Origin: a bacterium BMS3Abin14
Lineage (GTDB): Bacteria; BMS3Abin14
Assembly: GCA_002897695.1 (NCBI GenBank)
Contig: BDTG01000005.1
Location: forward strand, 1-64,000
Direction: 5' to 3'
Length of the DNA: 64,000 nucleotides
Below the pieces are notes generated by a model. The model made no database searches. It was not told the origin of the DNA and saw only the letters and a list, made by a program, of their open reading frames with translations. Made by a program: the position numbers and the translations under genes. Numbering within the stretch: the stretch's first letter is position 1; every line of letters starts with the position of its first letter. Shown piece by piece: positions 1 to 64,000 of the stretch.

Positions 1-252
1 CATCAACCATGTTTCCTTCCCCACCGGCCCCCCCCAATCGACCTCGCCGGCGTGGTAGTCTTCAGGAATTTGCGCTACGAGGTCCTCGATACGGTAGCGT
101 CCGCGGATTTTCCTGATTGGCGCGATAACGATAATGCCGTCTCTGACCACAACGTCCACCTCATCCCCAACTCCAAGGCGGGCATCTTCCAGCACATTCT
201 TGGCAAGACGCAGCCCCTGACTGTTACCCCATTTTTGAATCTTCGTATGCAT
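1..252 (-). CDS. MazE/AbrB-type antitoxin, 3' end outside window
   Basis: The 84 visible codons read MHTKIQKWGNSQGLRLAK at the N-terminus. This is the SpoVT/AbrB swapped-hairpin pattern of MazE antitoxins (KWGNSxGxRL). A strong ribosome site (ggaggt) lies 7 bases before the ATG at 252. MazE proteins are about 80-90 residues, so only the last few codons should lie beyond position 1. By family knowledge it binds its own promoter and neutralises a MazF-type RNase, which should be the next gene to the left. A run of nine C (29-37) lies in the 3' part and could be a sequencing-sensitive spot. The toxin itself is not visible. Confidence 0.8.
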   Translation of the reverse strand, partial: MHTKIQKWGNSQGLRLAKNVLEDARLGVGDEVDVVVRDGIIVIAPIRKIRGRYRIEDLVAQIPEDYHAGEVDWGGPVGKETWLM

Positions 253-680
253 GCGACTACCTCCTTTTGTATAGCCCATGTATAGCCATTCCGGACCGAG
301 CAGTCAAGTGGTATTTTAGACTGGAGCGCATTCTACCGGAAAAAACCGGGTGAAGAATTCAGGTTTGACGTCGTGAGCTTGAGGTTTGAAGTTTGAGGGG
401 CGCTGTCGGGACATGGGTAAGGGATTTATTGTCATCGCGCCTGTCCCGCCATAGTTCGAAGAACGACGGCGGAAGCTGTAACCCATGCGACGCGATCCCG
501 TCAATATTCGCGGGATTGCCGCGACCTCTGAGGGTTACCCGCAGAAGCCTCGGCGAGGCCGGAGGATGTGAGGTCCGACCCCAGTGCTTCACCCGATGAT
601 CCAAAAATAATATGTTTTCAGGGAAAATGCTATTCCTCGGCGACCATGATTAGGACCAGTTGGATGCAAGCCTTCACCCT
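253..680. other. Gene-free stretch with hairpins and heptad repeat
   Basis: No convincing gene is seen. A 7-bp periodic patch of GTTTGAR units lies at 361-398. A REP-like palindrome spans 446-472 (CCGCC...GGCGG with inner GTTC/GAAC). A longer hairpin spans 479-536, with GTAACCC/GGGTTAC closing an inner GATCCCG/CGGGATT stem. A GCCTCGGCGAGGC hairpin follows near 548. These overlapping palindromes look like REP/BIME debris rather than a terminator set, because no T-runs follow them. Confidence 0.5.
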
Positions 681-1547
681 TTACTCCATAAGGCGAATCC
701 TGAAGAAATGATTTTGTAATCTGGGCCACTGGATGCTGCGCCGGGAGAGTATTCGCGGCAGTGTCCAGAAGCTTATCGGTGCGATCCCTCTGAGTGCCCA
801 CCATGTCAAAAAACCAAGTGTGGTAGAATCCCTAGGTAAGAATGGAAGCCACCTGCGACGCAGATCAACCAACTCCTCTGCGGTCACCAAATTGGTGTAC
901 CCGAAGTTCCGCCGTACTTCTACAAGAAAGGTACCCGCGCCATCGAACAATTGACGGTACAGGTTTACACTTCGGTAGACTGCCTGGTACTCTCCTCGTG
1001 ATAGGGATACACCCCGATGTACAGTCGATTCGCGAAGGATAATCACCCCCCCTTCAGCAAGACGGCTTTTCAAAGAACGAAGTAATGCCATCACGTCGTG
1101 GTTATCCAGATACATACACAGGCCTCCCAGGAAGATCATGTCAAAGGGGCCCTCCGGAAGGTTATATCGACCGTCACCTTCGAGTATTGTAACCTTGGGC
1201 AGATGAGCCACCCTTTCCCTGGCAGCTTTCAACATCAGACTACTTTGCTCGATTCCTATGACAGTCCTATTGCACCTGGCGAAAATCTCGGCCCACGTCC
1301 CCGCCCCGCAGCCAACATCAAGCACTCGCCCAGAGTCACACACCGCGTTGAGCCAATCACTGATAGTTCGTATTTCTTTGTGTAGGCGATATCTAGCCGC
1401 ACTGGTTGGAAGATTGTGTTCATGAGCCATCATACTGACCGTGGCTGCCGTACCACCCCTTGCACTATTAAAATAGCGTTTGACAGTTGCATCGTTGATC
1501 TGTTGTTCTGCGGGGTCGTGTCGATTCACCGGTCGATTGCTATCCAT
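681..1547 (-). CDS. Class I SAM-dependent methyltransferase
   Basis: The 288-residue protein carries SAM motif I VLDVGCGAGTW at about residues 75-85 and an acidic residue (GIE) after strand 2, which is the Rossmann methyltransferase fold. It is the last gene of a minus-strand cluster, starting 31 bases after the CDP-alcohol phosphatidyltransferase. That position suggests methylation of the head group made by the cluster (for example N-methylation), but this is inference. The C-terminal third (residues 200-288) is basic and Trp-rich and does not belong to the SAM core. It may be the acceptor-binding part. No membrane helix is clear. Confidence 0.75.
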   Translation of the reverse strand: MDSNRPVNRHDPAEQQINDATVKRYFNSARGGTAATVSMMAHEHNLPTSAARYRLHKEIRTISDWLNAVCDSGRVLDVGCGAGTWAEIFARCNRTVIGIEQSSLMLKAARERVAHLPKVTILEGDGRYNLPEGPFDMIFLGGLCMYLDNHDVMALLRSLKSRLAEGGVIILRESTVHRGVSLSRGEYQAVYRSVNLYRQLFDGAGTFLVEVRRNFGYTNLVTAEELVDLRRRWLPFLPRDSTTLGFLTWWALRGIAPISFWTLPRILSRRSIQWPRLQNHFFRIRLME

Positions 1548-1577
1548 AATTTTCCCGGGTTGATAAGTACCTTAATT

Positions 1578-2234
1578 TTAATGAAATTTGCGCCACAGTA
1601 TCCAGCCATATATCGCTGTCAATCCCAGGGCATACACCGTGAGAACATAAAACCACCTTCCGGAAAACTTGGGCGTTCGTATTGGTGCTACATTCAAGAC
1701 TGCCATGCACATACATATGGCATATAACATGATTGAAAAAAACGTCTGGCTAAAAACACCGTCAAACAGAAAGACAAAACCAAGAATGATGATATTGTTG
1801 TCAAGCGCCATCCCCATATACGTCGAATCATCGATCAAGCCGAACACATTGAAATAACTCAACCTTATTGCACTGGCTGCGACAATCACGAATGCCCCTG
1901 GCAGAAACCAGGGGCTGAATTCTCCATAGCTCATGAGAAGAACGGCGGGGCAAATTCCGAAGCTCACAATATCTATCAACGAGTCAAGCTGTACCCCGAA
2001 AGCCCGAAATTCATCAGTGCGCCCCTTCATCCGACGGGCAATGATCCCGTCACCCCAGTCAAAAAAAACAGCCCAAAGCATTCCAATGATTGCTAAAGGG
2101 AAATTGCCCAAAATAGCAAAGTATATCGCGAGGACAGCGCACAACAGTCCTACAAGCGAACAGATATTTGGAAAATCCCTGGCAAAAGCAGGCATCCCGG
2201 TCTGTTGTATTTGATAATATTGTGAATCCTTCAT
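1578..2234 (-). CDS. CDP-alcohol phosphatidyltransferase (PssA-like)
   Basis: Integral membrane enzyme of 218 residues with several hydrophobic helices. It has the family signature DGxxAR(x)nGxxxDxxxD: D62 G63, A66 R67, G80, D84, D88, followed by IVSFGICPA, which is typical of phosphatidylserine-synthase-type members. The gap between AR and G is 12 residues instead of the usual 8-9, so one loop of the active-site helix pair is longer. The start overlaps the aminotransferase stop by four bases (ATGA), implying translational coupling. By family knowledge it displaces CMP from a CDP-activated alcohol. The donor is probably the product of the upstream nucleotidyltransferase, which is inference. 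Confidence 0.85.
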   Translation of the reverse strand: MKDSQYYQIQQTGMPAFARDFPNICSLVGLLCAVLAIYFAILGNFPLAIIGMLWAVFFDWGDGIIARRMKGRTDEFRAFGVQLDSLIDIVSFGICPAVLLMSYGEFSPWFLPGAFVIVAASAIRLSYFNVFGLIDDSTYMGMALDNNIIILGFVFLFDGVFSQTFFSIMLYAICMCMAVLNVAPIRTPKFSGRWFYVLTVYALGLTAIYGWILWRKFH

Positions 2235-3352
2235 GAAGATGGTTCCATTTTTTTCAAGTTTATTGTATCCGCCAATGCATCAACTAACATGCAATTCTCT
2301 GTTTCGGTTCGACTGGCAATACGTATATATCGATCAGAATCCTTGAGCGTCTTGCCCTGGCAGTGTTTTATGTACATGTTATGTTCAACAAACAATGTCC
2401 GTGTGACTTCAGGGCCGCTTTGTGCATAATTGGGGAGGCGGCAGAACACAAAGTTTGCATCGGGTTTGTACACAATCATTCCCGGAACAGCACACAACTT
2501 GCAATACAGATTGTCCCGGTCGGATCGCACCTGTTTACAGCTTTCGACAAACTCGTGCCTATAACTTGGCAAAAGGCGCAGAAACTCTTCGGCAAATCCG
2601 TTAATATTCCAAATATGCACGCCATTTCGTACTGCTTCGGCAAATGCCGCATTGGGTGTGAGCATGTAACCGATCCTAAGACCGCAGATTCCATAGGCTT
2701 TACTCATGCTTTTAATGATTGCCATATTGGGGTGCTGCTCAATATCATGCTCCAAAGTTGTCTGATTCGGATTTTGGGAAAAATCCATGAAGGATTCGTC
2801 TACGATCAGCATACAGTCATGAAGTGCAAGTTTTTGTGCAAGGAAGATGAGATCTGACCTGGGAACCAGCATAGATGTTGGATTATTCGGCGTTACCACA
2901 ACAGCCACATCTGCTTTAACCCTGATTGCTTCAGCGGCAAATTTATCCACATCCAAATGGAAGGATGGAATTTCAAGCGCAAATTCTACGACCTGCCCTG
3001 GTGGCGCCGCATTTGCATATTCATTAAATGAGGGAACCGCAACGATTAACTTACTGGATATGTGGCCGGAGACAATTTTTATGAGTTCAGCAGCACCATT
3101 TCCTACGACAATTCTTTCAGCAGGTTGATAGATCAGTTTACTGATGAGACCGGCCAAGGCATCCTGTGCAACCGGGTAGTTCAGGACAAGGGCATGGATG
3201 TAATTCTTGAAACTGGTAAATACGGCCTCTGGCGGGAAATAGAGGTTGTAGAGATAGGCATGATCGACAAAATCATGACGATAGTACCCTCCATGCTGTT
3301 TGGAGATGAATTCGTATTTTTGCGTTTGCGTCTCATAATCATATTGCTTCAT
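2231..3352 (-). CDS. PLP fold-type I aminotransferase (HisC/CobD-like, PntC C-domain-like)
   Basis: The 373-residue protein has NPNNPTS (155-160), DES (185-187), the Schiff-base lysine K218 in IIKSMSKAYG and a GLRIGY arginine (226). This layout fits class I/II aminotransferases near HisC and CobD. The KSMSKxYGxxGLRIG wording resembles, from memory, the aminotransferase half of PntC-type proteins, where a cytidylyltransferase is fused to a PLP domain. Here the cytidylyltransferase is the separate gene upstream. Reading back from the ATG, the frame stays open for only about 17 codons before a TAG. The ribosome site is weak (cagcaggga). The reaction could be transamination or decarboxylation of a phosphorylated amino acid or an aminophosphonate. 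The sequence does not decide between these. Confidence 0.75.
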   Translation of the reverse strand: MKQYDYETQTQKYEFISKQHGGYYRHDFVDHAYLYNLYFPPEAVFTSFKNYIHALVLNYPVAQDALAGLISKLIYQPAERIVVGNGAAELIKIVSGHISSKLIVAVPSFNEYANAAPPGQVVEFALEIPSFHLDVDKFAAEAIRVKADVAVVVTPNNPTSMLVPRSDLIFLAQKLALHDCMLIVDESFMDFSQNPNQTTLEHDIEQHPNMAIIKSMSKAYGICGLRIGYMLTPNAAFAEAVRNGVHIWNINGFAEEFLRLLPSYRHEFVESCKQVRSDRDNLYCKLCAVPGMIVYKPDANFVFCRLPNYAQSGPEVTRTLFVEHNMYIKHCQGKTLKDSDRYIRIASRTETENCMLVDALADTINLKKMEPSS

Positions 3353-3545
3353 ACATAATCCCTGCTGGATTTTTTCAAGATTTATCTTTTTTTGAGCTAT
3401 CCATGGATCAGCTACCTATTAAAGGAATTGGGCTGAAGCACCTGACTGCACACCGGTAAATGCATGTAAAATCGTTTTGGCCAGCCGCTTCATGTTTGTT
3501 TAAACAGCAGTCTTGATTTTCCGAAGGTCATTGGCGTGATATTTA
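3353..3545. other. 193-bp gap between the aminotransferase and the IS remnant
   Basis: On the minus strand it reads out as short broken frames. One, starting MKRLAKTILHAFTGVQSG, is 24 codons long and ends in TAA TAG at about 3418. It is too short and without a clear ribosome site, so I do not call it a gene. The stretch separates the IS boundary from the aminotransferase start. It could be leftover of the gene pair's original junction. Confidence 0.35.
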
Positions 3546-4267
3546 TGGTGACCCCAATGTCAAGACCACGTTCCCCTGAATTTAAGGTGTAGTCTGTCCG
3601 TGTAGGAGACAGAGCCATTCTCATGCCGCCTCCTTAAATGTTGAGATGCCCTGGTACACTTCAGCCGGAGTTCTCATTCCGAAGGACTGGTGAGAACGTT
3701 CATTGTCCGTTGCCAGGCCCTTGCCGTCCATGCTGATCTTTATGTCGTGGTCTTTGTAGTCACCACCGTTAGGTACACAAATCCATGAACCATGGGAATA
3801 TACGTGATATCGCTGCACCATCCCTGGTCGGCATGATTGATACCCAGACCACGCAACAGGTACGGATACACCTTATGGTCAGGATGCGGGATGCTGGTGC
3901 GCTTGGCAGGCACTGTCAATCCAGATAACCGGTCTTTTTTTAAGCCAGTCCACCTCAACTTGAAGCTGGCCTACTTTACGATAGAGACGGTCACGTTCAA
4001 CCTCAGCAGCCTCGGCATCATGATCCTTCCCTCGATTGCAGATCTCCAGGGCGGATTCTAACAGCTGCTGCTTCCAGATCCCGATTTAATTGGGCCGGAC
4101 TCCAAACTCCTGTGCCAACTCGTTGAGTGGACGCTGGCCCTTGATCGCCTCCAACGCGACCTTGGCTTTGAAATCCTTGCTGAATTTACGGCGACGAATC
4201 TGCATTGATACCCCCTTCCGAAACAAGTCTGTTACACTTTAACAGATTGTCTCATCCAGGGGGTCCA
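3546..4267 (-). mobile_element. Decayed IS3-family insertion sequence (about 722 bp)
   Basis: The right end is clear. Read on the minus strand the element begins TGGACCCCCTGGATGAGACA at 4267, followed by an IS3-type orfA and fragments of orfB. The left end is proposed at 3546, where the plus strand reads TGGTGACCCC. The two ends match only in part, and the flanks (tta on the left, cta on the right) do not give a perfect 3-bp duplication. Complete IS3 elements are 1.2-1.5 kb, so about half of the element is gone. Confidence 0.75.
3621..4205 (-). pseudogene. IS3-family transposase orfA/orfB remnants
   Basis: OrfA starts at 4205 (MQIRRRKFSKDFKAKVAL, the IS3 helix-turn-helix) and has an in-frame TAA about 40 codons in, where the family usually has Gln (PNQIG). 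OrfB survives in two frames. The 3740-3958 piece has WCSDITYIPMVHGFVYL, which includes the first catalytic Asp. The 3621-3821 piece has ISMDGKGLATDNERSHQSFG and TPAEVY. The stretch between these, with the second Asp, and the block with the catalytic Glu are deleted. No active transposase can be made. Confidence 0.85.
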
Positions 4268-5049
4268 CTATAATTGTCATGAATTGTTGTTTTATATATG
4301 TCTGTCGAAAAGAGTTTTTCAGCCGCTGCCAGATCTCCAATAGTATCTATTTCATACCAGGACTTGCTGTCAAAAGAGACAGTTTGAAGCAAGAGCCCCC
4401 CGTCAGCCACCATGTCCTTAAAGACGGCTTCATAATAGTCGTGCACTCTGCCGTTTGCAATGAACATGTCCAGTCTTTTAATGATAGCAAGCCATGAAGA
4501 GCGTGAAAAACTGTACATATTCACTGTCTTGTATCTGATCTCATTTGCAAACCCGGCAGGGTCGCACTGGAACGCTTTCACCTGCTTAAACTGATTGACT
4601 GTGACAGTGGAACCGTTCATCCACGGCTGCATGCGGGCAATGGCAATTTTGTCAGGATAACACATGTCCCCCAGTAGTGACTCGTCAAAAACAAGATCGC
4701 TCTCGACCAACAGAAATGGCTCATGAATACGTTTACGAGCCATCCAGAATGAATAAATGTTATTTGTTGTCTCATACAGCGGGCTAAAAATATACTCTAC
4801 GGTCATGCCACCAGCTTGCGTTCCCAAATATTCCCGGATACAATGTTCAAGATGCCCTGTGACCACAACCAGACGTTTGAAACCATGTTGATTTAAAGAA
4901 ATGACGAGCCGTTCGAGGATGGATGCTCCATTGATCTTTGCAAGGCATTTAGGCACGCTCTGCGTCAGGGGATACAGACGACTCCCCGCGCCAGCTGCGA
5001 GGAGTAGTGCTGTAGTCACACGTCCGTGGTCATAATCGCTGTCGATCAA
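4252..5049 (-). CDS. CTP-type sugar/phospho-alcohol nucleotidyltransferase, 3' end rewritten by IS
   Basis: The 265-residue protein has the nucleotidyltransferase signature LLLAAGAGSRLYPLT (16-29) with PK at 33-34, then ETTNNIYSFWMA and LLVESDLVFD. This is the pattern of phosphocholine and 2-aminoethylphosphonate cytidylyltransferases (LicC, PntC N-domain). The start is TTG at 5049 with GGAGG seven bases upstream. The reading frame crosses the IS end at 4267, so the last residues (GPPG) and the TGA stop come from IS DNA. The natural C-terminus, or a fusion to the aminotransferase domain, has therefore been lost. The catalytic domain itself looks complete. Confidence 0.8.
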   Translation of the reverse strand: MIDSDYDHGRVTTALLLAAGAGSRLYPLTQSVPKCLAKINGASILERLVISLNQHGFKRLVVVTGHLEHCIREYLGTQAGGMTVEYIFSPLYETTNNIYSFWMARKRIHEPFLLVESDLVFDESLLGDMCYPDKIAIARMQPWMNGSTVTVNQFKQVKAFQCDPAGFANEIRYKTVNMYSFSRSSWLAIIKRLDMFIANGRVHDYYEAVFKDMVADGGLLLQTVSFDSKSWYEIDTIGDLAAAEKLFSTDIYKTTIHDNYSGPPG

Positions 5050-5164
5050 ATTAATTCCTCCAAATATCTTTCAAGTTTTCGATGACCTGGTTTTTTCGTC
5101 TGGTAAGTGCTTTTGTTGGCCGTTTTCGCCCTTGGCAAGTCTCCAATTATTTTCGTCCGATGAA

Positions 5165-5343
5165 TTAATTTCTCTCAGGGAAAATCCCATTGTTCTCTTT
5201 GATGGCGTTCTTCACGAGTTCAGCAATCATTTGCCGGTTAGACGCTTGTCCAATGGCTTTACACACCAGAGAAAGTCCGACCCGATGGTGTCCCTGATCC
5301 ACTGTTCAAATTCTTCCCATGTCCCATCCACAAACTTATCCAT
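5165..5343 (-). pseudogene. Short frameshifted open frame of unknown function
   Basis: From ATG 5343 the frame reads MDKFVDGTWEEFEQWIRD, then closes at a TGA. A one-base shift near 5280 continues as CKAIGQASNRQMIAELVKNA to a TAA at 5165. The joined product would be about 58 residues, helical and charged. I recognise no family. It may be a small gene with one frameshift or a chance pair of frames. It lies between the nucleotidyltransferase and the small Cys-rich gene. Confidence 0.3.
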
Positions 5344-5375
5344 ACATTCCACCCCGCAAACCACCAAATCGGTGG

Positions 5376-5576
5376 TTACTTGCCTTGAATGAGCTGCTCA
5401 CCGCAATCCATACAGTAAGCGCTTCGTTCACGTCCGCTTTTTGCATGTTTTTCCTCGCGGCATACCCTTTGGGGAATCTTGCTATTCGCCACCTCGCCCC
5501 ACATGGGGCAACAACGCACCGGTGCGTTTTGACGCCTATGGTTGAAGTTGGGACGGAGACCGTTGATTGGCATCAT
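5376..5576 (-). CDS. Small Cys-rich protein, zinc-ribbon-like
   Basis: The 66-residue protein has Cys at 22, 23, 39, 55 and 58. The C-terminal CMDCGEQL has the CxxC knuckle of zinc ribbons. It starts two bases after the stop of the helix-turn-helix gene and has a GGAGG ribosome site inside that gene's end, so the two are co-transcribed and probably coupled. Function is unknown. A metal-binding partner of the DNA-binding protein is a reasonable guess from position. No membrane or signal segment is seen. Confidence 0.55.
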   Translation of the reverse strand: MMPINGLRPNFNHRRQNAPVRCCPMWGEVANSKIPQRVCREEKHAKSGRERSAYCMDCGEQLIQGK

Positions 5577-5578
5577 CT

Positions 5579-5803
5579 TTACGTTCCTCCCCCATCTCTA
5601 CCATTTTCGGTTCTTTGAGAGGAAGTGCCATCCGGCCTTTGGCTTGTAACCCAGTCGTCGATCTCCTGCCGGTTGAAACGCCACTGAGTCCCAATTTTGG
5701 AAGCGGGAATCTCACCTTCCTGGGCCATGCGATAGAGCTTGGTCCGACTAAGCTTCAAGTACTCAGCCAACTCATCAAGAGTGAGCCATTTGTCAGTCTC
5801 CAC
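5579..5803 (-). CDS. Excisionase/BldC-type MerR-like DNA-binding protein
   Basis: The 74-residue protein is almost only a winged helix-turn-helix: WLTLDELAEYLKLSRTKLYR (helix-turn-helix), GEIPASKIGTQWRF (wing), IDDWV. This is the helix-turn-helix 17/excisionase family that includes lambda Xis-like proteins and Streptomyces BldC. The start is GTG at 5803 with a GAGGGG ribosome site. Its promoter region carries five contiguous 10-bp half-sites (5840-5889), 37 bp upstream, so autoregulation is likely. The tail from residue 54 is polar and disordered. It could equally be a recombination directionality factor, but no integrase sits beside it; the recombinase remnant at 6641 is separate. Confidence 0.8.
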   Translation of the reverse strand: METDKWLTLDELAEYLKLSRTKLYRMAQEGEIPASKIGTQWRFNRQEIDDWVTSQRPDGTSSQRTENGRDGGGT

Positions 5804-5839
5804 AATTACCCCTCAATTACGGTTAAGCGCCGCTCTTTT

Positions 5840-5889
5840 ATGTTAACAAATGCTAACAATTGTTAGCATTTGTTAGCATTTGTTAGCAT
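5840..5889 (-). promoter_or_regulatory. Array of five phased 10-bp operator half-sites
   Basis: Reading the minus strand: ATGCTAACAA three times in tandem (5889-5880, 5879-5870, 5869-5860), then TTGTTAGCAT (5859-5850) and TTGTTAACAT (5849-5840, one mismatch). The units touch with no spacer. The middle pair makes a perfect 20-bp palindrome (5850-5869). The array sits 37-86 bp upstream of the GTG of the excisionase-like gene and overlaps where its promoter should be. Helical-turn phasing suggests a protein that polymerises along one DNA face. Confidence 0.75.
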
Positions 5890-5949
5890 AAAATAATACA
5901 TGGTAAGCCAAGAGTCAAGCCAAAATTTTGTGTCGGTTCTATGACCTGG

Positions 5950-5967
5950 GGGTCGTAGCTTGTATTT
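5950..5967. repeat. Left inverted repeat flanking the RAYT gene
   Basis: GGGTCGTAGCTTGTATTT. An exact inverted copy is at 7407-7424, and similarity extends a few bases on both sides. The pair brackets the transposase remnant, so these are probably the ends or REP-type targets of the RAYT unit. Confidence 0.7.
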
Positions 5968-6525
5968 TAACAGCTGCCTTTCCAGTCTTTAATTATTCTG
6001 GAAATTGAAGCAGGGTGCAATTTTAGTCGTTCTCCTATCTCGCTTTGTGTAAATAGATGATGCTCAAAGGCATCAATGATCCTTCGGTTCCGCGATGGTT
6101 TGTTCCTTATTAGTTCGTCAGGGAAAAGGTGTGACAAAGTGGGTCGTCCAGCAGATCTTTGACGTTTTGATACCGCAAGGGATGTGGGCTGCTCTTCCAG
6201 TTTCTGACGCACACTCTGTGCAAAACCCGGCTCACCAAGAAACAGGTCCCCCTCCAGGTGCTCCCAAGGTGAACTGCTCTCGTAACCCTGTCTGACAAAT
6301 TCCTTGTACATTTCCCGTGCCTTCTTTTTCCGCATGGAAAACTGTGAAAGTATCCAGTCAACAATCACGGGCGGGGCTGACTGAACGATTCCCGCAGTGG
6401 CGCGATAACTGCTCCATATCCACTCTTCGATGCCTTTTATTGAATATCAGAGAGTACTGGCTGTTTAGCCGTTTCATCCCCCGTGACAGGTTTGGTTGCG
6501 GTGTTTCGACAAGGAGGTGGTAGTG

Positions 6526-7142
6526 TTATGTGGAGTTTGAACTTATGTGAAGTTCATTTTTTGAATCCCCTTCTGTCGCTGGCTTCGGCTGATATTTACT
6601 GCACATAATTGGGATGATTTTTCCAGTGTAGCTAGCCACTTCAAGATGCTGGTTTTTTGCCTTTGCCCATGAGCGTAATCTGGGCGGTTCCCCGCAGGCG
6701 CATGTTGCCCGTTTTAAGTTCCACAATTTCACTGACGCGAGCCCCTGTATTGTAGAGCAACAGAAGCAATGCTTTATCGCGTACTCCGGTACGCGAGTTG
6801 ATATTCACCATGTCGAGCAACGCCAACACGAGCGACTCGTCGATCTCTTCGACGTATAGTTCATCGGCGCTTTTGTTGAGAGTATCCGCCGCGTAGCATA
6901 GCAACAGTTTGATCGTATCGCGGTAAGCCAGAACCGTATTGACTGCAAGTCCCTTTTGGATTGGCAGATAGTGGGCAAAGAATCGTTTCATAAAGTTTGC
7001 CATGGTAGAAAATTATGTGCAGTAATATCCGCGGGCAGCTTGGGAAAACGGCAAGGATCAAGGGAAAATCAGGAGAGAGGTAAGGCCAACTTCACATAAG
7101 TCCAAACTCCACATAACATTATTTATGTTGAGCTCAACATAA
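6526..7142 (-). mobile_element. Tyrosine-recombinase mini-element with 29-bp inverted repeats
   Basis: The element runs from TTATGTGGAG (6526) to CTCAACATAA (7142). Its left 29 bp (6526-6554) are repeated inverted at 7088-7116 with one mismatch. A perfect 20-bp palindrome occupies the right end (7123-7142). A 6-bp direct repeat GTAGTG flanks it (6520-6525 and 7143-7148). Removing the element plus one copy restores the RAYT codons for NNHYHLL, which proves it is an insertion. Inside lies a truncated recombinase gene and a second, inner inverted repeat (6592-6610/7011-7028). It is reminiscent of single remnants of recombinase-in-trio elements, but I cannot confirm the family. Confidence 0.85.
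6641..7003 (-). pseudogene. Tyrosine recombinase/integrase, truncated
   Basis: The 120 residues begin with a SAM-like core-binding domain (FFAHYLPIQKGLAVNTVLAY) and run into the catalytic domain (DKALLLLLYNTGARVSEIVEL, with the first catalytic Arg). The segment between LALLD and MVNINSRTG looks shortened relative to the family. The frame stops soon after GKGKK, so the HxxR, His and nucleophilic Tyr are missing. It sits inside the inner inverted repeats of the mini-element. Mobility would need a recombinase in trans. Confidence 0.8.
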
Positions 7143-7406
7143 GTAGTGGTTGTTCATGAGACAATAGGCATGGCAAAGCCAGCCATACTGCCTGGTTACC
7201 TTACAAAGAAATTTCAGAAATCGGATTCTATCCTTTTCATCATAAAAGATAGATTCCCGGGCATTTCCTCTGGAGGTGATGTGGTAAACTGCCCCTGGAT
7301 ATTGAATTCTGAGCGCTCTTGCCATGGTTCCAGCCTCCTGCTGCCTGGTTGCTGAAAACATGGCGCAAAGATATTGCCAAAATTCAATTCAGATGAGGAC
7401 ACGTTG

Positions 7407-7424
7407 AAATACAAGCTACGACCC
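7407..7424. repeat. Right inverted repeat flanking the RAYT gene
   Basis: AAATACAAGCTACGACCC is the exact inverted copy of 5950-5967. It lies about 80 bp upstream of the RAYT start codon. Confidence 0.7.
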
Positions 7425-7448
7425 TCAGATTCCTCAGATTAACACAGA

Positions 7449-8618
7449 TCATTCGATCACCAACCTGGGAAGGTCTGCCCAGGGGACAGTTACGATTCCC
7501 TCCTGGACCCTGGCCTGATCGCCTCCATAGATGAGAAAACAGTTTCTCACCCCGGCGTATAATCGACGATAAAATTTGATCCCCGTAAAAAAATCGCTGG
7601 ACAGCGTCGTTCCGGCTTTGACTTCCACAAGATCAAGGTGGGGGCCATAGTCGAGCACAACGTCAACTTCGTTTCCCTTGCGATCACGCAGAAAATAGAG
7701 GTTGTCTGTCCTCCCATGGTTAAATCTGCTTTTCAGAAGTTCAGACACAACGAGGTTCTCGAACAGCGCCCCTCGCAGTGGATGTGCCGAAACATGCTCG
7801 ACCCTCTGGATACCCAGCAGGTATGTGGCGAGTCCGGTATCGATGAAATAGAGTTTCGGGGTTTTTATGAGCCTCTTTCCAAGGTTTTCGTAATAGGGCG
7901 GCAAGAGCTTTACAAGGAAACCCGCTTCGAGGATCGAAAGCCAGCTTTTCACGGTGTTATAGTTTGCGCCGCAATCATTTCCGATGGAAGACAGGTTGAC
8001 CAGCTGACCGCATCGGGCCGCACACAGTTTGAGAAACGTTTCGAACCGTCCCAGGTCCCGGACATTGATAAGCTGCCTCAGGTCCCTCTCCACGTAGGTG
8101 GAAAAGTAAAAGGACATGGCCTCAGTGGGGTTCAGGTCGTGATCGAAAATGCGCGGGTAACTTCCCTTGTAGATAGCCTCATCCATGGAAAGCGATCCCG
8201 GCGAGGCCCTTTCGATCTCGGCCAGGCTGAAAGGCAGCAACTTGACGATCGCGGTCCGACCAGCCAGGGATTGGCTCACCGTGTCAAGTAGTTCGAAATT
8301 CTGGCTCCCGGTGACCACAAAGAGTCCTGGACGGCCATCATCGTCCACGATTCCCTGGATGTAGGAAAGAAGGTGGGACGATCGCTGTATCTCATCCAGG
8401 ACTGCACCGTCCGGAAATCGGCCCAGAAATCCCCGCGGGTCCGAGGCGGCGAAATCCCGTTCCTCGAGGTCCTCGAGGGATACGTAAGGCATGCTCGGAA
8501 AAACCATCTTACATAGAGTGGTCTTTCCGGATTGCCTCGGGCCGGTGATCGTAACCACCGGATACTGCTCGGCATAACGCCTGACCGTCTGTTCGATATC
8601 CCGCTTTATCATAGGCAA
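7449..8618 (-). CDS. AAA+ ATPase with C-terminal DUF4143 domain
   Basis: The 389-residue protein has Walker A GPRQSGKTT (26-34), Walker B AVLDEIQ (about 72-78) and the sensor VTGSQNFELL, followed by a DUF4143 region with the nuclease-like ending GNEVDVVLDYGPHLDLVEVKAG. That D-ExK pattern (VDVVL...VEVKAG) resembles PD-(D/E)xK folds. These proteins are common in prokaryotic accessory regions. Their role is not settled, and toxin-antitoxin or defence links have been suggested. It stands alone, with a weak ribosome site. The gene appears intact. Confidence 0.85.
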   Translation of the reverse strand: MPMIKRDIEQTVRRYAEQYPVVTITGPRQSGKTTLCKMVFPSMPYVSLEDLEERDFAASDPRGFLGRFPDGAVLDEIQRSSHLLSYIQGIVDDDGRPGLFVVTGSQNFELLDTVSQSLAGRTAIVKLLPFSLAEIERASPGSLSMDEAIYKGSYPRIFDHDLNPTEAMSFYFSTYVERDLRQLINVRDLGRFETFLKLCAARCGQLVNLSSIGNDCGANYNTVKSWLSILEAGFLVKLLPPYYENLGKRLIKTPKLYFIDTGLATYLLGIQRVEHVSAHPLRGALFENLVVSELLKSRFNHGRTDNLYFLRDRKGNEVDVVLDYGPHLDLVEVKAGTTLSSDFFTGIKFYRRLYAGVRNCFLIYGGDQARVQEGIVTVPWADLPRLVIE

Positions 8619-8950
8619 AGGATACCCAGAGTGGTGCTGATTGTCAATTCATTTAATAATTAGCACCCCCTTAGCCCCGGAAGTGACCGAAGCGACGCAC
8701 CCCTACCTGGCCGGCCACTACGGGAATCCCTCTTCAATTCATTTCGCAGGAACCCCGGCGAAGGCGGATGGACCCTGGACTATCTGATTCCGTTGGACCG
8801 GCCTTCGTCAAGGCTTCACCCTTCGCTAAAGCTATGGGTGACAAGTCGGTAGACAAGCAGATGGAGTGGCGTCTTTGTAATTATTTTTCTTGACTTGCAC
8901 TAAAATATAACGATATTTCTTGTGCTGTAATCATTTTTCCGGAGGAAGCC
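8619..8950. other. Gene-free stretch upstream of the Fic gene
   Basis: It holds REP-like debris around 8790-8850 (CACCC ... GGGTG around TTCGCTAAAGCTAT) and the presumed Fic promoter at 8891-8919. No coding region is supported. Confidence 0.45.
8891..8919 (+). promoter_or_regulatory. Candidate sigma-70 promoter of the Fic gene
   Basis: TTGACT (8891) and ATATTT (8914) are separated by 17 bases. The -10 region lies in the inverted repeat AAATAT-AACG-ATATTT, a possible repressor site. The Fic ATG follows at 8951 behind GGAGG. Confidence 0.5.
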
Positions 8951-10483
8951 ATGGCTGGAAACGATCAGGACAGATCAACTTACAGACTCGCAGGGTATGC
9001 GGCACTTATCGAGCGATACGACCTCGATGTCATTCCGAATTGGCGCAGGTCCCTGGTGACGACCAGCGGAATCCACCGGATCAACTCGAGCGAAAACATA
9101 GCCGAAGAGGTATACCCGCCCAAGTACTGGCCGGGGGATACACTGGGCGATCATCTTGAATTTGCGCTCAAGTATGACGGTACGAATCTCGCGATACTCG
9201 CCGACCTGTTTCGGGAAGTTGCAGAGGAGGATTTTCTGGAATATGTCCGGTCCAAACCAACCGGCAAATACGCCAGGAGGCTATGGTATCTTTACGAGTT
9301 TCTGACCGGCAAAACGCTTCCGCTGGATGACGTGAAGCGGGGCAACTACATTGATCTGCTCGAGCCGGATGAATACTACATGGCCACCCCGGCCCGCAGA
9401 GTTCGTCGTCAGCGAATCAACAACAACTTGCTGGGTGATCAAAGATTTTGCCCAACGGTTCGCCGCACCGATACCCTTCGCTATTTCGAAATAGCCGATC
9501 TTCCCATGCGATGCCGTAGGGTCGTATCCGCCTATTCTCCGGAATTGCTGAGGAGGGCTCTCTACTACCTGTACACCAGGGAGACAAAATCATCTTTTGA
9601 GATCGAACATATCAAGCCCACATCGACCCGGACCGAGCGATTTGTAGCGCTGCTTCAACTGGCTGAGCAGGAAGACTTCTGCGAGAAACCGTGCTTGATT
9701 GAGCTTCAGAATCGCATTGTCGATCCACGGTTTCGCGATTCCGACTACCGAACGAGCCAGAATTATGTCGGAGAGACAATCGCCTTGGAGAAGGAAAAGA
9801 TACACTTCGCATGTCCAAAGCCTGAGGATTTGGCCGACCTGATGGAGGGGCTGGTAGCCGCCCATAAGCGCATGGACGCGAGTGACGTGTCCGCTGTGAT
9901 TCATACTGCTGTTATTGCCTATGGGTTCGTGTTTCTGCACCCGTTCGAGGATGGCAATGGCCGAATCCACCGTTTCCTGATCCACAACATTCTTGCCCGC
10001 CGAGGCTTTACGCCCAAAGGCGTCATGTTTCCCATATCGGCATCCATGCTGAAGAACCCTGCCGACTACGGCACTTCTCTGGAAGCATTTTCACGGCATC
10101 TTATGGCGCTGGTGGAATACTCGCTCGATGAAGAAGGCCACATGACCGTTCACAACGATACTGCCGGGTGGTACCGCTATATCGATATGACGCCCCAGGT
10201 GGAGGCACTCTTCAGATTCATAGATCAGACCATTAACATGGAACTCGCCGGCGAACTGGCGTTCCTGGCCAACTACGATGAGACCAGGAGAGCCATCCAG
10301 GAGATCGTGGATATGCCCGACCGGAAGATTGATTTGCTTATTCGCTTCTGCCTGCAAAACAATGGCAGACTTTCGGCGCGGAAACACGCGAGTCACTTCG
10401 ATTTCCTGTCGGATGAGGAAATCGCCCATATGGAACAGGCTGTTCTGGCCGCCTACGGAAGCAGGACATTAAACGATGATTGA
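8951..10483 (+). CDS. Fic-domain AMPylase-type protein
   Basis: The 510-residue protein has the Fic motif HPFEDGNGRIHR at 330-341, all catalytic residues present (His330, Asp334, Asn336, Arg338, Arg341). An inhibitory-helix-like SxxxE (S215-E219) lies N-terminal to the Fic core, with His rather than Gly/Asn after the Glu, so auto-inhibition is only suggested. Family knowledge: Fic proteins transfer AMP or another nucleotide part to target proteins. The N-terminal 200 residues and C-terminal 120 are extra domains I cannot name. A clear ribosome site (cggaggaagcc) precedes the ATG. The stop overlaps the next gene's start, hinting at co-transcription. Confidence 0.9.
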   Translation: MAGNDQDRSTYRLAGYAALIERYDLDVIPNWRRSLVTTSGIHRINSSENIAEEVYPPKYWPGDTLGDHLEFALKYDGTNLAILADLFREVAEEDFLEYVRSKPTGKYARRLWYLYEFLTGKTLPLDDVKRGNYIDLLEPDEYYMATPARRVRRQRINNNLLGDQRFCPTVRRTDTLRYFEIADLPMRCRRVVSAYSPELLRRALYYLYTRETKSSFEIEHIKPTSTRTERFVALLQLAEQEDFCEKPCLIELQNRIVDPRFRDSDYRTSQNYVGETIALEKEKIHFACPKPEDLADLMEGLVAAHKRMDASDVSAVIHTAVIAYGFVFLHPFEDGNGRIHRFLIHNILARRGFTPKGVMFPISASMLKNPADYGTSLEAFSRHLMALVEYSLDEEGHMTVHNDTAGWYRYIDMTPQVEALFRFIDQTINMELAGELAFLANYDETRRAIQEIVDMPDRKIDLLIRFCLQNNGRLSARKHASHFDFLSDEEIAHMEQAVLAAYGSRTLNDD

Positions 10484-11196
10484 TGATGGAAAAGTATGCT
10501 TCCGTGGTCATCGAGGTCATCCGGAGAACCCCTGCCGGCAAGAGCGTCAGGTTCGAAAAGCCGGAGGGTTTCGAATACGAGGCCGGGCAGTACTGCATTT
10601 TCACGCCGCTGCCCGGTGAGTCTGACCTGTCCAAACCGCTCTCCTTCTCATCCTCCCCGTCGGAACCGTTCCTCGAGGTCACCAAGAGGATATCCTCGTC
10701 GGATTACAGCGCCGCCATAGATGGCCTGATCGTGGGAAGCGAGGTCGCGTTCGCGGGCCCTGCAGGGCGCCTGACCTGCAGGGGTGGAAACGGCCCGGTG
10801 GTATTTATCGCGGGGGGTATCGGGATTACCCCCGTCAGGAGCATCCTGCGCTACCTGGAAGATACGGGGGTCCCGGAGGAACGCGTCCTTTTCTACGCCA
10901 ATCAATGCCTGGAAGAGATAGCCTTCAGGGAAGAACTGGAAAGGATGCGGGAGGAAAACCCTTTCTTTGAACTGATCCACGTTCTCAGGGACCCACCGAA
11001 AAAATAGAAAGGCCCCACAGGGTTTATCACCCCTGAGTTGATCGAAGGCCTCGTGACGGACGAGGCGGTCCAAACCGTCTTCCTCTGCGGCCCCCCTCCC
11101 ATGGTCTCTGTCCTGGAGAGATTTCTCGTGGAACTTGAGATCTCCAGTGAGAAGATTCGGAAGGAAAAACTTGTCGGGTACGGGACTTTGGTCTGA
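10483..11196 (+). pseudogene. FAD/NAD(P)H oxidoreductase (ferredoxin reductase-like) with in-frame amber codon
   Basis: The frame of 237 codons contains a single TAG at 11005-11007. The upstream part has the FAD signature KPLSFSSSP and the NAD-fold GGIGITPVRSIL. After the stop the same frame continues without gap as KGPTGFITPELIEG and VFLCGPPPMV (nicotinamide-site motif) to a TGA at 11194. The residue at the stop is probably Trp (TGG to TAG). Without the last 62 residues the nucleotide site is incomplete. Either a young nonsense mutation, a base error or suppression explains it. The gene follows the Fic stop directly (TGATG). Confidence 0.75.
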
Positions 11197-11220
11197 GCCG
11201 GTCGAAGTGTCCAGAACCCC

Positions 11221-12369
11221 CTACAGTTTAAAGCTCAGGCTGGCGCCCGCCACGAGGTTCTGGTTGTCGGTGTCGAAGGCCCCGCCCAGATCTATCTTGA
11301 CGGCAAGAAGGCTGAACCCGACGCCCAGGTGAAGGACCTCGGGCGCCCCATCGAGGGCCATATTCTTGCTCAACCCGCCCCTCAACTTGAGGACCGGTAG
11401 CGCCAACTCGGCTCCAATCGCCATCTCCCGGTACTTGGCCCCCGAGAAGCTCTCGGTGGTGGACAGATCGAAGTCCCCCACCACATGCAGAAGCGCCATG
11501 TTTATGGAGACACCCGCCCGGTACCGTGTGTCGGGCTCATATGTGGACCCGTCAAAAAACTCGGCTTTCGGGGCCACGAGGTCCCGCGCGACGACCCCGA
11601 CGTCCACGAGGGGCGTCAGACTGGTCAGAAAACCAACGTCCAGGGCCGTAGCGGTATAATCGTGTTCGCTCTGCTTCAACGTGTCCAGGTCGATATTTCC
11701 TGAGTTGTTGAAGGCGGAGATGGTGTGCATGTAGCTGCTTCCGTTGATCTGCCTGAGGTTGGCCCCCAGGGTGAAGCCGGAAAACTCCCGGGCGGCGGAG
11801 AGGACCAGCTGACGGGCGTCAATACCCTTGAATTCGAGGGTTGATGAATTGTTAAGATAATTGGTAGTGCTTCCGATGTTAGCAGTATCCATGGCGGTAA
11901 TAACGGAGGCGTCGATGAGATCGGAATACCCCACACCCACCATGAGGCCGAATGCATTCAGACCCACTGCGGCTCCACCGAACACCTCGACGTCAACGGA
12001 GTTTTTTCCCGGCTGGGCCAGGGAATTGATGAGATTATCCATGGCGGTAAGAGTTCCCGGGTTTGAGGCAGCCCAAGCTGAAATAGTCTTTCCCCCTAAC
12101 AGAGCGTCGATGCTGTCCAGTTTGTCCTGGATGTCGATGTGGTCGTCGACACGGACGGTGGCGACCGGAAGCACCAGCTCAAGGCGCTTACCCTTGGCAA
12201 GAAGCGCCGGGTTATAGTTCACGGCGGAAACACCCGAACCGCCGGCAACGTAAGCGCCCCCCATTCCCAGAGCACGCACGTCGGTATAGGGAAAGGGGAA
12301 GGCGTGGGCTGCGGATCCGGCACCGAGGACCAGGAGCACTGCCATCAGAAAAATGATATTCCTTTTCAT
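11221..12369 (-). CDS. TraF-like outer-membrane beta-barrel protein
   Basis: The start is placed at ATG 12369, giving 382 residues, because a good ribosome site (ggaggagg) precedes it and a Sec signal peptide follows (MKRNIIFLMAVLLVLG ... AHA). The mature part opens with DVRALGMGGAYVAGGSGVSAVNYNPALLA, the hallmark of conjugal-transfer-TraF-like/FadL-like barrels, and ends in a final strand LVAGASLSFKL with a C-terminal hydrophobic residue. Alternating strand patterns fill the body. These proteins occur in many deltaproteobacteria without conjugation genes nearby, as here, so a transfer role is unlikely. Confidence 0.75.
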   Translation of the reverse strand: MKRNIIFLMAVLLVLGAGSAAHAFPFPYTDVRALGMGGAYVAGGSGVSAVNYNPALLAKGKRLELVLPVATVRVDDHIDIQDKLDSIDALLGGKTISAWAASNPGTLTAMDNLINSLAQPGKNSVDVEVFGGAAVGLNAFGLMVGVGYSDLIDASVITAMDTANIGSTTNYLNNSSTLEFKGIDARQLVLSAAREFSGFTLGANLRQINGSSYMHTISAFNNSGNIDLDTLKQSEHDYTATALDVGFLTSLTPLVDVGVVARDLVAPKAEFFDGSTYEPDTRYRAGVSINMALLHVVGDFDLSTTESFSGAKYREMAIGAELALPVLKLRGGLSKNMALDGAPEVLHLGVGFSLLAVKIDLGGAFDTDNQNLVAGASLSFKL

Positions 12370-12614
12370 CGTGTTTTCCTCCTCCGCAGCTTTCACGGCC
12401 GCCAGAATAACAGACCGTCCTGAATCTGTCCTTGACAAACAGAATAATTTCCCACTTTATGGGACCATAATTGTCACAATAACCTCGAAAAAGGTACTTA
12501 AATCGGTCAAAACCGTCAACATGGAGACGACACTGCAAATAGCTTGCCTTTTTTTCCTTTCATTCCCAATTCCTTTCTCACACCGCGATCTGTGTGGACC
12601 GTTTGGCGAGCGCC

Positions 12615-13553
12615 ATGCCTGTTAAGGGAGAATACCCGGTCCGGATTCGCAATGTCATGACCTCAAACGTAGCGGAGGTATCGCCGGACACCCCTCTCTT
12701 CACCGTGTGCACAATGATGAGAGAAAGGAAAATATCCTGCGTTCTGGTCAGAGACGGCAAGAAGATCCTGGGGATCATCAGTGAAAGGGACCTGGTACGG
12801 ACCATCGCCATGAAAGGGGGAGACCTGAGGGGAAGCACGGCATCTGACAGCATGTCATCTCCCGTCGAAACGCTGACGACCGAGGTAACTCTGGAGAATG
12901 CCGTACGGCTCATGAACGAGAAGGGATATCGACGATTCCCTATCCTGAACATGGACGGTGTCCTGACCGGCATCGTCACCCGGTCCGATGTGCTCCGGGC
13001 TTTCACGAGGGAGTTGGAGGTCGCGCACGAAGAGATGAAGGACCGCGCGATCAGAGATTATCTCACCGGCCTTTACAACAGGCGTTTTTTCATGGCTGTC
13101 ATGGAAAAGGAGTTCTATCGATCAAAAAGATATGATGTTCCCCTTTCACTGATCCTTTTGGACATTGACGACTTCAAAAAATTCAACGATCTTCATGGAC
13201 ACCAATATGGTGATCAGATTTTAAGGACCCTTTCGGAGATTTTAAAGCGGCTTTCCAGAACGTCGGATATCATCTCCAGGTTCGGCGGAGAGGAATTTAC
13301 CATTATCGCTCCCAGTGCGGGATCGAAGCAGGCCGCTTTTTTCGCCGAAAGGCTGAGGGCCGCTCTTCATGAGGCAGGCATCACCGTTTCTATCGGGGTA
13401 ATCTCCTTCCCCGAGGTGGATCTCAAATTTCCCGACGACCTGGTCAGAAGAGCGGACGCAGCAATGTACTACGCAAAGGAACACGGGAAGAACAGGGTCA
13501 AGGTCTGGGACTGTGATATGGAAAAAGTGGAAGCCCCCAGTTCAACATCATGA
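12615..13553 (+). CDS. Diguanylate cyclase with tandem CBS domains
   Basis: From ATG 12615 (a GTG at 12594 is an alternative) it encodes 312 residues: CBS 1 (RNVMTSNVAEVSPDTPL), CBS 2 (DSMSSPVETLTTEVTL), a short helix, then GGDEF. The active site reads GGEEF. An I-site RTSD sits five residues before it, so product inhibition by c-di-GMP is expected. The substrate-site residues DxxxFKKFND are intact. CBS pairs bind adenylates, so the enzyme probably couples energy state to c-di-GMP. It is followed 26 bases later by the NYN-LOTUS gene in the same direction. Confidence 0.9.
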   Translation: MPVKGEYPVRIRNVMTSNVAEVSPDTPLFTVCTMMRERKISCVLVRDGKKILGIISERDLVRTIAMKGGDLRGSTASDSMSSPVETLTTEVTLENAVRLMNEKGYRRFPILNMDGVLTGIVTRSDVLRAFTRELEVAHEEMKDRAIRDYLTGLYNRRFFMAVMEKEFYRSKRYDVPLSLILLDIDDFKKFNDLHGHQYGDQILRTLSEILKRLSRTSDIISRFGGEEFTIIAPSAGSKQAAFFAERLRAALHEAGITVSIGVISFPEVDLKFPDDLVRRADAAMYYAKEHGKNRVKVWDCDMEKVEAPSSTS

Positions 13554-13579
13554 TTACATAAGGAAAAGAGGTAAACGAA

Positions 13580-14362
13580 ATGGCACATGATGACAACGGA
13601 CACACACTGGCGGTATTTGTCGACTTCGAGAATATAGCGCTCGGTTTCAAGGGAAAGATGAAGGGGAAGAAGTTCGACATCGAAAAGGTTGTGGAACGCC
13701 TGGTGGAGAAGGGAAAGATCGTCGTAAAGAAGGCCTATGCGGATTGGACACGCTATGCGGAGTACAAGCACAGCCTGCACGAGGCCGGGCTTGAACTCAT
13801 CGAAATCCCCAAAAGACAGATGGTCGGCAAGAACTCAGCCGACATCCGCCTGGTAGTAGACGCGCTGGACCTGTCCTGGGCGAAGGAACATATCGACACG
13901 TTCGTCATCGTCTCGGGTGATTCCGATTTTTCGCCTCTCGTCTCGAAGCTCAAGGAGAACGGCAAGAGGGTCATAGGTTTGAGCCTGCAGGACTCCGCGT
14001 CCGCCCTTCTCACGGACAACTGCGATGAATTCATCTTTTACGAAGAGCTGGATAACCCCGTGGGAATCCCACCCAAACTTGAGGCGTCCATCCCCAAGCA
14101 GCGCAAGGAGGTCCTGCAGCTTCTGGCTGATTCCATCATCGCGCTGGTGAGGGAAAACAAGGAGATACTCTGGTCCTCAATGGTGAAGGAGACCATGAAA
14201 CGGAAGAAGCCGGCTTTTTCCGAGTCCACCTACGGGTACCGGACATTTTCCGAACTGCTTGAGGACGCCGAAAGGCACGGGCTTATCAAGCTCAGGACGG
14301 ACGAGAGGAGCGGGTCTTACATCGTGGTGGGCTTCGGAAAGGAACAGGCCGCGAACCGGTAA
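13580..14362 (+). CDS. NYN-domain ribonuclease-like protein with LOTUS/OST-HTH domain
   Basis: The 260 residues carry an N-terminal NYN (PIN-like) domain with acidic residues in VFVDFENIA, NSADIRLVVDAL and VSGDSDFSPLV, the metal site of LabA/DUF88 RNases. The C-terminal region (about 170-255) has the LOTUS/OST-HTH pattern LLADSIIALVRENKEILWSS ... GYRTFSELLEDAERHGLIKL, an RNA-binding module. The combination is also found in animal MARF1-like proteins and many bacteria. The likely job is RNA cleavage or binding; the target is unknown. The ribosome site aaggaaaagagg is good. It converges with the AOR gene with one base between stops. Confidence 0.9.
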   Translation: MAHDDNGHTLAVFVDFENIALGFKGKMKGKKFDIEKVVERLVEKGKIVVKKAYADWTRYAEYKHSLHEAGLELIEIPKRQMVGKNSADIRLVVDALDLSWAKEHIDTFVIVSGDSDFSPLVSKLKENGKRVIGLSLQDSASALLTDNCDEFIFYEELDNPVGIPPKLEASIPKQRKEVLQLLADSIIALVRENKEILWSSMVKETMKRKKPAFSESTYGYRTFSELLEDAERHGLIKLRTDERSGSYIVVGFGKEQAANR

Positions 14363-14363
14363 C

Positions 14364-16175
14364 CTACAGGGACAATGGCGGGATTCCTTCCTCGCTCCAT
14401 CCCCTCTGCTTATAGTAGAGATCCAGGATCTCCTCGTACTCCTCCCTGGACACTACGCTCCCTTTTCTGGGCCCTGACGGTACAGGGTCATCAAATGTGC
14501 GCCTGGGCGGATAGTCGTCCTTGCGGCCGATCCCCAAGCGGACGTTGATGGCCCGGGTAAGATCGAAGATATGGTTGGAACACCGGGCCAGTTCCTCCAT
14601 GGACCTCTCCACCCCGGTGACGGCCTTATAGAACCTCTGATAATACTCCTCGGGAAAACCAAGCTCGATCCATGGAAGACGACAGACCCCCAGCATGTCG
14701 AAAAGGGGCCGGATTGTCTGATGGTAGATGACGAGATCCGCCTTTTCCGAAAGACTCCAGCCGATGCCGTTCTCAAGTTCGGAGGCGACCGTCCACGATC
14801 TGGTGTGATGCGCGCCTATATCCGAGGTCCCATATCCCAGCGCCATGGAGACGGCCGCCCTGGAATCGTAGGCCGACTGTTCAAGCCCCTTGACGTGGGA
14901 CAGGATCCCGTCCAGCCCCGGCCACCTGGCAATAATGGCCTTCGCCCCTCCAGCGAGGGTGTCGCCGACGCCGTCACGACGCGCTATTTTTTCAATGAGC
15001 TGCAGGATCGTCTCCTCATCGCCCCAGGACAGCAGCATGCCGTCAAGATCTTCCTGCGTAACAACACCCTTTTCCTGGCCCTCGATCATGGCGCCTACAA
15101 TAGACCCCGATGAAATCGTGTCCAGCCCCAGGTCGTCGCAGAGGGAATTTGCCTTCAGAATGCAGGCGAAGTTGGAGACCCCCAGGTTGCTCCCGAGCAT
15201 GGCGGCGGACTCATACTCCGGTCCCTCGGTCACCGTGCCCCGGTATTTTCCCTCCTTGACCAGGCAGACATTTCCGCATGACATTGAGCATCCAAAGCAT
15301 GCCGTGTCGCCGATCTTGTAGCGGTCCTCCATGACGTAGCCGTTCATCCTGTCGGCACGATCAAAGGAGGTCTCCTGGAAATTCCTCGTGGGCAGGATTC
15401 CCATGGAGTTGGCATAATCGATCACCGACATGAGCCCCTGCTGCTGCCAGAACCGGAAAAGCCCATGGGATTTTAATAGATCGTAGCCCTCGCGGGACAC
15501 CTCAACCAGAGCGCCCAGATCATGAACGGGCAGGTCCCTGGAACCGCGGACAGCAATGGCCTTCACGTTTTTCGACCCCATCACCGCGCCGATGCCTATA
15601 CGACCGGCATTTCTGCTCCAGTCGGCATTTACGCAGGAGAATACGGCCCTGTTCTCCCCGGCCACGCCTATGGAGGCGATTTTCATGTCCTCGTCACCAG
15701 TCACCCCGCGGACCAGAGCTTCCGTCTCGATGGTGGTCCTTCCCCTGGCCTCGGGGATGGGGATGATCCTGACACGATCGTCCTCGATGGTAAGGGCCGA
15801 AAGTTCAGGGGCACGGCCCCGAAGCACTACCGCATCGTAACCCGCCTGGCGCAACTCCACGCCGAAAACGCCTCCCATGCTGCTGTCGCCATAGATCCCG
15901 GTCGCCGGAGAAAGGGTGATAAAGGAGTTCTTTCCCGAGGCGGGCAGATACAGACCTGTGAAGGGACCTGGGGCTATTACAAGGATGTTTTCCGGCCCAA
16001 GGGGATCAATCCGGTTTCCATGTTTTTTCACGTTGTCGGCAACAAGACGAGCGCCAAATCCGCGGCCGCCGATGTACTGAAGAGCGAAATCCTCATCGAA
16101 GGAACGGACGGACGATTCGCCACGGGAAAGATCAACCTCCAGAATTTTAAAAAAATACCCGCCCTTAAGTTTCAT
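14364..16175 (-). CDS. aor: Aldehyde ferredoxin oxidoreductase, tungsten/molybdopterin
   Basis: The start is placed at ATG 16175 (603 residues), where MKLKGGYFFKILEVDLS begins the family N-terminus and the frame overlaps the ferredoxin gene's end by 11 bases. It has GGRGFGARL, SGKNSFITLSPATGIYGDSSMGG (pterin contacts) and the [4Fe-4S] ligands CFGCSMSC plus a fourth Cys in DMLGVCRLPW. The length matches the 600-residue family. It oxidises aldehydes to acids, or runs backwards, giving electrons to ferredoxin. The neighbouring polyferredoxin is the expected partner. Cofactor choice (W or Mo) cannot be read from sequence alone, though the AOR family is mainly W. Confidence 0.92.
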   Translation of the reverse strand: MKLKGGYFFKILEVDLSRGESSVRSFDEDFALQYIGGRGFGARLVADNVKKHGNRIDPLGPENILVIAPGPFTGLYLPASGKNSFITLSPATGIYGDSSMGGVFGVELRQAGYDAVVLRGRAPELSALTIEDDRVRIIPIPEARGRTTIETEALVRGVTGDEDMKIASIGVAGENRAVFSCVNADWSRNAGRIGIGAVMGSKNVKAIAVRGSRDLPVHDLGALVEVSREGYDLLKSHGLFRFWQQQGLMSVIDYANSMGILPTRNFQETSFDRADRMNGYVMEDRYKIGDTACFGCSMSCGNVCLVKEGKYRGTVTEGPEYESAAMLGSNLGVSNFACILKANSLCDDLGLDTISSGSIVGAMIEGQEKGVVTQEDLDGMLLSWGDEETILQLIEKIARRDGVGDTLAGGAKAIIARWPGLDGILSHVKGLEQSAYDSRAAVSMALGYGTSDIGAHHTRSWTVASELENGIGWSLSEKADLVIYHQTIRPLFDMLGVCRLPWIELGFPEEYYQRFYKAVTGVERSMEELARCSNHIFDLTRAINVRLGIGRKDDYPPRRTFDDPVPSGPRKGSVVSREEYEEILDLYYKQRGWSEEGIPPLSL

Positions 16176-16698
16176 CCTTTTTGCCCTTCTCTTTTGTGTA
16201 ATGAAGGATCTTCTTCTGACCTCCATCCATATACTCCACCTTGCTCATCCTGGCGTAATGCTTTGCTGTGGAGAGCCTGTGCGCCTGGCCCATAATATGC
16301 CTGGGATGGAACTTCAACGCCTCCTTGGGACAGGCCTCCACACACAACGGCGCACCATCACAGAGGTCGCATTTAAGGGGCCGATCCAGATCCTCGTGCA
16401 GAAACATGGCGCCGAATGGACAGGCAGTAATACACTGATTGCACGAGATGCACCTTTCCTCGTCCAGGCGCACAACACCATCCTCCCGATAGATGGCGTG
16501 GGTCGGGCAGCTCTCGCCGCACTTGGGCACTCCACACTGCCTGCACACAATAGGCATTCGTATAACAGGATGTGGATAGAGGACCATGACCCTCATCCTG
16601 CTTTTTTTGGGATTATTGACGCCCTCCCGCCCGACGCTGCAAGCGAGTTCACAGACCTTGCATCCCGAACATCTCTCAGGAATAACCGTCAACTGCAT
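16165..16698 (-). CDS. Four-cluster ferredoxin subunit of the AOR complex
   Basis: The 177 residues contain four ferredoxin-type Cys sets: CSGCKVCELAC, CRQCGVPKCGESCP, CISCNQCITACP, and CDLCDGAPLCVEACP. This is the HycB/DmsB-like electron-transfer fold. It starts behind a strong GGAGG site and its stop lies inside the AOR gene, so the two are translated together. Family knowledge: such subunits carry electrons from AOR to another redox partner. The basic tail (HYTKEKGKKDET) is unusual but short. Confidence 0.9.
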   Translation of the reverse strand: MQLTVIPERCSGCKVCELACSVGREGVNNPKKSRMRVMVLYPHPVIRMPIVCRQCGVPKCGESCPTHAIYREDGVVRLDEERCISCNQCITACPFGAMFLHEDLDRPLKCDLCDGAPLCVEACPKEALKFHPRHIMGQAHRLSTAKHYARMSKVEYMDGGQKKILHYTKEKGKKDET

Positions 16699-16788
16699 GA
16701 AGACCTCCGTTAACTGGGATAGTTTGATGTTGACGGCCTCCTATGTAGCAAAATCATCTCTTTATTGCCAGCGGGAACAGTCAAAGAA

Positions 16789-16840
16789 AGTTTGGAAGAG
16801 AAAGTTTGGGAGTTTGAGGTCTGAGGTTTGAAGTTGAAAC
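16789..16840. repeat. Degenerate 7-bp tandem array (GTTTGRR)
   Basis: Units such as GTTTGGA, GTTTGGG, GTCTGAG and GTTTGAA follow each other at 7-bp steps, with one insertion. It lies in the gap between the AOR operon and the selenoprotein, and matches the patches at 361-398 and 39754-39772. Confidence 0.6.
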
Positions 16841-16910
16841 CCAGGCATAAGGAACCAAATTGATGCCCACTGTTATCTCCGAGGTCGCTTTACGGAGGAG
16901 ACAGCTCGCG

Positions 16911-16985
16911 ATGACATCCTTTTGGTTTCAGCGGTTCAAAAAGGACTATTATGAAAATTCCTTTGCTGGTAAGATTTACGAGTAA
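16911..16985 (+). CDS. 24-residue small protein or leader upstream of the selenoprotein
   Basis: MTSFWFQRFKKDYYENSFAG is the start of the 24-codon frame. A strong GGAGGA ribosome site lies 10 bases before the ATG. It ends 12 bases before the UXX-star start codon. It is rich in aromatic and Lys residues and is likely expressed, since the spacing and site are good. Its role is unknown: it could be a leader controlling the selenoprotein or a small partner. Only conservation in relatives would settle that it is a gene. Confidence 0.45.
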   Translation: MTSFWFQRFKKDYYENSFAGKIYE

Positions 16986-16997
16986 GGGGGAAAAATT

Positions 16998-17222
16998 ATG
17001 GGCGATAAAATCCTGATCTACGGAAAATCCACGTGACCTTACACTAATGAGGCCCGTGAGGCCTACAGGGCGAAAGGTGTGAAGGTGGACTACCGTGATG
17101 TAAAGTCCAATCCCGTGTTTCTCGATGAGATGCTGGAGATTGGAGACGGGAACAGGAGAGTTCCCGTCATTGTTGACCATGGAAAGGTTACCGTCGGCTA
17201 CGGCGGCACCTGAGGGGTCTAG
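16998..17222 (+). CDS. UXX-star selenoprotein with two UGA-selenocysteines
   Basis: Reading UGA as Sec, the frame has 74 residues: MGDKILIYGKST-U-PYTNEAREAYRAKG ... RRVPVIVDHGKVTVGYGGT-U-GV, then TAG at 17220. The first UGA (17034) sits at the glutaredoxin redox position (UPYT in place of CPYC). The second (17211) is three codons before the end. The body is a complete thioredoxin-fold glutaredoxin (VPVIV cis-Pro, VGYGG). It has a strong ggggg ribosome site. The wording matches the UXX-star selenoprotein family as I know it. Hairpins sit at bSECIS distance after both UGAs. It needs SelA/B/C/D, which are not in the window. A conventional gene finder would miss it. Confidence 0.85.
17050..17064 (+). 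promoter_or_regulatory. Candidate bSECIS hairpin after the first UGA
   Basis: AGGCC-CGTGA-GGCCT forms a perfect 5-bp stem beginning 13 bases after the UGA at 17034. The loop holds a G-U-G. Distance fits bacterial SECIS elements; loop identity is looser than in the second hairpin. Confidence 0.5.
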
Positions 17223-17224
17223 AT

Positions 17225-17242
17225 AACCGGCGGACGCCGGTT
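17225..17242 (+). promoter_or_regulatory. Candidate bSECIS hairpin after the second UGA
   Basis: AACCGGC-GGAC-GCCGGTT is a perfect 7-bp stem with a loop starting GG. It begins exactly 11 bases after the UGA at 17211, the spacing known for the minimal E. coli fdhF SECIS. It lies past the TAG, so it is kept by RNA need and not by coding. No T-run follows, so it is not a standard terminator. Confidence 0.65.
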
Positions 17243-17245
17243 CAA

Positions 17246-17857
17246 CTACCGCTCCTGAGCACTGACGGGCGGCGCCAGGAGCGACTCCACGGGCTCCGAT
17301 CCCATATTCCGCACCAGCACAAAACTCTTTATCAGGCTTTTGTTCACCGCCAGAAAGGAGTGGATGAGCTTCGCTTGGTCGAACACCTCGCTTATGCCCG
17401 GGTCGATAAGGGCATCTAGCTTCTCCGTGGTATTCCAATCCGTGAGGACTCCCATGAAATCATGGCGCTGGGCAGGGACCAGCGCTCTTTCCAGACACAT
17501 TTCAACGTCCTCGGCGATCTTCTTGACGGCAACAACGCCTGAAATCTTCTCCAGCGTCACCAGTTCCATGGAAACGTAAAGGTTGACCTGGCTTCGCCTC
17601 TCGTATCTGGCTCTTTCCGACTTGGTACTGCGGGGACACACGTAATCCCTTACTCCTACGATGAAATCCTTGTTCACGTGATGTCCATCCACCGTTTTCA
17701 GGATTTTGGATGGTCCGTTCAGGATTCTTATCAGTCCCTCTCCCTCGATCTTGGCGTGAAGAACCTTCCGGCGGTATCGTTTGATCTCCTCGTAGCCGAA
17801 TACACCCATGGGATATTCGGGGAAGATGGAAATATATTTCGTGGACTCAGTGGGCAT
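17246..17857 (-). CDS. Protein of unknown function
   Basis: With ATG 17857 the product has 203 residues, starting MPTESTKYISIFPEYPMGVF, five bases after the membrane gene's stop. An in-frame start further upstream (17947) would overlap that gene by 80 bases and is less likely. The protein is soluble, with mixed helix and strand, many charged residues and only two Cys, far apart. I recognise no family. It ends head-on against the selenoprotein (23 bases apart). Coupling to the membrane protein suggests a shared role. Confidence 0.6.
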   Translation of the reverse strand: MPTESTKYISIFPEYPMGVFGYEEIKRYRRKVLHAKIEGEGLIRILNGPSKILKTVDGHHVNKDFIVGVRDYVCPRSTKSERARYERRSQVNLYVSMELVTLEKISGVVAVKKIAEDVEMCLERALVPAQRHDFMGVLTDWNTTEKLDALIDPGISEVFDQAKLIHSFLAVNKSLIKSFVLVRNMGSEPVESLLAPPVSAQER

Positions 17858-17862
17858 AAAGG

Positions 17863-18234
17863 TCAGATCCAGGCGAAAACCGCCGCTCCGGTGACTACGA
17901 AAATCAGCCCCCACAACCTCAGCCCCATCTCGGAGATACCCAACCATGTGGCGATCAGCGCCCGGACCGTCTGCTCGTTACCCACCAGGAAGAAGACCCC
18001 TTTTCCGACAATCAGGATGCCAATGATAAAAAGAAACCACACCACACCGCTCCAGAACGAGGCGACTGTCAACAAAACGCCGAAAAGGGCGATGGAACCT
18101 CCCCATACCTTCAGGTTGGCCTCAGCGGCAAACCATTGAAGAAAATCCCTTACCTTTTCAGTGTGGAGAACCATGGCACTGCCAATGGCAATCCAGAGAA
18201 CCGATACGATAAAAAGAAACCACACCATTTCCAT
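17863..18234 (-). CDS. Small four-helix membrane protein
   Basis: The 123 residues form about four membrane helices (MVWFLFIVSVLWIAIGSAM; WGGSIALFGVLLTVA; VVWFLFIIGILIVGKGVFFL; LRLWGLIFVVTGAAVFAWI) with an amphipathic link in each half. The two halves look alike (VWFLFIVSVLW and VWFLFIIGILIV), suggesting internal duplication. No family is recognised. It is co-directional with the soluble gene at 17246. Confidence 0.65.
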   Translation of the reverse strand: MEMVWFLFIVSVLWIAIGSAMVLHTEKVRDFLQWFAAEANLKVWGGSIALFGVLLTVASFWSGVVWFLFIIGILIVGKGVFFLVGNEQTVRALIATWLGISEMGLRLWGLIFVVTGAAVFAWI

Positions 18235-18318
18235 ACCCCCCTGTTCGCTGACCGCTGTGTGAGGACATCAGTAGCCACAGGCCCGTACAACGTCCACTCA
18301 CGGCTTTTTACGAAATCC

Positions 18319-19371
18319 TTATTCTCTGAATTCAAAATCAGTGACGTCAATCCACGGAGCATTTCCCTCGGCACTGAACACCTGCCCATAAATGGTCAGG
18401 ATGGCCCCTTTTCTGGCCAGCTGGATTTTTTTGGACAGTTCCGCGTTCTCCCGCGGGGTGAACAACCGCCAGAGGACGTAATCGTTGGATTCGACCTGAA
18501 AATTGACATAGTCTACCGAATTTCTGGGGCTTTCAAAACCCGCCGTTTTCTTTCCGACACTGGTACCCTCCAGGTAGATGGGCAACACGCTGTGCAGATA
18601 AGCGTAGAACTTCACTTTCTTCCCTACCAGGTTACGTGCATCAACCGCCAGATGTTCTACCGATACTTCTTCAAACTGGGAAAGCAGTTCCCGCATCCGC
18701 GCCTTCGCATCACTCACATGGAGATTGTCGGGGTACCGACTGATGAACTCGCGATATCCACTCAGCTTGTCCGCGGACTTATAGGTGATGAAGATAACAT
18801 AATCCCTTCTTTCAAGAGCTCTCTGGAAATAATAGTTGTCGGGATGCTTTCTCATGAATTCCTCGAAAGCCTCGGCGGTACCTCTCAGCTTGTAGGGCCT
18901 GAAAACAATTCCGTCGGCTATCCGCTCCGCCTCCGGCCGCAGCTCACTTTCGGGGTTATCGGACACAAATTTGCGAAAAGCCTCCTCCGAACCCGCTAAC
19001 GTCGCCTTTATCATGGCCCCGTATTCAGGCAGGTTGCTGAATATGAGAATCGCCCCGGTTTCCCTGATCCTGTTCACAACGTCCATGGAAAGCGGTTCGC
19101 TGTAGATCTGGTCGGAATAAACATTCTTTACCTTGATTCGGACAACCGGGTCGCCCTTCTCACTGAACACGTAAAGTGTTTCGCCCTCCTCGATATTTTT
19201 AAGGGAATTGCTTTCCCTGCTGATCTTGACAACAGGGGACACGGACCCGAGGAGCGCACCACCTCGGACAATCTCCGCACCGGCATTAACGCTCCAGGCG
19301 AGGCTAAAGACCAGGCTTAGAAGAATGGCTTGGCCTGTGTATTTTCTCATCTGTTTCGTCGCACTATTCAT
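18319..19371 (-). CDS. Exported protein with TPR-like repeats, function unknown
   Basis: The 350 residues start with a Sec signal (MRKYTGQAILLSLVFSLAWSVNAGA; the second Met, residue 8, may be the true start). Residues 40-100 form a small beta domain. Residues 125-225 hold repeated helix pairs (EAFRKFVSDNPESELRPEAE, EAFEEFMRKHPDNYYFQRAL, YREFISRYPDNLHVSDA) typical of outer-membrane TPR/BamD-like spacers. The C-terminal 110 residues are a beta-rich domain ending WIDVTDFEFRE. It is probably periplasmic. It stands alone between the membrane gene and the Smr gene. Confidence 0.65.
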   Translation of the reverse strand: MNSATKQMRKYTGQAILLSLVFSLAWSVNAGAEIVRGGALLGSVSPVVKISRESNSLKNIEEGETLYVFSEKGDPVVRIKVKNVYSDQIYSEPLSMDVVNRIRETGAILIFSNLPEYGAMIKATLAGSEEAFRKFVSDNPESELRPEAERIADGIVFRPYKLRGTAEAFEEFMRKHPDNYYFQRALERRDYVIFITYKSADKLSGYREFISRYPDNLHVSDAKARMRELLSQFEEVSVEHLAVDARNLVGKKVKFYAYLHSVLPIYLEGTSVGKKTAGFESPRNSVDYVNFQVESNDYVLWRLFTPRENAELSKKIQLARKGAILTIYGQVFSAEGNAPWIDVTDFEFRE

Positions 19372-19412
19372 TTTTCACCACATGATACCCAAGAACACCG
19401 GGTCCAACAAGC

Positions 19413-19721
19413 TCATTTGACCAGATCCACCACAGTTGCGCCCCATCCCCCGCCTGATTCTTCCGAATTCCCGAAACTCTTCACCTCCGGCATGCCGGCC
19501 AGGCGCTTCCGGACGGTATCTCTGAGTACCCCCTGACCCTTACCATGGATGATCCTTATCTCGAATATTCCCTGTTTCCTGCAGGCACTGATATATTCCG
19601 CAACAATGCTGCTCACATCGCACGGTTTAAATGAATGGAGATCGATGACACCGTCAACCGGAACCCTCGTGACACCGGGAAATTCTTCCTTTCCGTTGAG
19701 TGTTTTAATATCCTCAGGCAA
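19413..19721 (-). CDS. Smr-domain protein
   Basis: The start is TTG at 19721, because GGAGAGG lies seven bases upstream and the codon overlaps the PP-loop gene's TGA by 8 bases. The 102 residues form one Smr domain: IDLHSFKPCDV, then IRIIHGKGQGVLRDTVRKRL and GGGWGATVVDL. The HGKGQGVLR motif is the known nuclease/nicking signature shared with the MutS2 C-terminus. It is coupled to the PP-loop ATPase gene, so an RNA role is possible. Confidence 0.85.
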   Translation of the reverse strand: MPEDIKTLNGKEEFPGVTRVPVDGVIDLHSFKPCDVSSIVAEYISACRKQGIFEIRIIHGKGQGVLRDTVRKRLAGMPEVKSFGNSEESGGGWGATVVDLVK

Positions 19722-20727
19722 TACGGAACCTCTCCAGGATGTTCCACTCGGCCGCCGACGCATCCAGGATTTTTTCCGTTCCATCCGGAAACTTGACCCT
19801 CACAGGTGCATGGTCCTCCTCAGCTGCCTTGCTGTAGCGCACGATAAATGAGGCCGCAAGGGATACTTCATCGGACAGAGCGGTCCCCTCCACCAGAGTG
19901 GCCGGGCCTGGAATTTCAGCCAACCTCAGGTCATAATCGCCGGGAGAAAAAAGCCCCTCCAGCTCCTCGTTGTCGGCATGGTGCCGCCCAATGATCACCT
20001 TGCTGCCACTGGGCATTCTGAAATGCCTTCCAACTCTCAGCCGTTTGACGTCAAGTGGCGAGGCGTCCGGGTTGTGGTCGAAAAGATCCCTGAGCCTGAG
20101 GGAAAAGCCGGGATCAGTAAGAAGGCACCCCCCGGCCGGTGTAGGAAATTCTCTGATGTCTAATGCCCCTGCTATCTCCATCTGCCGTTTCCGGGAACGG
20201 CCCTGAATATCAAGAAGCCTGGAACGATCAACAATCCCATCCCTCTCCACCTGCGTCTCGGGAAGGAGCCTGGCGGACATTGGCCTTAATATGAGTCCTT
20301 CATAGCCCGATGCTTTCTCCACAGTGGCGAGCGCACGGGCGTTCTGGGACATGGGTCTTTGGCCAAGCACCTCACCGGAAAACAGAAAGTTTGCCTCCAT
20401 CTCCCCAAGGAGATCACCGGCCTTTCTGAACATCATGGCGTGGCAGTCAATGCACGGGTTCATGTTCCTGCCATACCCGTGGGAAGGATTTTTAACCATA
20501 TCGAGATGCTCGTCGGTGATATTCAGGATGATATGATGGATTCCCATGGAGTTTGCAGCCCATGCCCCCTTTGCACTGCCGAAAAAAGGCGTCTCAAATG
20601 TAATTCCAATGATATCGACCCCCTGATCCATCAGGATTCTGGCGGAAAGCATGCTGTCCAGCCCCCCCGACAGAAGACCTATGCCCCGAGCCTTCCCTGT
20701 TTGATTTTTTACCATACTTTTCAACAT
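19714..20727 (-). CDS. PP-loop ATPase, tRNA 2-thiolation-like, with C-terminal NFACT-R-like domain
   Basis: The 337 residues begin with the PP-loop SGGLDSMLSA (20-29). Family Cys pairs appear in MNPCIDCHAMMF and GGCLLTD. The layout resembles MnmA/ThiI-type thiouridylases from anaerobes. The C-terminal part (about 215-330; RVGRHFRMPSGSKVIIGRHHADNEELE) matches the NFACT-R type RNA-binding fold (DUF814). It probably adenylates a tRNA uridine for sulfur insertion. The substrate base is unknown. It is coupled to Smr. Confidence 0.75.
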   Translation of the reverse strand: MLKSMVKNQTGKARGIGLLSGGLDSMLSARILMDQGVDIIGITFETPFFGSAKGAWAANSMGIHHIILNITDEHLDMVKNPSHGYGRNMNPCIDCHAMMFRKAGDLLGEMEANFLFSGEVLGQRPMSQNARALATVEKASGYEGLILRPMSARLLPETQVERDGIVDRSRLLDIQGRSRKRQMEIAGALDIREFPTPAGGCLLTDPGFSLRLRDLFDHNPDASPLDVKRLRVGRHFRMPSGSKVIIGRHHADNEELEGLFSPGDYDLRLAEIPGPATLVEGTALSDEVSLAASFIVRYSKAAEEDHAPVRVKFPDGTEKILDASAAEWNILERFRIA

Positions 20728-20812
20728 GGTCCTCCTGTCTGAAGCAAATCACACAGCCTCCCTTCTATATAGTCCAACATGTTGCGCACCTAGTCAAGAG
20801 GCCCGTAAGCGT

Positions 20813-20851
20813 AAAAAAGCCCCGTGCCGGGTTGCCGGCACGGGGCTTTTT
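20813..20851 (-). terminator. Rho-independent terminator between gltA and the PP-loop gene
   Basis: A 15-bp perfect stem (AAAGCCCCGTGCCGG, loop GTTG, reverse arm) is flanked by A-run and T-run on both sides. It ends citrate synthase transcripts on the minus strand, 18 bases after its stop, and could act on the other strand too. Confidence 0.9.
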
Positions 20852-20868
20852 CCTAATAATCGACAGTG

Positions 20869-22149
20869 CTACTGCTTGGCTACAAAGGCCTGGATCCACT
20901 TGGTAGAGACTGACTTGGGCCTCTCAATGGGAGCGCCCAGCGCCCTGTTTACGATAAGTTGTGATGTCATTCCCATGGTGCGGGATACGCTGAACAGGAC
21001 GGTGTAGTAGCTGAACTCCCTGATTCCGAAATGATAGACCAGTGCCCCGGAGCCCGCATCCACATTTGGCCACGGGTTCTTGGCCTTCCCATGCTCCCTG
21101 AGGATATCCGGGACCAGCCTGAAGAGCTTCTCAACCGTCTGGAAGACCGGATCCTCCGGGATATTATCTTTCCCGAACTGCAGCTGGGCGGTGTATCTGG
21201 GATCCGTGACCCTCAGGACGGCATGGCCGTAACCTGGAATCACCTTGCCTGCGTTCAGGTTGTCCCAGCAGTACTCGGTAGCCTGCTCATCGGTGGGAGT
21301 ACCGCCGAATTTCTCCATCATCCCGAGAACGAAGTTCAGGCACTCCTGATTGGCCAGGCCGTGGAGGGGACCTGCAAGACCGTTGAGGCCCGCGGAAACT
21401 GCATAGTAGGCGTCAGACAGTGCAGACCCCACCACGTGGCAGACATGAGCGCTGACGTTGCCTCCTTCATGATCACTGTGCAGTGTCAGGTATAGCCTGA
21501 GCAGTTTGGCAAGTTTACCTTCCGGATCGGGCACACCCAGCATCCTGGCGTAGTTTCCGCCCCAGTCAAGATTGGGATCTGGTGCAATACGCAGGCCTTT
21601 CTTGAACCTCATCCGGTAGATGCCGGCCGCAATTTCGGGAAGCACAGCCAGAAGGTTCAGAGAGTCCTCCATTGTGGACTCCCAATATTCCGTCTTCTTG
21701 ACTCCCGCGGCATAGGCCTTGGCGAACTGGGACTCCTTTTGCATGGAAATGACTGCGGCGCTGAGCATGGCCATGGGGTGGGAGTCATCGGGCATGGCTT
21801 CAAGCACATCCCACACGTAGGATGGTGTCTTTGCCCTTGCGGTTAACTCTTTTTTGACATCGGCCAGTTCCTCCTCATTGGGAAGATCGCCTGTGACGAG
21901 GAGAAAAAAGATCTCCTCGGGGATCTTGGCGGTCAGTTCGCCCAAGGGCCTGCCGCGGATAATGAGCCCCTGGTCCGGCTCAACAACAGACGTGTCACAG
22001 ATCATCCCCTTGATACCCCGCATCCCGCCGTAGGCCATAGCTACAGTGGCCTCCGAGAGGACGACATCCCCGCGGGTTTTAACAAGGGTTCGGACCTCGT
22101 CCCGGAGACCCGGGATCTGGCTTGCGAATTTTTCCTTTAAGCCTGCCAT
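20869..22149 (-). CDS. gltA: Citrate synthase, eukaryote-like (Si-type)
   Basis: The 426 residues carry the catalytic set of mitochondrial-type enzymes: LTLHSDHEGGNVSAH, then SAGLNGLAGPLHGLANQE, PGYGHAVLRVTDPR and VDAGSGALVYHFG. It lacks the N-terminal domain and signature of the E. coli hexameric type. Family knowledge: this branch is known from Geobacter and relatives and is close to eukaryotic enzymes. It condenses acetyl-CoA and oxaloacetate. A GGAG ribosome site lies upstream. A palindromic operator at 22322 probably controls it, and malic enzyme is encoded nearby. Confidence 0.92.
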   Translation of the reverse strand: MAGLKEKFASQIPGLRDEVRTLVKTRGDVVLSEATVAMAYGGMRGIKGMICDTSVVEPDQGLIIRGRPLGELTAKIPEEIFFLLVTGDLPNEEELADVKKELTARAKTPSYVWDVLEAMPDDSHPMAMLSAAVISMQKESQFAKAYAAGVKKTEYWESTMEDSLNLLAVLPEIAAGIYRMRFKKGLRIAPDPNLDWGGNYARMLGVPDPEGKLAKLLRLYLTLHSDHEGGNVSAHVCHVVGSALSDAYYAVSAGLNGLAGPLHGLANQECLNFVLGMMEKFGGTPTDEQATEYCWDNLNAGKVIPGYGHAVLRVTDPRYTAQLQFGKDNIPEDPVFQTVEKLFRLVPDILREHGKAKNPWPNVDAGSGALVYHFGIREFSYYTVLFSVSRTMGMTSQLIVNRALGAPIERPKSVSTKWIQAFVAKQ

Positions 22150-22495
22150 TTTCGCTCTCCTTTGCCGTAGGTAATTGTTACGGTTTTTCGAATCCCCCCG
22201 GTAGTGCGATACGACTATTGCACTTTAAACCACGGGGCTTTTTCCTCGAAAAATGCAGGATGATAATGACATGCATGGTAACAAACAGGTGTTCTCACCC
22301 CCCCACCACACCGACCAAAACATACTGTATACAAAATACAGTATATCACAACCTGAGCGCAAGTAATTTTTTAGCTGAGTAGTGATTTTTTTTACATGTT
22401 TTGGCAAAACCGCATGTTGACTGCCATCGTCACCTGTGCTTACCTGCAGGAAATTGCGTATAATCTTCAACAGATTTCAGGCCAGGAGGAAACAC
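22150..22495. other. Regulatory gap between gltA and the thioesterase-like gene
   Basis: It holds the operator at 22322-22344 and, on the plus strand, a TATAAT (22459-22464) some 30 bases before the ribosome site of the thioesterase-like gene. No coding region is seen. Confidence 0.55.
22322..22344 (-). promoter_or_regulatory. Palindromic operator upstream of citrate synthase
   Basis: ATACTGTAT and ATACAGTAT form a perfect 9-bp inverted repeat around ACAAA. It lies about 175 bp before the gltA start. The TGTATAC core resembles sites of FCD-type GntR regulators, but no regulator gene is nearby and the assignment is a guess. Confidence 0.6.
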
Positions 22496-22765
22496 ATGGG
22501 CAGATTGGAACCGGCCATGAGGGAAGGTGAGATATCCGTGGGGACCATGATACTCGTAAGGCATCTCAAGCCTACTCCCCCGGGATTAAAAGTGACGGCC
22601 GTTGTAAAACTGCGAGAGGTCAGCGGCAGGAAGTATCTTTTCGACGCGCTGGTCTACGACGACATCGAGAAAGTCGGGGAGGGCAGTATTGAGCGAGCCA
22701 TTATCGACAAGGACCGGTTTGAACGAACTTTAGCTGAGAAGATGAGTCCGGAGAACCAGGGGTAA
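22496..22765 (+). CDS. Fluoroacetyl-CoA-thioesterase-like protein lacking the N-terminal half
   Basis: The 89 residues from ATG 22496 (ribosome site aggagg) match the C-terminal half of FlK-like hotdog thioesterases: GTMILVRHLKPTPPGLKVTA, EVSGRKYLFDALVYDD, and KVGEGSIERAIID. The family is about 130-140 residues. The first 40-50, which carry part of the catalytic set, are absent and not found in other frames upstream. It may act as a binding protein or be a truncation kept by chance. The next gene starts four bases later. Confidence 0.65.
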   Translation: MGRLEPAMREGEISVGTMILVRHLKPTPPGLKVTAVVKLREVSGRKYLFDALVYDDIEKVGEGSIERAIIDKDRFERTLAEKMSPENQG

Positions 22766-22768
22766 GGG

Positions 22769-24328
22769 ATGGAACACGCACTCATCATACCTGAGATTCA
22801 GTTTTTTACCCTGCTTACCATCGCCGCGGGGATCGCTGTGGCGGTGAAGTATGTTCGGCTGCCGTACACCATTGCCCTGGTGATCGGCGGATTGCTGGTC
22901 GGCTTAACCGGCATCGGTCCTTACGTCCTCACCCAGGACCTCATCCTGTTCGTCTTTCTGCCTCCTCTCCTTTTTGAAGGTGCAATACACTTCGAACTTA
23001 CCGGCCTTAAAAAGAACCTTCGTCCCATCGGCATTCTGGCCCTTCCAGGCCTTCTTATTGCCGCGTTTCTGTCAGGGTTCCTCATCCAGAAAATAACAGG
23101 ACTTCCCATGACGGCGGCCCTTCTGGTAGGGGTCATGATCGCCCCGACTGATCCCATTTCGGTCCTGGCCCTCTTCAAACGGCTTGGCGTCCCTCGAAGG
23201 CTTTCCATGATCGTGGAGGGTGAATCGGTGTTCAACGACGGGACCGGCATCGTTCTGTACGGTGTGCTGATCGGTATCGTCACTTCAGGCACCTTCAATC
23301 CGACCGCATCGGTGTTTCTTTTTTTCAAGGTCGTCATGGGCGGACTTGTGGTGGGCCTGATCCTTGGGCAGATAGCGTTCCATATCCTCAAGCGGCTCGA
23401 CGATCATGTCCTCGAGGTGCTCATTACCATCATATTGGCGTATATTGCCTTTATCGTCGCGGAACACTCGCTCCACGTATCCGGTGTCATGGCGGTGGTG
23501 GCGTGCGGGGTCGTCGTGGGCAACCAGGGCGTCCGATATGCCATGAGTCCCACAACGCGCATTGCAATCAAGAACTTCTGGGAGATCGCCGCATTCATCA
23601 TCAACTCACTTATTTTCCTCCTCATAGGCACCCGGATCCACCCTATGGAACTCATTGCCATCTTCCCATCCATCCTGGCGGTCTTCCTCGCGGTGGTCGC
23701 TGCCAGAGCCGTGGGTTGTTATCCACTCGTGGGCGGGCTTAACCTCATGGGGGAGAGGGTGCCGAGAAAATGGATTCACGTCATCAATTGGGGCGGCATT
23801 CACGGATCGATCCCTATTGCCCTCGCCCTCGGCCTTCCGGCCATTGATCAGCGTGATTACATCGTATCCCTGGTATTCGGGGTTGTATTCCTGTCTCTCA
23901 CGGTTCAGGGGCTCACAATGGCGCCTCTGATCCGTATCCTCGGCGTTGCTGCCCGGGACAAGGCAACGGAGGAGTATGAGAGCACGGTTGCCAGATCTGT
24001 CCTTCTCAAGCGTGCCATAGAGGACCTGACCCGGAGGAAAGGCGAGGGCAGGATCTCCGGGGCCATCCACAAACAGCTGTCTGAAGAATTGCAAGGGGAG
24101 CTCCAGAGTATTCAGGTCAGGATGGAGGAGCTTGAGGACGTCCCCGCAGTTCAGTCATCCCTGGAGGAAAAGACCCGGCGGGCCATCCTCATGCTCCAGA
24201 AAAGCACCCTGCTTGACCTGGAGATGCGAGGAGAGGTGAGCCATGAAAATGCCTCGAAAATCATCACAGACATCGACAAGTCGTTGGAAAATATAGAGTC
24301 GGCGGAAAAATACAACGATGCGGAGTAA
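22769..24328 (+). CDS. Na+/H+ antiporter, CPA1 (NhaP) family
   Basis: The 519 residues begin with about 12 membrane helices. The transport motif SVFNDGTG (Asn-Asp of the CPA1 core) and PTDPISVLALFKRLGVP are in place. Residues 400-519 form a cytoplasmic helical tail rich in Glu, probably coiled coil and regulatory. It follows the thioesterase-like gene by four bases, so the two form an operon. The likely role is exchange of Na+ or K+ for protons at the inner membrane. Confidence 0.88.
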   Translation: MEHALIIPEIQFFTLLTIAAGIAVAVKYVRLPYTIALVIGGLLVGLTGIGPYVLTQDLILFVFLPPLLFEGAIHFELTGLKKNLRPIGILALPGLLIAAFLSGFLIQKITGLPMTAALLVGVMIAPTDPISVLALFKRLGVPRRLSMIVEGESVFNDGTGIVLYGVLIGIVTSGTFNPTASVFLFFKVVMGGLVVGLILGQIAFHILKRLDDHVLEVLITIILAYIAFIVAEHSLHVSGVMAVVACGVVVGNQGVRYAMSPTTRIAIKNFWEIAAFIINSLIFLLIGTRIHPMELIAIFPSILAVFLAVVAARAVGCYPLVGGLNLMGERVPRKWIHVINWGGIHGSIPIALALGLPAIDQRDYIVSLVFGVVFLSLTVQGLTMAPLIRILGVAARDKATEEYESTVARSVLLKRAIEDLTRRKGEGRISGAIHKQLSEELQGELQSIQVRMEELEDVPAVQSSLEEKTRRAILMLQKSTLLDLEMRGEVSHENASKIITDIDKSLENIESAEKYNDAE

Positions 24329-24377
24329 AAAGCTAAAATGGACTTTTTACGACCCTGTAAATGGTGTATAAACGGGC

Positions 24378-24704
24378 ATGGACAATCTGCCCCACAGAGA
24401 GTATTGGAAAATCTTCGGCAACCTGATCGAGTCGGCGGATGCAGGGGCCGTGGCCGGATGCCTTGGCTGGATTTTCTACTGGCTGGATCTGGTGCCCGAT
24501 CCCCTCTTCCGCACCCATGTGCTTTCCGAGGCCACTTTCCTGGTAGCGTTGTTGGCCGGTCTAAGAGGAATGTGGATCATGGTGCGCACAAAAAACAGTC
24601 TCGGAACCAGAAAAGATCGGGCCCTGCACATTGCTGAGATTTCCTATGCGATAATTGCCAGCCTTTCCGGTTTGACGGTGAACCTTGTCTTGCCCCTCCA
24701 GTAA
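24378..24704 (+). CDS. Small membrane protein, unknown
   Basis: The 108 residues contain two or three membrane stretches (VAGCLGWIFYWLDL; VLSEATFLVALLAGLRGMWIM; AIIASLSGLTVNLVLPL). No family is recognised. It ends one base before the malic enzyme stop on the opposite strand. A copy of the GACTTTTTACGA repeat lies between it and the antiporter. Confidence 0.6.
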   Translation: MDNLPHREYWKIFGNLIESADAGAVAGCLGWIFYWLDLVPDPLFRTHVLSEATFLVALLAGLRGMWIMVRTKNSLGTRKDRALHIAEISYAIIASLSGLTVNLVLPLQ

Positions 24705-24705
24705 T

Positions 24706-26424
24706 TCATACGGGCCCCCTTGTAAGCCTGGCATATTGAGGGATCCACATCCTCGAATCTACCAACTCATCGAGCGCATCAGGGGACACATCTTTTCCCG
24801 CGACACCCTGTTCAATAGCTTTTTTTGCAACCTCGACAGCTATCCCCCTGCAAAGCGTTCTCAGATCTGAAATGGGCGGATAGACACAGTTCGAATCGAA
24901 CCTGTCCTGTGAGACGAGCCCGGCCAGTTTAACGCCGGCGGCCGTAAACATTTCATCTGTAATAATCTTTGCTCCCACAAGGATTGCCCCCAATCCGACC
25001 CCGGGGAAAACATAAACATTGTTTCCCTGGCCGATAACGAAATTCTTTCCCTTATATTGCACATCCGGAAAAGGGCTTCCCGCTGAAACGATCGCCTTCC
25101 CGTCGGTCCACCTGTAGATGTCCTCCGGGGCTGCTTCCGTTTTGTCGGTGGGGTTGGAAAGGGGAAAGATTACCGGCCGGTCCACTTTTCCGGCCATGGC
25201 TCTGACTATCTCTTCGCTGAAAGAACCCGCAACCCCTGAAAACCCTGCCAGGACACTGATCCCGGCATTTTCAGCAACATCCAGGAGAGAGACCTTTCCC
25301 GGTTTCTCCAGGGACCACTCCCGGGCAAAATCGTCGTGTCTGGAAAATTCCCTCTTGTACTCGTCCACCCTATCTCTTCCATCAAAAATAACACCCATGC
25401 TGTCGAGAACGTAAATCCTTGCTCCCGCCTCGGCCTCTGAAAGTCCCTCTCCTATCAAGGCCGTACGGATCTGTCTGGCCACCCCTATCCCCCCGGCGCC
25501 GGCCCCGTGTACGGCGAACTGCTGATCGGTGAGTTTCTCCCCCTTGATTTGCAGCGCCCCTATGATCCCGGCAAGGGTCACGGCGCCGGTTCCCTGGATA
25601 TCGTCGTTAAAGGACGGGATTTCGCTTCTGTATTTCTGAAGGAGGGTAAAAGCGTTCTGCTTGCTAAAATCCTCCCACTGGAGGATAGCGTTGGGAAACT
25701 TATCTTTGACCCCTTCCACAAATTTATCCACAAACTCGAAATATTCATCCCCCCTGAGCCTTTCCCTTCTTACCCCGAGATACAGTGGATCTTTCAGCAG
25801 ATCCTCATTGTTCGTACCCACATCCAGTGTGACGGGAAGGCAGTTGGCCGGGTGGATCCCCGCCGCTGCTACGTAAAGGGATGATTTTCCCACAGGGATC
25901 CCCATCCCCCCAATCCCCTGATCCCCTATGCCGAGGATTCCCTCCGAGTCGGTCGCCACGATCATTTCGATGTCATGGTTTGGAAATGCCTGGAAAATCT
26001 CGTCAACCCGGTCAATATTGTCGGGGGACAGGAATATCCCCCTTGTGAACCTGAAAATGTGGCTGAACATCTGGCAGGCGAGACCCACGGTAGGGGTGTA
26101 GACGATGGGGACCATCTCCTCGAGATGTGTCATGAGAAGGGAATAGAAAAGTGTCTCGTTTCTATCCTGGAGCGCCCGAACGTAGATATATTTTTCCAGA
26201 TCGGAAGTTTTCTCGGTAAAGCCTTCGTATCTTCTGGCCACCTGCATTTCCAGCGTTGATACAGCGGAGGGAAGATACCCGTCGAGATTGAAAAGTTTAC
26301 GCTCTTCCAGGGGAAAAGCTGATCCCTTATTGAGGATGGAGTTATGAAGAATTTCATATCCTTCGGATTCGACATGATAGACCTCATCTCCGTTTTCGTC
26401 CCTGAATTTATGGTACCGCAACAT
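24706..26424 (-). CDS. NAD-dependent malic enzyme (oxaloacetate-decarboxylating)
   Basis: The 572 residues match the large malic enzyme type (about 560): VYTPTVGLAC, TDSEGILGIGDQGIGGMGIPVGKSSLY, WEDFSKQNAF, FNDDIQGTGAVTLAGI and the NAD fold FAVHGAGAGGIGVARQI. The acidic residue set ED and ND for metal binding is visible. It converts malate to pyruvate and CO2 with NAD. With citrate synthase nearby it supports a C4 branch of central metabolism. The leader holds a strong hairpin (26463-26496). Confidence 0.92.
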   Translation of the reverse strand: MLRYHKFRDENGDEVYHVESEGYEILHNSILNKGSAFPLEERKLFNLDGYLPSAVSTLEMQVARRYEGFTEKTSDLEKYIYVRALQDRNETLFYSLLMTHLEEMVPIVYTPTVGLACQMFSHIFRFTRGIFLSPDNIDRVDEIFQAFPNHDIEMIVATDSEGILGIGDQGIGGMGIPVGKSSLYVAAAGIHPANCLPVTLDVGTNNEDLLKDPLYLGVRRERLRGDEYFEFVDKFVEGVKDKFPNAILQWEDFSKQNAFTLLQKYRSEIPSFNDDIQGTGAVTLAGIIGALQIKGEKLTDQQFAVHGAGAGGIGVARQIRTALIGEGLSEAEAGARIYVLDSMGVIFDGRDRVDEYKREFSRHDDFAREWSLEKPGKVSLLDVAENAGISVLAGFSGVAGSFSEEIVRAMAGKVDRPVIFPLSNPTDKTEAAPEDIYRWTDGKAIVSAGSPFPDVQYKGKNFVIGQGNNVYVFPGVGLGAILVGAKIITDEMFTAAGVKLAGLVSQDRFDSNCVYPPISDLRTLCRGIAVEVAKKAIEQGVAGKDVSPDALDELVDSRMWIPQYARLTRGPV

Positions 26425-26462
26425 AGTTTCCCTCCAAGGGTTGATGGAATCGCAAAAAGTCC

Positions 26463-26496
26463 ATCTGCCTGTATGCCATGCTACGCACAGGCAGAT
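26463..26496 (-). other. Hairpin in the malic enzyme leader
   Basis: ATCTGCCTGT (26463-26472) and ACAGGCAGAT (26487-26496) form a perfect 10-bp stem. On the minus strand it is followed by GGACTTTTTGCG, so it resembles an intrinsic terminator ahead of the gene. It could be an attenuator or one copy of the dispersed palindrome. Confidence 0.5.
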
Positions 26497-26722
26497 TCGT
26501 GATTTTTTCTCTATCCTGGATTGCGAAATAATGGTCCGGCTTTCAGTATACCCGGTTTTGCCCCCGGCAACTAGAATTTTTTCACAAGCAGCGTAAACAT
26601 GACACTTGCCTTATCCTCGCTATCCCTGTAGAAAGCCTCATCAGGGGGCAAGCTTAATCTTTGTACATCCCATATTACTGTAAATATTCGAATCATCATG
26701 GGGAAAAAGGATAAGAACAAGA

Positions 26723-28483
26723 ATGGTTAAAAAGGCAGCCCAACGGATTGTACCTTTTCTCAGTAAATGGCATTTACACCAGCGAATATATCTCTCACTG
26801 GTTGCAATCATAATTGGGCTTCTCTCCGGTTACGGCGCTGTCCTTTGTCGCCTTGCCATCAAGGCATCACAGTTCGCTTTCTATCAGAACACCAACGGCG
26901 TCCTGACATTTTTTCCAAGCATTCCCGTGTATATGAAAATTGGCCTGCCTGTCCTGGGAGGCCTGCTGGTCGGGCCCCTCATCCACTTTGGGGCGCGTGA
27001 GGCCAAAGGTCATGGCGTTCCAGAGGTCATGGAAGCCGTCGCAATAAAAGGTGGGCGTATTCGCCGGAGGGTAGCGCTGGTCAAGATCCTGGCATCAGCC
27101 ATCACCATCGGTTCCGGCGGGTCTGTGGGGCGGGAAGGCCCAATGGTGCAGATCGGTTCATCCATAGGATCCACCATTGGCCAGATGCTCAGGGCTCCTT
27201 CTCTACGGCAGAGGACTTTCGTTGGCTGCGGCGCTGCTGCAGGTATTGCGGCCACCTTCAACGCACCGATCGCCGGGGCTCTCTTCGCCGCTGAGATTAT
27301 CCTTGGCGATTTCGGAATTTCGACCTTTTCCCCCATTGTGCTCTCGTCCGTTACCGCCACCGTCGTCTCACGCCACTATTTCGGTGATTTTCCTGCCTTT
27401 ATCATTCCTACCTACAAACTGATCTCCCCGTGGGAATACCTCTTCTATCCCATCCTGGGGGTGATCGCCGGGTGCATCGCGGTGTTGTTCATCGTTGTCC
27501 TGTATAAATTCGAGGATAGTTTTGACGCTCTGAAGATACCGGAATATCTCAAGCCCGCACTGGGCGGACTCCTTCTGGGATCCTTGCTTGTGATCTGGCC
27601 CAACGTGTTCGGGGTCGGCTATGAATCCATTAACCTGGCGTTGAAGAATCATCTGCCGGCCATGCTCCTTCTGGGGCTTATCTTCCTGAAAATTCTCGCT
27701 ACCTCAATTACCCTCGGCAGCGGTGGCTCGGGAGGGATATTTGCCCCTTCGCTTTTTATCGGCGCCATGACCGGCGGTTTTTTTGGATGGGGAGTACATT
27801 CGATCTTCCCCGCGATTACTGGTAATTCAGGCGCCTACGCTCTCGTGGCCATGGGGGCGGTGGTTGCCGGGACCACACATGCACCCATTACAGCCATTAT
27901 TATTATCTTCGAATTGACGGCCAGCTACGAGATCATGCTGCCCCTCATGTTCGCTTGTATTATCAGTACGCTGGTTGCTTCTTCCCTGAAGAGCGGGTCC
28001 ATCTATACCCTCAAACTTGCCCGTCGTGGTCTGAGGCTTATGCAGGGGTGGGAACAGAGTGTTATGCAGGGCATCAAGGTCAAGGACATCATGTCCGACC
28101 AGGTGGTGACTATCCCGGAAGACATGCATCTGGAAAAAGTTATCGACTGTCTGAAGACACAGAACGCATCATATCTGCATGTCATGGACGAGGACGACAA
28201 CCTGAAGGGTATCATCTCCTTTCGGGATATCCGCACTACCCTGCAGGAGGAAACCCTCAACGATCTGGTCATAGCCAAGGATGTGGCAACAATCCACATC
28301 CTCACCATAAGACCGTCGGACAGCATTCTGCGTGCTTTCCAGGACATGGGAAGCACCGGGATTTCCCAGTTGCCCGTTGTGGCCGAGAAAGACAGCTCAA
28401 AGGTCATCGGTACGGTTTCCCAGAGAGATGTGATGGCTGCCTATGACAAGGCAGTGTTGAACCGCGAAATTGAGGAGTATTGA
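26723..28483 (+). CDS. ClC-type chloride channel or antiporter with CBS pair
   Basis: The 586 residues have the ClC selectivity motifs GSGGSVGREGPMVQIGS (gating Glu present) and GSGGSGGIFAPSLFIGA, spread over about 10-12 membrane helices. The C-terminal 130 residues form two CBS domains (IKVKDIMSDQVVTIPEDMHL ... VIAKDVATIHILTIRPSD). Gating Glu suggests either type; the internal proton Glu cannot be placed with certainty. CBS domains usually sense nucleotides. The promoter region is shared with the divergent malic enzyme gene. Confidence 0.9.
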   Translation: MVKKAAQRIVPFLSKWHLHQRIYLSLVAIIIGLLSGYGAVLCRLAIKASQFAFYQNTNGVLTFFPSIPVYMKIGLPVLGGLLVGPLIHFGAREAKGHGVPEVMEAVAIKGGRIRRRVALVKILASAITIGSGGSVGREGPMVQIGSSIGSTIGQMLRAPSLRQRTFVGCGAAAGIAATFNAPIAGALFAAEIILGDFGISTFSPIVLSSVTATVVSRHYFGDFPAFIIPTYKLISPWEYLFYPILGVIAGCIAVLFIVVLYKFEDSFDALKIPEYLKPALGGLLLGSLLVIWPNVFGVGYESINLALKNHLPAMLLLGLIFLKILATSITLGSGGSGGIFAPSLFIGAMTGGFFGWGVHSIFPAITGNSGAYALVAMGAVVAGTTHAPITAIIIIFELTASYEIMLPLMFACIISTLVASSLKSGSIYTLKLARRGLRLMQGWEQSVMQGIKVKDIMSDQVVTIPEDMHLEKVIDCLKTQNASYLHVMDEDDNLKGIISFRDIRTTLQEETLNDLVIAKDVATIHILTIRPSDSILRAFQDMGSTGISQLPVVAEKDSSKVIGTVSQRDVMAAYDKAVLNREIEEY

Positions 28484-28528
28484 TAATCGTTTCATAGGTG
28501 GTTATCCCGGAGGCGTAAAACCACAGAT

Positions 28529-29012
28529 ATGCGTTTGCCAGGGACAAAAAATGTCATGTATTTTCACCGATATGTTGCCGCAATTCTCCTGACCGTTCCT
28601 TTACTCATCTCAACCTTTCCCGGACAGTCACACGCAACCCCGGAATTCGCCGAAAAGACGGGACAGCAGTGTGTCGTCTGCCACATCTCTTCTTCGGGGG
28701 GCGGCAGTTTAACACCATGTGGAGAGTTAAAAACACGCCGGGGCTCTGGTCTTCCATGTTCGGGGAACTGCTTCTCGCAAAGATAGTGGTATTCTCGTTG
28801 ATGGTGCTTTCAGCCACATTCGTCACTTTGTTCATCGGGCCGCGCCTGAGGAAACTGGTTCATAACCGGAAAGCAGCCGCGTTAACACCCGGATCGAGGA
28901 CATTCACGCTGGATAACCTGAAGGCCTTCGACGGCAAGGAGGACGCGGGTTCGATATACTCCTTATCCTGGCCCTGTGGCATTGGTAGACCGACTGCAAG
29001 GAACCCGATTTG
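28529..29012 (+). pseudogene. Broken cytochrome c / CopD-like / cytochrome b5 fusion
   Basis: The first frame has a signal peptide and a heme c site (TPEFAEKTGQQCVVCHISSSGGGSLTPCGELK), then runs out at about 28786. From about 28710 a second frame continues as NTPGLWSSMFGELLLAKIVV (CopD-like membrane helices) and FTLDNLKAFDGKE, the start of a cytochrome b5-like heme domain, before it breaks off near DinB. An internal deletion, one frameshift and loss of the 3' end are evident. A complete b5-type domain protein is at 43765. Confidence 0.65.
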
Positions 29013-30200
29013 AATCTGGAACGAATTATTATCCATGTGGACATGGACGCGTTCTACGCCTCGGTGGAGCAGTTGGACCACCCCGAGTGGGCGGGAAAAC
29101 CGGTCATAGTGGGCGCCGACCCCAAAGGCGGAAAAGGACGTGGAGTGGTCTGTGCCTGCTCTTACGAAGCCCGTCGTTTCGGTGTCCACTCGGCCCTCCC
29201 CATCTCCCGGGCATGGCGGCTTTGCTCAACAGGGATATTCGTGCGGCCCCGCATGTCCCGCTATCAGGATGTTTCCGATGAGATTTTCAGGAACTTCAGG
29301 GAGTTCACCGATCTGGTGGAACCGCTGAGCATCGATGAGGCATTCCTGGATATCACAGGGTCGATTCGTCTGTTCGGTGGCGGACCGGCGATTGCCCGTC
29401 GAATCAAGGAACGCATAGGAGAAAGAACGGGCCTTGTCGCATCGGTGGGAGTGGCCCAAAATAAATACCTGGCCAAGGTCGCCTCGGATCTGGAAAAGCC
29501 CGACGGCCTGGTGGTTGTGGAACCCGGCAGCGCCTTGTCCTTTCTGGCTCCACTCCCCATCAGACGGTTGTGGGGAGTAGGAGAAAAAACGGCCGAAAAG
29601 CTTACCGGTAAAGGGCTTCGCACCATCGGCGATATCGCCCGACTGAGCGAACAATACCTGTGTTCGCTGCTCGGGGATCACGGAGCTTCCCTGTACCGCC
29701 TCGCCCGCGGCGAGGACGACCGGCCGGTTATTCCGAATTCCCCTCCAAAAAGCATCGGCAACGAGGAGACCTTCTCCGAGGATACAGATGACCGCGAGTT
29801 GATCCATTCAACGCTGCTTTACCTCTGCGACAAGGTGGCCGGCAGGCTAAGGGCTAAAAAGCTCAAGGCTTCCGGTCTGACACTGAAATTACGGGACGAG
29901 TTTTTCTCAACCCTCACCAGGTCCATGCTCCTGGATCAGCCGTCCGACGTGACCCGTGACATTTACGAACACGCCATGGAGCTGCTGGACAGGACAAGAT
30001 GGCATGGCGAGCGTAAGGTGCGCCTGGTGGGTATTACCGCCCACCGGCTGTGGGAGGATGAAACGGGTTCAGAACAGCAACTTGGCCTGTTCCGGGGGGA
30101 CTTTGACAGTGAGAAGCTTCGCCGGACTGAGACCGCTGTGGACGCCATCAGGGAACGGTTCGGAAGCAGCGCTGTCAGAAGAGGAGGCGTTGAAAGGTAA
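29010..30200 (+). CDS. dinB: DNA polymerase IV (Y-family)
   Basis: The 396 residues start with TTG at 29010 behind AAGGA. Catalytic acids are in HVDMDAFYASVEQ and EPLSIDEAFLDITG, with PVIVG, YEARRFGVHS and the helix-hairpin-helix LWGVGEKTAEKLTGKGLRTIGDI. The C-terminus ends without an obvious beta-clamp peptide other than QLGLF in SEQQLGLFRG, which fits the clamp motif QLxLF. It performs error-prone translesion synthesis. No LexA box is visible in front of it. Confidence 0.93.
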   Translation: MNLERIIIHVDMDAFYASVEQLDHPEWAGKPVIVGADPKGGKGRGVVCACSYEARRFGVHSALPISRAWRLCSTGIFVRPRMSRYQDVSDEIFRNFREFTDLVEPLSIDEAFLDITGSIRLFGGGPAIARRIKERIGERTGLVASVGVAQNKYLAKVASDLEKPDGLVVVEPGSALSFLAPLPIRRLWGVGEKTAEKLTGKGLRTIGDIARLSEQYLCSLLGDHGASLYRLARGEDDRPVIPNSPPKSIGNEETFSEDTDDRELIHSTLLYLCDKVAGRLRAKKLKASGLTLKLRDEFFSTLTRSMLLDQPSDVTRDIYEHAMELLDRTRWHGERKVRLVGITAHRLWEDETGSEQQLGLFRGDFDSEKLRRTETAVDAIRERFGSSAVRRGGVER

Positions 30201-30278
30201 CAGATGTCTGGGGCCCAAACTCCAAGGTCCAACGTGAAGAGAAGCGCCGAGGTATCAGGGTGGCTTACAACAACCAGG

Positions 30279-30812
30279 CTACGTTTCCAAGCGGCGTATC
30301 TTTTCCCAGTCAAGGTCCTCACGGGGATGGGGCGGCCTGCTTTCCGCCGGATATCCCATCCCGATTATGCACTCCACCATGTAGCGTCCAGGTATCTCCA
30401 GCAAATTCCTGACGAACTCCTCAGCCGACATCTCCGTGTTGTGGGGTCTCATCCTTATCTGACACCAGCAGCTTTTAAGGCCGAGGGATTCAGATACGTG
30501 CTGGAGCGTAATGGCCGCGATGGAGCAGTCCTCGATGCACGCGTCCGACTCGTTCGTATCACCCGTAATAACCACAGCCAAGGGGGCTCCCGCCAGAAAT
30601 CCGGAGCCGTGTATTTTTGACCGACCGAGTTTCTGAAGGGTGCCTGCGTCGCTGACGAAGATGAACCTCCATGGGTTTATGCCGCGGGAAGAAGGACACA
30701 GCAGAAGGGCTTCTTCCAGAACCGCGACCTTGTCCTTCTCAATCTCCCGGATCTCAAACTTCCTGATGCTCCGCCTGGCCCTTAATGTGCTGATCATCGG
30801 TGTATCGGTCAT
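30279..30812 (-). CDS. Nitroreductase-family flavoprotein
   Basis: The 177 residues have the family start LRARRSIRKFE, the FMN-contact SSRGINPWRFIFV, and GMGYPAE near the end. The length is typical for small nitroreductases. It overlaps the tautomerase gene by four bases (ATGA), so both are one operon. The substrate is unknown. The pairing with a tautomerase suggests small aromatic or quinone-like compounds, which is weak inference. Confidence 0.85.
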   Translation of the reverse strand: MTDTPMISTLRARRSIRKFEIREIEKDKVAVLEEALLLCPSSRGINPWRFIFVSDAGTLQKLGRSKIHGSGFLAGAPLAVVITGDTNESDACIEDCSIAAITLQHVSESLGLKSCWCQIRMRPHNTEMSAEEFVRNLLEIPGRYMVECIIGMGYPAESRPPHPREDLDWEKIRRLET

Positions 30813-31027
30813 GAATCTATCTCCTGCTTTACATCCCGGCGCCTTGCGGTTACCGTCTCACCGGCGATCCCCCAATTATCGGTTTCAACTTCATCGATGA
30901 CCACCACCAGAGTAGCCGGGTTTTTCCCAAGAACGTCGACCAGCACATCCGTTACCCCTTTGATAACCCTGGCCTTCTGCTCAACGGTTGCGCCATCGCG
31001 CGTGATCTTGATATTGACGTACGGCAT
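30809..31027 (-). CDS. 4-Oxalocrotonate tautomerase-family enzyme
   Basis: The 72 residues begin M-PYVNIKITRDG. After Met removal Pro1 is the catalytic base of the tautomerase superfamily, and the Lys/Arg pattern VEQKARVIKGVTDVL follows. The family length is 60-80. The GGAGG site precedes the ATG. It ends within the nitroreductase start. Confidence 0.88.
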   Translation of the reverse strand: MPYVNIKITRDGATVEQKARVIKGVTDVLVDVLGKNPATLVVVIDEVETDNWGIAGETVTARRRDVKQEIDS

Positions 31028-31200
31028 TATGAAACCTCCCTGTGGGATTTGTAGGTTCTGGAATAAACTTCGCTTTTTTAATGATGTTTTCCGATCGGCC
31101 TCCTGTCCAGTACAGGATAAATCTCCAGCTTGGCCGAAGGATTGGATGTCCAGGCGCTTTTAATGTACTTTTTTTGAATCCATCGAGTACAATCCAATCT

Positions 31201-32040
31201 ATGATAAGACTTTGCCCGGGAAAAATCAGCCTCAAATCCCCAAAACTCGCCGGGTTGTTGCTAATGACAATTATTGTATCCCTTGCATACCCCGCGCATG
31301 GAAAGGATATTAGTGAACATCATTATGCCTCCGGGAGCAAAATGTGGACAAAGGTCAAACAGGATTACGGGTATTTCTATTCCCCAGGACGGCTGACCCG
31401 ACTTGGCATCGCCTTTGGCGTGGGCGGGATTATGGCAAACACCGACCTGGATGAGAATTTTCGGGAACAGTTCCAGAAAAATTTCCGCAGTTCCGGAACG
31501 GATGGAATTTCAGAAAACGCCAAACTGCTCGGTGAAGGTAGTTATCTCGTACCGCTTTCCCTGCTGGCCGCCGGAGTGGGATCGCTGTATTCTACCAACC
31601 CCGAAGCTTCAGTTATCGGCGAATGGGGACGGAGGTCTGCCCGCGCCTATCTGGTCGGAGGTCCTGCCCTTCTTCTTATGCAGGTCGTAACTGGAGGCTC
31701 CCGTCCGGGGGAAAGAGACAACGCCTCCCATTGGGACCCGTTAAACGATTCCAACGGTGTCAGCGGCCATGCTTTTATCGGTGCGATACCCTTCCTTTCC
31801 GTTGGGCGCATGAGTGAATCCCCGTTTCTGCGTTATTTTTCTTACGTCGCATCAACTGCGGCCGGCTGGTCCAGGATCAACGACGACGCTCATTATGCCT
31901 CCCAGGTTCTGTTGGGATGGTATATGGCGTGGGAGGCGGTCAGCGCTGTAACCGAAAGCGGGAAAGTCGACCGAAATTTCCAGATCAGCCCTCTCGTGTC
32001 CGATGAATGGTATGGGTTGAAGCTGAGCTGGAGCTGGTAG
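31201..32040 (+). CDS. PAP2-type membrane-associated phosphatase
   Basis: From ATG 31201 the protein has 279 residues with a signal peptide or anchor (KLAGLLLMTIIVSLAYPAHG). An upstream in-frame ATG (31042) adds an unlikely soluble tail. The three PAP2 motifs are present: GGSRPGERD, SNGVSGHAF and AGWSRINDDAHYASQVLLGW (His nucleophile and proton donor). It probably dephosphorylates a lipid phosphate or undecaprenyl pyrophosphate on the periplasmic side. Only one or two clear membrane helices are seen, fewer than in classic PAP2 proteins. Confidence 0.75.
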   Translation: MIRLCPGKISLKSPKLAGLLLMTIIVSLAYPAHGKDISEHHYASGSKMWTKVKQDYGYFYSPGRLTRLGIAFGVGGIMANTDLDENFREQFQKNFRSSGTDGISENAKLLGEGSYLVPLSLLAAGVGSLYSTNPEASVIGEWGRRSARAYLVGGPALLLMQVVTGGSRPGERDNASHWDPLNDSNGVSGHAFIGAIPFLSVGRMSESPFLRYFSYVASTAAGWSRINDDAHYASQVLLGWYMAWEAVSAVTESGKVDRNFQISPLVSDEWYGLKLSWSW

Positions 32041-32081
32041 GAAAATTCCGAATAAGCGGGTGGTGAAATGATTCAGGAACA

Positions 32082-32116
32082 AAGAGCCCATCCTGTGCAG
32101 GGTGGGCTCTTGATTT
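32082..32116. terminator. Bidirectional terminator between PAP2 gene and tRNA
   Basis: A 12-bp stem AAGAGCCCATCC / GGGTGGGCTCTT (one G-T) has a TGTGCA loop, with GATTTT on the plus strand. It fits both the phosphatase gene and the tRNA. Confidence 0.7.
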
Positions 32117-32119
32117 TCA

Positions 32120-32196
<77 letters not shown>

Positions 32197-32390
32197 ATTA
32201 AGGCTTCAGAGGCATAACACCGCCGGTTTTTTTCGTCAAGGTTGACGACCTTCGCGTAAACACCAATTCATCTCACGCCCGTTCGCTTTACTCACTCAAG
32301 CCGCAAAGCTCGCAAAGTAGGTCACCCCCTCACCCAAGTTGCTTCCAGCCGATTTCAAGGAAATCCCGCTCCTGGCAAGGAGCGGTTGGA

Positions 32391-32696
32391 TCAGGTGGAG
32401 GCGAGCCTGCTGCGGACCGACTCAAGTTTGCCCTCGGCGGTGGAATCCTTGTCTCTGCGGTCGTCGATTGCCACCCGGGTGTAGACCCTGACTGCCCCCT
32501 GATTAATGGTCACACGGTGGAGCATGCGGACAACATCCAGGATCTCATCCAGACTGCCCTCGATGATGGTGCCCATGGGGGTCAGGGTGTATGTAACCCC
32601 GGAATCCTTCAGTGCCCGAACGCACTCGGCAACGTATCCGCTGAGGCTGGGGCTGCCGGTCCCCAGGGGGACAACGCTTATTTCCGCAATAGCCAT
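32391..32696 (-). CDS. MTH1187/DUF77 thiamine-binding-like protein
   Basis: The start is ATG 32696 (101 residues, MAIAEISVVPLGTGSPSLSGYVA). The longer frame upstream only translates a 7-bp repeat and is rejected. Family features: ferredoxin-like fold, TLTPMGTIIEGSLDEILDVVRMLH. Family knowledge: members bind hydroxymethylpyrimidine or thiamine and occur in stress or transport contexts. A GGAGG site lies ahead of the ATG (aggttcacc in the complement). Confidence 0.88.
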   Translation of the reverse strand: MAIAEISVVPLGTGSPSLSGYVAECVRALKDSGVTYTLTPMGTIIEGSLDEILDVVRMLHRVTINQGAVRVYTRVAIDDRRDKDSTAEGKLESVRSRLAST

Positions 32697-32720
32697 GGTG
32701 AACCTCCGAAGAGAAAGATC

Positions 32721-32760
32721 AGTCCAGAGTCCAGAGTCCAGAGTCCAGAGTCCAGAGTCC
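32721..32760. repeat. Perfect 7-bp tandem array (AGTCCAG)
   Basis: 5.7 exact copies of AGTCCAG lie in the 5' region of the DUF77 gene. The unit is 7 bp, so each copy shifts reading frame; a translated frame gives a false Leu-Trp-Thr-rich tail. Confidence 0.9.
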
Positions 32761-32834
32761 AAGGTTCTTGAAGCAGGGTCTGGTGTCAAGGGCCTGGAAT
32801 CTGGACAAGCCTATGCACCCTTACCTCCACACCG

Positions 32835-33839
32835 TCATCGGGGGCGTTGGGGTGCTGCCCCAGATTCGGGGGATTTCACTGAAATGGACGGCACTACAGA
32901 TTCCTTCCCGGGGGACACTATGTTTCCGGACGGAACTACCGATTCCTTCGTAGTGAACTCCATGCCCTCGGTTTTGCCCGGTTCCCCAGGCGGGGACAAC
33001 CGGTCTTTCAACTCACCAAGCCCCTTGCGTTCGAGAAGGTCCTTAAGCGCAACTTCCGCCTCGGATGTCCTTCCGTCCTTGAAGAAGTAATTCTCCAGGG
33101 CTATCAGCGGATCGGCGTAATCCGGATCACGCTGAAGAGCCAGGATCCACCGGTCCCTGCCTTTCTTTTTCATCCCTCTCTTTTCAAGCTGGATTCCTAG
33201 ATTGTAATAGAGGAGGGCATTGTTCTTTGGCTTGTAGACGGCCTCCCGCGCCGCTTTTTCCTTTTTCACCTCCTCCTTCGATTTACCGATACCCAGTTCC
33301 TGCTCCAGGGCTTCCTTCAGATCAAGGGGAGCGCCGGAGGAAAAGCTGCCTCTCTTGAATACGAGTTTTCCATCGCTGTGAAAAAAGAGTGTTGTGGGCA
33401 GTACGACAACACCGATCTCATTGTAAAGCTCCAGACCCGCATCCACATAAACCGGAAGCCCAACCTTGTGTTCCTCGATATAGCTTTGCACCAGCTTCAG
33501 TTTTGAAGCATCCATCATCTGATGGTCGGCGTTTATCGCGACAACCGTAACAGGCTGATCCCTGTATTCCTCGGCGTACTTTTCCCATGTTGCGAGGGCC
33601 GGAGCGGACCTCGGGTTCCACGTCGCCCAGTAAACCAGGACAGTGATCCCGTTCTCAGCCGGGATTGTCATCTTCTCTTTGTCCAGAGTTTCGACGGTTC
33701 TGGGTGGTATGCTGTCCCCTACATTGATACCGCGCATGGGTTCGGCCCGGGCCGGGGCGAGAAGAGTGACCGTAATAAAGACCAGGGCTGAAAGAAAAGC
33801 AGTGGGCCATCTGGACGGTTGTTTTATCATGCGTGTCAA
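32835..33839 (-). CDS. TlpA/thioredoxin-fold exported protein without CxxC, with TPR region
   Basis: The 334 residues have a signal peptide (PTAFLSALVFITVTLLAPARA) and a thioredoxin-like core (LVYWATWNPRSAPALATWEKYAEEY ... VVVLPTTLFF). At the active site, where TlpA proteins have WCxxC, this one reads WNPRS, so it has no redox Cys pair. Residues 205-270 form a TPR-like spacer (YYNLGIQLEKRGMKKKGRDRWILALQRDPDYADPL). A non-catalytic scaffold or binding role is likely. The C-terminus is a low-complexity repeat with SVVPS. It stands alone. Confidence 0.75.
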   Translation of the reverse strand: MTRMIKQPSRWPTAFLSALVFITVTLLAPARAEPMRGINVGDSIPPRTVETLDKEKMTIPAENGITVLVYWATWNPRSAPALATWEKYAEEYRDQPVTVVAINADHQMMDASKLKLVQSYIEEHKVGLPVYVDAGLELYNEIGVVVLPTTLFFHSDGKLVFKRGSFSSGAPLDLKEALEQELGIGKSKEEVKKEKAAREAVYKPKNNALLYYNLGIQLEKRGMKKKGRDRWILALQRDPDYADPLIALENYFFKDGRTSEAEVALKDLLERKGLGELKDRLSPPGEPGKTEGMEFTTKESVVPSGNIVSPGKESVVPSISVKSPESGAAPQRPR

Positions 33840-33982
33840 CTTTCCTTGAATACTGTCGGCAAGATCGTAAAAAGTCCGATGGTGCCTTTTCTCGAAGTTT
33901 TCATCAGGTGTTGGCCACTATACCAGTATCGTTTTTTTTAGAAAACCTGAAATCCGCGGCCGGATTATTGCCGGATCAGGAC

Positions 33983-34019
33983 AAAAAAAACTCCGGGGGC
34001 TTTACATTTCCCCCGGAGC
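33983..34019 (-). terminator. Rho-independent terminator of dnaK
   Basis: A perfect 9-bp stem CTCCGGGGG/CCCCCGGAG has a 10-base loop and eight T (minus strand), 55 bases after the dnaK stop. Confidence 0.9.
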
Positions 34020-34072
34020 ACAACAGTTTCTTTTGAACATGTTACATCGGATCGGCAGTTTCCGTGCGTGAG

Positions 34073-35977
34073 TTACTGATCGGTGTATTCGGCATCGACC
34101 ACATCCTCATCACCGCCCGAATCTCCCGCGCCGGTTTCACCTCCAGCGGGGCCGCCGGCCCCGGGTCCTCCGTCGGTCTGTGTTTCTTTATACAGGATCT
34201 CGGCCAGTTTGTGCGATGCCTGGGTGATCCCCTCGATGGCGCGGTTCATCTCGTCGGTGTCGCTCTCTTTAAGAGCTTCCCTGCCCGCTGCGAGGGAATC
34301 CTCAAGGCTCTTGGCCTCCTCCTCAGGTATCTTGTCCTTGTTCTCCGAAAGGTTCTTGTTGACATCGTAGATCAGGGAATCAAGGCGGTTTTTAACCTCG
34401 ACCTGTTCCTTCTTTTTCCGATCGTCTTCGGAGTGTTCTTCGGCATTCTTCACCAGCTTTTCAATTTCTTCCTCAGCGAGTCCGCCTGTGGCTTCGATCT
34501 TGATGGATTGCTCCTTGTTGGTGGCTGTGTCTTTCGCGGAGACGTTGACGATGCCATCGGCATCGATATTGAATGTCACCTCGATTTTGGGCAGCCCGCG
34601 GGGCGCCGGCGTAATCCCCATGAGATGGAATCGCCCGAGTGTCCTGTTATCCACCGCCATCTGCCGTTCGCCCTGAAGAACGTGGATCTCAACCTGGTTC
34701 TGGTTGTCCTCTGCGGTGGTAAAGGTCTCGGATTTCCTGGTCGGGATGGTGGTGTTCCTCTGGATAAGCGGCGTCATTACTCCACCGAGGGTCTCGATTC
34801 CAAGTGACAGAGGGGTCACATCCAGCAGGAGGACATCCTTAACCTCGCCAGCCAGCACTCCGGCCTGTACAGCGGCGCCCAGCGCCACGACCTCATCAGG
34901 GTTCACGCCCTTGTGCGGCTCTTTACCGAACAGCTCCTTGACCGACTTCTGAACCAGGGGGATACGGGTCGAACCGCCAACGAGAACAACTTCGTCAATC
35001 TCGCCTGGTTTAAGGCCAGAATCCTTGAGGGCCTTTTTACATGGCCCGACGGTTTTTTTGACCAGGTCCTCGATCATCTGTTCAAACTTCGCACGTGTCA
35101 GTTTGATATTAAGATGCTTCGGCCCGCTCTGGTCTGCGGTGATGAACGGAAGATTGACATCGGTCTCCTGGGTGCTGGACAGCTCGATCTTCGCCTTCTC
35201 GGAAGCTTCCTTGAGGCGCTGCATTGCCATGGGATCGCCGGAAAGATCAATGCCCTGATCCTTCCTGAACTCGTCCACCAGGTAATTGATAACCACCTGG
35301 TCGATATTGTCACCGCCCAGATGGGTGTCCCCGTTGGTGCTCTTCACCTCGACCACGTTGTCACCCACCTCAAGGATGGATATATCGAAGGTTCCGCCGC
35401 CGAAGTCATATACTGCTATTTTCTCGTCGGCCTTCTTCTCCAGACCGTAGGCAAGCGCAGCCGCGGTGGGCTCATTGACGATGCGAAGGACCTCAAGGCC
35501 GGCAATCTTGCCGGCGTCTTTCGTTGCCTGCCGCTGACTGTCATTAAAATAGGCAGGCACGGTGATAACTGCCTGAGTGACCTTCTCACCGAGGTAATCC
35601 TCAGCCGCTTTCTTGAGCTTCTGAAGGATCATTGCCGAGATCTCCGGCGGGGTGTAGATCTTGTCCTTCAGCTCAACGGAAGCGTTCCCGGACTTGTCCT
35701 TGGTCACCTTGTACGGAACGATACTGATCTCCTCGGGCACCTCATCGTATCGACGTCCCATGAAGCGTTTTATGGAATAAACCGTATTCTGGGGGTTGGT
35801 AACTGCCTGTCTCTTGGCGACCTGGCCCGCCAGACGTTCATTGTCCTTGGTGATGGCGACTACCGAGGGGGTCGTCCTTCCGCCTTCCTCGTTGGGAATA
35901 ATCTTGGGACTTCCGCCCTCCATCACAGCCACCGCCGAGTTGGTGGTGCCGAGGTCGATCCCTATAACCTTTGCCAT
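34073..35977 (-). CDS. dnaK: Chaperone DnaK (Hsp70)
   Basis: The 634 residues match full-length Hsp70: [44 protein letters not shown] and [14 protein letters not shown] (ATPase domain), then the substrate domain ([16 protein letters not shown]) and a Gly/Asp tail ([14 protein letters not shown]). Neither grpE, dnaJ nor hrcA is adjacent. The gene is monocistronic with its own terminator. A GGAGG site lies before the ATG. Confidence 0.97.
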
Positions 35978-36132
35978 TTCGCAAATCCTCCTTATATAAA
36001 TTGAGTGAAGCCTTTCCAGTTACAATAGAACGCTCTAAAAATAACCACTAACTCAATGCTGTCAATGGACCTGAAGCCATGTACCTGTATTCCCAGGTCC
36101 TTGACATCCGGGGGAGGAAAAAATAATAAGGT

Positions 36133-37407
36133 ATGGCAATGTCGAACTTCCGAGGATATCCTGCGCCCGCACTTCGCCCGGTCATAATCAGCCGGCCGAA
36201 CCACAACATCTCCCGAAAGGACATCGACCCCGATGCCCTCAAGGTCCTTTACAGGCTGCACAATCACGGGCACATCGCTTATCTGGTGGGAGGAGGGGTC
36301 AGGGATATTCTCCTGGGCAGAAAGCCCAAGGATTTCGATATCAGCACCTCGGCTCATCCCAACCAGGTCCGAAAGCTTTTTTCCAACTGTCGCCTCATCG
36401 GCCGCAGGTTTCGCCTTGCCCATATCTATTTCCACGGCGGCAAGATAATCGAGGTGTCGACCTTCAGGACCATATCCGAGTTCAACGGTGAAGATGGTCC
36501 AATAAAGTCCGACAATACATTTGGTACGCCGATAGAGGACGCTTCACGTAGGGACTTTACCGTTAATGCCCTTTTCTACAACATCGCCGATTTTTCCATT
36601 GTCGACTATCTTGACGGACTGAGTGACCTGAACGCCGGGATCATCCGCTGCATCGGTGACCCTGACGTCCGTTTCCGGGAGGACCCCATCAGGATGCTCC
36701 GCGCGGTGCGTTTTGCCTCTCTTCTGGGTTTCTCGCTGGACACGGCAAGCGCTGCGGCCATTTTTTCCCTGAGGGATGAAATCTGGGAGGGGGCTCTTCC
36801 AAGGATACTGGATGAAATCGTGCGCATGATGGACAGGGGAAACAGCGGAGCGGCGCTCTCCCTTCTGTACCAGGTAGGGCTCCTGGAATCCATCCTTCCG
36901 GAGATCAACCACCACATAGCAAAATCCGGTTTTGACGAATATCTGGACATCCTGTCGCGCCTTGACCACTACAGTCAGAATGGCAAGGTCCCGCAGCCAT
37001 GGCTGGCGTTAGCCGTCCTGGTCTATCCCCTCTACCATTCCATAATCAGCGGAGTCCACAAGCCGGACTATCTGAAATTTGCACGGGAGACTCTTTCTCC
37101 CATTGCCGAGCGCATCCAGGTGCCGAGAAAGATTCGGGATACCATACGCCTGTCACTGGCTGCTCAGCATCGTTTCTTCGCACTGCGCGATCCTCACCTC
37201 AGCCGACAGACGATCCTCCGCAAATCGTATTTCAGGGACGCATTGGCACTCTTCGATGTGGTAGCCGGCGGTACTGAGGATGGGAAAGAGCTTATCGGTT
37301 CCTGGAAAGAGATCGGCAAAGGGGTCCCCGACCGGGCTCCGCAGCCGAAAAAAAGGAGAAGGAGAAGGCGTGGACGGCCGCAAAATGAGCCTTCAATATC
37401 TCGATAG
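36133..37407 (+). CDS. pcnB: Poly(A) polymerase / CCA-type nucleotidyltransferase (PcnB-like)
   Basis: The 424 residues carry the class II motif YLVGGGVRDILLGRKPKDFDISTS (catalytic DxD), then VSTFR, RRDFTVNALFYN and REDPIRMLRAVRFA. The basic tail KKRRRRRRGRPQ is typical of PcnB (poly(A) polymerase I) and supports that call over CCA-adding enzyme. It should add A-tails to RNA 3' ends. The next gene overlaps its end by 23 bases. Confidence 0.85.
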   Translation: MAMSNFRGYPAPALRPVIISRPNHNISRKDIDPDALKVLYRLHNHGHIAYLVGGGVRDILLGRKPKDFDISTSAHPNQVRKLFSNCRLIGRRFRLAHIYFHGGKIIEVSTFRTISEFNGEDGPIKSDNTFGTPIEDASRRDFTVNALFYNIADFSIVDYLDGLSDLNAGIIRCIGDPDVRFREDPIRMLRAVRFASLLGFSLDTASAAAIFSLRDEIWEGALPRILDEIVRMMDRGNSGAALSLLYQVGLLESILPEINHHIAKSGFDEYLDILSRLDHYSQNGKVPQPWLALAVLVYPLYHSIISGVHKPDYLKFARETLSPIAERIQVPRKIRDTIRLSLAAQHRFFALRDPHLSRQTILRKSYFRDALALFDVVAGGTEDGKELIGSWKEIGKGVPDRAPQPKKRRRRRRGRPQNEPSISR

Positions 37408-38113
37408 GATAACGATTATTCTTCACCGCCCCGCGACCCCCGAAAATATAGGGTCCGTGACGAGGGCCATGGCGAACACCGGCTTTTCAAGGCTTATTAT
37501 TTCCTCCCCCGAAACCGAGGACTGGCGTACAGCGGGAAAAGTTGCCGTTTCAGCCGCCGGGATCCTTGAAAATGCCCCAAAATGCGCCTCCCTGAGCGAG
37601 GCCCTTTCCATGGCCGCACCCGGTTTCATCGTGGGAACAACCGGAAGGGACAGGAAGTACTGGGACCCCGTAGAGATTATCGAGGCTGCCCCTGCAATCC
37701 TCTCCCGAGCAGCATTTACCGACATTGCCCTCCTGTTCGGCCCTGAAAACACAGGGCTTTCCAACGGGGAGCTCACATTATGCCAGATGGTTGTGACCAT
37801 CCCTTCAGCAGGCAGCCTTTCAAGCTACAACCTTTCCCACGCCGTCATATTAACCCTTTTTCAGATCATGATGGCCGCTGCCCCTGATAAGGAGAATCCA
37901 CATCAGACACCGGCCTCCTTCAATTCCCTGGAGGGGATGTACACGCATGTCGAGGAGACCCTTACGAAAGCAGATTTTCTGTGGGAAGACAACCCCGACC
38001 ACATGATGCATGCGGTGAGGTCCTTTATCAACAGGGCAACCCCCACAGAAGAAGAGGTAAAGATGGTCAGGGGGGTCTGCAGGAAATTGCTTTGGCAAAT
38101 GCGGGACCGCTAA
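37385..38113 (+). CDS. SpoU-family RNA 2'-O-methyltransferase (TrmJ-like)
   Basis: With ATG 37385 the protein has 242 residues. A GTG at 37370 with a purine-rich site is the alternative. Motifs: HRPATPENIGSVTRAMANTG, LLFGPENTGLSNGEL and SLSSYNLSHAVILTLF, the deep trefoil-knot SAM site. TrmJ methylates tRNA position 32. A second, distinct SpoU gene lies at 41496, so one may serve another RNA. Confidence 0.85.
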   Translation: MSLQYLDRITIILHRPATPENIGSVTRAMANTGFSRLIISSPETEDWRTAGKVAVSAAGILENAPKCASLSEALSMAAPGFIVGTTGRDRKYWDPVEIIEAAPAILSRAAFTDIALLFGPENTGLSNGELTLCQMVVTIPSAGSLSSYNLSHAVILTLFQIMMAAAPDKENPHQTPASFNSLEGMYTHVEETLTKADFLWEDNPDHMMHAVRSFINRATPTEEEVKMVRGVCRKLLWQMRDR

Positions 38114-38187
38114 CGGCAGGCGAGGCATCTCACCCTGGATCCTGCCCCTGGTTTTGGCGGACATCCACTACCCTGTCACATGTTGAA

Positions 38188-38916
38188 TCACCTATCCGGC
38201 TTCCGGCCGCCGAAGACGGCGAAAGGACCCAATTTATAGAAACAGTCCACTTGCTCGAAACCGATTTTCTCTAGAACGTCCATCTGGGAAAGGAGGGTGT
38301 CTGGACGGTTGTCCGGGTTCTCCTTGTACCGCCTGATGATGTCGGAAAAATCCCGGTCTGTTTTCCCCTCGGCCCTTCTCTGATCGATCCATTCCTTCCA
38401 GAGAGCCATGTACCAGTCCTCCAGGTCGGGGGAAGGCCCGAGAATGGAGTCAAGGTTGATGAAACGCCCTCCCCGGCGCAGCCAGCCGAAAATGTCGCTA
38501 AACAGGTTCCTTTTCTCCGCAAAATCAAGGTGATGAATGGCCAGGGAAGATACCACGAGATCGAAGGGACCCTGCGGAAAGTCTCCGCCCCCAAGCTCCT
38601 GAAAACTTGCCCTTTGAAAGGAGAAACCCTTTCGGCCGGAGAGCCGCTCCGAGGCCAGGTTGAGCATGTCCTGTGATCCGTCGACCAGGGTGGCCTCCAG
38701 ATCCTGTATGCCGGTGGAAACGGCCCGGGTGATGATCCCGTCCCCGCAACCCAGGTCGAGGAGCCTGACCTTGCCTGGACCATCAACAAAATGTGCGCAG
38801 TGGGACCTCACGAGATCGATCATGACCCCCCTGAACGGCACGTAGGCCTCCGCATTGTCCAGGTATTCCCTGGAAAATTCAGAATCAGCCCAGTTCGAAT
38901 CGGAAAATTTCGCCAT
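38188..38916 (-). CDS. Class I SAM-dependent methyltransferase
   Basis: With ATG 38916 (242 residues, ribosome site AAGGA), motif I is LLDLGCGDGIITRA (about 49-62) and motif II GPFDLVVSSLAIHHL. A helical C-terminal half follows. The longer upstream frame runs into heptad repeats and is rejected. Substrate unknown. It does not resemble the enzyme at 681 beyond the SAM core. It stands alone. Confidence 0.82.
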   Translation of the reverse strand: MAKFSDSNWADSEFSREYLDNAEAYVPFRGVMIDLVRSHCAHFVDGPGKVRLLDLGCGDGIITRAVSTGIQDLEATLVDGSQDMLNLASERLSGRKGFSFQRASFQELGGGDFPQGPFDLVVSSLAIHHLDFAEKRNLFSDIFGWLRRGGRFINLDSILGPSPDLEDWYMALWKEWIDQRRAEGKTDRDFSDIIRRYKENPDNRPDTLLSQMDVLEKIGFEQVDCFYKLGPFAVFGGRKPDR

Positions 38917-38997
38917 GTTCGTTTTCCTTCCACCTTCGCTCTTCGAGCCACGGTCGTTCCAATGCCAGCCACGTCGTAGTCTGCAGGACGAAGACGG

Positions 38998-39067
38998 GTC
39001 CAACGTCCAACGTCCAACGACCAATGTCTAATGTCCAATGTCCAATGTCCAATGTCCAATGTCCAAC
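38998..39067. repeat. Ten-unit 7-bp tandem array (GTCCAAY)
   Basis: Ten consecutive heptads: GTCCAAC three times, GACCAAT, GTCTAAT, GTCCAAT four times, GTCCAAC. Only four substitutions occur, and the first and last units are the same. The array sits upstream of the methyltransferase gene on one side and a promoter on the other. Confidence 0.92.
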
Positions 39068-39140
39068 CACATTATTACAGCTGTGCACTGTAACAGCAAT
39101 CTACTATCAAATAATCATGAAGTCGAAACCGGGAACGTGC

Positions 39141-39168
39141 TTGACACCCGCGTCAAAAAAATTATATC
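39141..39168 (+). promoter_or_regulatory. Promoter of the small Cys protein and yjbQ
   Basis: A perfect TTGACA (39141) and TATATC (39163) are separated by 16 bases. The -35 lies in the inverted repeat TTGAC-ACCCGC-GTCAA, a possible operator. The next open frame starts at 39213. Confidence 0.6.
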
Positions 39169-39212
39169 AGTAAAACCTAATGTAATAACTCTAGCAGACA
39201 GGAAGTGTACCC

Positions 39213-39365
39213 ATGTCCAGAAATTTCTGCGCTTCGATGTACCAGAACGCCTGTGCGGCAAAAATGCAGCGCGAGGAGTGCGGGAAAGGGATAGAGGGCG
39301 CCGGCCTGCCTGCGATCGGCTCAGGAGGAGGATATGAAGAGTTACCGCAAAGAACTCTGGTTTGA
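39213..39365 (+). CDS. 50-residue Cys-containing protein overlapping yjbQ
   Basis: It starts [18 protein letters not shown] and ends with a Gly-rich tail. Cys6, Cys14 and Cys23 are spaced like a possible metal or cluster site. AGGAAG lies eight bases before the ATG and a good promoter sits 45 bases upstream. The last 32 bases overlap the start of yjbQ in another frame, which would couple the two genes. No family is recognised. Confidence 0.5.
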
Positions 39366-39753
39366 CGTCCCCACCCGCAGGGCATTTATACATATCACAC
39401 CCCAGGTGGAGGAATGCCTGCGCGAAAGCGGCATTAAAGAGGGCCTAATACTGGTGAACGCCATGCACATCACCGCGTCGGTTTTCATTAACGACAACGA
39501 ATCCGGCCTCCACGAGGACTACGAAAAGTGGCTTGAGGCGCTGGCACCCCATGAACCCATAGGCCGGTACCGGCACAACCGCACCGGGGAGGACAATGGC
39601 GACGCCCACCTGAAGCGCCAGGTCATGGGCCGTGAGGTTGTGGTCGCCGTCACCGGCGGACGGCTGGATTTCGGTCCCTGGGAGAGTATCTTCTACGGTG
39701 AGTTCGATGGACGAAGGAGGAAGCGGGTGCTGGTGAAAATCGTGGGGGAATAA
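39334..39753 (+). CDS. YjbQ/UPF0047 family protein (copy 1)
   Basis: The 139 residues have the conserved [21 protein letters not shown] and [23 protein letters not shown], followed by [13 protein letters not shown]. Family knowledge: UPF0047 members have weak thiamine-phosphate-synthase activity; the true role is unsettled. Three conserved His/Asp sites for metal binding are intact (the H-H-H set is spread over residues 45-100). A strong GGAGGAGG site precedes it. Confidence 0.9.
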
Positions 39754-39782
39754 GTTTGAGAGTTTGAGGTTTTCAAAATTCA

Positions 39783-39815
39783 GCGGGAGGGGCCTTTCGG
39801 CCTCCCCCGCTTTCG
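39783..39815 (+). terminator. Terminator of yjbQ
   Basis: A 12-bp GC-rich stem with TTTC loop is followed by TTTCGTTACTGTT. It lies 30 bases after the yjbQ stop and faces the convergent secreted-protein gene. Confidence 0.75.
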
Positions 39816-39836
39816 TTACTGTTATGGGGCGATGGA

Positions 39837-40313
39837 TTATTCGAAGATGGGGAATATCCTGCCGCTGCTCTTCTCAATCTGGAGCCTGTTGACAAGATCG
39901 CCGCCCTTTTTGGTGACCACCTGAATCTCAAAACCGTCCTCATTGGACACGATCTTCCCGACCTGGATGTAGGGGTTCCGGCTGACGCGCAGTTCGATCA
40001 TGGCCTTGGCCTCATCCTGGGTGATATTGGCATTGCGCTGATCTTTGCGGGCGAATCCATACCAGCGGCGGTCTCCACGTTCATCGTCGCCATATCCACC
40101 CATGTGCCCGCGCATGCCGCCGGAGCCCATCATTCCCTGGCCTGTGCCCATCATGCCCGCACTGTAACCACTGCCGGGGCCTTCGCACCCATAACCTGAA
40201 CCATAACCGCCGTTACCACCTTCGGATCTTCCGGCGTGGGCCTGTACAAAACCGGCGCCTACTGCTACCAGGGACAAACTCAGTACCGCTACCATGATCG
40301 TTTTCCTGCTCAT
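39837..40313 (-). CDS. Exported Gly/Met-rich protein with PepSY-like C-terminus
   Basis: From ATG 40313 (158 residues) a signal peptide (MSRKTIMVAVLSLSLVAVGA) is followed by a Gly-rich region with MMGTGQGMMGSGGMRGHMGGYG, resembling metal-binding or zraP-like loops, then a folded C-terminal domain of about 70 residues (ITQDEAKAMIELRVSRNPYI, VTKKGGDLVNRLQIEKSSGR) similar to PepSY repeats. Periplasmic metal binding is plausible from Met/His content. No neighbour helps. Confidence 0.65.
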   Translation of the reverse strand: MSRKTIMVAVLSLSLVAVGAGFVQAHAGRSEGGNGGYGSGYGCEGPGSGYSAGMMGTGQGMMGSGGMRGHMGGYGDDERGDRRWYGFARKDQRNANITQDEAKAMIELRVSRNPYIQVGKIVSNEDGFEIQVVTKKGGDLVNRLQIEKSSGRIFPIFE

Positions 40314-40561
40314 TTTTACCTCCCGTGCTTTTGCCCTTCGGCTTGAATTCTGTTGGGTCTCATTACCCGTTTGCCACTGATAAAGCATGGGCTGTGCCAA
40401 CCCCCCCATAGGCTGAAAAAAAATTTTAACTCGCTGAATTTATTGAGTTTTATTTTTATCCGGTAAGACGTGGCCAGGACGAGGTGTCACTTTTTTCCAC
40501 AGCGAAAGGACTGCCAGGTGGGTAATTTGTATACAGGGCTCATTCTGGAAATTTCACGGAA

Positions 40562-40969
40562 TTATTTCGTTGAAAAATAATCCTCGAGAATTTTCCGGTG
40601 ATCGAAGGCTATCTCAGCCGGCAGGTCGTTTTCGTTGAACACTGCGGCCTCGGCGGCATCGTCTCCCCCCATCGGGGTTCCAGAGGCCCTGGCCACGAAA
40701 ACCGTGGAGATGGTGTGCTGTCTGGAATCCCGGGTCGGGTCGGAATAGACGCCCAGGAGACGTACCAGTTCGACCTCCAGTCCCGTCTCCTCCTTCGCCT
40801 CACGGACAGCAGCATGTTCTACCGTCTCTCCATAATCGACGAACCCTCCGGGCAGAGCCCAGCCCGAGGGGGGATTCTTCCTCTTTATGAGGACAACCCC
40901 GCCTCCGTCGAGTCGAATGACGGTGTCCACGGTAGGGGAAGGGTTCCTGTGCTTCCTGCCGCAGGTCAA
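40562..40969 (-). CDS. Nudix hydrolase
   Basis: The 135 residues include the Nudix box G(x5)E(x7)REUxEEx[26 protein letters not shown]. The preceding part [21 protein letters not shown] matches ADP-ribose/nucleotide-sugar-type members. The start codon is ATG 40969; the stop is 12 bases from the next gene's start in another direction of read-out. It cleaves a nucleoside diphosphate linked to another group; substrate unknown. Confidence 0.88.
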
Positions 40970-40981
40970 CGGAAAGCCCCC

Positions 40982-41518
40982 CTACCGTTTTGTCAAACGA
41001 TTGATGGCATCGGAAATTTGTTTGAGCGGTCCCGGATCGAGGCTTTCGATGGCCATGACTACATTCCCGTCAATATCGATCAGGACAGCAAATGGAATGA
41101 TCTCCACACCGTAACTCTGATAAATTTCGAGGTCCGGATCGAGGATCACCGGATAGTGCATCCTGACAGCGTAGTGACTTACCTTTTTGAGCATCTTTTC
41201 CGTTGGAGGATCACCGGCAATACCCAGAAGTTCAAAATTTCTTGTCTGGAAAAGATCGTGAATCTTGTTTAACGCCTCAATTCTGCTGAGACAATCCCGG
41301 CAGAACACTGACCAGAAGTTCAGGAGAATAACCTTTTTGCCGATATCGTCCTTCAGGTTAAACGTCTTTCCGTCCAGTGTCCTGGTGGTGAACAGGGGAG
41401 CTTTCTCGCCTACCATAATGGTCGCCGCAGTGGCAGGCAAAGCAGACCCCAGAAAAATCACGCCACACAACAACCAAGCGCCCACTGCGAGAAAACTAAC
41501 TCTTCTTTTCATGGTCAT
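40982..41518 (-). CDS. TlpA-family thiol-disulfide reductase
   Basis: With ATG 41518 the protein has 178 residues: signal peptide (FLAVGAWLLCGVIFLGSALPATA), a thioredoxin fold with active site FWSVFCRDCLSRIE (CxxC present), and the cis-Pro region GVEIIPFAVLIDIDG. It overlaps the SpoU gene's 3' end, so the genes are linked. It probably reduces periplasmic disulfides, for instance in cytochrome c assembly. Confidence 0.85.
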   Translation of the reverse strand: MTMKRRVSFLAVGAWLLCGVIFLGSALPATAATIMVGEKAPLFTTRTLDGKTFNLKDDIGKKVILLNFWSVFCRDCLSRIEALNKIHDLFQTRNFELLGIAGDPPTEKMLKKVSHYAVRMHYPVILDPDLEIYQSYGVEIIPFAVLIDIDGNVVMAIESLDPGPLKQISDAINRLTKR

Positions 41519-42260
41519 CCCCCTCTGTCCCCCCGTTTTCAAGAGCCCACGCGATCCGCCTGAATATACCTCTGACTATTCTGGCATCCTGCGATGTTTT
41601 TACGCCCCCGGCCAGGATCTCCCTCAAATGCACCATGACCTGGGTCACAGGGTTATTGATTGTGAACCCCGTGCTTTCCAGGACGGATTCTACCTGCTTC
41701 AGCATCGACTGAAACTCGTCAACGGATGGCCCCCCGAACAATCTGACCTTCCGTTCGGATTCCGACAGATTCATTCTCAATTCGTAGGCCAGCACCATTA
41801 CCGCCTGAGAGAGGTTCAGAGACGGATAATCGGCGGCGGCCGGGATCGACACGATCCCATGGCACATACCCAACTCCACCGCCGAAAGGCCGGAATCCTC
41901 GGGCCCGAATACGAGGGCGATCTTCCCGTTATCCAACTCACGAATGACAAACCGCGCGGCTTCCCTTGGGTCCATGATCCTGCGGCGGCTGCTCTTTACC
42001 CTGCGGGAAACCCCCAGAACAACAGAATAGGGCAAAACAGCCTCTTCCAGACTATCGCAAACCCTGGCCGACTCGAGAACATCACCGGCCGATGCCGCCA
42101 TCATCCGCGCTTCGGACTCCATGTAGTCGTCAGCGCCTGCGATCACCAACCCCCCGAGGCCCATATTCTTGACCGCCCTTGCAACCGAGCCGATGTTCCC
42201 CCCATAGCGAGGACGATTCAAAACAACGTGGATTCTTCCCAGAGGACTATCCGATCCCAT
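41496..42260 (-). CDS. SpoU-family RNA 2'-O-methyltransferase (TrmJ-like, copy 2)
   Basis: From ATG 42260 the protein has 254 residues: VVLNRPRYGGNIGSVARAVKNMG, LVFGPEDSGLSAVEL and SLNLSQAVMVLAYEL form the trefoil-knot SAM site. An ATG at 42284 would add eight residues. It resembles the enzyme at 37385 in length and motifs but with a different C-terminal tail. The two may be a tRNA and an rRNA enzyme, or tRNA paralogs. Confidence 0.85.
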   Translation of the reverse strand: MGSDSPLGRIHVVLNRPRYGGNIGSVARAVKNMGLGGLVIAGADDYMESEARMMAASAGDVLESARVCDSLEEAVLPYSVVLGVSRRVKSSRRRIMDPREAARFVIRELDNGKIALVFGPEDSGLSAVELGMCHGIVSIPAAADYPSLNLSQAVMVLAYELRMNLSESERKVRLFGGPSVDEFQSMLKQVESVLESTGFTINNPVTQVMVHLREILAGGVKTSQDARIVRGIFRRIAWALENGGTEGDDHEKKS

Positions 42261-42612
42261 AACCTCTCTTTGGTAGAGTCGCAAAGAGTCTATTCGTGGC
42301 TTTTTACAGGTCCATACTCTGACTAAAACGGGTTTTAGCGTATCAAAGTTACAATATCAGAGCAGCGGCGGCAGTATAACAGAGATAACGGCAATTTCCA
42401 AAGGAAGGGGCAGAAAAAAGGCTGCCCTTTATGGAAAACCCAAGGCACAGCAGGTGGCCGCTTGAAAAGGAGGGGAACCGTGCCAAAAGGCTGGAGAACC
42501 GGATTTCGACTCAACGCTCCGCATTACCAGGCGTTTCCGGTTCTCCCGGGCAGCCTTCACTTTTATTATAGCTCTCCGGTATCCGATGGCAAGTTCATAC
42601 TGCTCCGGGTGT
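42261..42612. other. Gene-free stretch with structured element
   Basis: It contains a copy of the GGCTTTTTAC-type repeat (42294-42306) and the nested hairpin at 42487-42557. No gene is supported. Confidence 0.5.
42487..42557 (+). ncRNA. Nested stem-loop in a gene-free stretch, possible structured RNA
   Basis: The outer stem is AAGGCT/AGCCTT (42487-42492, 42552-42557). A middle perfect 10-bp stem GGAGAACCGG/CCGGTTCTCC (42493-42502, 42537-42546) and an inner AACGC/GCGTT (42513-42517, 42531-42535) follow. A strand-neutral structure of 71 bases lies in the 352-bp gap between two minus-strand genes. It is not a simple terminator. Function unknown. Confidence 0.4.
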
Positions 42613-43254
42613 TCATGGTGTCCCGGGCCACATCGCACCAAGAAGTTTTTTTATCATGGAGGGCTCCCCGAAAGGGGAAAAACGAATGACTAGAGGCCCC
42701 GTACGGATTGCACCCTCATGGCGCGGCCCCAACCCCTGAGCTGTCAGGGAAGAATTAATAAACGCCCTGACGTTAAGCATGCCGGTCAATGGAACCTTAC
42801 GCAGCTCAGAAGAAAAAACAATGGACTCCAGGCCCGGGCCATCGCTGCGGAAATGTTCAACCTCCTGCCCCATATGCAGACAGGAATAGGAAAATTCCCC
42901 CATGTCGGGTTCATAACGACAGAAAATTACCTTTTCACGTGGAGTTTGAACTGCCAGGTGTTCCGTCACATATTCCGTGCCGTCCACATCCCCAAGGAGC
43001 CTGATCCGGGACCACCCATCATGCCAATCGGCAATAGATACTTCGACAGTATTTTTCCTGCCAGGGAGCTTGCCTTCCGGGGCCGGATCATAAATATGAC
43101 AGCCGAGCCGAACTATCCCAGCGGCCAGGGATTCGGCCAGAACGGCCGCATCCTCAAGGACATATATACCAGAGATGTAACTCACGTGGACCGGACCGGT
43201 TACCGCCGATCGGCGGATTACTGAAGGAGACCGAGTCCCACCGGCACGGTCCAT
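42613..43254 (-). CDS. Conserved-looking protein of unknown function
   Basis: Up to 213 residues; the 5' end overlaps the upstream gene by 37 bases, so the real start may be a GTG near 43190 (VSYISGIYVLEDAAVLAES). Residues 70-200 are beta-rich with conserved-looking YEPDMGEFSYSCLHMGQEVE and RFSPFGEPSMIKKLL. Codon use matches neighbours. I recognise no family. Position after the secreted protein suggests a shared transcript. Confidence 0.5.
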   Translation of the reverse strand: MDRAGGTRSPSVIRRSAVTGPVHVSYISGIYVLEDAAVLAESLAAGIVRLGCHIYDPAPEGKLPGRKNTVEVSIADWHDGWSRIRLLGDVDGTEYVTEHLAVQTPREKVIFCRYEPDMGEFSYSCLHMGQEVEHFRSDGPGLESIVFSSELRKVPLTGMLNVRAFINSSLTAQGLGPRHEGAIRTGPLVIRFSPFGEPSMIKKLLGAMWPGTP

Positions 43255-43598
43255 TCCGGAACTTTCAGGACCACGGAGTCCATGCCTTCCATCTCCCCGG
43301 GGGGGACTGGGGCATCGAAACGCATGTCACCGTGTGATCCGGCGGGGATCATGCCAACCTTAACGCCGGCCTGATTGTCAAACCCTTTGGTCACATAAAG
43401 CTCCAGAGGCTGATCGTATACGCTCTTTAAGTTCTTCACCTCGATCATGCTTCCGTCAGCCGAAAGGTCGACCTCACCGGTTACGAAACCTGCTTTTTCG
43501 TAGCCCACCAGCCGGGCGGTTTTTCCCTGGGCTCGGGCCACAAGGGGCAGGGCCATGAGCAGGGAAAGGGCGGCCAACAGAAGGAAAGTTCTTCTCAT
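43218..43598 (-). CDS. Small exported protein of unknown function
   Basis: The 126 residues have a signal peptide (FLLLAALSLLMALPLVARAQ) and an all-beta mature part ending LKVPEWTVPVGLGLLQ. A possible Ig-like or copper-chaperone-like fold, but no metal motif is visible. GAAGGG-type ribosome site lies before the ATG. It is the first gene of a pair with 42613. Confidence 0.6.
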   Translation of the reverse strand: MRRTFLLLAALSLLMALPLVARAQGKTARLVGYEKAGFVTGEVDLSADGSMIEVKNLKSVYDQPLELYVTKGFDNQAGVKVGMIPAGSHGDMRFDAPVPPGEMEGMDSVVLKVPEWTVPVGLGLLQ

Positions 43599-43686
43599 GA
43601 TTTAAATCCCCCTTCTATTTTATACGTGAATCTATACGTGAGGCTTCTCTCCGGATTCTTCGCCCGGATTTTTAACAACGATAGGG

Positions 43687-43717
43687 TCGTAAAAAGTCCA
43701 TTGATGGCTTTTTACGA
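43687..43717. repeat. Dispersed palindrome TCGTAAAAAG...CTTTTTACGA
   Basis: The best copy of a repeat: perfect 10-bp arms around TCCATTGATGG. Partial copies are at 24340-24356, 33866-33893, 18301-18313, 42296-42306 and 26454-26462. It occurs only between genes. Confidence 0.75.
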
Positions 43718-43764
43718 AGTCGTCAACAATCTATCACAGAAGTGGGGAAGTGGAAAACCCTATC

Positions 43765-44010
43765 TTACCGCGGCTTCGCCACCGGCTGAAAGATTCCCAC
43801 AACGGGAAGGTCGAACAGGGGATTGTCATCGTGGGGAGCTTCATCCATTTCCACTGTCAGGTCCACACCAAACGGATGGCCGAAATGATCGCCATGATCG
43901 GATTCGGTTGTGCCGGTCATATCGTAGACTTTCCCCATGTAGGCCACGTACGCCGGACGGCCGTCCTTTCCGTCAAATTGGGCAAGATCTTCTACTGAAA
44001 AGGTCTTCAT
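43765..44010 (-). CDS. Small cytochrome b5-like heme-binding domain protein
   Basis: With ATG 44010 (81 residues, AGGGG site), it starts MKTFSVEDLAQFDGKDGRPAYVAYMGKVYDMTG, the bacterial cytochrome b5-like fold, with axial His candidates in DHGDHFGHPFG. It lacks a signal, so it is cytoplasmic. The same domain forms the broken 3' end of the fusion at 28529. Possible role: electron carrier or heme sensor. Confidence 0.7.
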   Translation of the reverse strand: MKTFSVEDLAQFDGKDGRPAYVAYMGKVYDMTGTTESDHGDHFGHPFGVDLTVEMDEAPHDDNPLFDLPVVGIFQPVAKPR

Positions 44011-44131
44011 CCAACGTCCCCTTGTCTGCGGTAGAGGAGCGTAATCCACCTTGACGTGCAACTATGCAGGATAGTCTCGGGAAAGTCCATGGGAGGGAAG
44101 GCATTGTCAGGGCCGTTGTGCCTCTATGATC

Positions 44132-45064
44132 TCACCCGATCCACCCGTACAAAATGGCGGCCAGCGTGGCCCCTGCAACGATCAGCCAAAGACAGATCCC
44201 CAATGCAAAGGGTTTGGGGCCAACCCGCTTGAGCACGGCCCGGCTGAGGCCGGCGCCGATGAGAAACAGGGTGACCACCAGGCTTTGCCTGGCAACGGAG
44301 AACAGACCTGACCAGATCCTTTCCAACCCTGGGAGGGCAGTTCGCAGACCGGCTGCTGCTACGAAACCAAGGATAAAAAGGGGGAACTTGACCTTTCCCT
44401 CAGATTTTTTCAGCCATGCCGTCCCCATGGCGAAGGGCATGATCCAGACGGCACGGGTCAGTTTTACGGTGGTGGCGATGGCCAGAGCCCCGCCCCCGAA
44501 GGCGCTGGCGGCCCCAACAACACTGCTGGTATCGTGGATAGCCAGCGCGGCCCAAAGTCCGAAATGCTGTGAATCCATACCCAGGAGATGCCCAATGGGG
44601 GGGAATAGAAGTAATGCGGCCGCATTCAGGGTGAAGACGGTGGCCAGAGCCACAGCCGTTTCTTCGTCCTTTGAACGGATCACAGGGGCCATGGCGGCAA
44701 TTGCGCTGCCCCCGCAGATGGCAGTGCCGAAGGCGATAAGCCAGGTAGTGTTCCTTTCAGCACCGAAGAGCCCTCCCAACGCCCTGCCTAAAAGGAGGGT
44801 GAGGGTGATCCCGATGGCAGTGTAGAGTGCGGCATGTCGTCCCGTGACCCAGATTTGCCCAAGGCTCAGTCCAAAACCGAGTCCGACCACAGAAAGCTGC
44901 AGCAGGGGCTTGGTGTAGTGCACCGTACCGCGAGGCCAGGGGTTAGCGCCAAGGACGCCGATGACAATACCGGCGGCCAGCGCAGCGGCAGGGGAAACAA
45001 TCGGCAGGGCGCATGCGGCAAGCAGCAGGACAAAAAGCCCCCTGGCCATAAAGGGTCTTGGCAT
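44132..45064 (-). CDS. YeiH/UPF0324 family membrane protein
   Basis: The 310 residues form about 10 membrane helices. Family marks: IAFGTAICGGSAIAAMAPVI and LAIHDTSSVVGAA, with LTRAVWIMPFA. Members are putative sulfate or sulfite exporters. The gene stands alone downstream of the trp operon, about 85 bases away in the same direction, so read-through is possible. Confidence 0.85.
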   Translation of the reverse strand: MPRPFMARGLFVLLLAACALPIVSPAAALAAGIVIGVLGANPWPRGTVHYTKPLLQLSVVGLGFGLSLGQIWVTGRHAALYTAIGITLTLLLGRALGGLFGAERNTTWLIAFGTAICGGSAIAAMAPVIRSKDEETAVALATVFTLNAAALLLFPPIGHLLGMDSQHFGLWAALAIHDTSSVVGAASAFGGGALAIATTVKLTRAVWIMPFAMGTAWLKKSEGKVKFPLFILGFVAAAGLRTALPGLERIWSGLFSVARQSLVVTLFLIGAGLSRAVLKRVGPKPFALGICLWLIVAGATLAAILYGWIG

Positions 45065-45149
45065 TTCAAACTCCTCTGGAAGAAGGGCCTAGTGTCTGGG
45101 GTCTGGAAAGCCTTGATATCTCGACAACTTCTTCTCAGTGAACTGCCCC

Positions 45150-45944
45150 TTAGGTAACGCTATCCAATCCAGCTCTCAGCTCATTTACCAGATTAGCGAC
45201 ATTTCTGATAGCGGTTTTTTGGTCCCCGGATTCAAGGATTTTCGCGGTCACCGCGCTGCCCACGATCACGCCGTCAGCAGCTTCAGCAGCCCTTGCGGCG
45301 TCCTGTCCATTCCGGATTCCGAACCCGACGCAGACCGGAAGCCTCCCATCTTTTCTGGCTGTCGATGCCAACTGCCGCCACGGGGCGTTGGCCTGGAACA
45401 CGTCTCCCGTCAGGCCGGCCATGGAGACCATGTAAAGGAACCCTGAGCCGGTCCTCAAGATCTCGTTTAGCCTTTCCGCCGGTGTATTGGGAGCGGCCAT
45501 GGGTATGAGGGCCATCTTGCCGGCGGCAAGCTCATTCCTCAGGGGCAGACCTTCCTCCAGTGGAAGATCCGGGATTATAGCCCCGTCCACCCCCACATCC
45601 TTTGCCCGTGCGGCAAACTCCCTGTATCCCATGTGAAATACCGGGTTGGCGTAACCCATGAGGATGATGGGCACCTGGGCATTGTCCCTTCTAAGACGCC
45701 CTGCCAACTCCATGGTCTTTTGCAGTGTCGTTCCGGCGGCCAGGGACATCCCCGACGCCTTTTCGATCAGGGGACCGTCGGCCAACGGGTCGGAAAAGGG
45801 AAATCCCAGTTCCAGGATATCCGCTCCGGCATCCAGGACCGCGCGGGCAAGTTCCACATCCGGGCCGGGACCGGGAAAACCGGCGGTAAGGAAGATAACG
45901 AGCGCCTTTCGTCCTCTGGAAAAGACATCACCAAGCCGTTTCAC
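45150..45944 (-). CDS. trpA: Tryptophan synthase alpha chain
   Basis: The 264 residues start with MKRLGDVFSRGRKALVIFL, then ILELGFPFSDPLADGPLIEKA (catalytic Glu and Asp), the loop APNTPAERLNEI and GVCVGFGI near the phosphate site. It cleaves indole-3-glycerol phosphate to indole. It is the last gene of the trp operon, three bases after trpB. Confidence 0.97.
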   Translation of the reverse strand: MKRLGDVFSRGRKALVIFLTAGFPGPGPDVELARAVLDAGADILELGFPFSDPLADGPLIEKASGMSLAAGTTLQKTMELAGRLRRDNAQVPIILMGYANPVFHMGYREFAARAKDVGVDGAIIPDLPLEEGLPLRNELAAGKMALIPMAAPNTPAERLNEILRTGSGFLYMVSMAGLTGDVFQANAPWRQLASTARKDGRLPVCVGFGIRNGQDAARAAEAADGVIVGSAVTAKILESGDQKTAIRNVANLVNELRAGLDSVT

Positions 45945-45947
45945 CCG

Positions 45948-47132
45948 TTAACTCCTCTCTTCCAGCAGGGCTTCCATGTCCTTGTCGCCCCTGCCGGAAA
46001 GGCAAAGCAGGACTTTTTTTCCGGCGAGGGTTTCACTGTTTTCGGATATCCAGGCCAGGGCATGGGCCGTCTCGAGAGCCGGGAGTATGCCCTCATCCCT
46101 TGTGAACCTCCGGGCCGCAGCGAGGGCCTTTTCATCACCGACGCTGTGGTATGCAACGCGCCCGTCCTGTTTCCAGCAGCTGTGCTCAGGCCCTACCCCG
46201 GGGTAATCCAGTCCCGCAGACACGGAGTGGGCCGGGATAATCTGACCGTCGTCGTCCTGGAGCACGTAGCTGAGGCTTCCGTGGAAAATACCCGGGCTCC
46301 CCATGCCCAGCGAGGCGCCGTGCTGCCCGGGCGCCATACCCCTGCCACCGGCTTCAACCCCCACCATTAAAACTTCATCATCCTGAAAAGGGGAAAAAAG
46401 CCCCGCCGCGTTGCTCCCGCCTCCCACACAGGCAACCAGCATGTGGGGAAGTTCCCCATACCTTTGCATGAACTGTTCGCGTGCCTCCACCCCGATGACG
46501 GACTGGAAGTAACGGACCATGAGAGGGTACGGGTGGGGGCCAACCGCCGAGCCCAGGACGTAGAATGTGTACCCCACATGTCTTACCCAATCCCGCATAG
46601 CCTCGTTGACCGCGTCCTTCAAGGTACCCGACCCCTTATCCACTGGCACAACCTCGGAGCCCAGAAGCCGCATCCTTTCCACGTTGGGGGCCTGCCTGGC
46701 AATGTCCTCGACCCCCATGTATACCGAGCATGGCAGGCCGAACAGCGCCGCGGCGGTGGCGGTGGCGACACCGTGCTGACCGGCCCCGGTCTCCGCGATG
46801 ATCCGGGTTTTCCCCATCCTTACCGCAAGCATGACCTGCCCCAGAGTATTATTTATCTTGTGTGCGCCGGTGTGGTTCAGGTCCTCCCGTTTCAGTTCGA
46901 GCACAAAGGAATGCCCCGCCCCGGCGAACCTCACCGCGGTGGTCAGGGGGGTCGGACGTCCGGAAAAATCCCGCATGACAGCGGCGAGCTCCTGCTTGAA
47001 CGACTCATCATTCCGGGCTTTCTGAAAAGCGGCACTCAATTCATCGACAGCCGGGGCGAGGACCTCTGGAACGAACCGTCCCCCGAAAGCGCCGAAAAAC
47101 CCCCTGGCGTCGGGCAAGCTAGCACGCAACAT
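45948..47132 (-). CDS. trpB: Tryptophan synthase beta chain
   Basis: The 394 residues show FGGRFVPEVL, the PLP lysine in LNHTGAHKINN, GAGQHGVATATAAAL and VACVGGGSNAAG. It makes tryptophan from indole and serine. The start overlaps trpF by 14 bases. The subunit is of the standard TrpB1 type that partners TrpA. Confidence 0.97.
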   Translation of the reverse strand: MLRASLPDARGFFGAFGGRFVPEVLAPAVDELSAAFQKARNDESFKQELAAVMRDFSGRPTPLTTAVRFAGAGHSFVLELKREDLNHTGAHKINNTLGQVMLAVRMGKTRIIAETGAGQHGVATATAAALFGLPCSVYMGVEDIARQAPNVERMRLLGSEVVPVDKGSGTLKDAVNEAMRDWVRHVGYTFYVLGSAVGPHPYPLMVRYFQSVIGVEAREQFMQRYGELPHMLVACVGGGSNAAGLFSPFQDDEVLMVGVEAGGRGMAPGQHGASLGMGSPGIFHGSLSYVLQDDDGQIIPAHSVSAGLDYPGVGPEHSCWKQDGRVAYHSVGDEKALAAARRFTRDEGILPALETAHALAWISENSETLAGKKVLLCLSGRGDKDMEALLEERS

Positions 47133-47778
47133 TTCGGCAGCCTCCCCCGTTTCCCATGGAAGCGCACCTGGCCTCCCTGACGAATCTCTCCATAAGCACG
47201 CTATCTTTTATCCCCGGTGACGATTCCACCCCGGAGGCGGCGTCGATTCCGTAAGGCGAAAGCTTCCTCACCGCACGGCCCACGTTGTCGGGTGACAGCC
47301 CACCGGCAATGAAAATCCTGTGCTTTCGACACGCGTCCACAGCATGGTCCCAGTTGAAGACGGCCCCGGTTCCTCCCAGTTCTCCAGCCACCCTGGCATC
47401 CAGAAGATATGCGCACGCGCCGAAATCTTCAAGCCCCTCCAGATCGCGAGGTCCTCCCACCCGTACCGCCTTGATAAAAGGCGCCTTGATTTTCCGACAG
47501 TATCCCATGTCCTCATCTCCGTGAAGCTGAAGCGCATCGAGATCAAGGAAGGTAAAAAGGTCATTGACCATGTTTACTTCCTCCCCGGCAAATATTCCGA
47601 CCTTGTCGACGAAGGGCGGCAGTTCGTCAAAGATGGCCCTGGCAGTGTAAGGGCTCAGATATCTGCTGCTCCCCGGGACAAAGTTAAAACCCAACAGATC
47701 TACTCCCAGGGCACACGCCTCAAGGGCATCTTCAACCCTTGTAAAACCGCAGATCTTTATCTTCAGTGAGGGTTTCAT
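47119..47778 (-). CDS. trpF: Phosphoribosylanthranilate isomerase
   Basis: The 219 residues begin KIKICGFTRVEDALEACALGVDLLGFNF (catalytic Cys) and have LQLHGDED, FIKAVRV and LLDARVAGELGGTGAVFNWD, with the ligand loop GGLSPDNV. It overlaps trpC by four bases (ATGA). Confidence 0.96.
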   Translation of the reverse strand: MKPSLKIKICGFTRVEDALEACALGVDLLGFNFVPGSSRYLSPYTARAIFDELPPFVDKVGIFAGEEVNMVNDLFTFLDLDALQLHGDEDMGYCRKIKAPFIKAVRVGGPRDLEGLEDFGACAYLLDARVAGELGGTGAVFNWDHAVDACRKHRIFIAGGLSPDNVGRAVRKLSPYGIDAASGVESSPGIKDSVLMERFVREARCASMGNGGGCRNVAC

Positions 47779-48554
47779 CCTCTCCTCCCGGCGCCGACCA
47801 TGGCGCCCAGCTTTTTCTCCAATTCGTCGGCCCGGATAAGCGCCTCCCCGACCAGGACCGCCCTGTAGCCAAGATCCCTCATCCTTCTGATATCCTCAGC
47901 CCGGTGAAAGCCGCTCTCGGCAACGCCCTGGACCGGACCGCCGACGAAAGGAGCCAACCTTTCTGAGAGGCCGGTGTCCACCTCCAGGGTTACCAGATTG
48001 CGGTTGTTGACCCCGACGAGGTCAGCGCCCCCGTCAATGGCCGCGGAAAGCTCATCCTCGTCGTGCACCTCAACTAAAGGCCGCAGGCCCTCACGCCGGC
48101 ATCCCTCGATCATCCCTGGAAGGGCATCGCCCGGAAGCAGGCCCGCAATGAGGAGAATGCCCGAGGCGCCCAACCGGGCGGCCAACCCGATCTGGAAGGG
48201 GTCTATTACAAAATCCTTCCACAGGAGGGGCAGCTGTGTTCTGGCGGCCACCTCCCCGAAGAGCTCCGGCGACCCGCCGAAATGACGTTCCTCCACGACC
48301 ACGCTCACCGCCTCTGCGCCCCCCGACTCGTATTTCTCCGGCAGGTCCATAGCCCGGGTCACCTCAATAAGCGCCCCACGGGACGGGCTTTTCAGCTTTA
48401 CCTCGGCTATGATGCCGCACCCTTCGCCGTTGCCGGGGAGAAAAGGCGGTCCGGGCCTTCGCTTACAACTTTCCGCCTGGCCGAAGCGTTCCTTCCATGC
48501 CAATGTGTTAACAGCGGCTGCTTTACCGGCCGTTTGGAGAAAACTGTTTTTCAT
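47775..48554 (-). CDS. trpC: Indole-3-glycerol phosphate synthase
   Basis: The 259 residues include IIAEVKLKSPSRG (catalytic Lys), VSVVVEERHFGGSPELF, LWKDFVIDPFQI, LVEVHDEDEL and VGVNNRNLVTLEVD. A single-domain TrpC, not fused with TrpF. The gap to trpD is 41 bases. Confidence 0.96.
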   Translation of the reverse strand: MKNSFLQTAGKAAAVNTLAWKERFGQAESCKRRPGPPFLPGNGEGCGIIAEVKLKSPSRGALIEVTRAMDLPEKYESGGAEAVSVVVEERHFGGSPELFGEVAARTQLPLLWKDFVIDPFQIGLAARLGASGILLIAGLLPGDALPGMIEGCRREGLRPLVEVHDEDELSAAIDGGADLVGVNNRNLVTLEVDTGLSERLAPFVGGPVQGVAESGFHRAEDIRRMRDLGYRAVLVGEALIRADELEKKLGAMVGAGRRG

Positions 48555-48595
48555 CTCTGCTGTACCTGCTCAGGAGCCTGGATCCGGCACCCGCG

Positions 48596-49639
48596 TTATG
48601 TTTTATTGGTCGCGTTGACGGCTTCCTGAGAAGTTATCAACTTCACCTTCTCCAGAACTCCCATGGCCAAACCACGGTCTATGGAACGTGTCGCCAGATC
48701 AAGGCCTTCGTGCATATCTCCCGCGACGCCGGCCACCTCGAGGGCTGCGGCTGTATTGAGAAGTACCGCGTCCCTCATGGGCCCGTGGCTTCCCCGAAGT
48801 ATCTCCAGGGAGATCACGGCATTTTCCTCCGGCGTGCCGCCCCGGAGCGCGCCTTGTTTCGCCCGTTTGATCCCGTAGTCTTCGGGTTCCAGGGTCCGCA
48901 TCTGGATCCCTCTCCCTTCCATAACCTCTGCGACGGTTGTGGGGGAACTGACTGAGATCTCGTCCAGGCCGTCCTCCGAAGAAACGACCATTGCCCTTTT
49001 TGTTCCCAGCCTTAAAAGAACGCCCGCCATCAGCGGGACCAGGTCCTCGCTGAAAACTCCCAGCAACTGCCTGTTGACCCCCGCAGGATTGCAGAGGGGG
49101 CCAACAAGGTTAAACAGTGTTCTGAATCCAAGGTCCTTTCTCACCGGGGCAACAGCCTTCATGGCCGGGTGGTAGATAGGGGCAAACAGGAAAGCGAACC
49201 GGGCCTCGTCAAGACACCGGGCGGCCACCTGTGGAGAGGTGTCGGTTTTAACCCCGAGCGCTGCCAGCAGATCGGCGCTGCCGCACCTGCTGGAAACGGA
49301 CCGGTTCCCGTGTTTGGCCACCCTGGCACCGGCGCCGGCCGCTGTCAGTGCGGCGAGGGTGGATACGTTGACGGTTCCCGCCCCGTCCCCGCCGGTCCCG
49401 CAGGTATCGAGGGCATCACTCAGATTGCCGCCGGGAAACGCAACAGACCGGCTCCGAAGCGCCATGGCCGCTCCGGCAATCTCCTCTTCCGTCTCTCCCC
49501 GAACCTTCAGAGCCGTCAGGAACGCTCCCATCTGGGTGTGTGAGACCTCTCCGTCCATAATGGTGCTGACCGCGGCCACCATGGATCCCGTGTCCAGATT
49601 TTCCCCGCTTGTCACACGGGCCAACATTTCACGCATCAT
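48596..49639 (-). CDS. trpD: Anthranilate phosphoribosyltransferase
   Basis: The 347 residues include CGTGGDGAGTVNVSTLAALTAA, HGNRSVSSRCGSADLLAALG and NLVGPLCNPA, which form the PRPP and anthranilate sites. The start overlaps trpG by 11 bases. Confidence 0.96.
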   Translation of the reverse strand: MMREMLARVTSGENLDTGSMVAAVSTIMDGEVSHTQMGAFLTALKVRGETEEEIAGAAMALRSRSVAFPGGNLSDALDTCGTGGDGAGTVNVSTLAALTAAGAGARVAKHGNRSVSSRCGSADLLAALGVKTDTSPQVAARCLDEARFAFLFAPIYHPAMKAVAPVRKDLGFRTLFNLVGPLCNPAGVNRQLLGVFSEDLVPLMAGVLLRLGTKRAMVVSSEDGLDEISVSSPTTVAEVMEGRGIQMRTLEPEDYGIKRAKQGALRGGTPEENAVISLEILRGSHGPMRDAVLLNTAAALEVAGVAGDMHEGLDLATRSIDRGLAMGVLEKVKLITSQEAVNATNKT

Positions 49640-50216
49640 GACGTACTCCTCCTTTAAGCTTCAGAAAATTCCTGAAAATCTTTATTCCTCCCGGGCTGCC
49701 GAAGGACTCCGGATGGAATTGGACCCCCTCGACTGTCATCCGGCGATGCCGAACTCCCATTACCTCCCCGTCGTCAGCTGTCGCTGTGACCTCAAGTGTT
49801 TCGGGGATGCTCCTTTGGCTCAAGGCCAGGGAATGATAACGGATCGCCTCGAACGGAACGGGGAGACCTTCGAAAATCCCATCCCCTCCATGGGTGATAG
49901 CTGAAGATTTCCCATGCATAATGCGGGAAGCGCGAACCACCTCACCTCCGAAAACCTCGCCGATGGCCTGGTGCCCGAGACACACCCCGAGAATCGGGAT
50001 TTTGCCGGCCATCCGGCGGATGGCCTCCTTGCTCACTCCTGCCCCCTCCGGACGGCCCGGGCCCGGCGACACCACCATGTGGCTCAACTGCATCTTCTCC
50101 AGTTCATCCGGGGTCAGCCCATCGTTTCTTATGACCACTACCTCCGGATCCAGGGTGCTCACAGCCTGGAAAATATTGTAGGTGAATGAATCGTAGTTAT
50201 CTATGATCAGGATCAT
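49629..50216 (-). CDS. trpG: Anthranilate synthase glutamine amidotransferase subunit
   Basis: The 195 residues begin MILIIDNYDSFTYNIFQ, with SPGPGRPEGAG, the nucleophile in ILGVCLGHQAIGEVFGG and the His/Glu pair in GVQFHPESFGSPGG. Class I amidotransferase. It shares one base with the trpE stop (TAATG), so coupling is tight. It could also serve folate (PabA). Confidence 0.95.
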   Translation of the reverse strand: MILIIDNYDSFTYNIFQAVSTLDPEVVVIRNDGLTPDELEKMQLSHMVVSPGPGRPEGAGVSKEAIRRMAGKIPILGVCLGHQAIGEVFGGEVVRASRIMHGKSSAITHGGDGIFEGLPVPFEAIRYHSLALSQRSIPETLEVTATADDGEVMGVRHRRMTVEGVQFHPESFGSPGGIKIFRNFLKLKGGVRHDA

Positions 50217-51652
50217 TAGAGCACCCTCACATTCCCGAAGGCCCGAAACATGGCCTCCGCCTTCGCCTGTATTTCATCGCACTCCTTCTCCGGCACGGAG
50301 TCCGCCACGATCCCCGCTCCCGATTGAATATAGGCGCGTTCCCCGGAGAAGAAGACCGATCGGATCGTGATGCAGAAATCCATGTTCCCCCTGACATCGA
50401 AATACCCCACGCCCCCGGCGTAGGGCCCACGGACCACCGGTTCCATCTCCGATATGAGTTGCATGGCTCTCACCTTGGGCGCCCCGGAGACGGTACCCGC
50501 CGGAAAGGCTGCGCGAAGTGCATCGTAGGAATCTTTGCCTGCGGCGATGTATGAACGGACCTCCGAGACGAGATGCATGACGTGGGAAAAGGACTCGACC
50601 TCCATCCTGCGGGTGACCTCCACAGATCCGGAGGCTGAAACCCGTCCAAGATCATTTCTCCCCAGATCCACCAGCATGATGTGTTCCGCCCGCTCCTTTG
50701 GGTCAGCGAGAAGATCGGCAGCCTGGGCAAGGTCCTCCTCCCTGTTGTTTCCCCTTCTCCTGGTCCCGGCGATGGGCCGTACCGTCAATGTGTCGTTCTC
50801 CCTTCTGACTAAGAGTTCAGGTGACGCGCCCAACAGCACCCCGCCCGGGAATCGGAGATAAAAATGGTATGGCGATGGGTTGAGGTTCGACAGGGACCGA
50901 TAGACCTCCTCCGGGGATGGAGAAGGGGATACCTCCCATCGCCGGGAAAGGACCACCTGTATCAGCTCGCCATCGTCGATCAAATCCCTGGCCCTGGCCA
51001 CATCCCGAAGAAACAGGTCTTTGGGACAGGAGGATTCAGCCACCCGAGCCAGATCTACGGAGGGATCTTCCAACGGCTCCCCCTGATGTTCGTGGAGCAG
51101 GGATCCGGCCACCGCGACCAGTTCCTCAGCGCTCTCGTCATCACGGGCCCACGCCACCAACACCAGCCGTCTTTGAACCGCATCCTTCAGGATGAGGATT
51201 GAGGGGATGAAGAAAGCATAGTCGGGCAGGTCGAGATCGTCGTTGGCCGCGCGGGGAATTCCCTCGAAACGTTCAGCCGCTTCGTATCCCAGGAAACCGA
51301 GCCATCCGCCTACATACCTGAAAGAGGAAAGCCCTGCAGGAATATAGCCGTCAGGCTCCAGGGAACGGAGCAGGGAGAGGGGGTCCTCCGCAAACCCTTC
51401 CGTGACGTTTCCGTCAAAATCCCTGAGGAGGTACCTGTTCTTCGTGCCCTCAAGTGCAAACAGGGGACGGGCCGCGGCGATGCCGTAACGGGCCCATTTC
51501 TCCGTGCCCTCCCGGCTCTCCAGGAACCCTATGGACCCCAGCGGACCCAGCGCCCTGTCCAGTTCGGGCATTTCGCCCATTTCAAAAGGGAGTTCCCTGT
51601 AGGCGCATTTTAAATGCATGTCCCGCGCCCTGTGAGTAGTTGCTGTTTTCAT
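50216..51652 (-). CDS. trpE: Anthranilate synthase component I
   Basis: The start is ATG 51652, behind GGAGGAGAAC. The 478 residues hold IGFLESREG near the N-terminal Trp-feedback site, then the chorismate core with PIAGTRRRG, RAEHIMLVDLGRNDLGRVS, HVMHLVSEV, FPAGTVSGAPKVRAMQLI and GPYAGGVGYFD. An ATG at 51682 lies in the terminator U-tract and is rejected. Confidence 0.96.
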   Translation of the reverse strand: MKTATTHRARDMHLKCAYRELPFEMGEMPELDRALGPLGSIGFLESREGTEKWARYGIAAARPLFALEGTKNRYLLRDFDGNVTEGFAEDPLSLLRSLEPDGYIPAGLSSFRYVGGWLGFLGYEAAERFEGIPRAANDDLDLPDYAFFIPSILILKDAVQRRLVLVAWARDDESAEELVAVAGSLLHEHQGEPLEDPSVDLARVAESSCPKDLFLRDVARARDLIDDGELIQVVLSRRWEVSPSPSPEEVYRSLSNLNPSPYHFYLRFPGGVLLGASPELLVRRENDTLTVRPIAGTRRRGNNREEDLAQAADLLADPKERAEHIMLVDLGRNDLGRVSASGSVEVTRRMEVESFSHVMHLVSEVRSYIAAGKDSYDALRAAFPAGTVSGAPKVRAMQLISEMEPVVRGPYAGGVGYFDVRGNMDFCITIRSVFFSGERAYIQSGAGIVADSVPEKECDEIQAKAEAMFRAFGNVRVL

Positions 51653-51680
51653 GTTCTCCTCCGTGTTCCTTAAAAGATCC

Positions 51681-51712
51681 AAAAAAAATGGGGCCGCTTT
51701 TCCCGTGGCCCC
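51681..51712 (-). terminator. Second terminator in the trp leader
   Basis: GGGGCC-11 bases-GGCCCC, then A and eight T (minus strand). It lies between the main attenuator and trpE, ending 28 bases before the trpE start codon. Confidence 0.75.
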
Positions 51713-51753
51713 ATAAAAAAGGCCGCGGGTTCCAGGAGAACCCGCGGCCTTGA
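51713..51753 (-). terminator. trp attenuator terminator
   Basis: AAGGCCGCGGGTT/AACCCGCGGCCTT, a perfect 13-bp stem with a 7-base loop, then a T-run (minus strand). It lies 24 bases after the leader peptide stop, which fits transcription attenuation. Confidence 0.85.
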
Positions 51754-51776
51754 TTTCGGAATATGAATTTACCGGA

Positions 51777-51869
51777 TCAGCGGCGCAGAGCCCCCCTTGC
51801 AGGATCTACCCGCCACCACCAATAACCGGCTGAGACAACATTCTGTGTTTTCGTAAACAAATTACCCAT
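51777..51869 (-). CDS. trpL: trp leader peptide
   Basis: 30 residues: MGNLFTKTQNVVSAGY, then Trp-Trp-Trp, then RVDPARGALRR. A ribosome site (ggggaggg) lies just upstream. Three Trp codons in a row, followed by two terminators and trpE, are the known layout of ribosome-mediated attenuation. TQNxxSxxxWWWR is close to the rhizobial TrpL pattern as I recall it. Confidence 0.85.
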   Translation of the reverse strand: MGNLFTKTQNVVSAGYWWWRVDPARGALRR

Positions 51870-51878
51870 AGCCCTCCC

Positions 51879-51907
51879 CTGCTAACAGATAACCATTGTC
51901 CTGTCAA
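51879..51907 (-). promoter_or_regulatory. Candidate trp promoter
   Basis: On the minus strand TTGACA (51907-51902) is a perfect -35. The -10 at 16-17 bases (TTAGCA or TAGCAG) is poor. The trpL ribosome site follows about 10 bases later. Confidence 0.4.
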
Positions 51908-51922
51908 TAATATTTGCCGGGG

Positions 51923-52378
51923 TCAGTCCAGGCGGACGACGAAACAGCAGGAGATAACCGCGTCTTCGCTGACCTTTACTCCCCTGGCCGAAACGATCAG
52001 GAGCACTCCGTCCATCTCCTTATCCCAATCACGGATAAAAATCGCAGGATGCCACACACCGTTGCCCAGAATCCGTTTATGGGGCTGGATAACGAGGACG
52101 CAGTCGGGGGGGACCTCCACCTTTTCGTTGAATGTGATCCAATATGCGCCCTGTCCAAGGTCCCACCATCCGATATTCTCACCGGCTGAACGCCTGGAAG
52201 GACGCTTGATGCGCCTGGCCTCCCTGGTGTCGTTCTCGCCCGGCCCGAGTTTCGCCTCTCCCACTATCTGGTGAACACTGCGAAGGGTCATGGTAAAAAG
52301 ATCCTCCGAGATCTGGCCGTTCACGGGCGCTGGAAATTCCAGGATCTTCTTGAGCTCTAAGGAATTGAGGAATCTCAT
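51923..52378 (-). CDS. dUTPase/dCTP-deaminase-fold protein
   Basis: The 151 residues show LGQGAYWITFNEKVEVPPDC and GVWHPAIFIRDWDKEMDGVL ... GVKVSEDAVISCCFVV, a beta-barrel pattern of the dUTPase/DCD superfamily. The catalytic Asp/Tyr motif of true dUTPases is not clear, so it may be a divergent or inactive member. It overlaps the YjbQ gene by four bases (ATGA). Confidence 0.6.
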   Translation of the reverse strand: MRFLNSLELKKILEFPAPVNGQISEDLFTMTLRSVHQIVGEAKLGPGENDTREARRIKRPSRRSAGENIGWWDLGQGAYWITFNEKVEVPPDCVLVIQPHKRILGNGVWHPAIFIRDWDKEMDGVLLIVSARGVKVSEDAVISCCFVVRLD

Positions 52379-52839
52379 GGACCTGGCGTCTGACCGGGGG
52401 CAGTACCGGATACGTGAACATAGACTAGACGGTTCCTTGCCCTGAGGTCCATCTCCACGAGAACAACCTGCTGCCAGGTACCCAGGACGACCCCACCATC
52501 CCTGATGGGAATCGCGAGAGATGGGCCCAGAAGAGCAGCCCTAATGTGGGACCTTCCGTTCCCGTCCCCCCACCTGGCATCATGCTCGTACTTCTCCCCA
52601 TCCGGGGCCAATCTGGAGAGGGCCTTTCTCAGGTCATTAACTGCCCCCGGTTCAAACTCGATTGTGGTGAGTGCGGCTGTGGAGCCGGCAACAAAAAGTG
52701 TGGCGACACCGTCGTGGGCGCCTGAATACACGACCTTCTCCTTCAGACCAGCCGTCAGATCAACCACATCCATTTCTCCTGAGGTGGCGACCTCAATAAA
52801 ACCCGGGACACATATGTAACATTGTTCGGTGGCATCCAT
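52375..52839 (-). CDS. YjbQ/UPF0047 family protein (copy 2)
   Basis: The 154 residues have LFVAGSTAALTTIEFEPGAVNDLRKALS, EHDARWGDGNGRSHIRAALLGPS and GTWQQVVLVEMD. It is a divergent paralog of the gene at 39334; the H-rich loop is HIR rather than HLK. It forms a two-gene unit with the dUTPase-like gene. Confidence 0.9.
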   Translation of the reverse strand: MDATEQCYICVPGFIEVATSGEMDVVDLTAGLKEKVVYSGAHDGVATLFVAGSTAALTTIEFEPGAVNDLRKALSRLAPDGEKYEHDARWGDGNGRSHIRAALLGPSLAIPIRDGGVVLGTWQQVVLVEMDLRARNRLVYVHVSGTAPGQTPGP

Positions 52840-52859
52840 CTTGAATAGATTTATATACG

Positions 52860-53486
52860 ATGAAGAGAAAAAAAGCCATTCTCATGTCAAATAACGAAAG
52901 ACAGCCCGAGATGAGGGAGTTAGGCGTCCTGAGATCCTTTATCGGACATCGGGCCGCCGAAGCGGTATTGACCCGTTATTCCATGGCAGAGCTTCTGCGA
53001 GCCGACCGCAAGAGCTTAATGGAGGTACGATTCATGGGTCCGTCAAAGGCCAATGCCATTCTTGCTCTGCCCAGGCTCCTCGACCTTGTCAGCGTACCCC
53101 GAACCGGGGGCAGGGTCATCAGCTGCAGCCGAGACATCTTCGAGCTCTTCAGATTCTCCGCCGGGATCAGGGAACAGGAGCATTTTGTCGTTCTGGCGCT
53201 CAACAGCCGGAACAGGATCATCTATGAAGAAACAACGGCGGTGGGATCGGTCAACACGGTTCACGTCAGCCCGGCGGACATCCTCAAACCCGCCATCAGG
53301 CATGCAGCTGCAAGCATCATCTGCATGCACAATCACCCCTCCGGCGACCCGGCCCCTTCTGCCGATGACAGGTCGCTTACCGACCGGATTGCAAGGGCTT
53401 CGACCCTCATGGGCATCCGTTTTCTCGACCATCTGGTCATCACGGTGTCCTCTTACTACTCCTTCTCCGACTCCGGAGAGATTTAA
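52860..53486 (+). CDS. radC: RadC-family JAB/MPN protein
   Basis: The 208 residues begin with a short helix-hairpin-helix-like part (RFMGPSKANAILALPRLLDL) and the JAMM metal site: E in FVVLALNSRNRI, then HNHPSGDPAPSADD. RadC proteins are common; the once assumed repair role is doubtful. The start may also be an internal ATG at 52884. Confidence 0.88.
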   Translation: MKRKKAILMSNNERQPEMRELGVLRSFIGHRAAEAVLTRYSMAELLRADRKSLMEVRFMGPSKANAILALPRLLDLVSVPRTGGRVISCSRDIFELFRFSAGIREQEHFVVLALNSRNRIIYEETTAVGSVNTVHVSPADILKPAIRHAAASIICMHNHPSGDPAPSADDRSLTDRIARASTLMGIRFLDHLVITVSSYYSFSDSGEI

Positions 53487-53670
53487 ATCTCCCCGTCTCC
53501 AGGGAGAACCAAAACGTGACAATTCCACGAAAACCAGCACATGGCTTTATTACAACCTTCCCTAAATGTGGAATAATCGCATCTGGATATGATAAACTCC
53601 ACGAGTTAAGGTTCATTTCGATCGGGGGATCATTGTTCGCAAATACGCTTAATTCGGAGGTAAACCTGAC

Positions 53671-55986
53671 GTGTGCCCCACAAGGGATCAGATCAGTCTT
53701 CTGGAACAGATTAGCAGGTTAATCGGTGAGTCACACGATTTCAGGGGGACTGTCGACAATATCGTCTCCCTGGTCAAGAGGGAGATGCACACCGATGTCT
53801 GTTCGCTATACCTTTACAATGACGAACGGGACCATCTTGCCCTGGCCGCCACAGAAGGCCTTTCACGCAGCGCCATCGGGAAGGTCAAGATGAGACCCAG
53901 TGAGGGCCTGACCGGGCTGGTCTTTGAGACCAGGACACCGCTCGTGGTGCAAAATGCCGATAAACATCCCCGTTTCAGATACTTTCCCATAACAAAAGAG
54001 GAGCACTATCACACATTTTTGGGAGTTCCCCTCATCAGCCGGCGCAATCCCATAGGGGTCCTCGTGGTTCAGGACAAAGGCGAGCGGTCCTACACCAAGC
54101 AGGAGCTTCAACTGTTCAACACCATTGCGGGGCAGGTGGCCGGTGTTGTCGTCAACGCCCGTCTCTTGAATGGCCTTTCAATGGACGCTGCCGCCCCGAA
54201 GCCTGTCGCAGAAATTGCTCATCAATCCAGGCTTCTGCACGGCATCCCCGCCGCTCCGGGCATCGCCATGGGAACTGCCATAATCCTTGAGGGTCCTGAT
54301 GACTTTCACTACCTCATGGAGAAACACTCCGACGATCCTGAGCAGGAACGAAAATTTCTGGATAATGCCGTAGCAGAAGCCAGAACGGAGATCGAAAAGC
54401 TCCAGCGTCGTGTTCATGAACAACTCGGGGAGGAAGACGCGGCAATTTTCAATATTCATTTGATGATGATCGAGGATCAGGGATTTACACAGAAAGTAGA
54501 CGACCTTATCTCGTCGGGGTACACAGCGCTTTACTCAGTCAAAACCGTCGTCTCGGATTACCTTAACAGTTTCGACAACATTAACGACCCCTATCTCAGG
54601 GAAAGGGGCGTTGACATTGAGGATGTAGGGCGGCGGCTTGGCAGGCTATTATCCGGGTCGGGTTCGGAAGACGCCATGTTTATCGAGAAAGCAGGGATCC
54701 TTGTCTCACGCCTGATAACTCCCTCTGATGCCGCCAGTCTTGCAGGCCAGAAGGTAGAGGGTGTCGCCACAGCGGGGGGTGGGCACACATCCCATGCGAT
54801 CATCCTGTCGAGATCCATGGGTATTCCCTGCGTTGTGGGAATCGACGAGATCCTCGACATAGTACACTCCGGCGACTTCCTGATCGTCGACGGAAACATG
54901 GGAACCGTCTTCGTCAATCCCGATGAAAGTATTGTTCGGGAATACCGACGCCTTACGGAGGATTACAACCGTCACGTTGTGGAGTTGGTGAGTGAAAGGG
55001 ATCTTCCGGCTGTAACCCTGGACGGTTACCGGGTCGAGCTCATGGGGAACGTCGGTTTGCTTTCCGATCTCAAGCTTACCTCATTTTACGGTGCGGAGGG
55101 TATTGGACTGTATCGTACAGAGCTTCCTTTTATAGCCAGAAACGTGCTTCCTGGGGAGGATGATCAGTACAGGATCTACCGCCGCATGGTTGAAGGATCC
55201 ATGGGCAAACCGGTGACCATCAGGACCCTGGACGTAGGGGGTGACAAGAACATCCCCTATCTTAAGATGCCCAAGGAGGACAATCCGTTCCTGGGCTGGC
55301 GGTCCATCCGTATGTGTCTGGAGAAGGTGGATATTTTCAAGGTTCAGATCAGGGCCATTTTGAGAGCGGCGATCCATGGCTCGGTGAACATTATGATACC
55401 AATGATCTCTTCCATGGAAGAGATCCGACGGGTTAAAATCCTTATTGAGGAGTCGATACGGGAATTGGAGGTATCACGGGTTCCCCACGATCCGGGGGTT
55501 CCTGTGGGCATTATGATCGAGATTCCGGCCGCTGTTCACCTTGCGGACAGGTTGGCCAAGGAAGTTGATTTCTTCTCCATAGGCACCAACGATCTCACCC
55601 AGTATGCCCTTGCCGTGGACAGGAACAATCCTAAAGTGGCCCACCTTTATGATCCCATGAACCCGGCGGTTCTCAGCCTCATTCAGATGACCACCAAGGC
55701 AGCCAGAGACAACGGCATCCCGGTTGGGGTGTGCGGCGAGATAGCCGCTCTTCCCCTCTGGACCCCCCTCCTCCTCGGACTGGGGGTTACGGACCTGTCG
55801 ATGAATGCTGCCGCAATCCCGCTTGTCAAAAGATCTATACGCCTTATAAAGCATCAGGATTGCGTGAGGGCGGCACGCAGGGCCCTCAAGGTAGGCACGT
55901 CCTCCGAAGTCCGCCGGATCCTTTCCCGGTTCGAAACGATGATCAAGACCCAGGTTTACTTTTCACCCAGCGAGGGGAAAAGCTGA
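53671..55986 (+). CDS. ptsP: PEP-protein phosphotransferase EI-Ntr with GAF domain
   Basis: The 771 residues start with GTG 53671 behind GGAGGT. A GAF domain spans about 20-165 (FRGTVDNIVSLVKREMHTDVCSLYL). The EI part has the phosphohistidine GGGHTSHAIILSRS, the PEP site TLDVGGDKNIPYL, GWRSIRMCLE and IGTNDLTQYALAVDR, GVCGEIAA. It phosphorylates NPr in nitrogen-PTS signalling. The GAF may sense glutamine or 2-oxoglutarate. NPr is not in the window. Confidence 0.93.
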   Translation: MCPTRDQISLLEQISRLIGESHDFRGTVDNIVSLVKREMHTDVCSLYLYNDERDHLALAATEGLSRSAIGKVKMRPSEGLTGLVFETRTPLVVQNADKHPRFRYFPITKEEHYHTFLGVPLISRRNPIGVLVVQDKGERSYTKQELQLFNTIAGQVAGVVVNARLLNGLSMDAAAPKPVAEIAHQSRLLHGIPAAPGIAMGTAIILEGPDDFHYLMEKHSDDPEQERKFLDNAVAEARTEIEKLQRRVHEQLGEEDAAIFNIHLMMIEDQGFTQKVDDLISSGYTALYSVKTVVSDYLNSFDNINDPYLRERGVDIEDVGRRLGRLLSGSGSEDAMFIEKAGILVSRLITPSDAASLAGQKVEGVATAGGGHTSHAIILSRSMGIPCVVGIDEILDIVHSGDFLIVDGNMGTVFVNPDESIVREYRRLTEDYNRHVVELVSERDLPAVTLDGYRVELMGNVGLLSDLKLTSFYGAEGIGLYRTELPFIARNVLPGEDDQYRIYRRMVEGSMGKPVTIRTLDVGGDKNIPYLKMPKEDNPFLGWRSIRMCLEKVDIFKVQIRAILRAAIHGSVNIMIPMISSMEEIRRVKILIEESIRELEVSRVPHDPGVPVGIMIEIPAAVHLADRLAKEVDFFSIGTNDLTQYALAVDRNNPKVAHLYDPMNPAVLSLIQMTTKAARDNGIPVGVCGEIAALPLWTPLLLGLGVTDLSMNAAAIPLVKRSIRLIKHQDCVRAARRALKVGTSSEVRRILSRFETMIKTQVYFSPSEGKS

Positions 55987-56038
55987 CGCGGAGAACGCAC
56001 CTCCAAGTGAGTGCGCCCTGCCGGGCGCACCAAAAGAA

Positions 56039-56066
56039 ACCCGGGACAGTCTGAACCGTCCCGGGT
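56039..56066 (+). terminator. Candidate terminator after ptsP
   Basis: CCCGGGAC and GTCCCGGG form an 8-bp stem around AGTCTGAACC. No T-run follows, so rho-independent action is uncertain. Confidence 0.4.
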
Positions 56067-56271
56067 CCCCCCCGTTGAGAGGCGTGCAACCTCTACTGTG
56101 AAAGTTTACACATGTATCGCAGCGCTGTCAAGAAAAACTCCGGCAGGGGCAACCAGCCGTATTTCAGCGCCCCGTCGTCCGAATCCTTATGGGGCGTTGC
56201 CCCGTTACCCATGCGCCGTTACCCGTTATCATGGACGTTCACTGTCGTTTCTCCTGGATCAGTCAAACCAG

Positions 56272-58122
56272 CTAAGCCGACCGATTTCCGGCGACAGGTG
56301 AGACAGTGAAAGCTCCGGAAGCCTTGGAGTGTTTTTTTCGATCGTTGGCATTCAGGAACTTCTTCCGCAGCCGGATCGATTTAGGAGTGACCTCAACCAG
56401 TTCGTCGTCAGTTATAAATTCCAGGGCCTGCTCTAACGAAAGCTCTCTGGCCGGTGTCAGATGGACCGTATCGTCGCTTCCGGATGCGCGCATATTGGTA
56501 AGTTTTTTTTCCCTGCACGGGTTGATCACGAGGTCATTGTCCTTGCTGTGCCGCCCTATAATCATTCCTTCATACACCTGCAGTCCGGGACCAACAAAGA
56601 AAACCCCACGATCCTGAAGGCCGAAAATCCCGTAGGCGGTCGTTTTCCCATCTTCCAGCGCGATGAGAGACCCGTTTTTACGCCCGGGAATTTCCCCCCG
56701 AAAGGGTGCGTAGCTGTGGAATGTGTGGGTAATGATTCCGGTTCCCTTGGTGTCGGTCAAAAACTCGGTCCTGAATCCGATGAGCCCCCGGGCAGGCACA
56801 ATGAACTCCAGCCTGTTGACACTGTCCATGGGTATCATTGAAATCATTTCCGCCCTGCGCAGACCCAGTTTCTCGATGACCGTCCCCTGATATTTTTCGT
56901 CCACATCGACTACGAGGTGTTCCATCGGCTCACACGTACGGCCGTCCACCTCACGGAGGATCACCCTGGGTTTTGAGACAGCCAGAGCGAATCCCTCACG
57001 CCTCATGTTCTCGATAAGGATGGAAAGGTGAAGTTCGCCCCGGCCGGAGACCTTGAAACCGTCGGTGCCTTTCATTTCCTCTACGCGAAGCGACACATTG
57101 GACCGCAATTCTTTTATGAGCCGTTCCCGGAGCTGCCGGGATGTCAGGTATTTGCCTTCACTTCCGGCAAAGGGAGACGTGTTGACCATGAAGTTCATGG
57201 AGATGGTGGGTTCGTCGATCGCTACGTAGTCTATGGCCACCGGCTCCGCGGGGTCGGCAATGGTTTCTCCGATGCCGATTTCATCGAATCCCGCAACGGT
57301 TACGATATCACCCACGGACGCTTCCGTGATCTCCACCTGCTTTAACCCCTCATAACCTAAAAGCCTTGATATCCGTCCTGTCCGATGAGTCCCGTCTCCC
57401 GCGATCAGTGTCACGGTCTGACCGCTCCGGACGGTGCCGTTGAATATCTTCCCGGTGGCGACACGGCCGATGTAGTCATCATATGCGATGTTGGCCACCA
57501 GCATCTGAAATGGAGCCCCCGCTTCTCCAGCAGGAGGAGTGACATGGTCCCGGATCATCTCGAAGAGCGGCTTAAGGGTGTCGGATTCGTCGTCCGGCTC
57601 CAGCCTGGCATAACCCGCTCTGGCGCTGGTGTAGACTACCGGAAAATCCAGCTGCTCGTCGCTGGCTGAAAGATCGCAGAAGAGGTCAAATATCATGTCC
57701 AGGACCTTCTGCGGACGGGCTCCGGGACGGTCGATCTTGTTGATGACCACCACAGGTTTAAGCCCGAGTTCCAGCGATTTCCTCAGAACGAAACCGGTCT
57801 GAGGCATAGGGCCTTCAAAAGCATCCACAAGGAGGAGAACGGAATCAACCATCTTGAGGATTCTCTCCACCTCTCCCCCAAAATCCGCATGACCGGGGGT
57901 ATCCACAATGTTTATCTTCAGGTCCCCGAACCGGATGGAAAGGTTCTTCGACAGGATGGTAATTCCCCTCTCCCTCTCCAGGTCGTGGCTGTCCATAACC
58001 CGCTCGGCAATGATCTGGTTATCCCGGAACACCCCGGATTGTCGGAGCATGGCATCCACAAGGGTGGTCTTTCCATGATCCACATGCGCTATGATCGCGA
58101 TATTTCTGATATTGGCCTGCAT
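56272..58122 (-). CDS. typA: Ribosome-associated GTPase TypA/BipA
   Basis: The 616 residues show the G1 AHVDHGKTT, [13 protein letters not shown], VDTPGHADF and VVINKIDRP motifs, then domain II, and the C-terminal BipA domain with RSGPFRG-type sequence [10 protein letters not shown]. It binds 70S ribosomes and helps assembly under stress. Ends far from ptsP and is transcribed toward it. Confidence 0.95.
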
Positions 58123-58202
58123 TTTTTCACCTTCCTGATATCATCTATGCCGGCTGTGAGAGCGGGCAGAATTACACGGCATTTCCGGTAAACGGACGGA
58201 CG

Positions 58203-59099
58203 CTACAGCAAAGGGAAGTGTAAGTCAAGCAGCTGTTCCGGGTCCACTTTCGCCCCTCTGAGAAAAGCCCCAAAGTGCAGGTGCGGGCCCGTGGCCCGAC
58301 CGGTGGCGCCCACCCGCCCCAGGGTATCACCGCGGTCCACCAGTTGATGCTCCCTCACGGAGATGGAATTCATGTGGGCATAAACGGTCAACAGGCCCCA
58401 GCCGTGGTCGACAACCACGGTATTACCTGAAAGCAACAGAGGGGCCGCAAGGACCACCTCTCCCCGATTGGCGGCCGCTATCGGAGTGCCGACGGGCGCC
58501 GCGATATCGATTCCGCTGTGGGGTGAACGAGGCTTTCCGTTGAGGATGCGCCTGACGCCGAAACGTGTGGAAATCCTTCCGTTGGCCGGCATGACGAACG
58601 GTTTTTTCCAGTAGCGTTCCCCTGTGCGCCTCGCCAGGGCAGATCGGAGACGTCCCGAATCTCTCCTGACCCTTTTCAATATGCCGCCCGTCAGGTCCAC
58701 CATCCCGGTTGGAAAGGAGAGGGTCTGGCTGTCAAATTCCACGCTCTGAACTTTAAGGTCGCCTTCCATCCGGTACAGTGTCGTCCGTCCCTTCATATGG
58801 AGGGAAAACTCGACCCTGTAGACCGGGTCGTCCATTCCGAGATCGACCCCTACAAGGGCGATGTATTTCCCGGCTGAGGTTCGGATCAGGGGAAAACGCT
58901 CCCCCGATGCGGCAGCCTCGACCCCGGCAAGGGATACCGGGGATTGTATCATCATTGGAACTATCGCCCCGGGGCGCACGATTGACGGATCCCAAGTCAG
59001 CCTGAAGGTCAAGGCCCCGGCAGCGGAAGAAGGGAAGGCCAAACCGATCACAGCGGCAAAGAGGGCCGGTGCGAAAACGGAAACTTTACGGGCAGTCAT
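58203..59099 (-). CDS. M23 LytM-type peptidase, exported
   Basis: The 298 residues start with a signal peptide (VSVFAPALFAAVIGLAFPSSAAG), a beta-rich N-terminal domain (residues 30-150), then the M23 site HSGIDIAAPVGTPIAA (zinc His, Asp), YAHMNS and GPHLHFGAFLRG. Zinc ligands are complete, so it should cleave peptidoglycan cross-links or activate amidases. Confidence 0.9.
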   Translation of the reverse strand: MTARKVSVFAPALFAAVIGLAFPSSAAGALTFRLTWDPSIVRPGAIVPMMIQSPVSLAGVEAAASGERFPLIRTSAGKYIALVGVDLGMDDPVYRVEFSLHMKGRTTLYRMEGDLKVQSVEFDSQTLSFPTGMVDLTGGILKRVRRDSGRLRSALARRTGERYWKKPFVMPANGRISTRFGVRRILNGKPRSPHSGIDIAAPVGTPIAAANRGEVVLAAPLLLSGNTVVVDHGWGLLTVYAHMNSISVREHQLVDRGDTLGRVGATGRATGPHLHFGAFLRGAKVDPEQLLDLHFPLL

Positions 59100-59173
59100 G
59101 AAGCATGCTAACCTTTCTCGTCTGACCTTTTTGAAAAGAGTATCAAGTTACCACCTTAAACAGGAGGCACATC

Positions 59174-59683
59174 ATGTCCCAACAGACCTTCAACCTTAAG
59201 GAGATCATCGAAATGGCCATCCAGATCGAAAGATCGGGCGTGGCTTTCTACCGACGTCTTAAGGAACAGTCGGTGGACCGTGAAGCCAAAGGGCTGTTCC
59301 AGACACTGGAGAAGGCCGAGCACCAGCACATCAGGGACTTCGAGAAAGTCCTGAAGTCCGCGCTGAAAAAGCACAGGAACCTGGAGTACCCGGCATCGAG
59401 CCAGGAACTTCTCTACCTGCGGGCGTTTGCCTCCAGAAGGATCTTTCAAAATCCCGATGACGCGGAGGCAAAGGCGGCGGCCACTTCAACCGCCATTGAG
59501 GGGATCGAAATGGCCCTGGACTTCGAGTTCCGGTCAGTGACCTTCTTCCAGGAGATGGCCCGGATCATCGAGGACCCCGATGACCGGGCATCCGTTGAAG
59601 AGCTGGAGCTCCAGGAAAAGGCACACGCGGCGATGCTGTATGAAATGAAGGAAAAACTGCAAAACACAGTTCCTGGTTCCTAG
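59174..59683 (+). CDS. Ferritin-like/rubrerythrin-type protein
   Basis: The 169 residues form a four-helix bundle with carboxylate-His ligands in IQIERSGVAFYRRL, EKAEHQHIRDFEKVL, IEGIEMALDFEFRSVTFF and EELELQEKAHAAML. The two ExxH pairs of a diiron site are present. No rubredoxin domain follows. The stop codon and last residues (VPGS) lie inside a heptad array, so the end of the gene was built by the repeat. Confidence 0.85.
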   Translation: MSQQTFNLKEIIEMAIQIERSGVAFYRRLKEQSVDREAKGLFQTLEKAEHQHIRDFEKVLKSALKKHRNLEYPASSQELLYLRAFASRRIFQNPDDAEAKAAATSTAIEGIEMALDFEFRSVTFFQEMARIIEDPDDRASVEELELQEKAHAAMLYEMKEKLQNTVPGS

Positions 59684-59752
59684 TTCCTGGTTCCTGGTTC
59701 CTAGGTTTCAAGCACCAGGTTCCAGGCACCAGGCACTAAGCACCAGGCACCA
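59669..59752. repeat. 7-bp tandem array (GTTCCTG and variants)
   Basis: About 12 heptads: GTTCCTG, GTTCCTA, GTTCCTG, GTTCCTG, GTTCCTA, then GGTTTCA and AGCACCA/GGCACCA/GGTTCCA types. Period 7 is kept while the sequence changes midway, from GTTCCTG to CACCAGG-like. Confidence 0.85.
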
Positions 59753-59795
59753 TGGTCTTTTACACCCTTATTTCGATACTCCCTAACTTCGATAT

Positions 59796-60026
59796 CTAAG
59801 CGACGCCCTCAACAACGATGTTTTCGCTCACATTCTCCCTGAGGGCTCGCTCGATGCCGGCCTTCAGCGTCATCTGGGACATTGGGCATCCGGCACAATG
59901 GCCGAGCAGCCTGAGTTTTACAAGACCCTCATCGGTTATCTCCACCAGTTCGGCATCTCCGCCGTCTGCCTGGAGTGAAACGCGCACTTTGTCCAGAACC
60001 TCTTTGATCTTTTCCCTGTCAACCAT
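59796..60026 (-). CDS. NifU C-terminal-type Fe-S scaffold protein
   Basis: The 76 residues match the NifU-like C-terminal domain: [37 protein letters not shown] with the CxxC that holds a [4Fe-4S] cluster. It is a single-domain Nfu-type carrier. Confidence 0.93.
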
Positions 60027-60087
60027 CTGTTACCTCCCGACATCCCGCCTCAACGGGCATCATACCTCATTTTCGGACCCGAGTTAT

Positions 60088-60783
60088 TCAGGCCCGCGCC
60101 AACATGTCCAGAAACCGTCCCAGGATCAGGGATGCGGTTAAATGGGCATTATCCATGAATTCCCCCGTATCTTTGATAATACCGGCCGGATCTTCAACCA
60201 TGGGGCAGCATCCGGCCAGATCCTCCTCGATCCACTCCTTAACCATCTCACCATCAGCCTCAAGGTGAAACTGGAATCCGTAAACGCTCCCGTGCCAGCG
60301 GAAAGCCTGGTTAACGCACGCGTGGGATGATGCCAGGAGGACGGCCCCATGGGGAAGATCAAAGGTCTCCCCATGCCAGTGAAGGACCGGGATATTGTCT
60401 CCCGCCCCGGAGAAAAGAGGGTCCGTCTTTCCCTCATCGGTCAATGCAACATTCCCCCAACCCACCTCCTTTTCCTGCCCGGGATTTACTCCGGCCCCCA
60501 GGGCGGCAGCCAGAAGCTGCGCACCAAGGCACACACCCAGCACCGGCATACGCCGCGCGGCGGCCTCTGCCAGGAATGCCTTTTCCTTTGCAAGAAAATC
60601 CAGATCGTCATTGGAGGACATGGGTCCACCCATGGAAATAACTCCCGTAAACCCGGCCGGGGACAGGGGTGTCGGATCCCCTTTGTAGGGCTCCAGGACC
60701 ATATACGGGATACCTCTACCATCGAGCATCTCCGCAATAAGGCCAGGCCCCTCGAAGGGCACATGTTGAAAGATGACTACCAT
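60088..60783 (-). CDS. Class I glutamine amidotransferase-like protein
   Basis: The 231 residues show MGGPMSSNDD, the nucleophile in PVLGVCLGAQLLAAALG, and GFQFHLEADGEMV for His and Glu. It is of the GMP-synthase-like GATase1 type, often annotated as a free amidotransferase. No partner enzyme lies next to it. Confidence 0.88.
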   Translation of the reverse strand: MVVIFQHVPFEGPGLIAEMLDGRGIPYMVLEPYKGDPTPLSPAGFTGVISMGGPMSSNDDLDFLAKEKAFLAEAAARRMPVLGVCLGAQLLAAALGAGVNPGQEKEVGWGNVALTDEGKTDPLFSGAGDNIPVLHWHGETFDLPHGAVLLASSHACVNQAFRWHGSVYGFQFHLEADGEMVKEWIEEDLAGCCPMVEDPAGIIKDTGEFMDNAHLTASLILGRFLDMLARA

Positions 60784-60892
60784 ATCAGTCGATTAAACCT
60801 TCAAAACATCGCAAAAGGGTTTTTCGCAGCACTTTCCCCTCACCTCATTCCTCTCCCCCGGGGGGAGAGGAAGAGTAAGGAAATGGACCATA

Positions 60893-61294
60893 TTACGCCT
60901 CGACGAGCTTCGCCCCCAGTTCCCTGCAGTTTTCAAGGTCGGCCTCCGTGGGGAAAAGCTGGGCTCTGAATCCCTCCGCCGGGATCTTGATCTTGATCCC
61001 TTTGAGCCTCTCCTCCACAAGTTTGACCGCTTCTCCGCTCCAGCCATATGAACCGAACACCACCGCTTTTTTTCCCCTCAGCTTGATGGTCGCCAGAGAG
61101 GACAGGTTCTCCATGTAGGACTCGGTGAACCCCGCCTTGACGGTTTCGATAAGCGCGCATTCCTTCTTACCCTCGACCAGATAGGAGTTATAGGTCGTGC
61201 CATGGGGCGCATTCATGATCAGATCGAAAGTACGCAGATCGGGGTCCAGAGCCCCCACCCAGTGAAGGCCAGGGGCCATGTTGACGGTGGACAT
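60893..61294 (-). pseudogene. Flavodiiron protein (FprA/ROO) with large in-frame deletion
   Basis: Start ATG 61294, 133 residues. Residues 1-67 are the beginning of the metallo-beta-lactamase-like domain (HWVGALDPDLRTFDLIM, TYNSYLVEGKK), stopping at ESYMENL. From SLATIKLRGKKAVVFGSYGW on it is the flavodoxin domain's second half (GWSGEAVKLVEERL). The diiron site (HxExD...H) and about 250 residues are missing, without a frameshift. The adjacent rubredoxin is the usual electron donor to ROO. As it stands it cannot reduce O2. Confidence 0.8.
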
Positions 61295-61295
61295 A

Positions 61296-61454
61296 TCAGA
61301 CCGCCTCGAAGAAGCTCTTGTCCGCTCCGCAATCCGGGCAGACCCAATCCTCGGGCACCTTGTCAAACGGAGTTCCGGCTTCTACGCCCTCATCAGGATC
61401 CCCGGCGACCGGGTCATATACATAACCACACACACTGCAACGATACTTCTTCAT
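61296..61454 (-). CDS. Rubredoxin
   Basis: 52 residues: [20 protein letters not shown] ... [16 protein letters not shown]. The two CxxCG(Y/A) knuckles for the single iron are complete. A strong aaaggaggt site precedes the ATG at 61454. The stop is one base from the flavodiiron start, as in rd-roo operons. It is an electron carrier in oxygen defence. Confidence 0.95.
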
Positions 61455-61613
61455 GTCATACCTCCTTTGAGCTGTCTGGTTTCAGGCCGAACTTCTCTCC
61501 GCAAGAGTTGCACCCCCGCCTCTGCTCCTCCCCCCTTCGGCAGGCTCAGGACAATCAAACTGCCCTCGAGGGGGAGGAAGAATGCGACATTTTTCCTGAC
61601 GCAGGGTTGGCTG

Positions 61614-62558
61614 TCAAGGTGAAATCGTTTCAGAGTTACATTCTCCGGCAATTTTCCTCACCCCGGCCCACCTTTCCGCCAACGGCATAACCAGCCGCAG
61701 GAAGATGGAACCGAAAACGAGACGGCCCACCACTATCCATAGCAGGTTGGCCCCCACCGCGGCAAAGACCAGTGAGTCCTCGATCAGGGCGTGGCTGGTA
61801 CCCAGGAAAACGTTGGTTGCGAGAATCTCCCTGCTGGAGATAGAGCTTTTTTTTGTCTCGTCAATAATAAGCCCCGCACCGTAGGCAAGTCCGAGGACCA
61901 ACCCCACAGCAGCCACAAACGCCGTCTTGCGGTGAAGCCCCAGTGTCTTCATGGGCCATTGGAGAACGTTCATAAACCGGTCCATGAGACCGAATTCCCG
62001 GCTTATCTCCACAAGGAGCATAAGGGTAATAACGATAATGGTAATCCGCAGGAGGGACATCACGTTTGACACCAGAACCTGCCCCAAACCGGAGGCATCT
62101 GAAGCCGCCGTGCGGCCCAGGATCACCCCGCCGTCAGGGATGATCCTCGCGAAGATGAACCCGGCGACCAGGGCGGCTGAAATCCTTACTGTAAGCATCA
62201 CCGCAGCCGGTGTGCCCGCCCTGCTCTGCACCGCTGTTTCCACGATAAGGTTGTGGGCTATGAGAACCATGATGGCCAGAACGGTCATGGATTTTGCCGT
62301 CATGGGGATGTTCACCGCAACGGCTATGGCAGCGTAGATGTTGACCACTCCGCCTGTGAGTATGGCAAGGGCTGCCTCCCCTGGAAGTGCAAAAATCTTC
62401 ATTACCGGGGAAGCCAGGTGCGCCAGGAATTCCAGGGCCCCGAGGGCCTTGAGTACCTGGACAATGGCCATCGTGGGCACCATGATCCTGAGCAGGAGCC
62501 AAGCCATGGAAAGCCCCGAACAAATCCCGCGCTTACTGCTGTGAAAAAGCCTGCTCAC
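61614..62558 (-). CDS. Nucleoside-recognition (Gate) domain membrane protein
   Basis: The 314 residues form about 8 membrane helices with two Gate-type repeats, e.g. LPGEAALAILTGGVVNIYAAIAV and ATNVFLGTSHALIEDSLVFAAVG. Families include spore maturation proteins and putative transporters. The substrate is not known. The start may be an inner Met near MAWLLLRIMVPTMA. Confidence 0.75.
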   Translation of the reverse strand: MSRLFHSSKRGICSGLSMAWLLLRIMVPTMAIVQVLKALGALEFLAHLASPVMKIFALPGEAALAILTGGVVNIYAAIAVAVNIPMTAKSMTVLAIMVLIAHNLIVETAVQSRAGTPAAVMLTVRISAALVAGFIFARIIPDGGVILGRTAASDASGLGQVLVSNVMSLLRITIIVITLMLLVEISREFGLMDRFMNVLQWPMKTLGLHRKTAFVAAVGLVLGLAYGAGLIIDETKKSSISSREILATNVFLGTSHALIEDSLVFAAVGANLLWIVVGRLVFGSIFLRLVMPLAERWAGVRKIAGECNSETISP

Positions 62559-62735
62559 AGTTTCTCCGTCTCCATGTCGGGGTGGGTATCATGCCAGCTC
62601 AACATCAAGCCTTTTCAGCATGACCAGGCCGTCCCTGCCTTCCATTGGCTACGACCTATTTAACCATTTTAGCAGACCCTGTCCATGGGGCAAACGGCCG
62701 GATAGTAAAAGAGTCCCGAATTGGAAGTCTGCTCT

Positions 62736-62993
62736 CTACTTGAGCGGCCGGATACTTCCTCCTGCGAACTGGCCGATCAGGGCGCTTATGATGAAGAGGG
62801 GAACGTAGATGTAGGAAAAACCGCCCGTGATGCGCATGGCGATGATGAAGGGGATGATCAGGTGGATGGCGAGGAACCAGTTCACCGAAAATTTCCTGCA
62901 TCTTACGCGCCAGTACCCGAAGGGGAGAGTTGCGACGAAAGTCAGGACAATCAAAGTCAACAGAAGCCCGGTGGAACCGTATGACAGATCCAT
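62736..62993 (-). CDS. Small membrane protein, unknown
   Basis: 85 residues with about three membrane helices (LLLTLIVLTFVATLPFGYW; FLAIHLIIPFIIAMRITG; IYVPLFIISALIGQFAGG). No recognised family. A ribosome site is weak. It lies between two larger genes in its own direction. Confidence 0.6.
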   Translation of the reverse strand: MDLSYGSTGLLLTLIVLTFVATLPFGYWRVRCRKFSVNWFLAIHLIIPFIIAMRITGGFSYIYVPLFIISALIGQFAGGSIRPLK

Positions 62994-63151
62994 GACGAAT
63001 TCTTGTAGCAGACAGGCATTTGGTGGTCAAGGGGAGTACTCGACATTATGACCTCTATCTTCTATGATTTCCTTATTCAGTGACCACCGGGCGGGCGAAA
63101 TTGCCAAGCGCCGGAGGCGGGGTGCCGGCTTCAGAGAGAAGGTTTGTCGCC

Positions 63152-64000
63152 ATGACCGTAACTCGCAGGATAACGGGGAAAATAAGAGTGCGGCTCGACC
63201 GGGCCATTCTGACAGTGGCAGATGGTCCTGACACGGGCCGGGAAGCTAAACTCGAGGAGGGCATTCTGACCATAGGAACCGATCCGGGTTCCGGGTTCTG
63301 CCTTACCGATCCCACTGTATCCCGTCGACATGCCGAGGTTGCACGCACCAGCGATGGTTTTTTGCTGCAGGATGTGGGCAGCACAAACGGGACGTTCATT
63401 AACGGCGTCAGGGTTGACCGTGCCTACCTGCGCGACGGCACGACAATTACCCTGGGGAAAAGCGAGATCGGCTTCCGGCTCAACGAGGAAACCTTCGTTC
63501 CCGCCGCATCGCATGCCACACGCTTCGGGGAGATGATCGGGCGGGATAAATCCATGCGGGAGATATTTTCTCTCCTGGAGCGGTTGTCCGGAAGCGACGT
63601 GACGGTCCTGCTACAGGGTGAGACGGGAACCGGGAAGGAGCTGGCCGCCAGGGGCCTTCATTCATACGGTCCGAGGTCATCCATGCCCTTTGTCGTCTTC
63701 AACTGTGCGGCGGTGCCCTCAGAACTTATGGAGAGCGAACTGTTCGGATTCGAGAAAGGGGCCTTCACCGGGGCGGATGCCTCCCGACAAGGCGCGGTTG
63801 AGGAGGCCGAAGGGGGGACCCTGTTTCTCGACGAAATCGGAGAACTGTCCCTTTCACTTCAGCCCAAGCTCCTCCGGCTGCTGGACCGAAGGGAGTTCAA
63901 GCGTCTGGGAGAGGCCGGTGAGCGGCACTCGAACATCCGTTTCGTGGCGGCCACCAACCGGGATCTCGAGGCTCAGGTCATGGAAGGAACTTTCCGTCAG
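63152..64000 (+). CDS. Sigma-54 activator with N-terminal FHA domain, 3' end outside window
   Basis: From ATG 63152 the 283 visible residues hold an FHA domain ([40 protein letters not shown]) and the AAA+ core: GETGTGKE (Walker A), [16 protein letters not shown] (sigma-54 contact GAFTGA), [15 protein letters not shown] (Walker B) and VAATNRDL. The C-terminal DNA-binding helix-turn-helix would follow. FHA reads phospho-Thr, so the activator is probably tuned by a Ser/Thr kinase. Confidence 0.93.

Follow-up and report, generated by a model that had tools for sequence, protein, structure and literature searches.

The locus lies at 16998-17242 of the window, that is the whole 64,000-nucleotide stretch of contig BDTG01000005.1 that was analysed, where a short open reading frame containing two in-frame UGA codons is predicted to encode a selenoprotein of the UXX-star family 1 (Table 1). 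The frame starts with ATG and is directly preceded by the A/G-rich sequence AAGGGGGAAAAA, which resembles a ribosome-binding site. Each UGA is followed by a hairpin whose loop starts 18 nt downstream. Re-examination of the sequence returned the coordinates that a preliminary description had assigned to the ATG, both UGA codons, the TAG and both hairpins, as well as the hairpins themselves: a 5-bp stem beginning after a 13-nt spacer from the first UGA (UGA1), and a perfect 7-bp stem with a GG-starting loop, 11 nt from the second UGA (UGA2) and past the stop codon.

Table 1. Features of the UXX-star locus (positions in the window)
Feature	Position	Strand	Remarks
Aldehyde:ferredoxin oxidoreductase (AOR)	14364..16226	-	AFOR_N + AFOR_C; divergent neighbour
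4Fe-4S dicluster protein	16165..16698	-	divergent neighbour; present at most loci of the phylum
UXX-star family 1 selenoprotein ORF (predicted)	16998..17222	+	74 residues if both UGAs are decoded as Sec, then TAG
Sec-UGA 1 (predicted)	17034..17036	+	residue 13, UPYT redox site; Sec in 73/82, Cys in 9/82 genes
SECIS 1 (predicted)	17050..17064	+	5-bp stem (17050-17054/17060-17064), loop CGUGA; inside coding sequence
Sec-UGA 2 (predicted)	17211..17213	+	residue 72, GGTUGV-stop; Sec in 80/82 genes, never Cys
Terminator TAG	17220..17222	+	family-wide: UGA 40/82, UAA 29/82, UAG 13/82 genes
SECIS 2 (predicted)	17225..17242	+	7-bp stem (17225-17231/17236-17242), loop GGAC; wholly 3' UTR, in the 23-nt gap before the convergent gene

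Judged from its sequence, the gene is a member of an already catalogued family. With Cys substituted for Sec, its product scored 113.9 bits (cut-off 72) across all 70 positions of the NCBIfam model NF041114 ("UXX-star selenoprotein family 1"), which bears out the earlier assignment to UXX-star, and 88.1 bits (cut-off 66) against the broader Uxx_star model. Scores against UXX-star family 2, family 3 and the HUGP/GUXX-star fusion stayed below their cut-offs (49.5/100, 52.1/97 and 52/325 bits, respectively). A 2026 review enters NF041114 as a UxxT protein with two Sec and calls it distant Grx-like protein 1 (PMC13188914). Both Sec positions of this type are present here, in UPYT (residue 13) and in UGV-stop (residue 72), and we read the name UXX-star as a C-terminal Sec-x-x-stop, in this case U-G-V-stop.

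The preliminary description had made its reading depend on a host equipped for Sec insertion, and tRNA-Sec, SelA, SelB and SelD were all found in the host genome (2.28 Mb, 49 contigs), with SelA adjoining SelB on one contig and SelD carrying an in-frame TGA of its own. The UXX-star gene occurs in 10 of 12 genomes of the phylum, with two in-frame TGA in all 10; among 148 genomes drawn from another phylum, each of the 42 matches above the cut-off contained one or two. Genome contigs were scanned with a query carrying X at both Sec sites, which allows any residue to match. This gave 143 relatives, and 80 loci were kept, from Acidobacteria, Deltaproteobacteria, Nitrospirota, Spirochaetes, Bacillota and others; the phylum-matching contigs of the named collection were uncultivated metagenome-assembled genomes (MAGs) such as SZUA-178 and SZUA-204. 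Together with the phylum genes, and counting the present one, these formed a family set of 82 distinct genes. Viral contigs and plasmids, searched with Cys for Sec, contained no relative. Two further matches, G126:C34:10384-10593 and G092:C72:14275-14484, lie within long frames of 387 and 435 codons when TGA is read through and are possible fusions. One genome that already has a copy contains a second, partial match (L028, G005:C1:541768-541863), which enters a masked stretch of N.

Among the 82 genes, the residues at sites 1 and 2 were Sec/Sec in 72, Cys/Sec in eight, Cys/Ser in one and Sec/Gly in one. Cys was never found at site 2 (0/82), and the GV and the following stop were kept after UGA2 in every gene. 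No gene carried sense codons other than those for Cys or Sec at both sites, the pattern that the preliminary description regarded as contrary to its proposal, and the Cys/Ser gene was the single one of the 82 to lack Sec. In this gene (L089:4001-4222) the SECIS-type hairpin has gone as well. SelB scored above the cut-off in 16 of 20 relatives' genomes, and the Cys/Ser genome (G028) was one of the four without it, although MAGs may be incomplete; the gene has likely lost its Sec together with the trait. The Sec/Gly gene (L091:327-539, G029) retains Sec1 and the hairpin after the stop, and its site 2 codon GGA, a single base from TGA, would be a recent mutation or a sequence error.

A published model of bacterial SECIS elements describes a loop of 3-9 nt, a stem of 4-16 bp, a G in the first two loop positions, a distance of 16-37 nt from the UGA and an energy of -7.5 kcal/mol or lower (PMC13188914). 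Hairpin 2 fits this model (4-nt loop, 7 bp, GG, 18 nt, centroid -11.4), as does hairpin 1, near the energy limit (5-nt loop, 5 bp, CGU, 18 nt, centroid -8.0). The upper stem-loop of E. coli has an 11-nt spacing (PMC8659212). Folding of the present sequence alone lent little statistical support (over 40 nt, hairpin 1 had z = -0.16 and hairpin 2 z = -1.11, the latter reaching -2.61 over 50 nt), so that the case for two SECIS elements is carried by the relatives. A search of the region against Rfam found no SECIS family, its sole match being a chance tmRNA hit (E 0.54).

For hairpin 2, 66 of 80 genes carried a G[G/U]-loop hairpin 16-21 nt 3' of UGA2. Dinucleotide shuffles gave 0-7 such hairpins per 80 genes, and the ordinary stops that end long ORFs at these loci gave 5/350. 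The scan was simple and allowed no bulges, and it passed no hairpin in 14/80 Sec2 and 33/73 Sec1 genes. In 18 ungapped relatives sharing the same register, both sides had changed in all six pairs counted, and 98.1% of cells paired, a figure inflated by the choice of this class on hairpin position; no such selection affects the comparison with ordinary stops. The covariation score was reached by none of 500 shuffles and was abolished when the partner was slid by 1-3 columns. The consensus fold of the phylum again gave hairpin 2, in which 5/8 pairs show compensation in one or more sequences, and no terminator-like tail or T-run followed it. Bacterial SECIS elements lie typically or often in the coding region (PMC13188914, PMC10778597), and 3'-UTR versions have been described for engineered constructs (PMC10778597, PMC3834832). 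A natural one was not described in the literature that we surveyed, a survey that did not include Haft and Tolstoy 2025 or Haft and Gwadz 2023. The position of hairpin 2 had been called unusual and free to evolve; a SECIS-type hairpin beyond the stop is instead the rule in UXX-star family 1, and only the letters of its stem drift, with spacing, pairing and the GG/GU loop being kept.

The evidence for hairpin 1 came partly from codon choice. A SECIS-type hairpin was detected 16-21 nt 3' of UGA1 in 40/73 Sec1 genes but in 0/9 Cys1 genes. The loop opens with the Arg20 codon, CGU (17055-17057), and in 69 of the 70 Sec1 genes that have Arg here this codon is CGU, AGG or CGG, giving an NG[G/U] loop; the conserved Arg53, taken for comparison, uses these three in only 47/79. 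The Arg20 bias is absent in Cys1 relatives, and the GCC codon for Ala19 is found in 66/73 Sec1 genes against 3/9 Cys1 genes, the p-values of such comparisons being indicative only because the genes are related.

An AlphaFold2 model built with 44 relatives and Cys for Sec (pLDDT 87.8) displayed the order strand-helix-strand-helix-strand-strand. The protein scored 46 bits against the Pfam glutaredoxin model (cut-off 22.9), and its best fold matches in the PDB were glutaredoxins, two of the top three with bound glutathione. The glutaredoxin fold of the preliminary description was thereby retained, but not its completeness, as the last helix is missing from the model. In glutaredoxins the proline loop adjoins the redox site and contributes to glutathione binding. 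The DSSP line, in which residues 54-55 and 72-73 are strand or bridge, suggests pairing of the C-terminal tail next to the conserved V55-P56 in the model.

The AOR gene is indeed a neighbour, as had been noted; it is found at the corresponding position in eight further loci of the phylum and lies farther off in one Desulfosarcinaceae locus. Membership of the UXX-star gene in an AOR operon was rejected, because the two genes are on opposite strands and diverge. Clustering of 487 neighbouring ORFs revealed no family-wide partner gene, and a functional link between UXX-star and AOR is a possible lead inside this phylum only. The convergent gene 23 nt downstream (17246-17947, minus strand) is kept beside UXX-star in five loci of the phylum and had no Pfam or NCBIfam match.

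Taken together, these results lead us to propose, with high confidence, that the locus encodes a small glutaredoxin-fold redox protein of UXX-star family 1 whose mRNA carries two SECIS elements, each serving the UGA that precedes its loop by about 18 nt. Sec insertion at both UGA codons, as predicted from sequence conservation, is well supported; the redox role may be proposed from the fold. UGA1 and UGA2 would be decoded as Sec13 and Sec72, a step with strong support among the relatives, each SECIS directing SelB and Sec-tRNA to its own UGA. The placement of SECIS 1 in the coding sequence and of SECIS 2 beyond the stop appears equally strongly supported. Because SECIS 1 sits inside the reading frame, the Ala19-Arg20 codons would double as stem and loop; because SECIS 2 lies past the stop codon, its stem would be free to vary as long as pairing holds. 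The terminator 9 nt after UGA2 is itself a UGA as often as in the background (40/82 genes versus 163/350 ordinary stops). Since half of the genes thus end on UGA, we infer that spacing lets hairpin 2 recode UGA2 and spare the terminator, which is 9 nt nearer. At the protein level, Sec13 would act as the nucleophile of a monothiol-type site, UPYT having no second Cys, and the tail bearing Sec72, placed near the glutathione groove in the model with Cys for Sec and presumably within reach of Sec13, may resolve the intermediate as a Sec13-Sec72 diselenide. Recoding at Sec codons reaches 30-40% in E. coli (PMC4513850); two recodings in series would leave about 10-16% full-length product if they were independent and E. 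coli-like.

The view that both UGA codons arose as sequencing errors, or that the gene is a pseudogene, could appeal to two in-frame stops in a short ORF; both UGAs recur in 72 distinct genes, which come from many phyla and are strongly conserved in protein and RNA. This already refutes it, and we give it practically no weight. It is also highly improbable that only UGA1 encodes Sec, UGA2 being a true stop after ...VGYGGT and hairpin 2 a terminator or an accident. Hairpins close to stops can be terminators, and this one lies between convergent genes, but the T-run is lacking, ordinary stops are rarely followed by such a hairpin, and Sec at site 2, the GV-stop after it and the GG/GU loop at its fixed distance are all maintained across the family.

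A reading that deserves more attention, albeit less likely than a redox couple, is that both Sec are made and that their selenols serve chiefly as a pair of metal or metalloid ligands. The review cited above considers that Sec in SaoB, SaoC and UXX-star may be metal-binding ligands (PMC13188914), and site 1 does lack the second Cys of dithiol glutaredoxins. However, no metal-resistance gene recurred as a neighbour in the relatives examined, and, given the glutaredoxin fold with its kept redox-site position, a redox function is no less likely.

The gene belongs to a kind already catalogued, and what is added here is family-wide evidence on how its two SECIS elements are built. The family offers a natural experiment on the rules of bacterial SECIS elements, with one coding and one non-coding element on the same mRNA. 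Covariation in the untranslated element reveals what is kept: a stem of about 6-8 pairs and a GG/GU loop at 16-20 nt from the UGA. That UGA terminators lie so close by hints at how sharply the choice between Sec and stop depends on spacing, and the family also cautions that residues shortly after a Sec may owe part of their conservation to the RNA. On this basis, we consider it probable that UXX-star genes form a natural class of mRNA in which most or all of SECIS 2 falls within the 3' UTR, that spacing alone separates the UGA at about 18 nt from a UGA stop 9 nt nearer, and that Arg20 is kept at least partly as the loop codon of SECIS 1.

By its score above the model cut-off, its UxxT site, its two Sec and its Sec-x-x-stop end, the present protein resembles UXX-star family 1 (NF041114) and differs from it in nothing essential, its particularities being its origin in an uncultivated phylum and a conserved divergent AOR neighbourhood. 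With selenoprotein glutaredoxins of the UxxC type and with cGrx1 of Clostridium oremlandii, it shares the glutaredoxin fold and a first redox position occupied by Sec or Cys, but it has no second Cys at the site, carries a second Sec at the C-terminus and is missing the last helix. The closest likeness to its 3' end is found in engineered TrxR1 constructs, where a C-terminal Sec-UGA and a stop are likewise followed by an untranslated bacterial SECIS (PMC3834832, PMC10778597); those constructs were designed, whereas the UXX-star arrangement is natural and conserved across many phyla.
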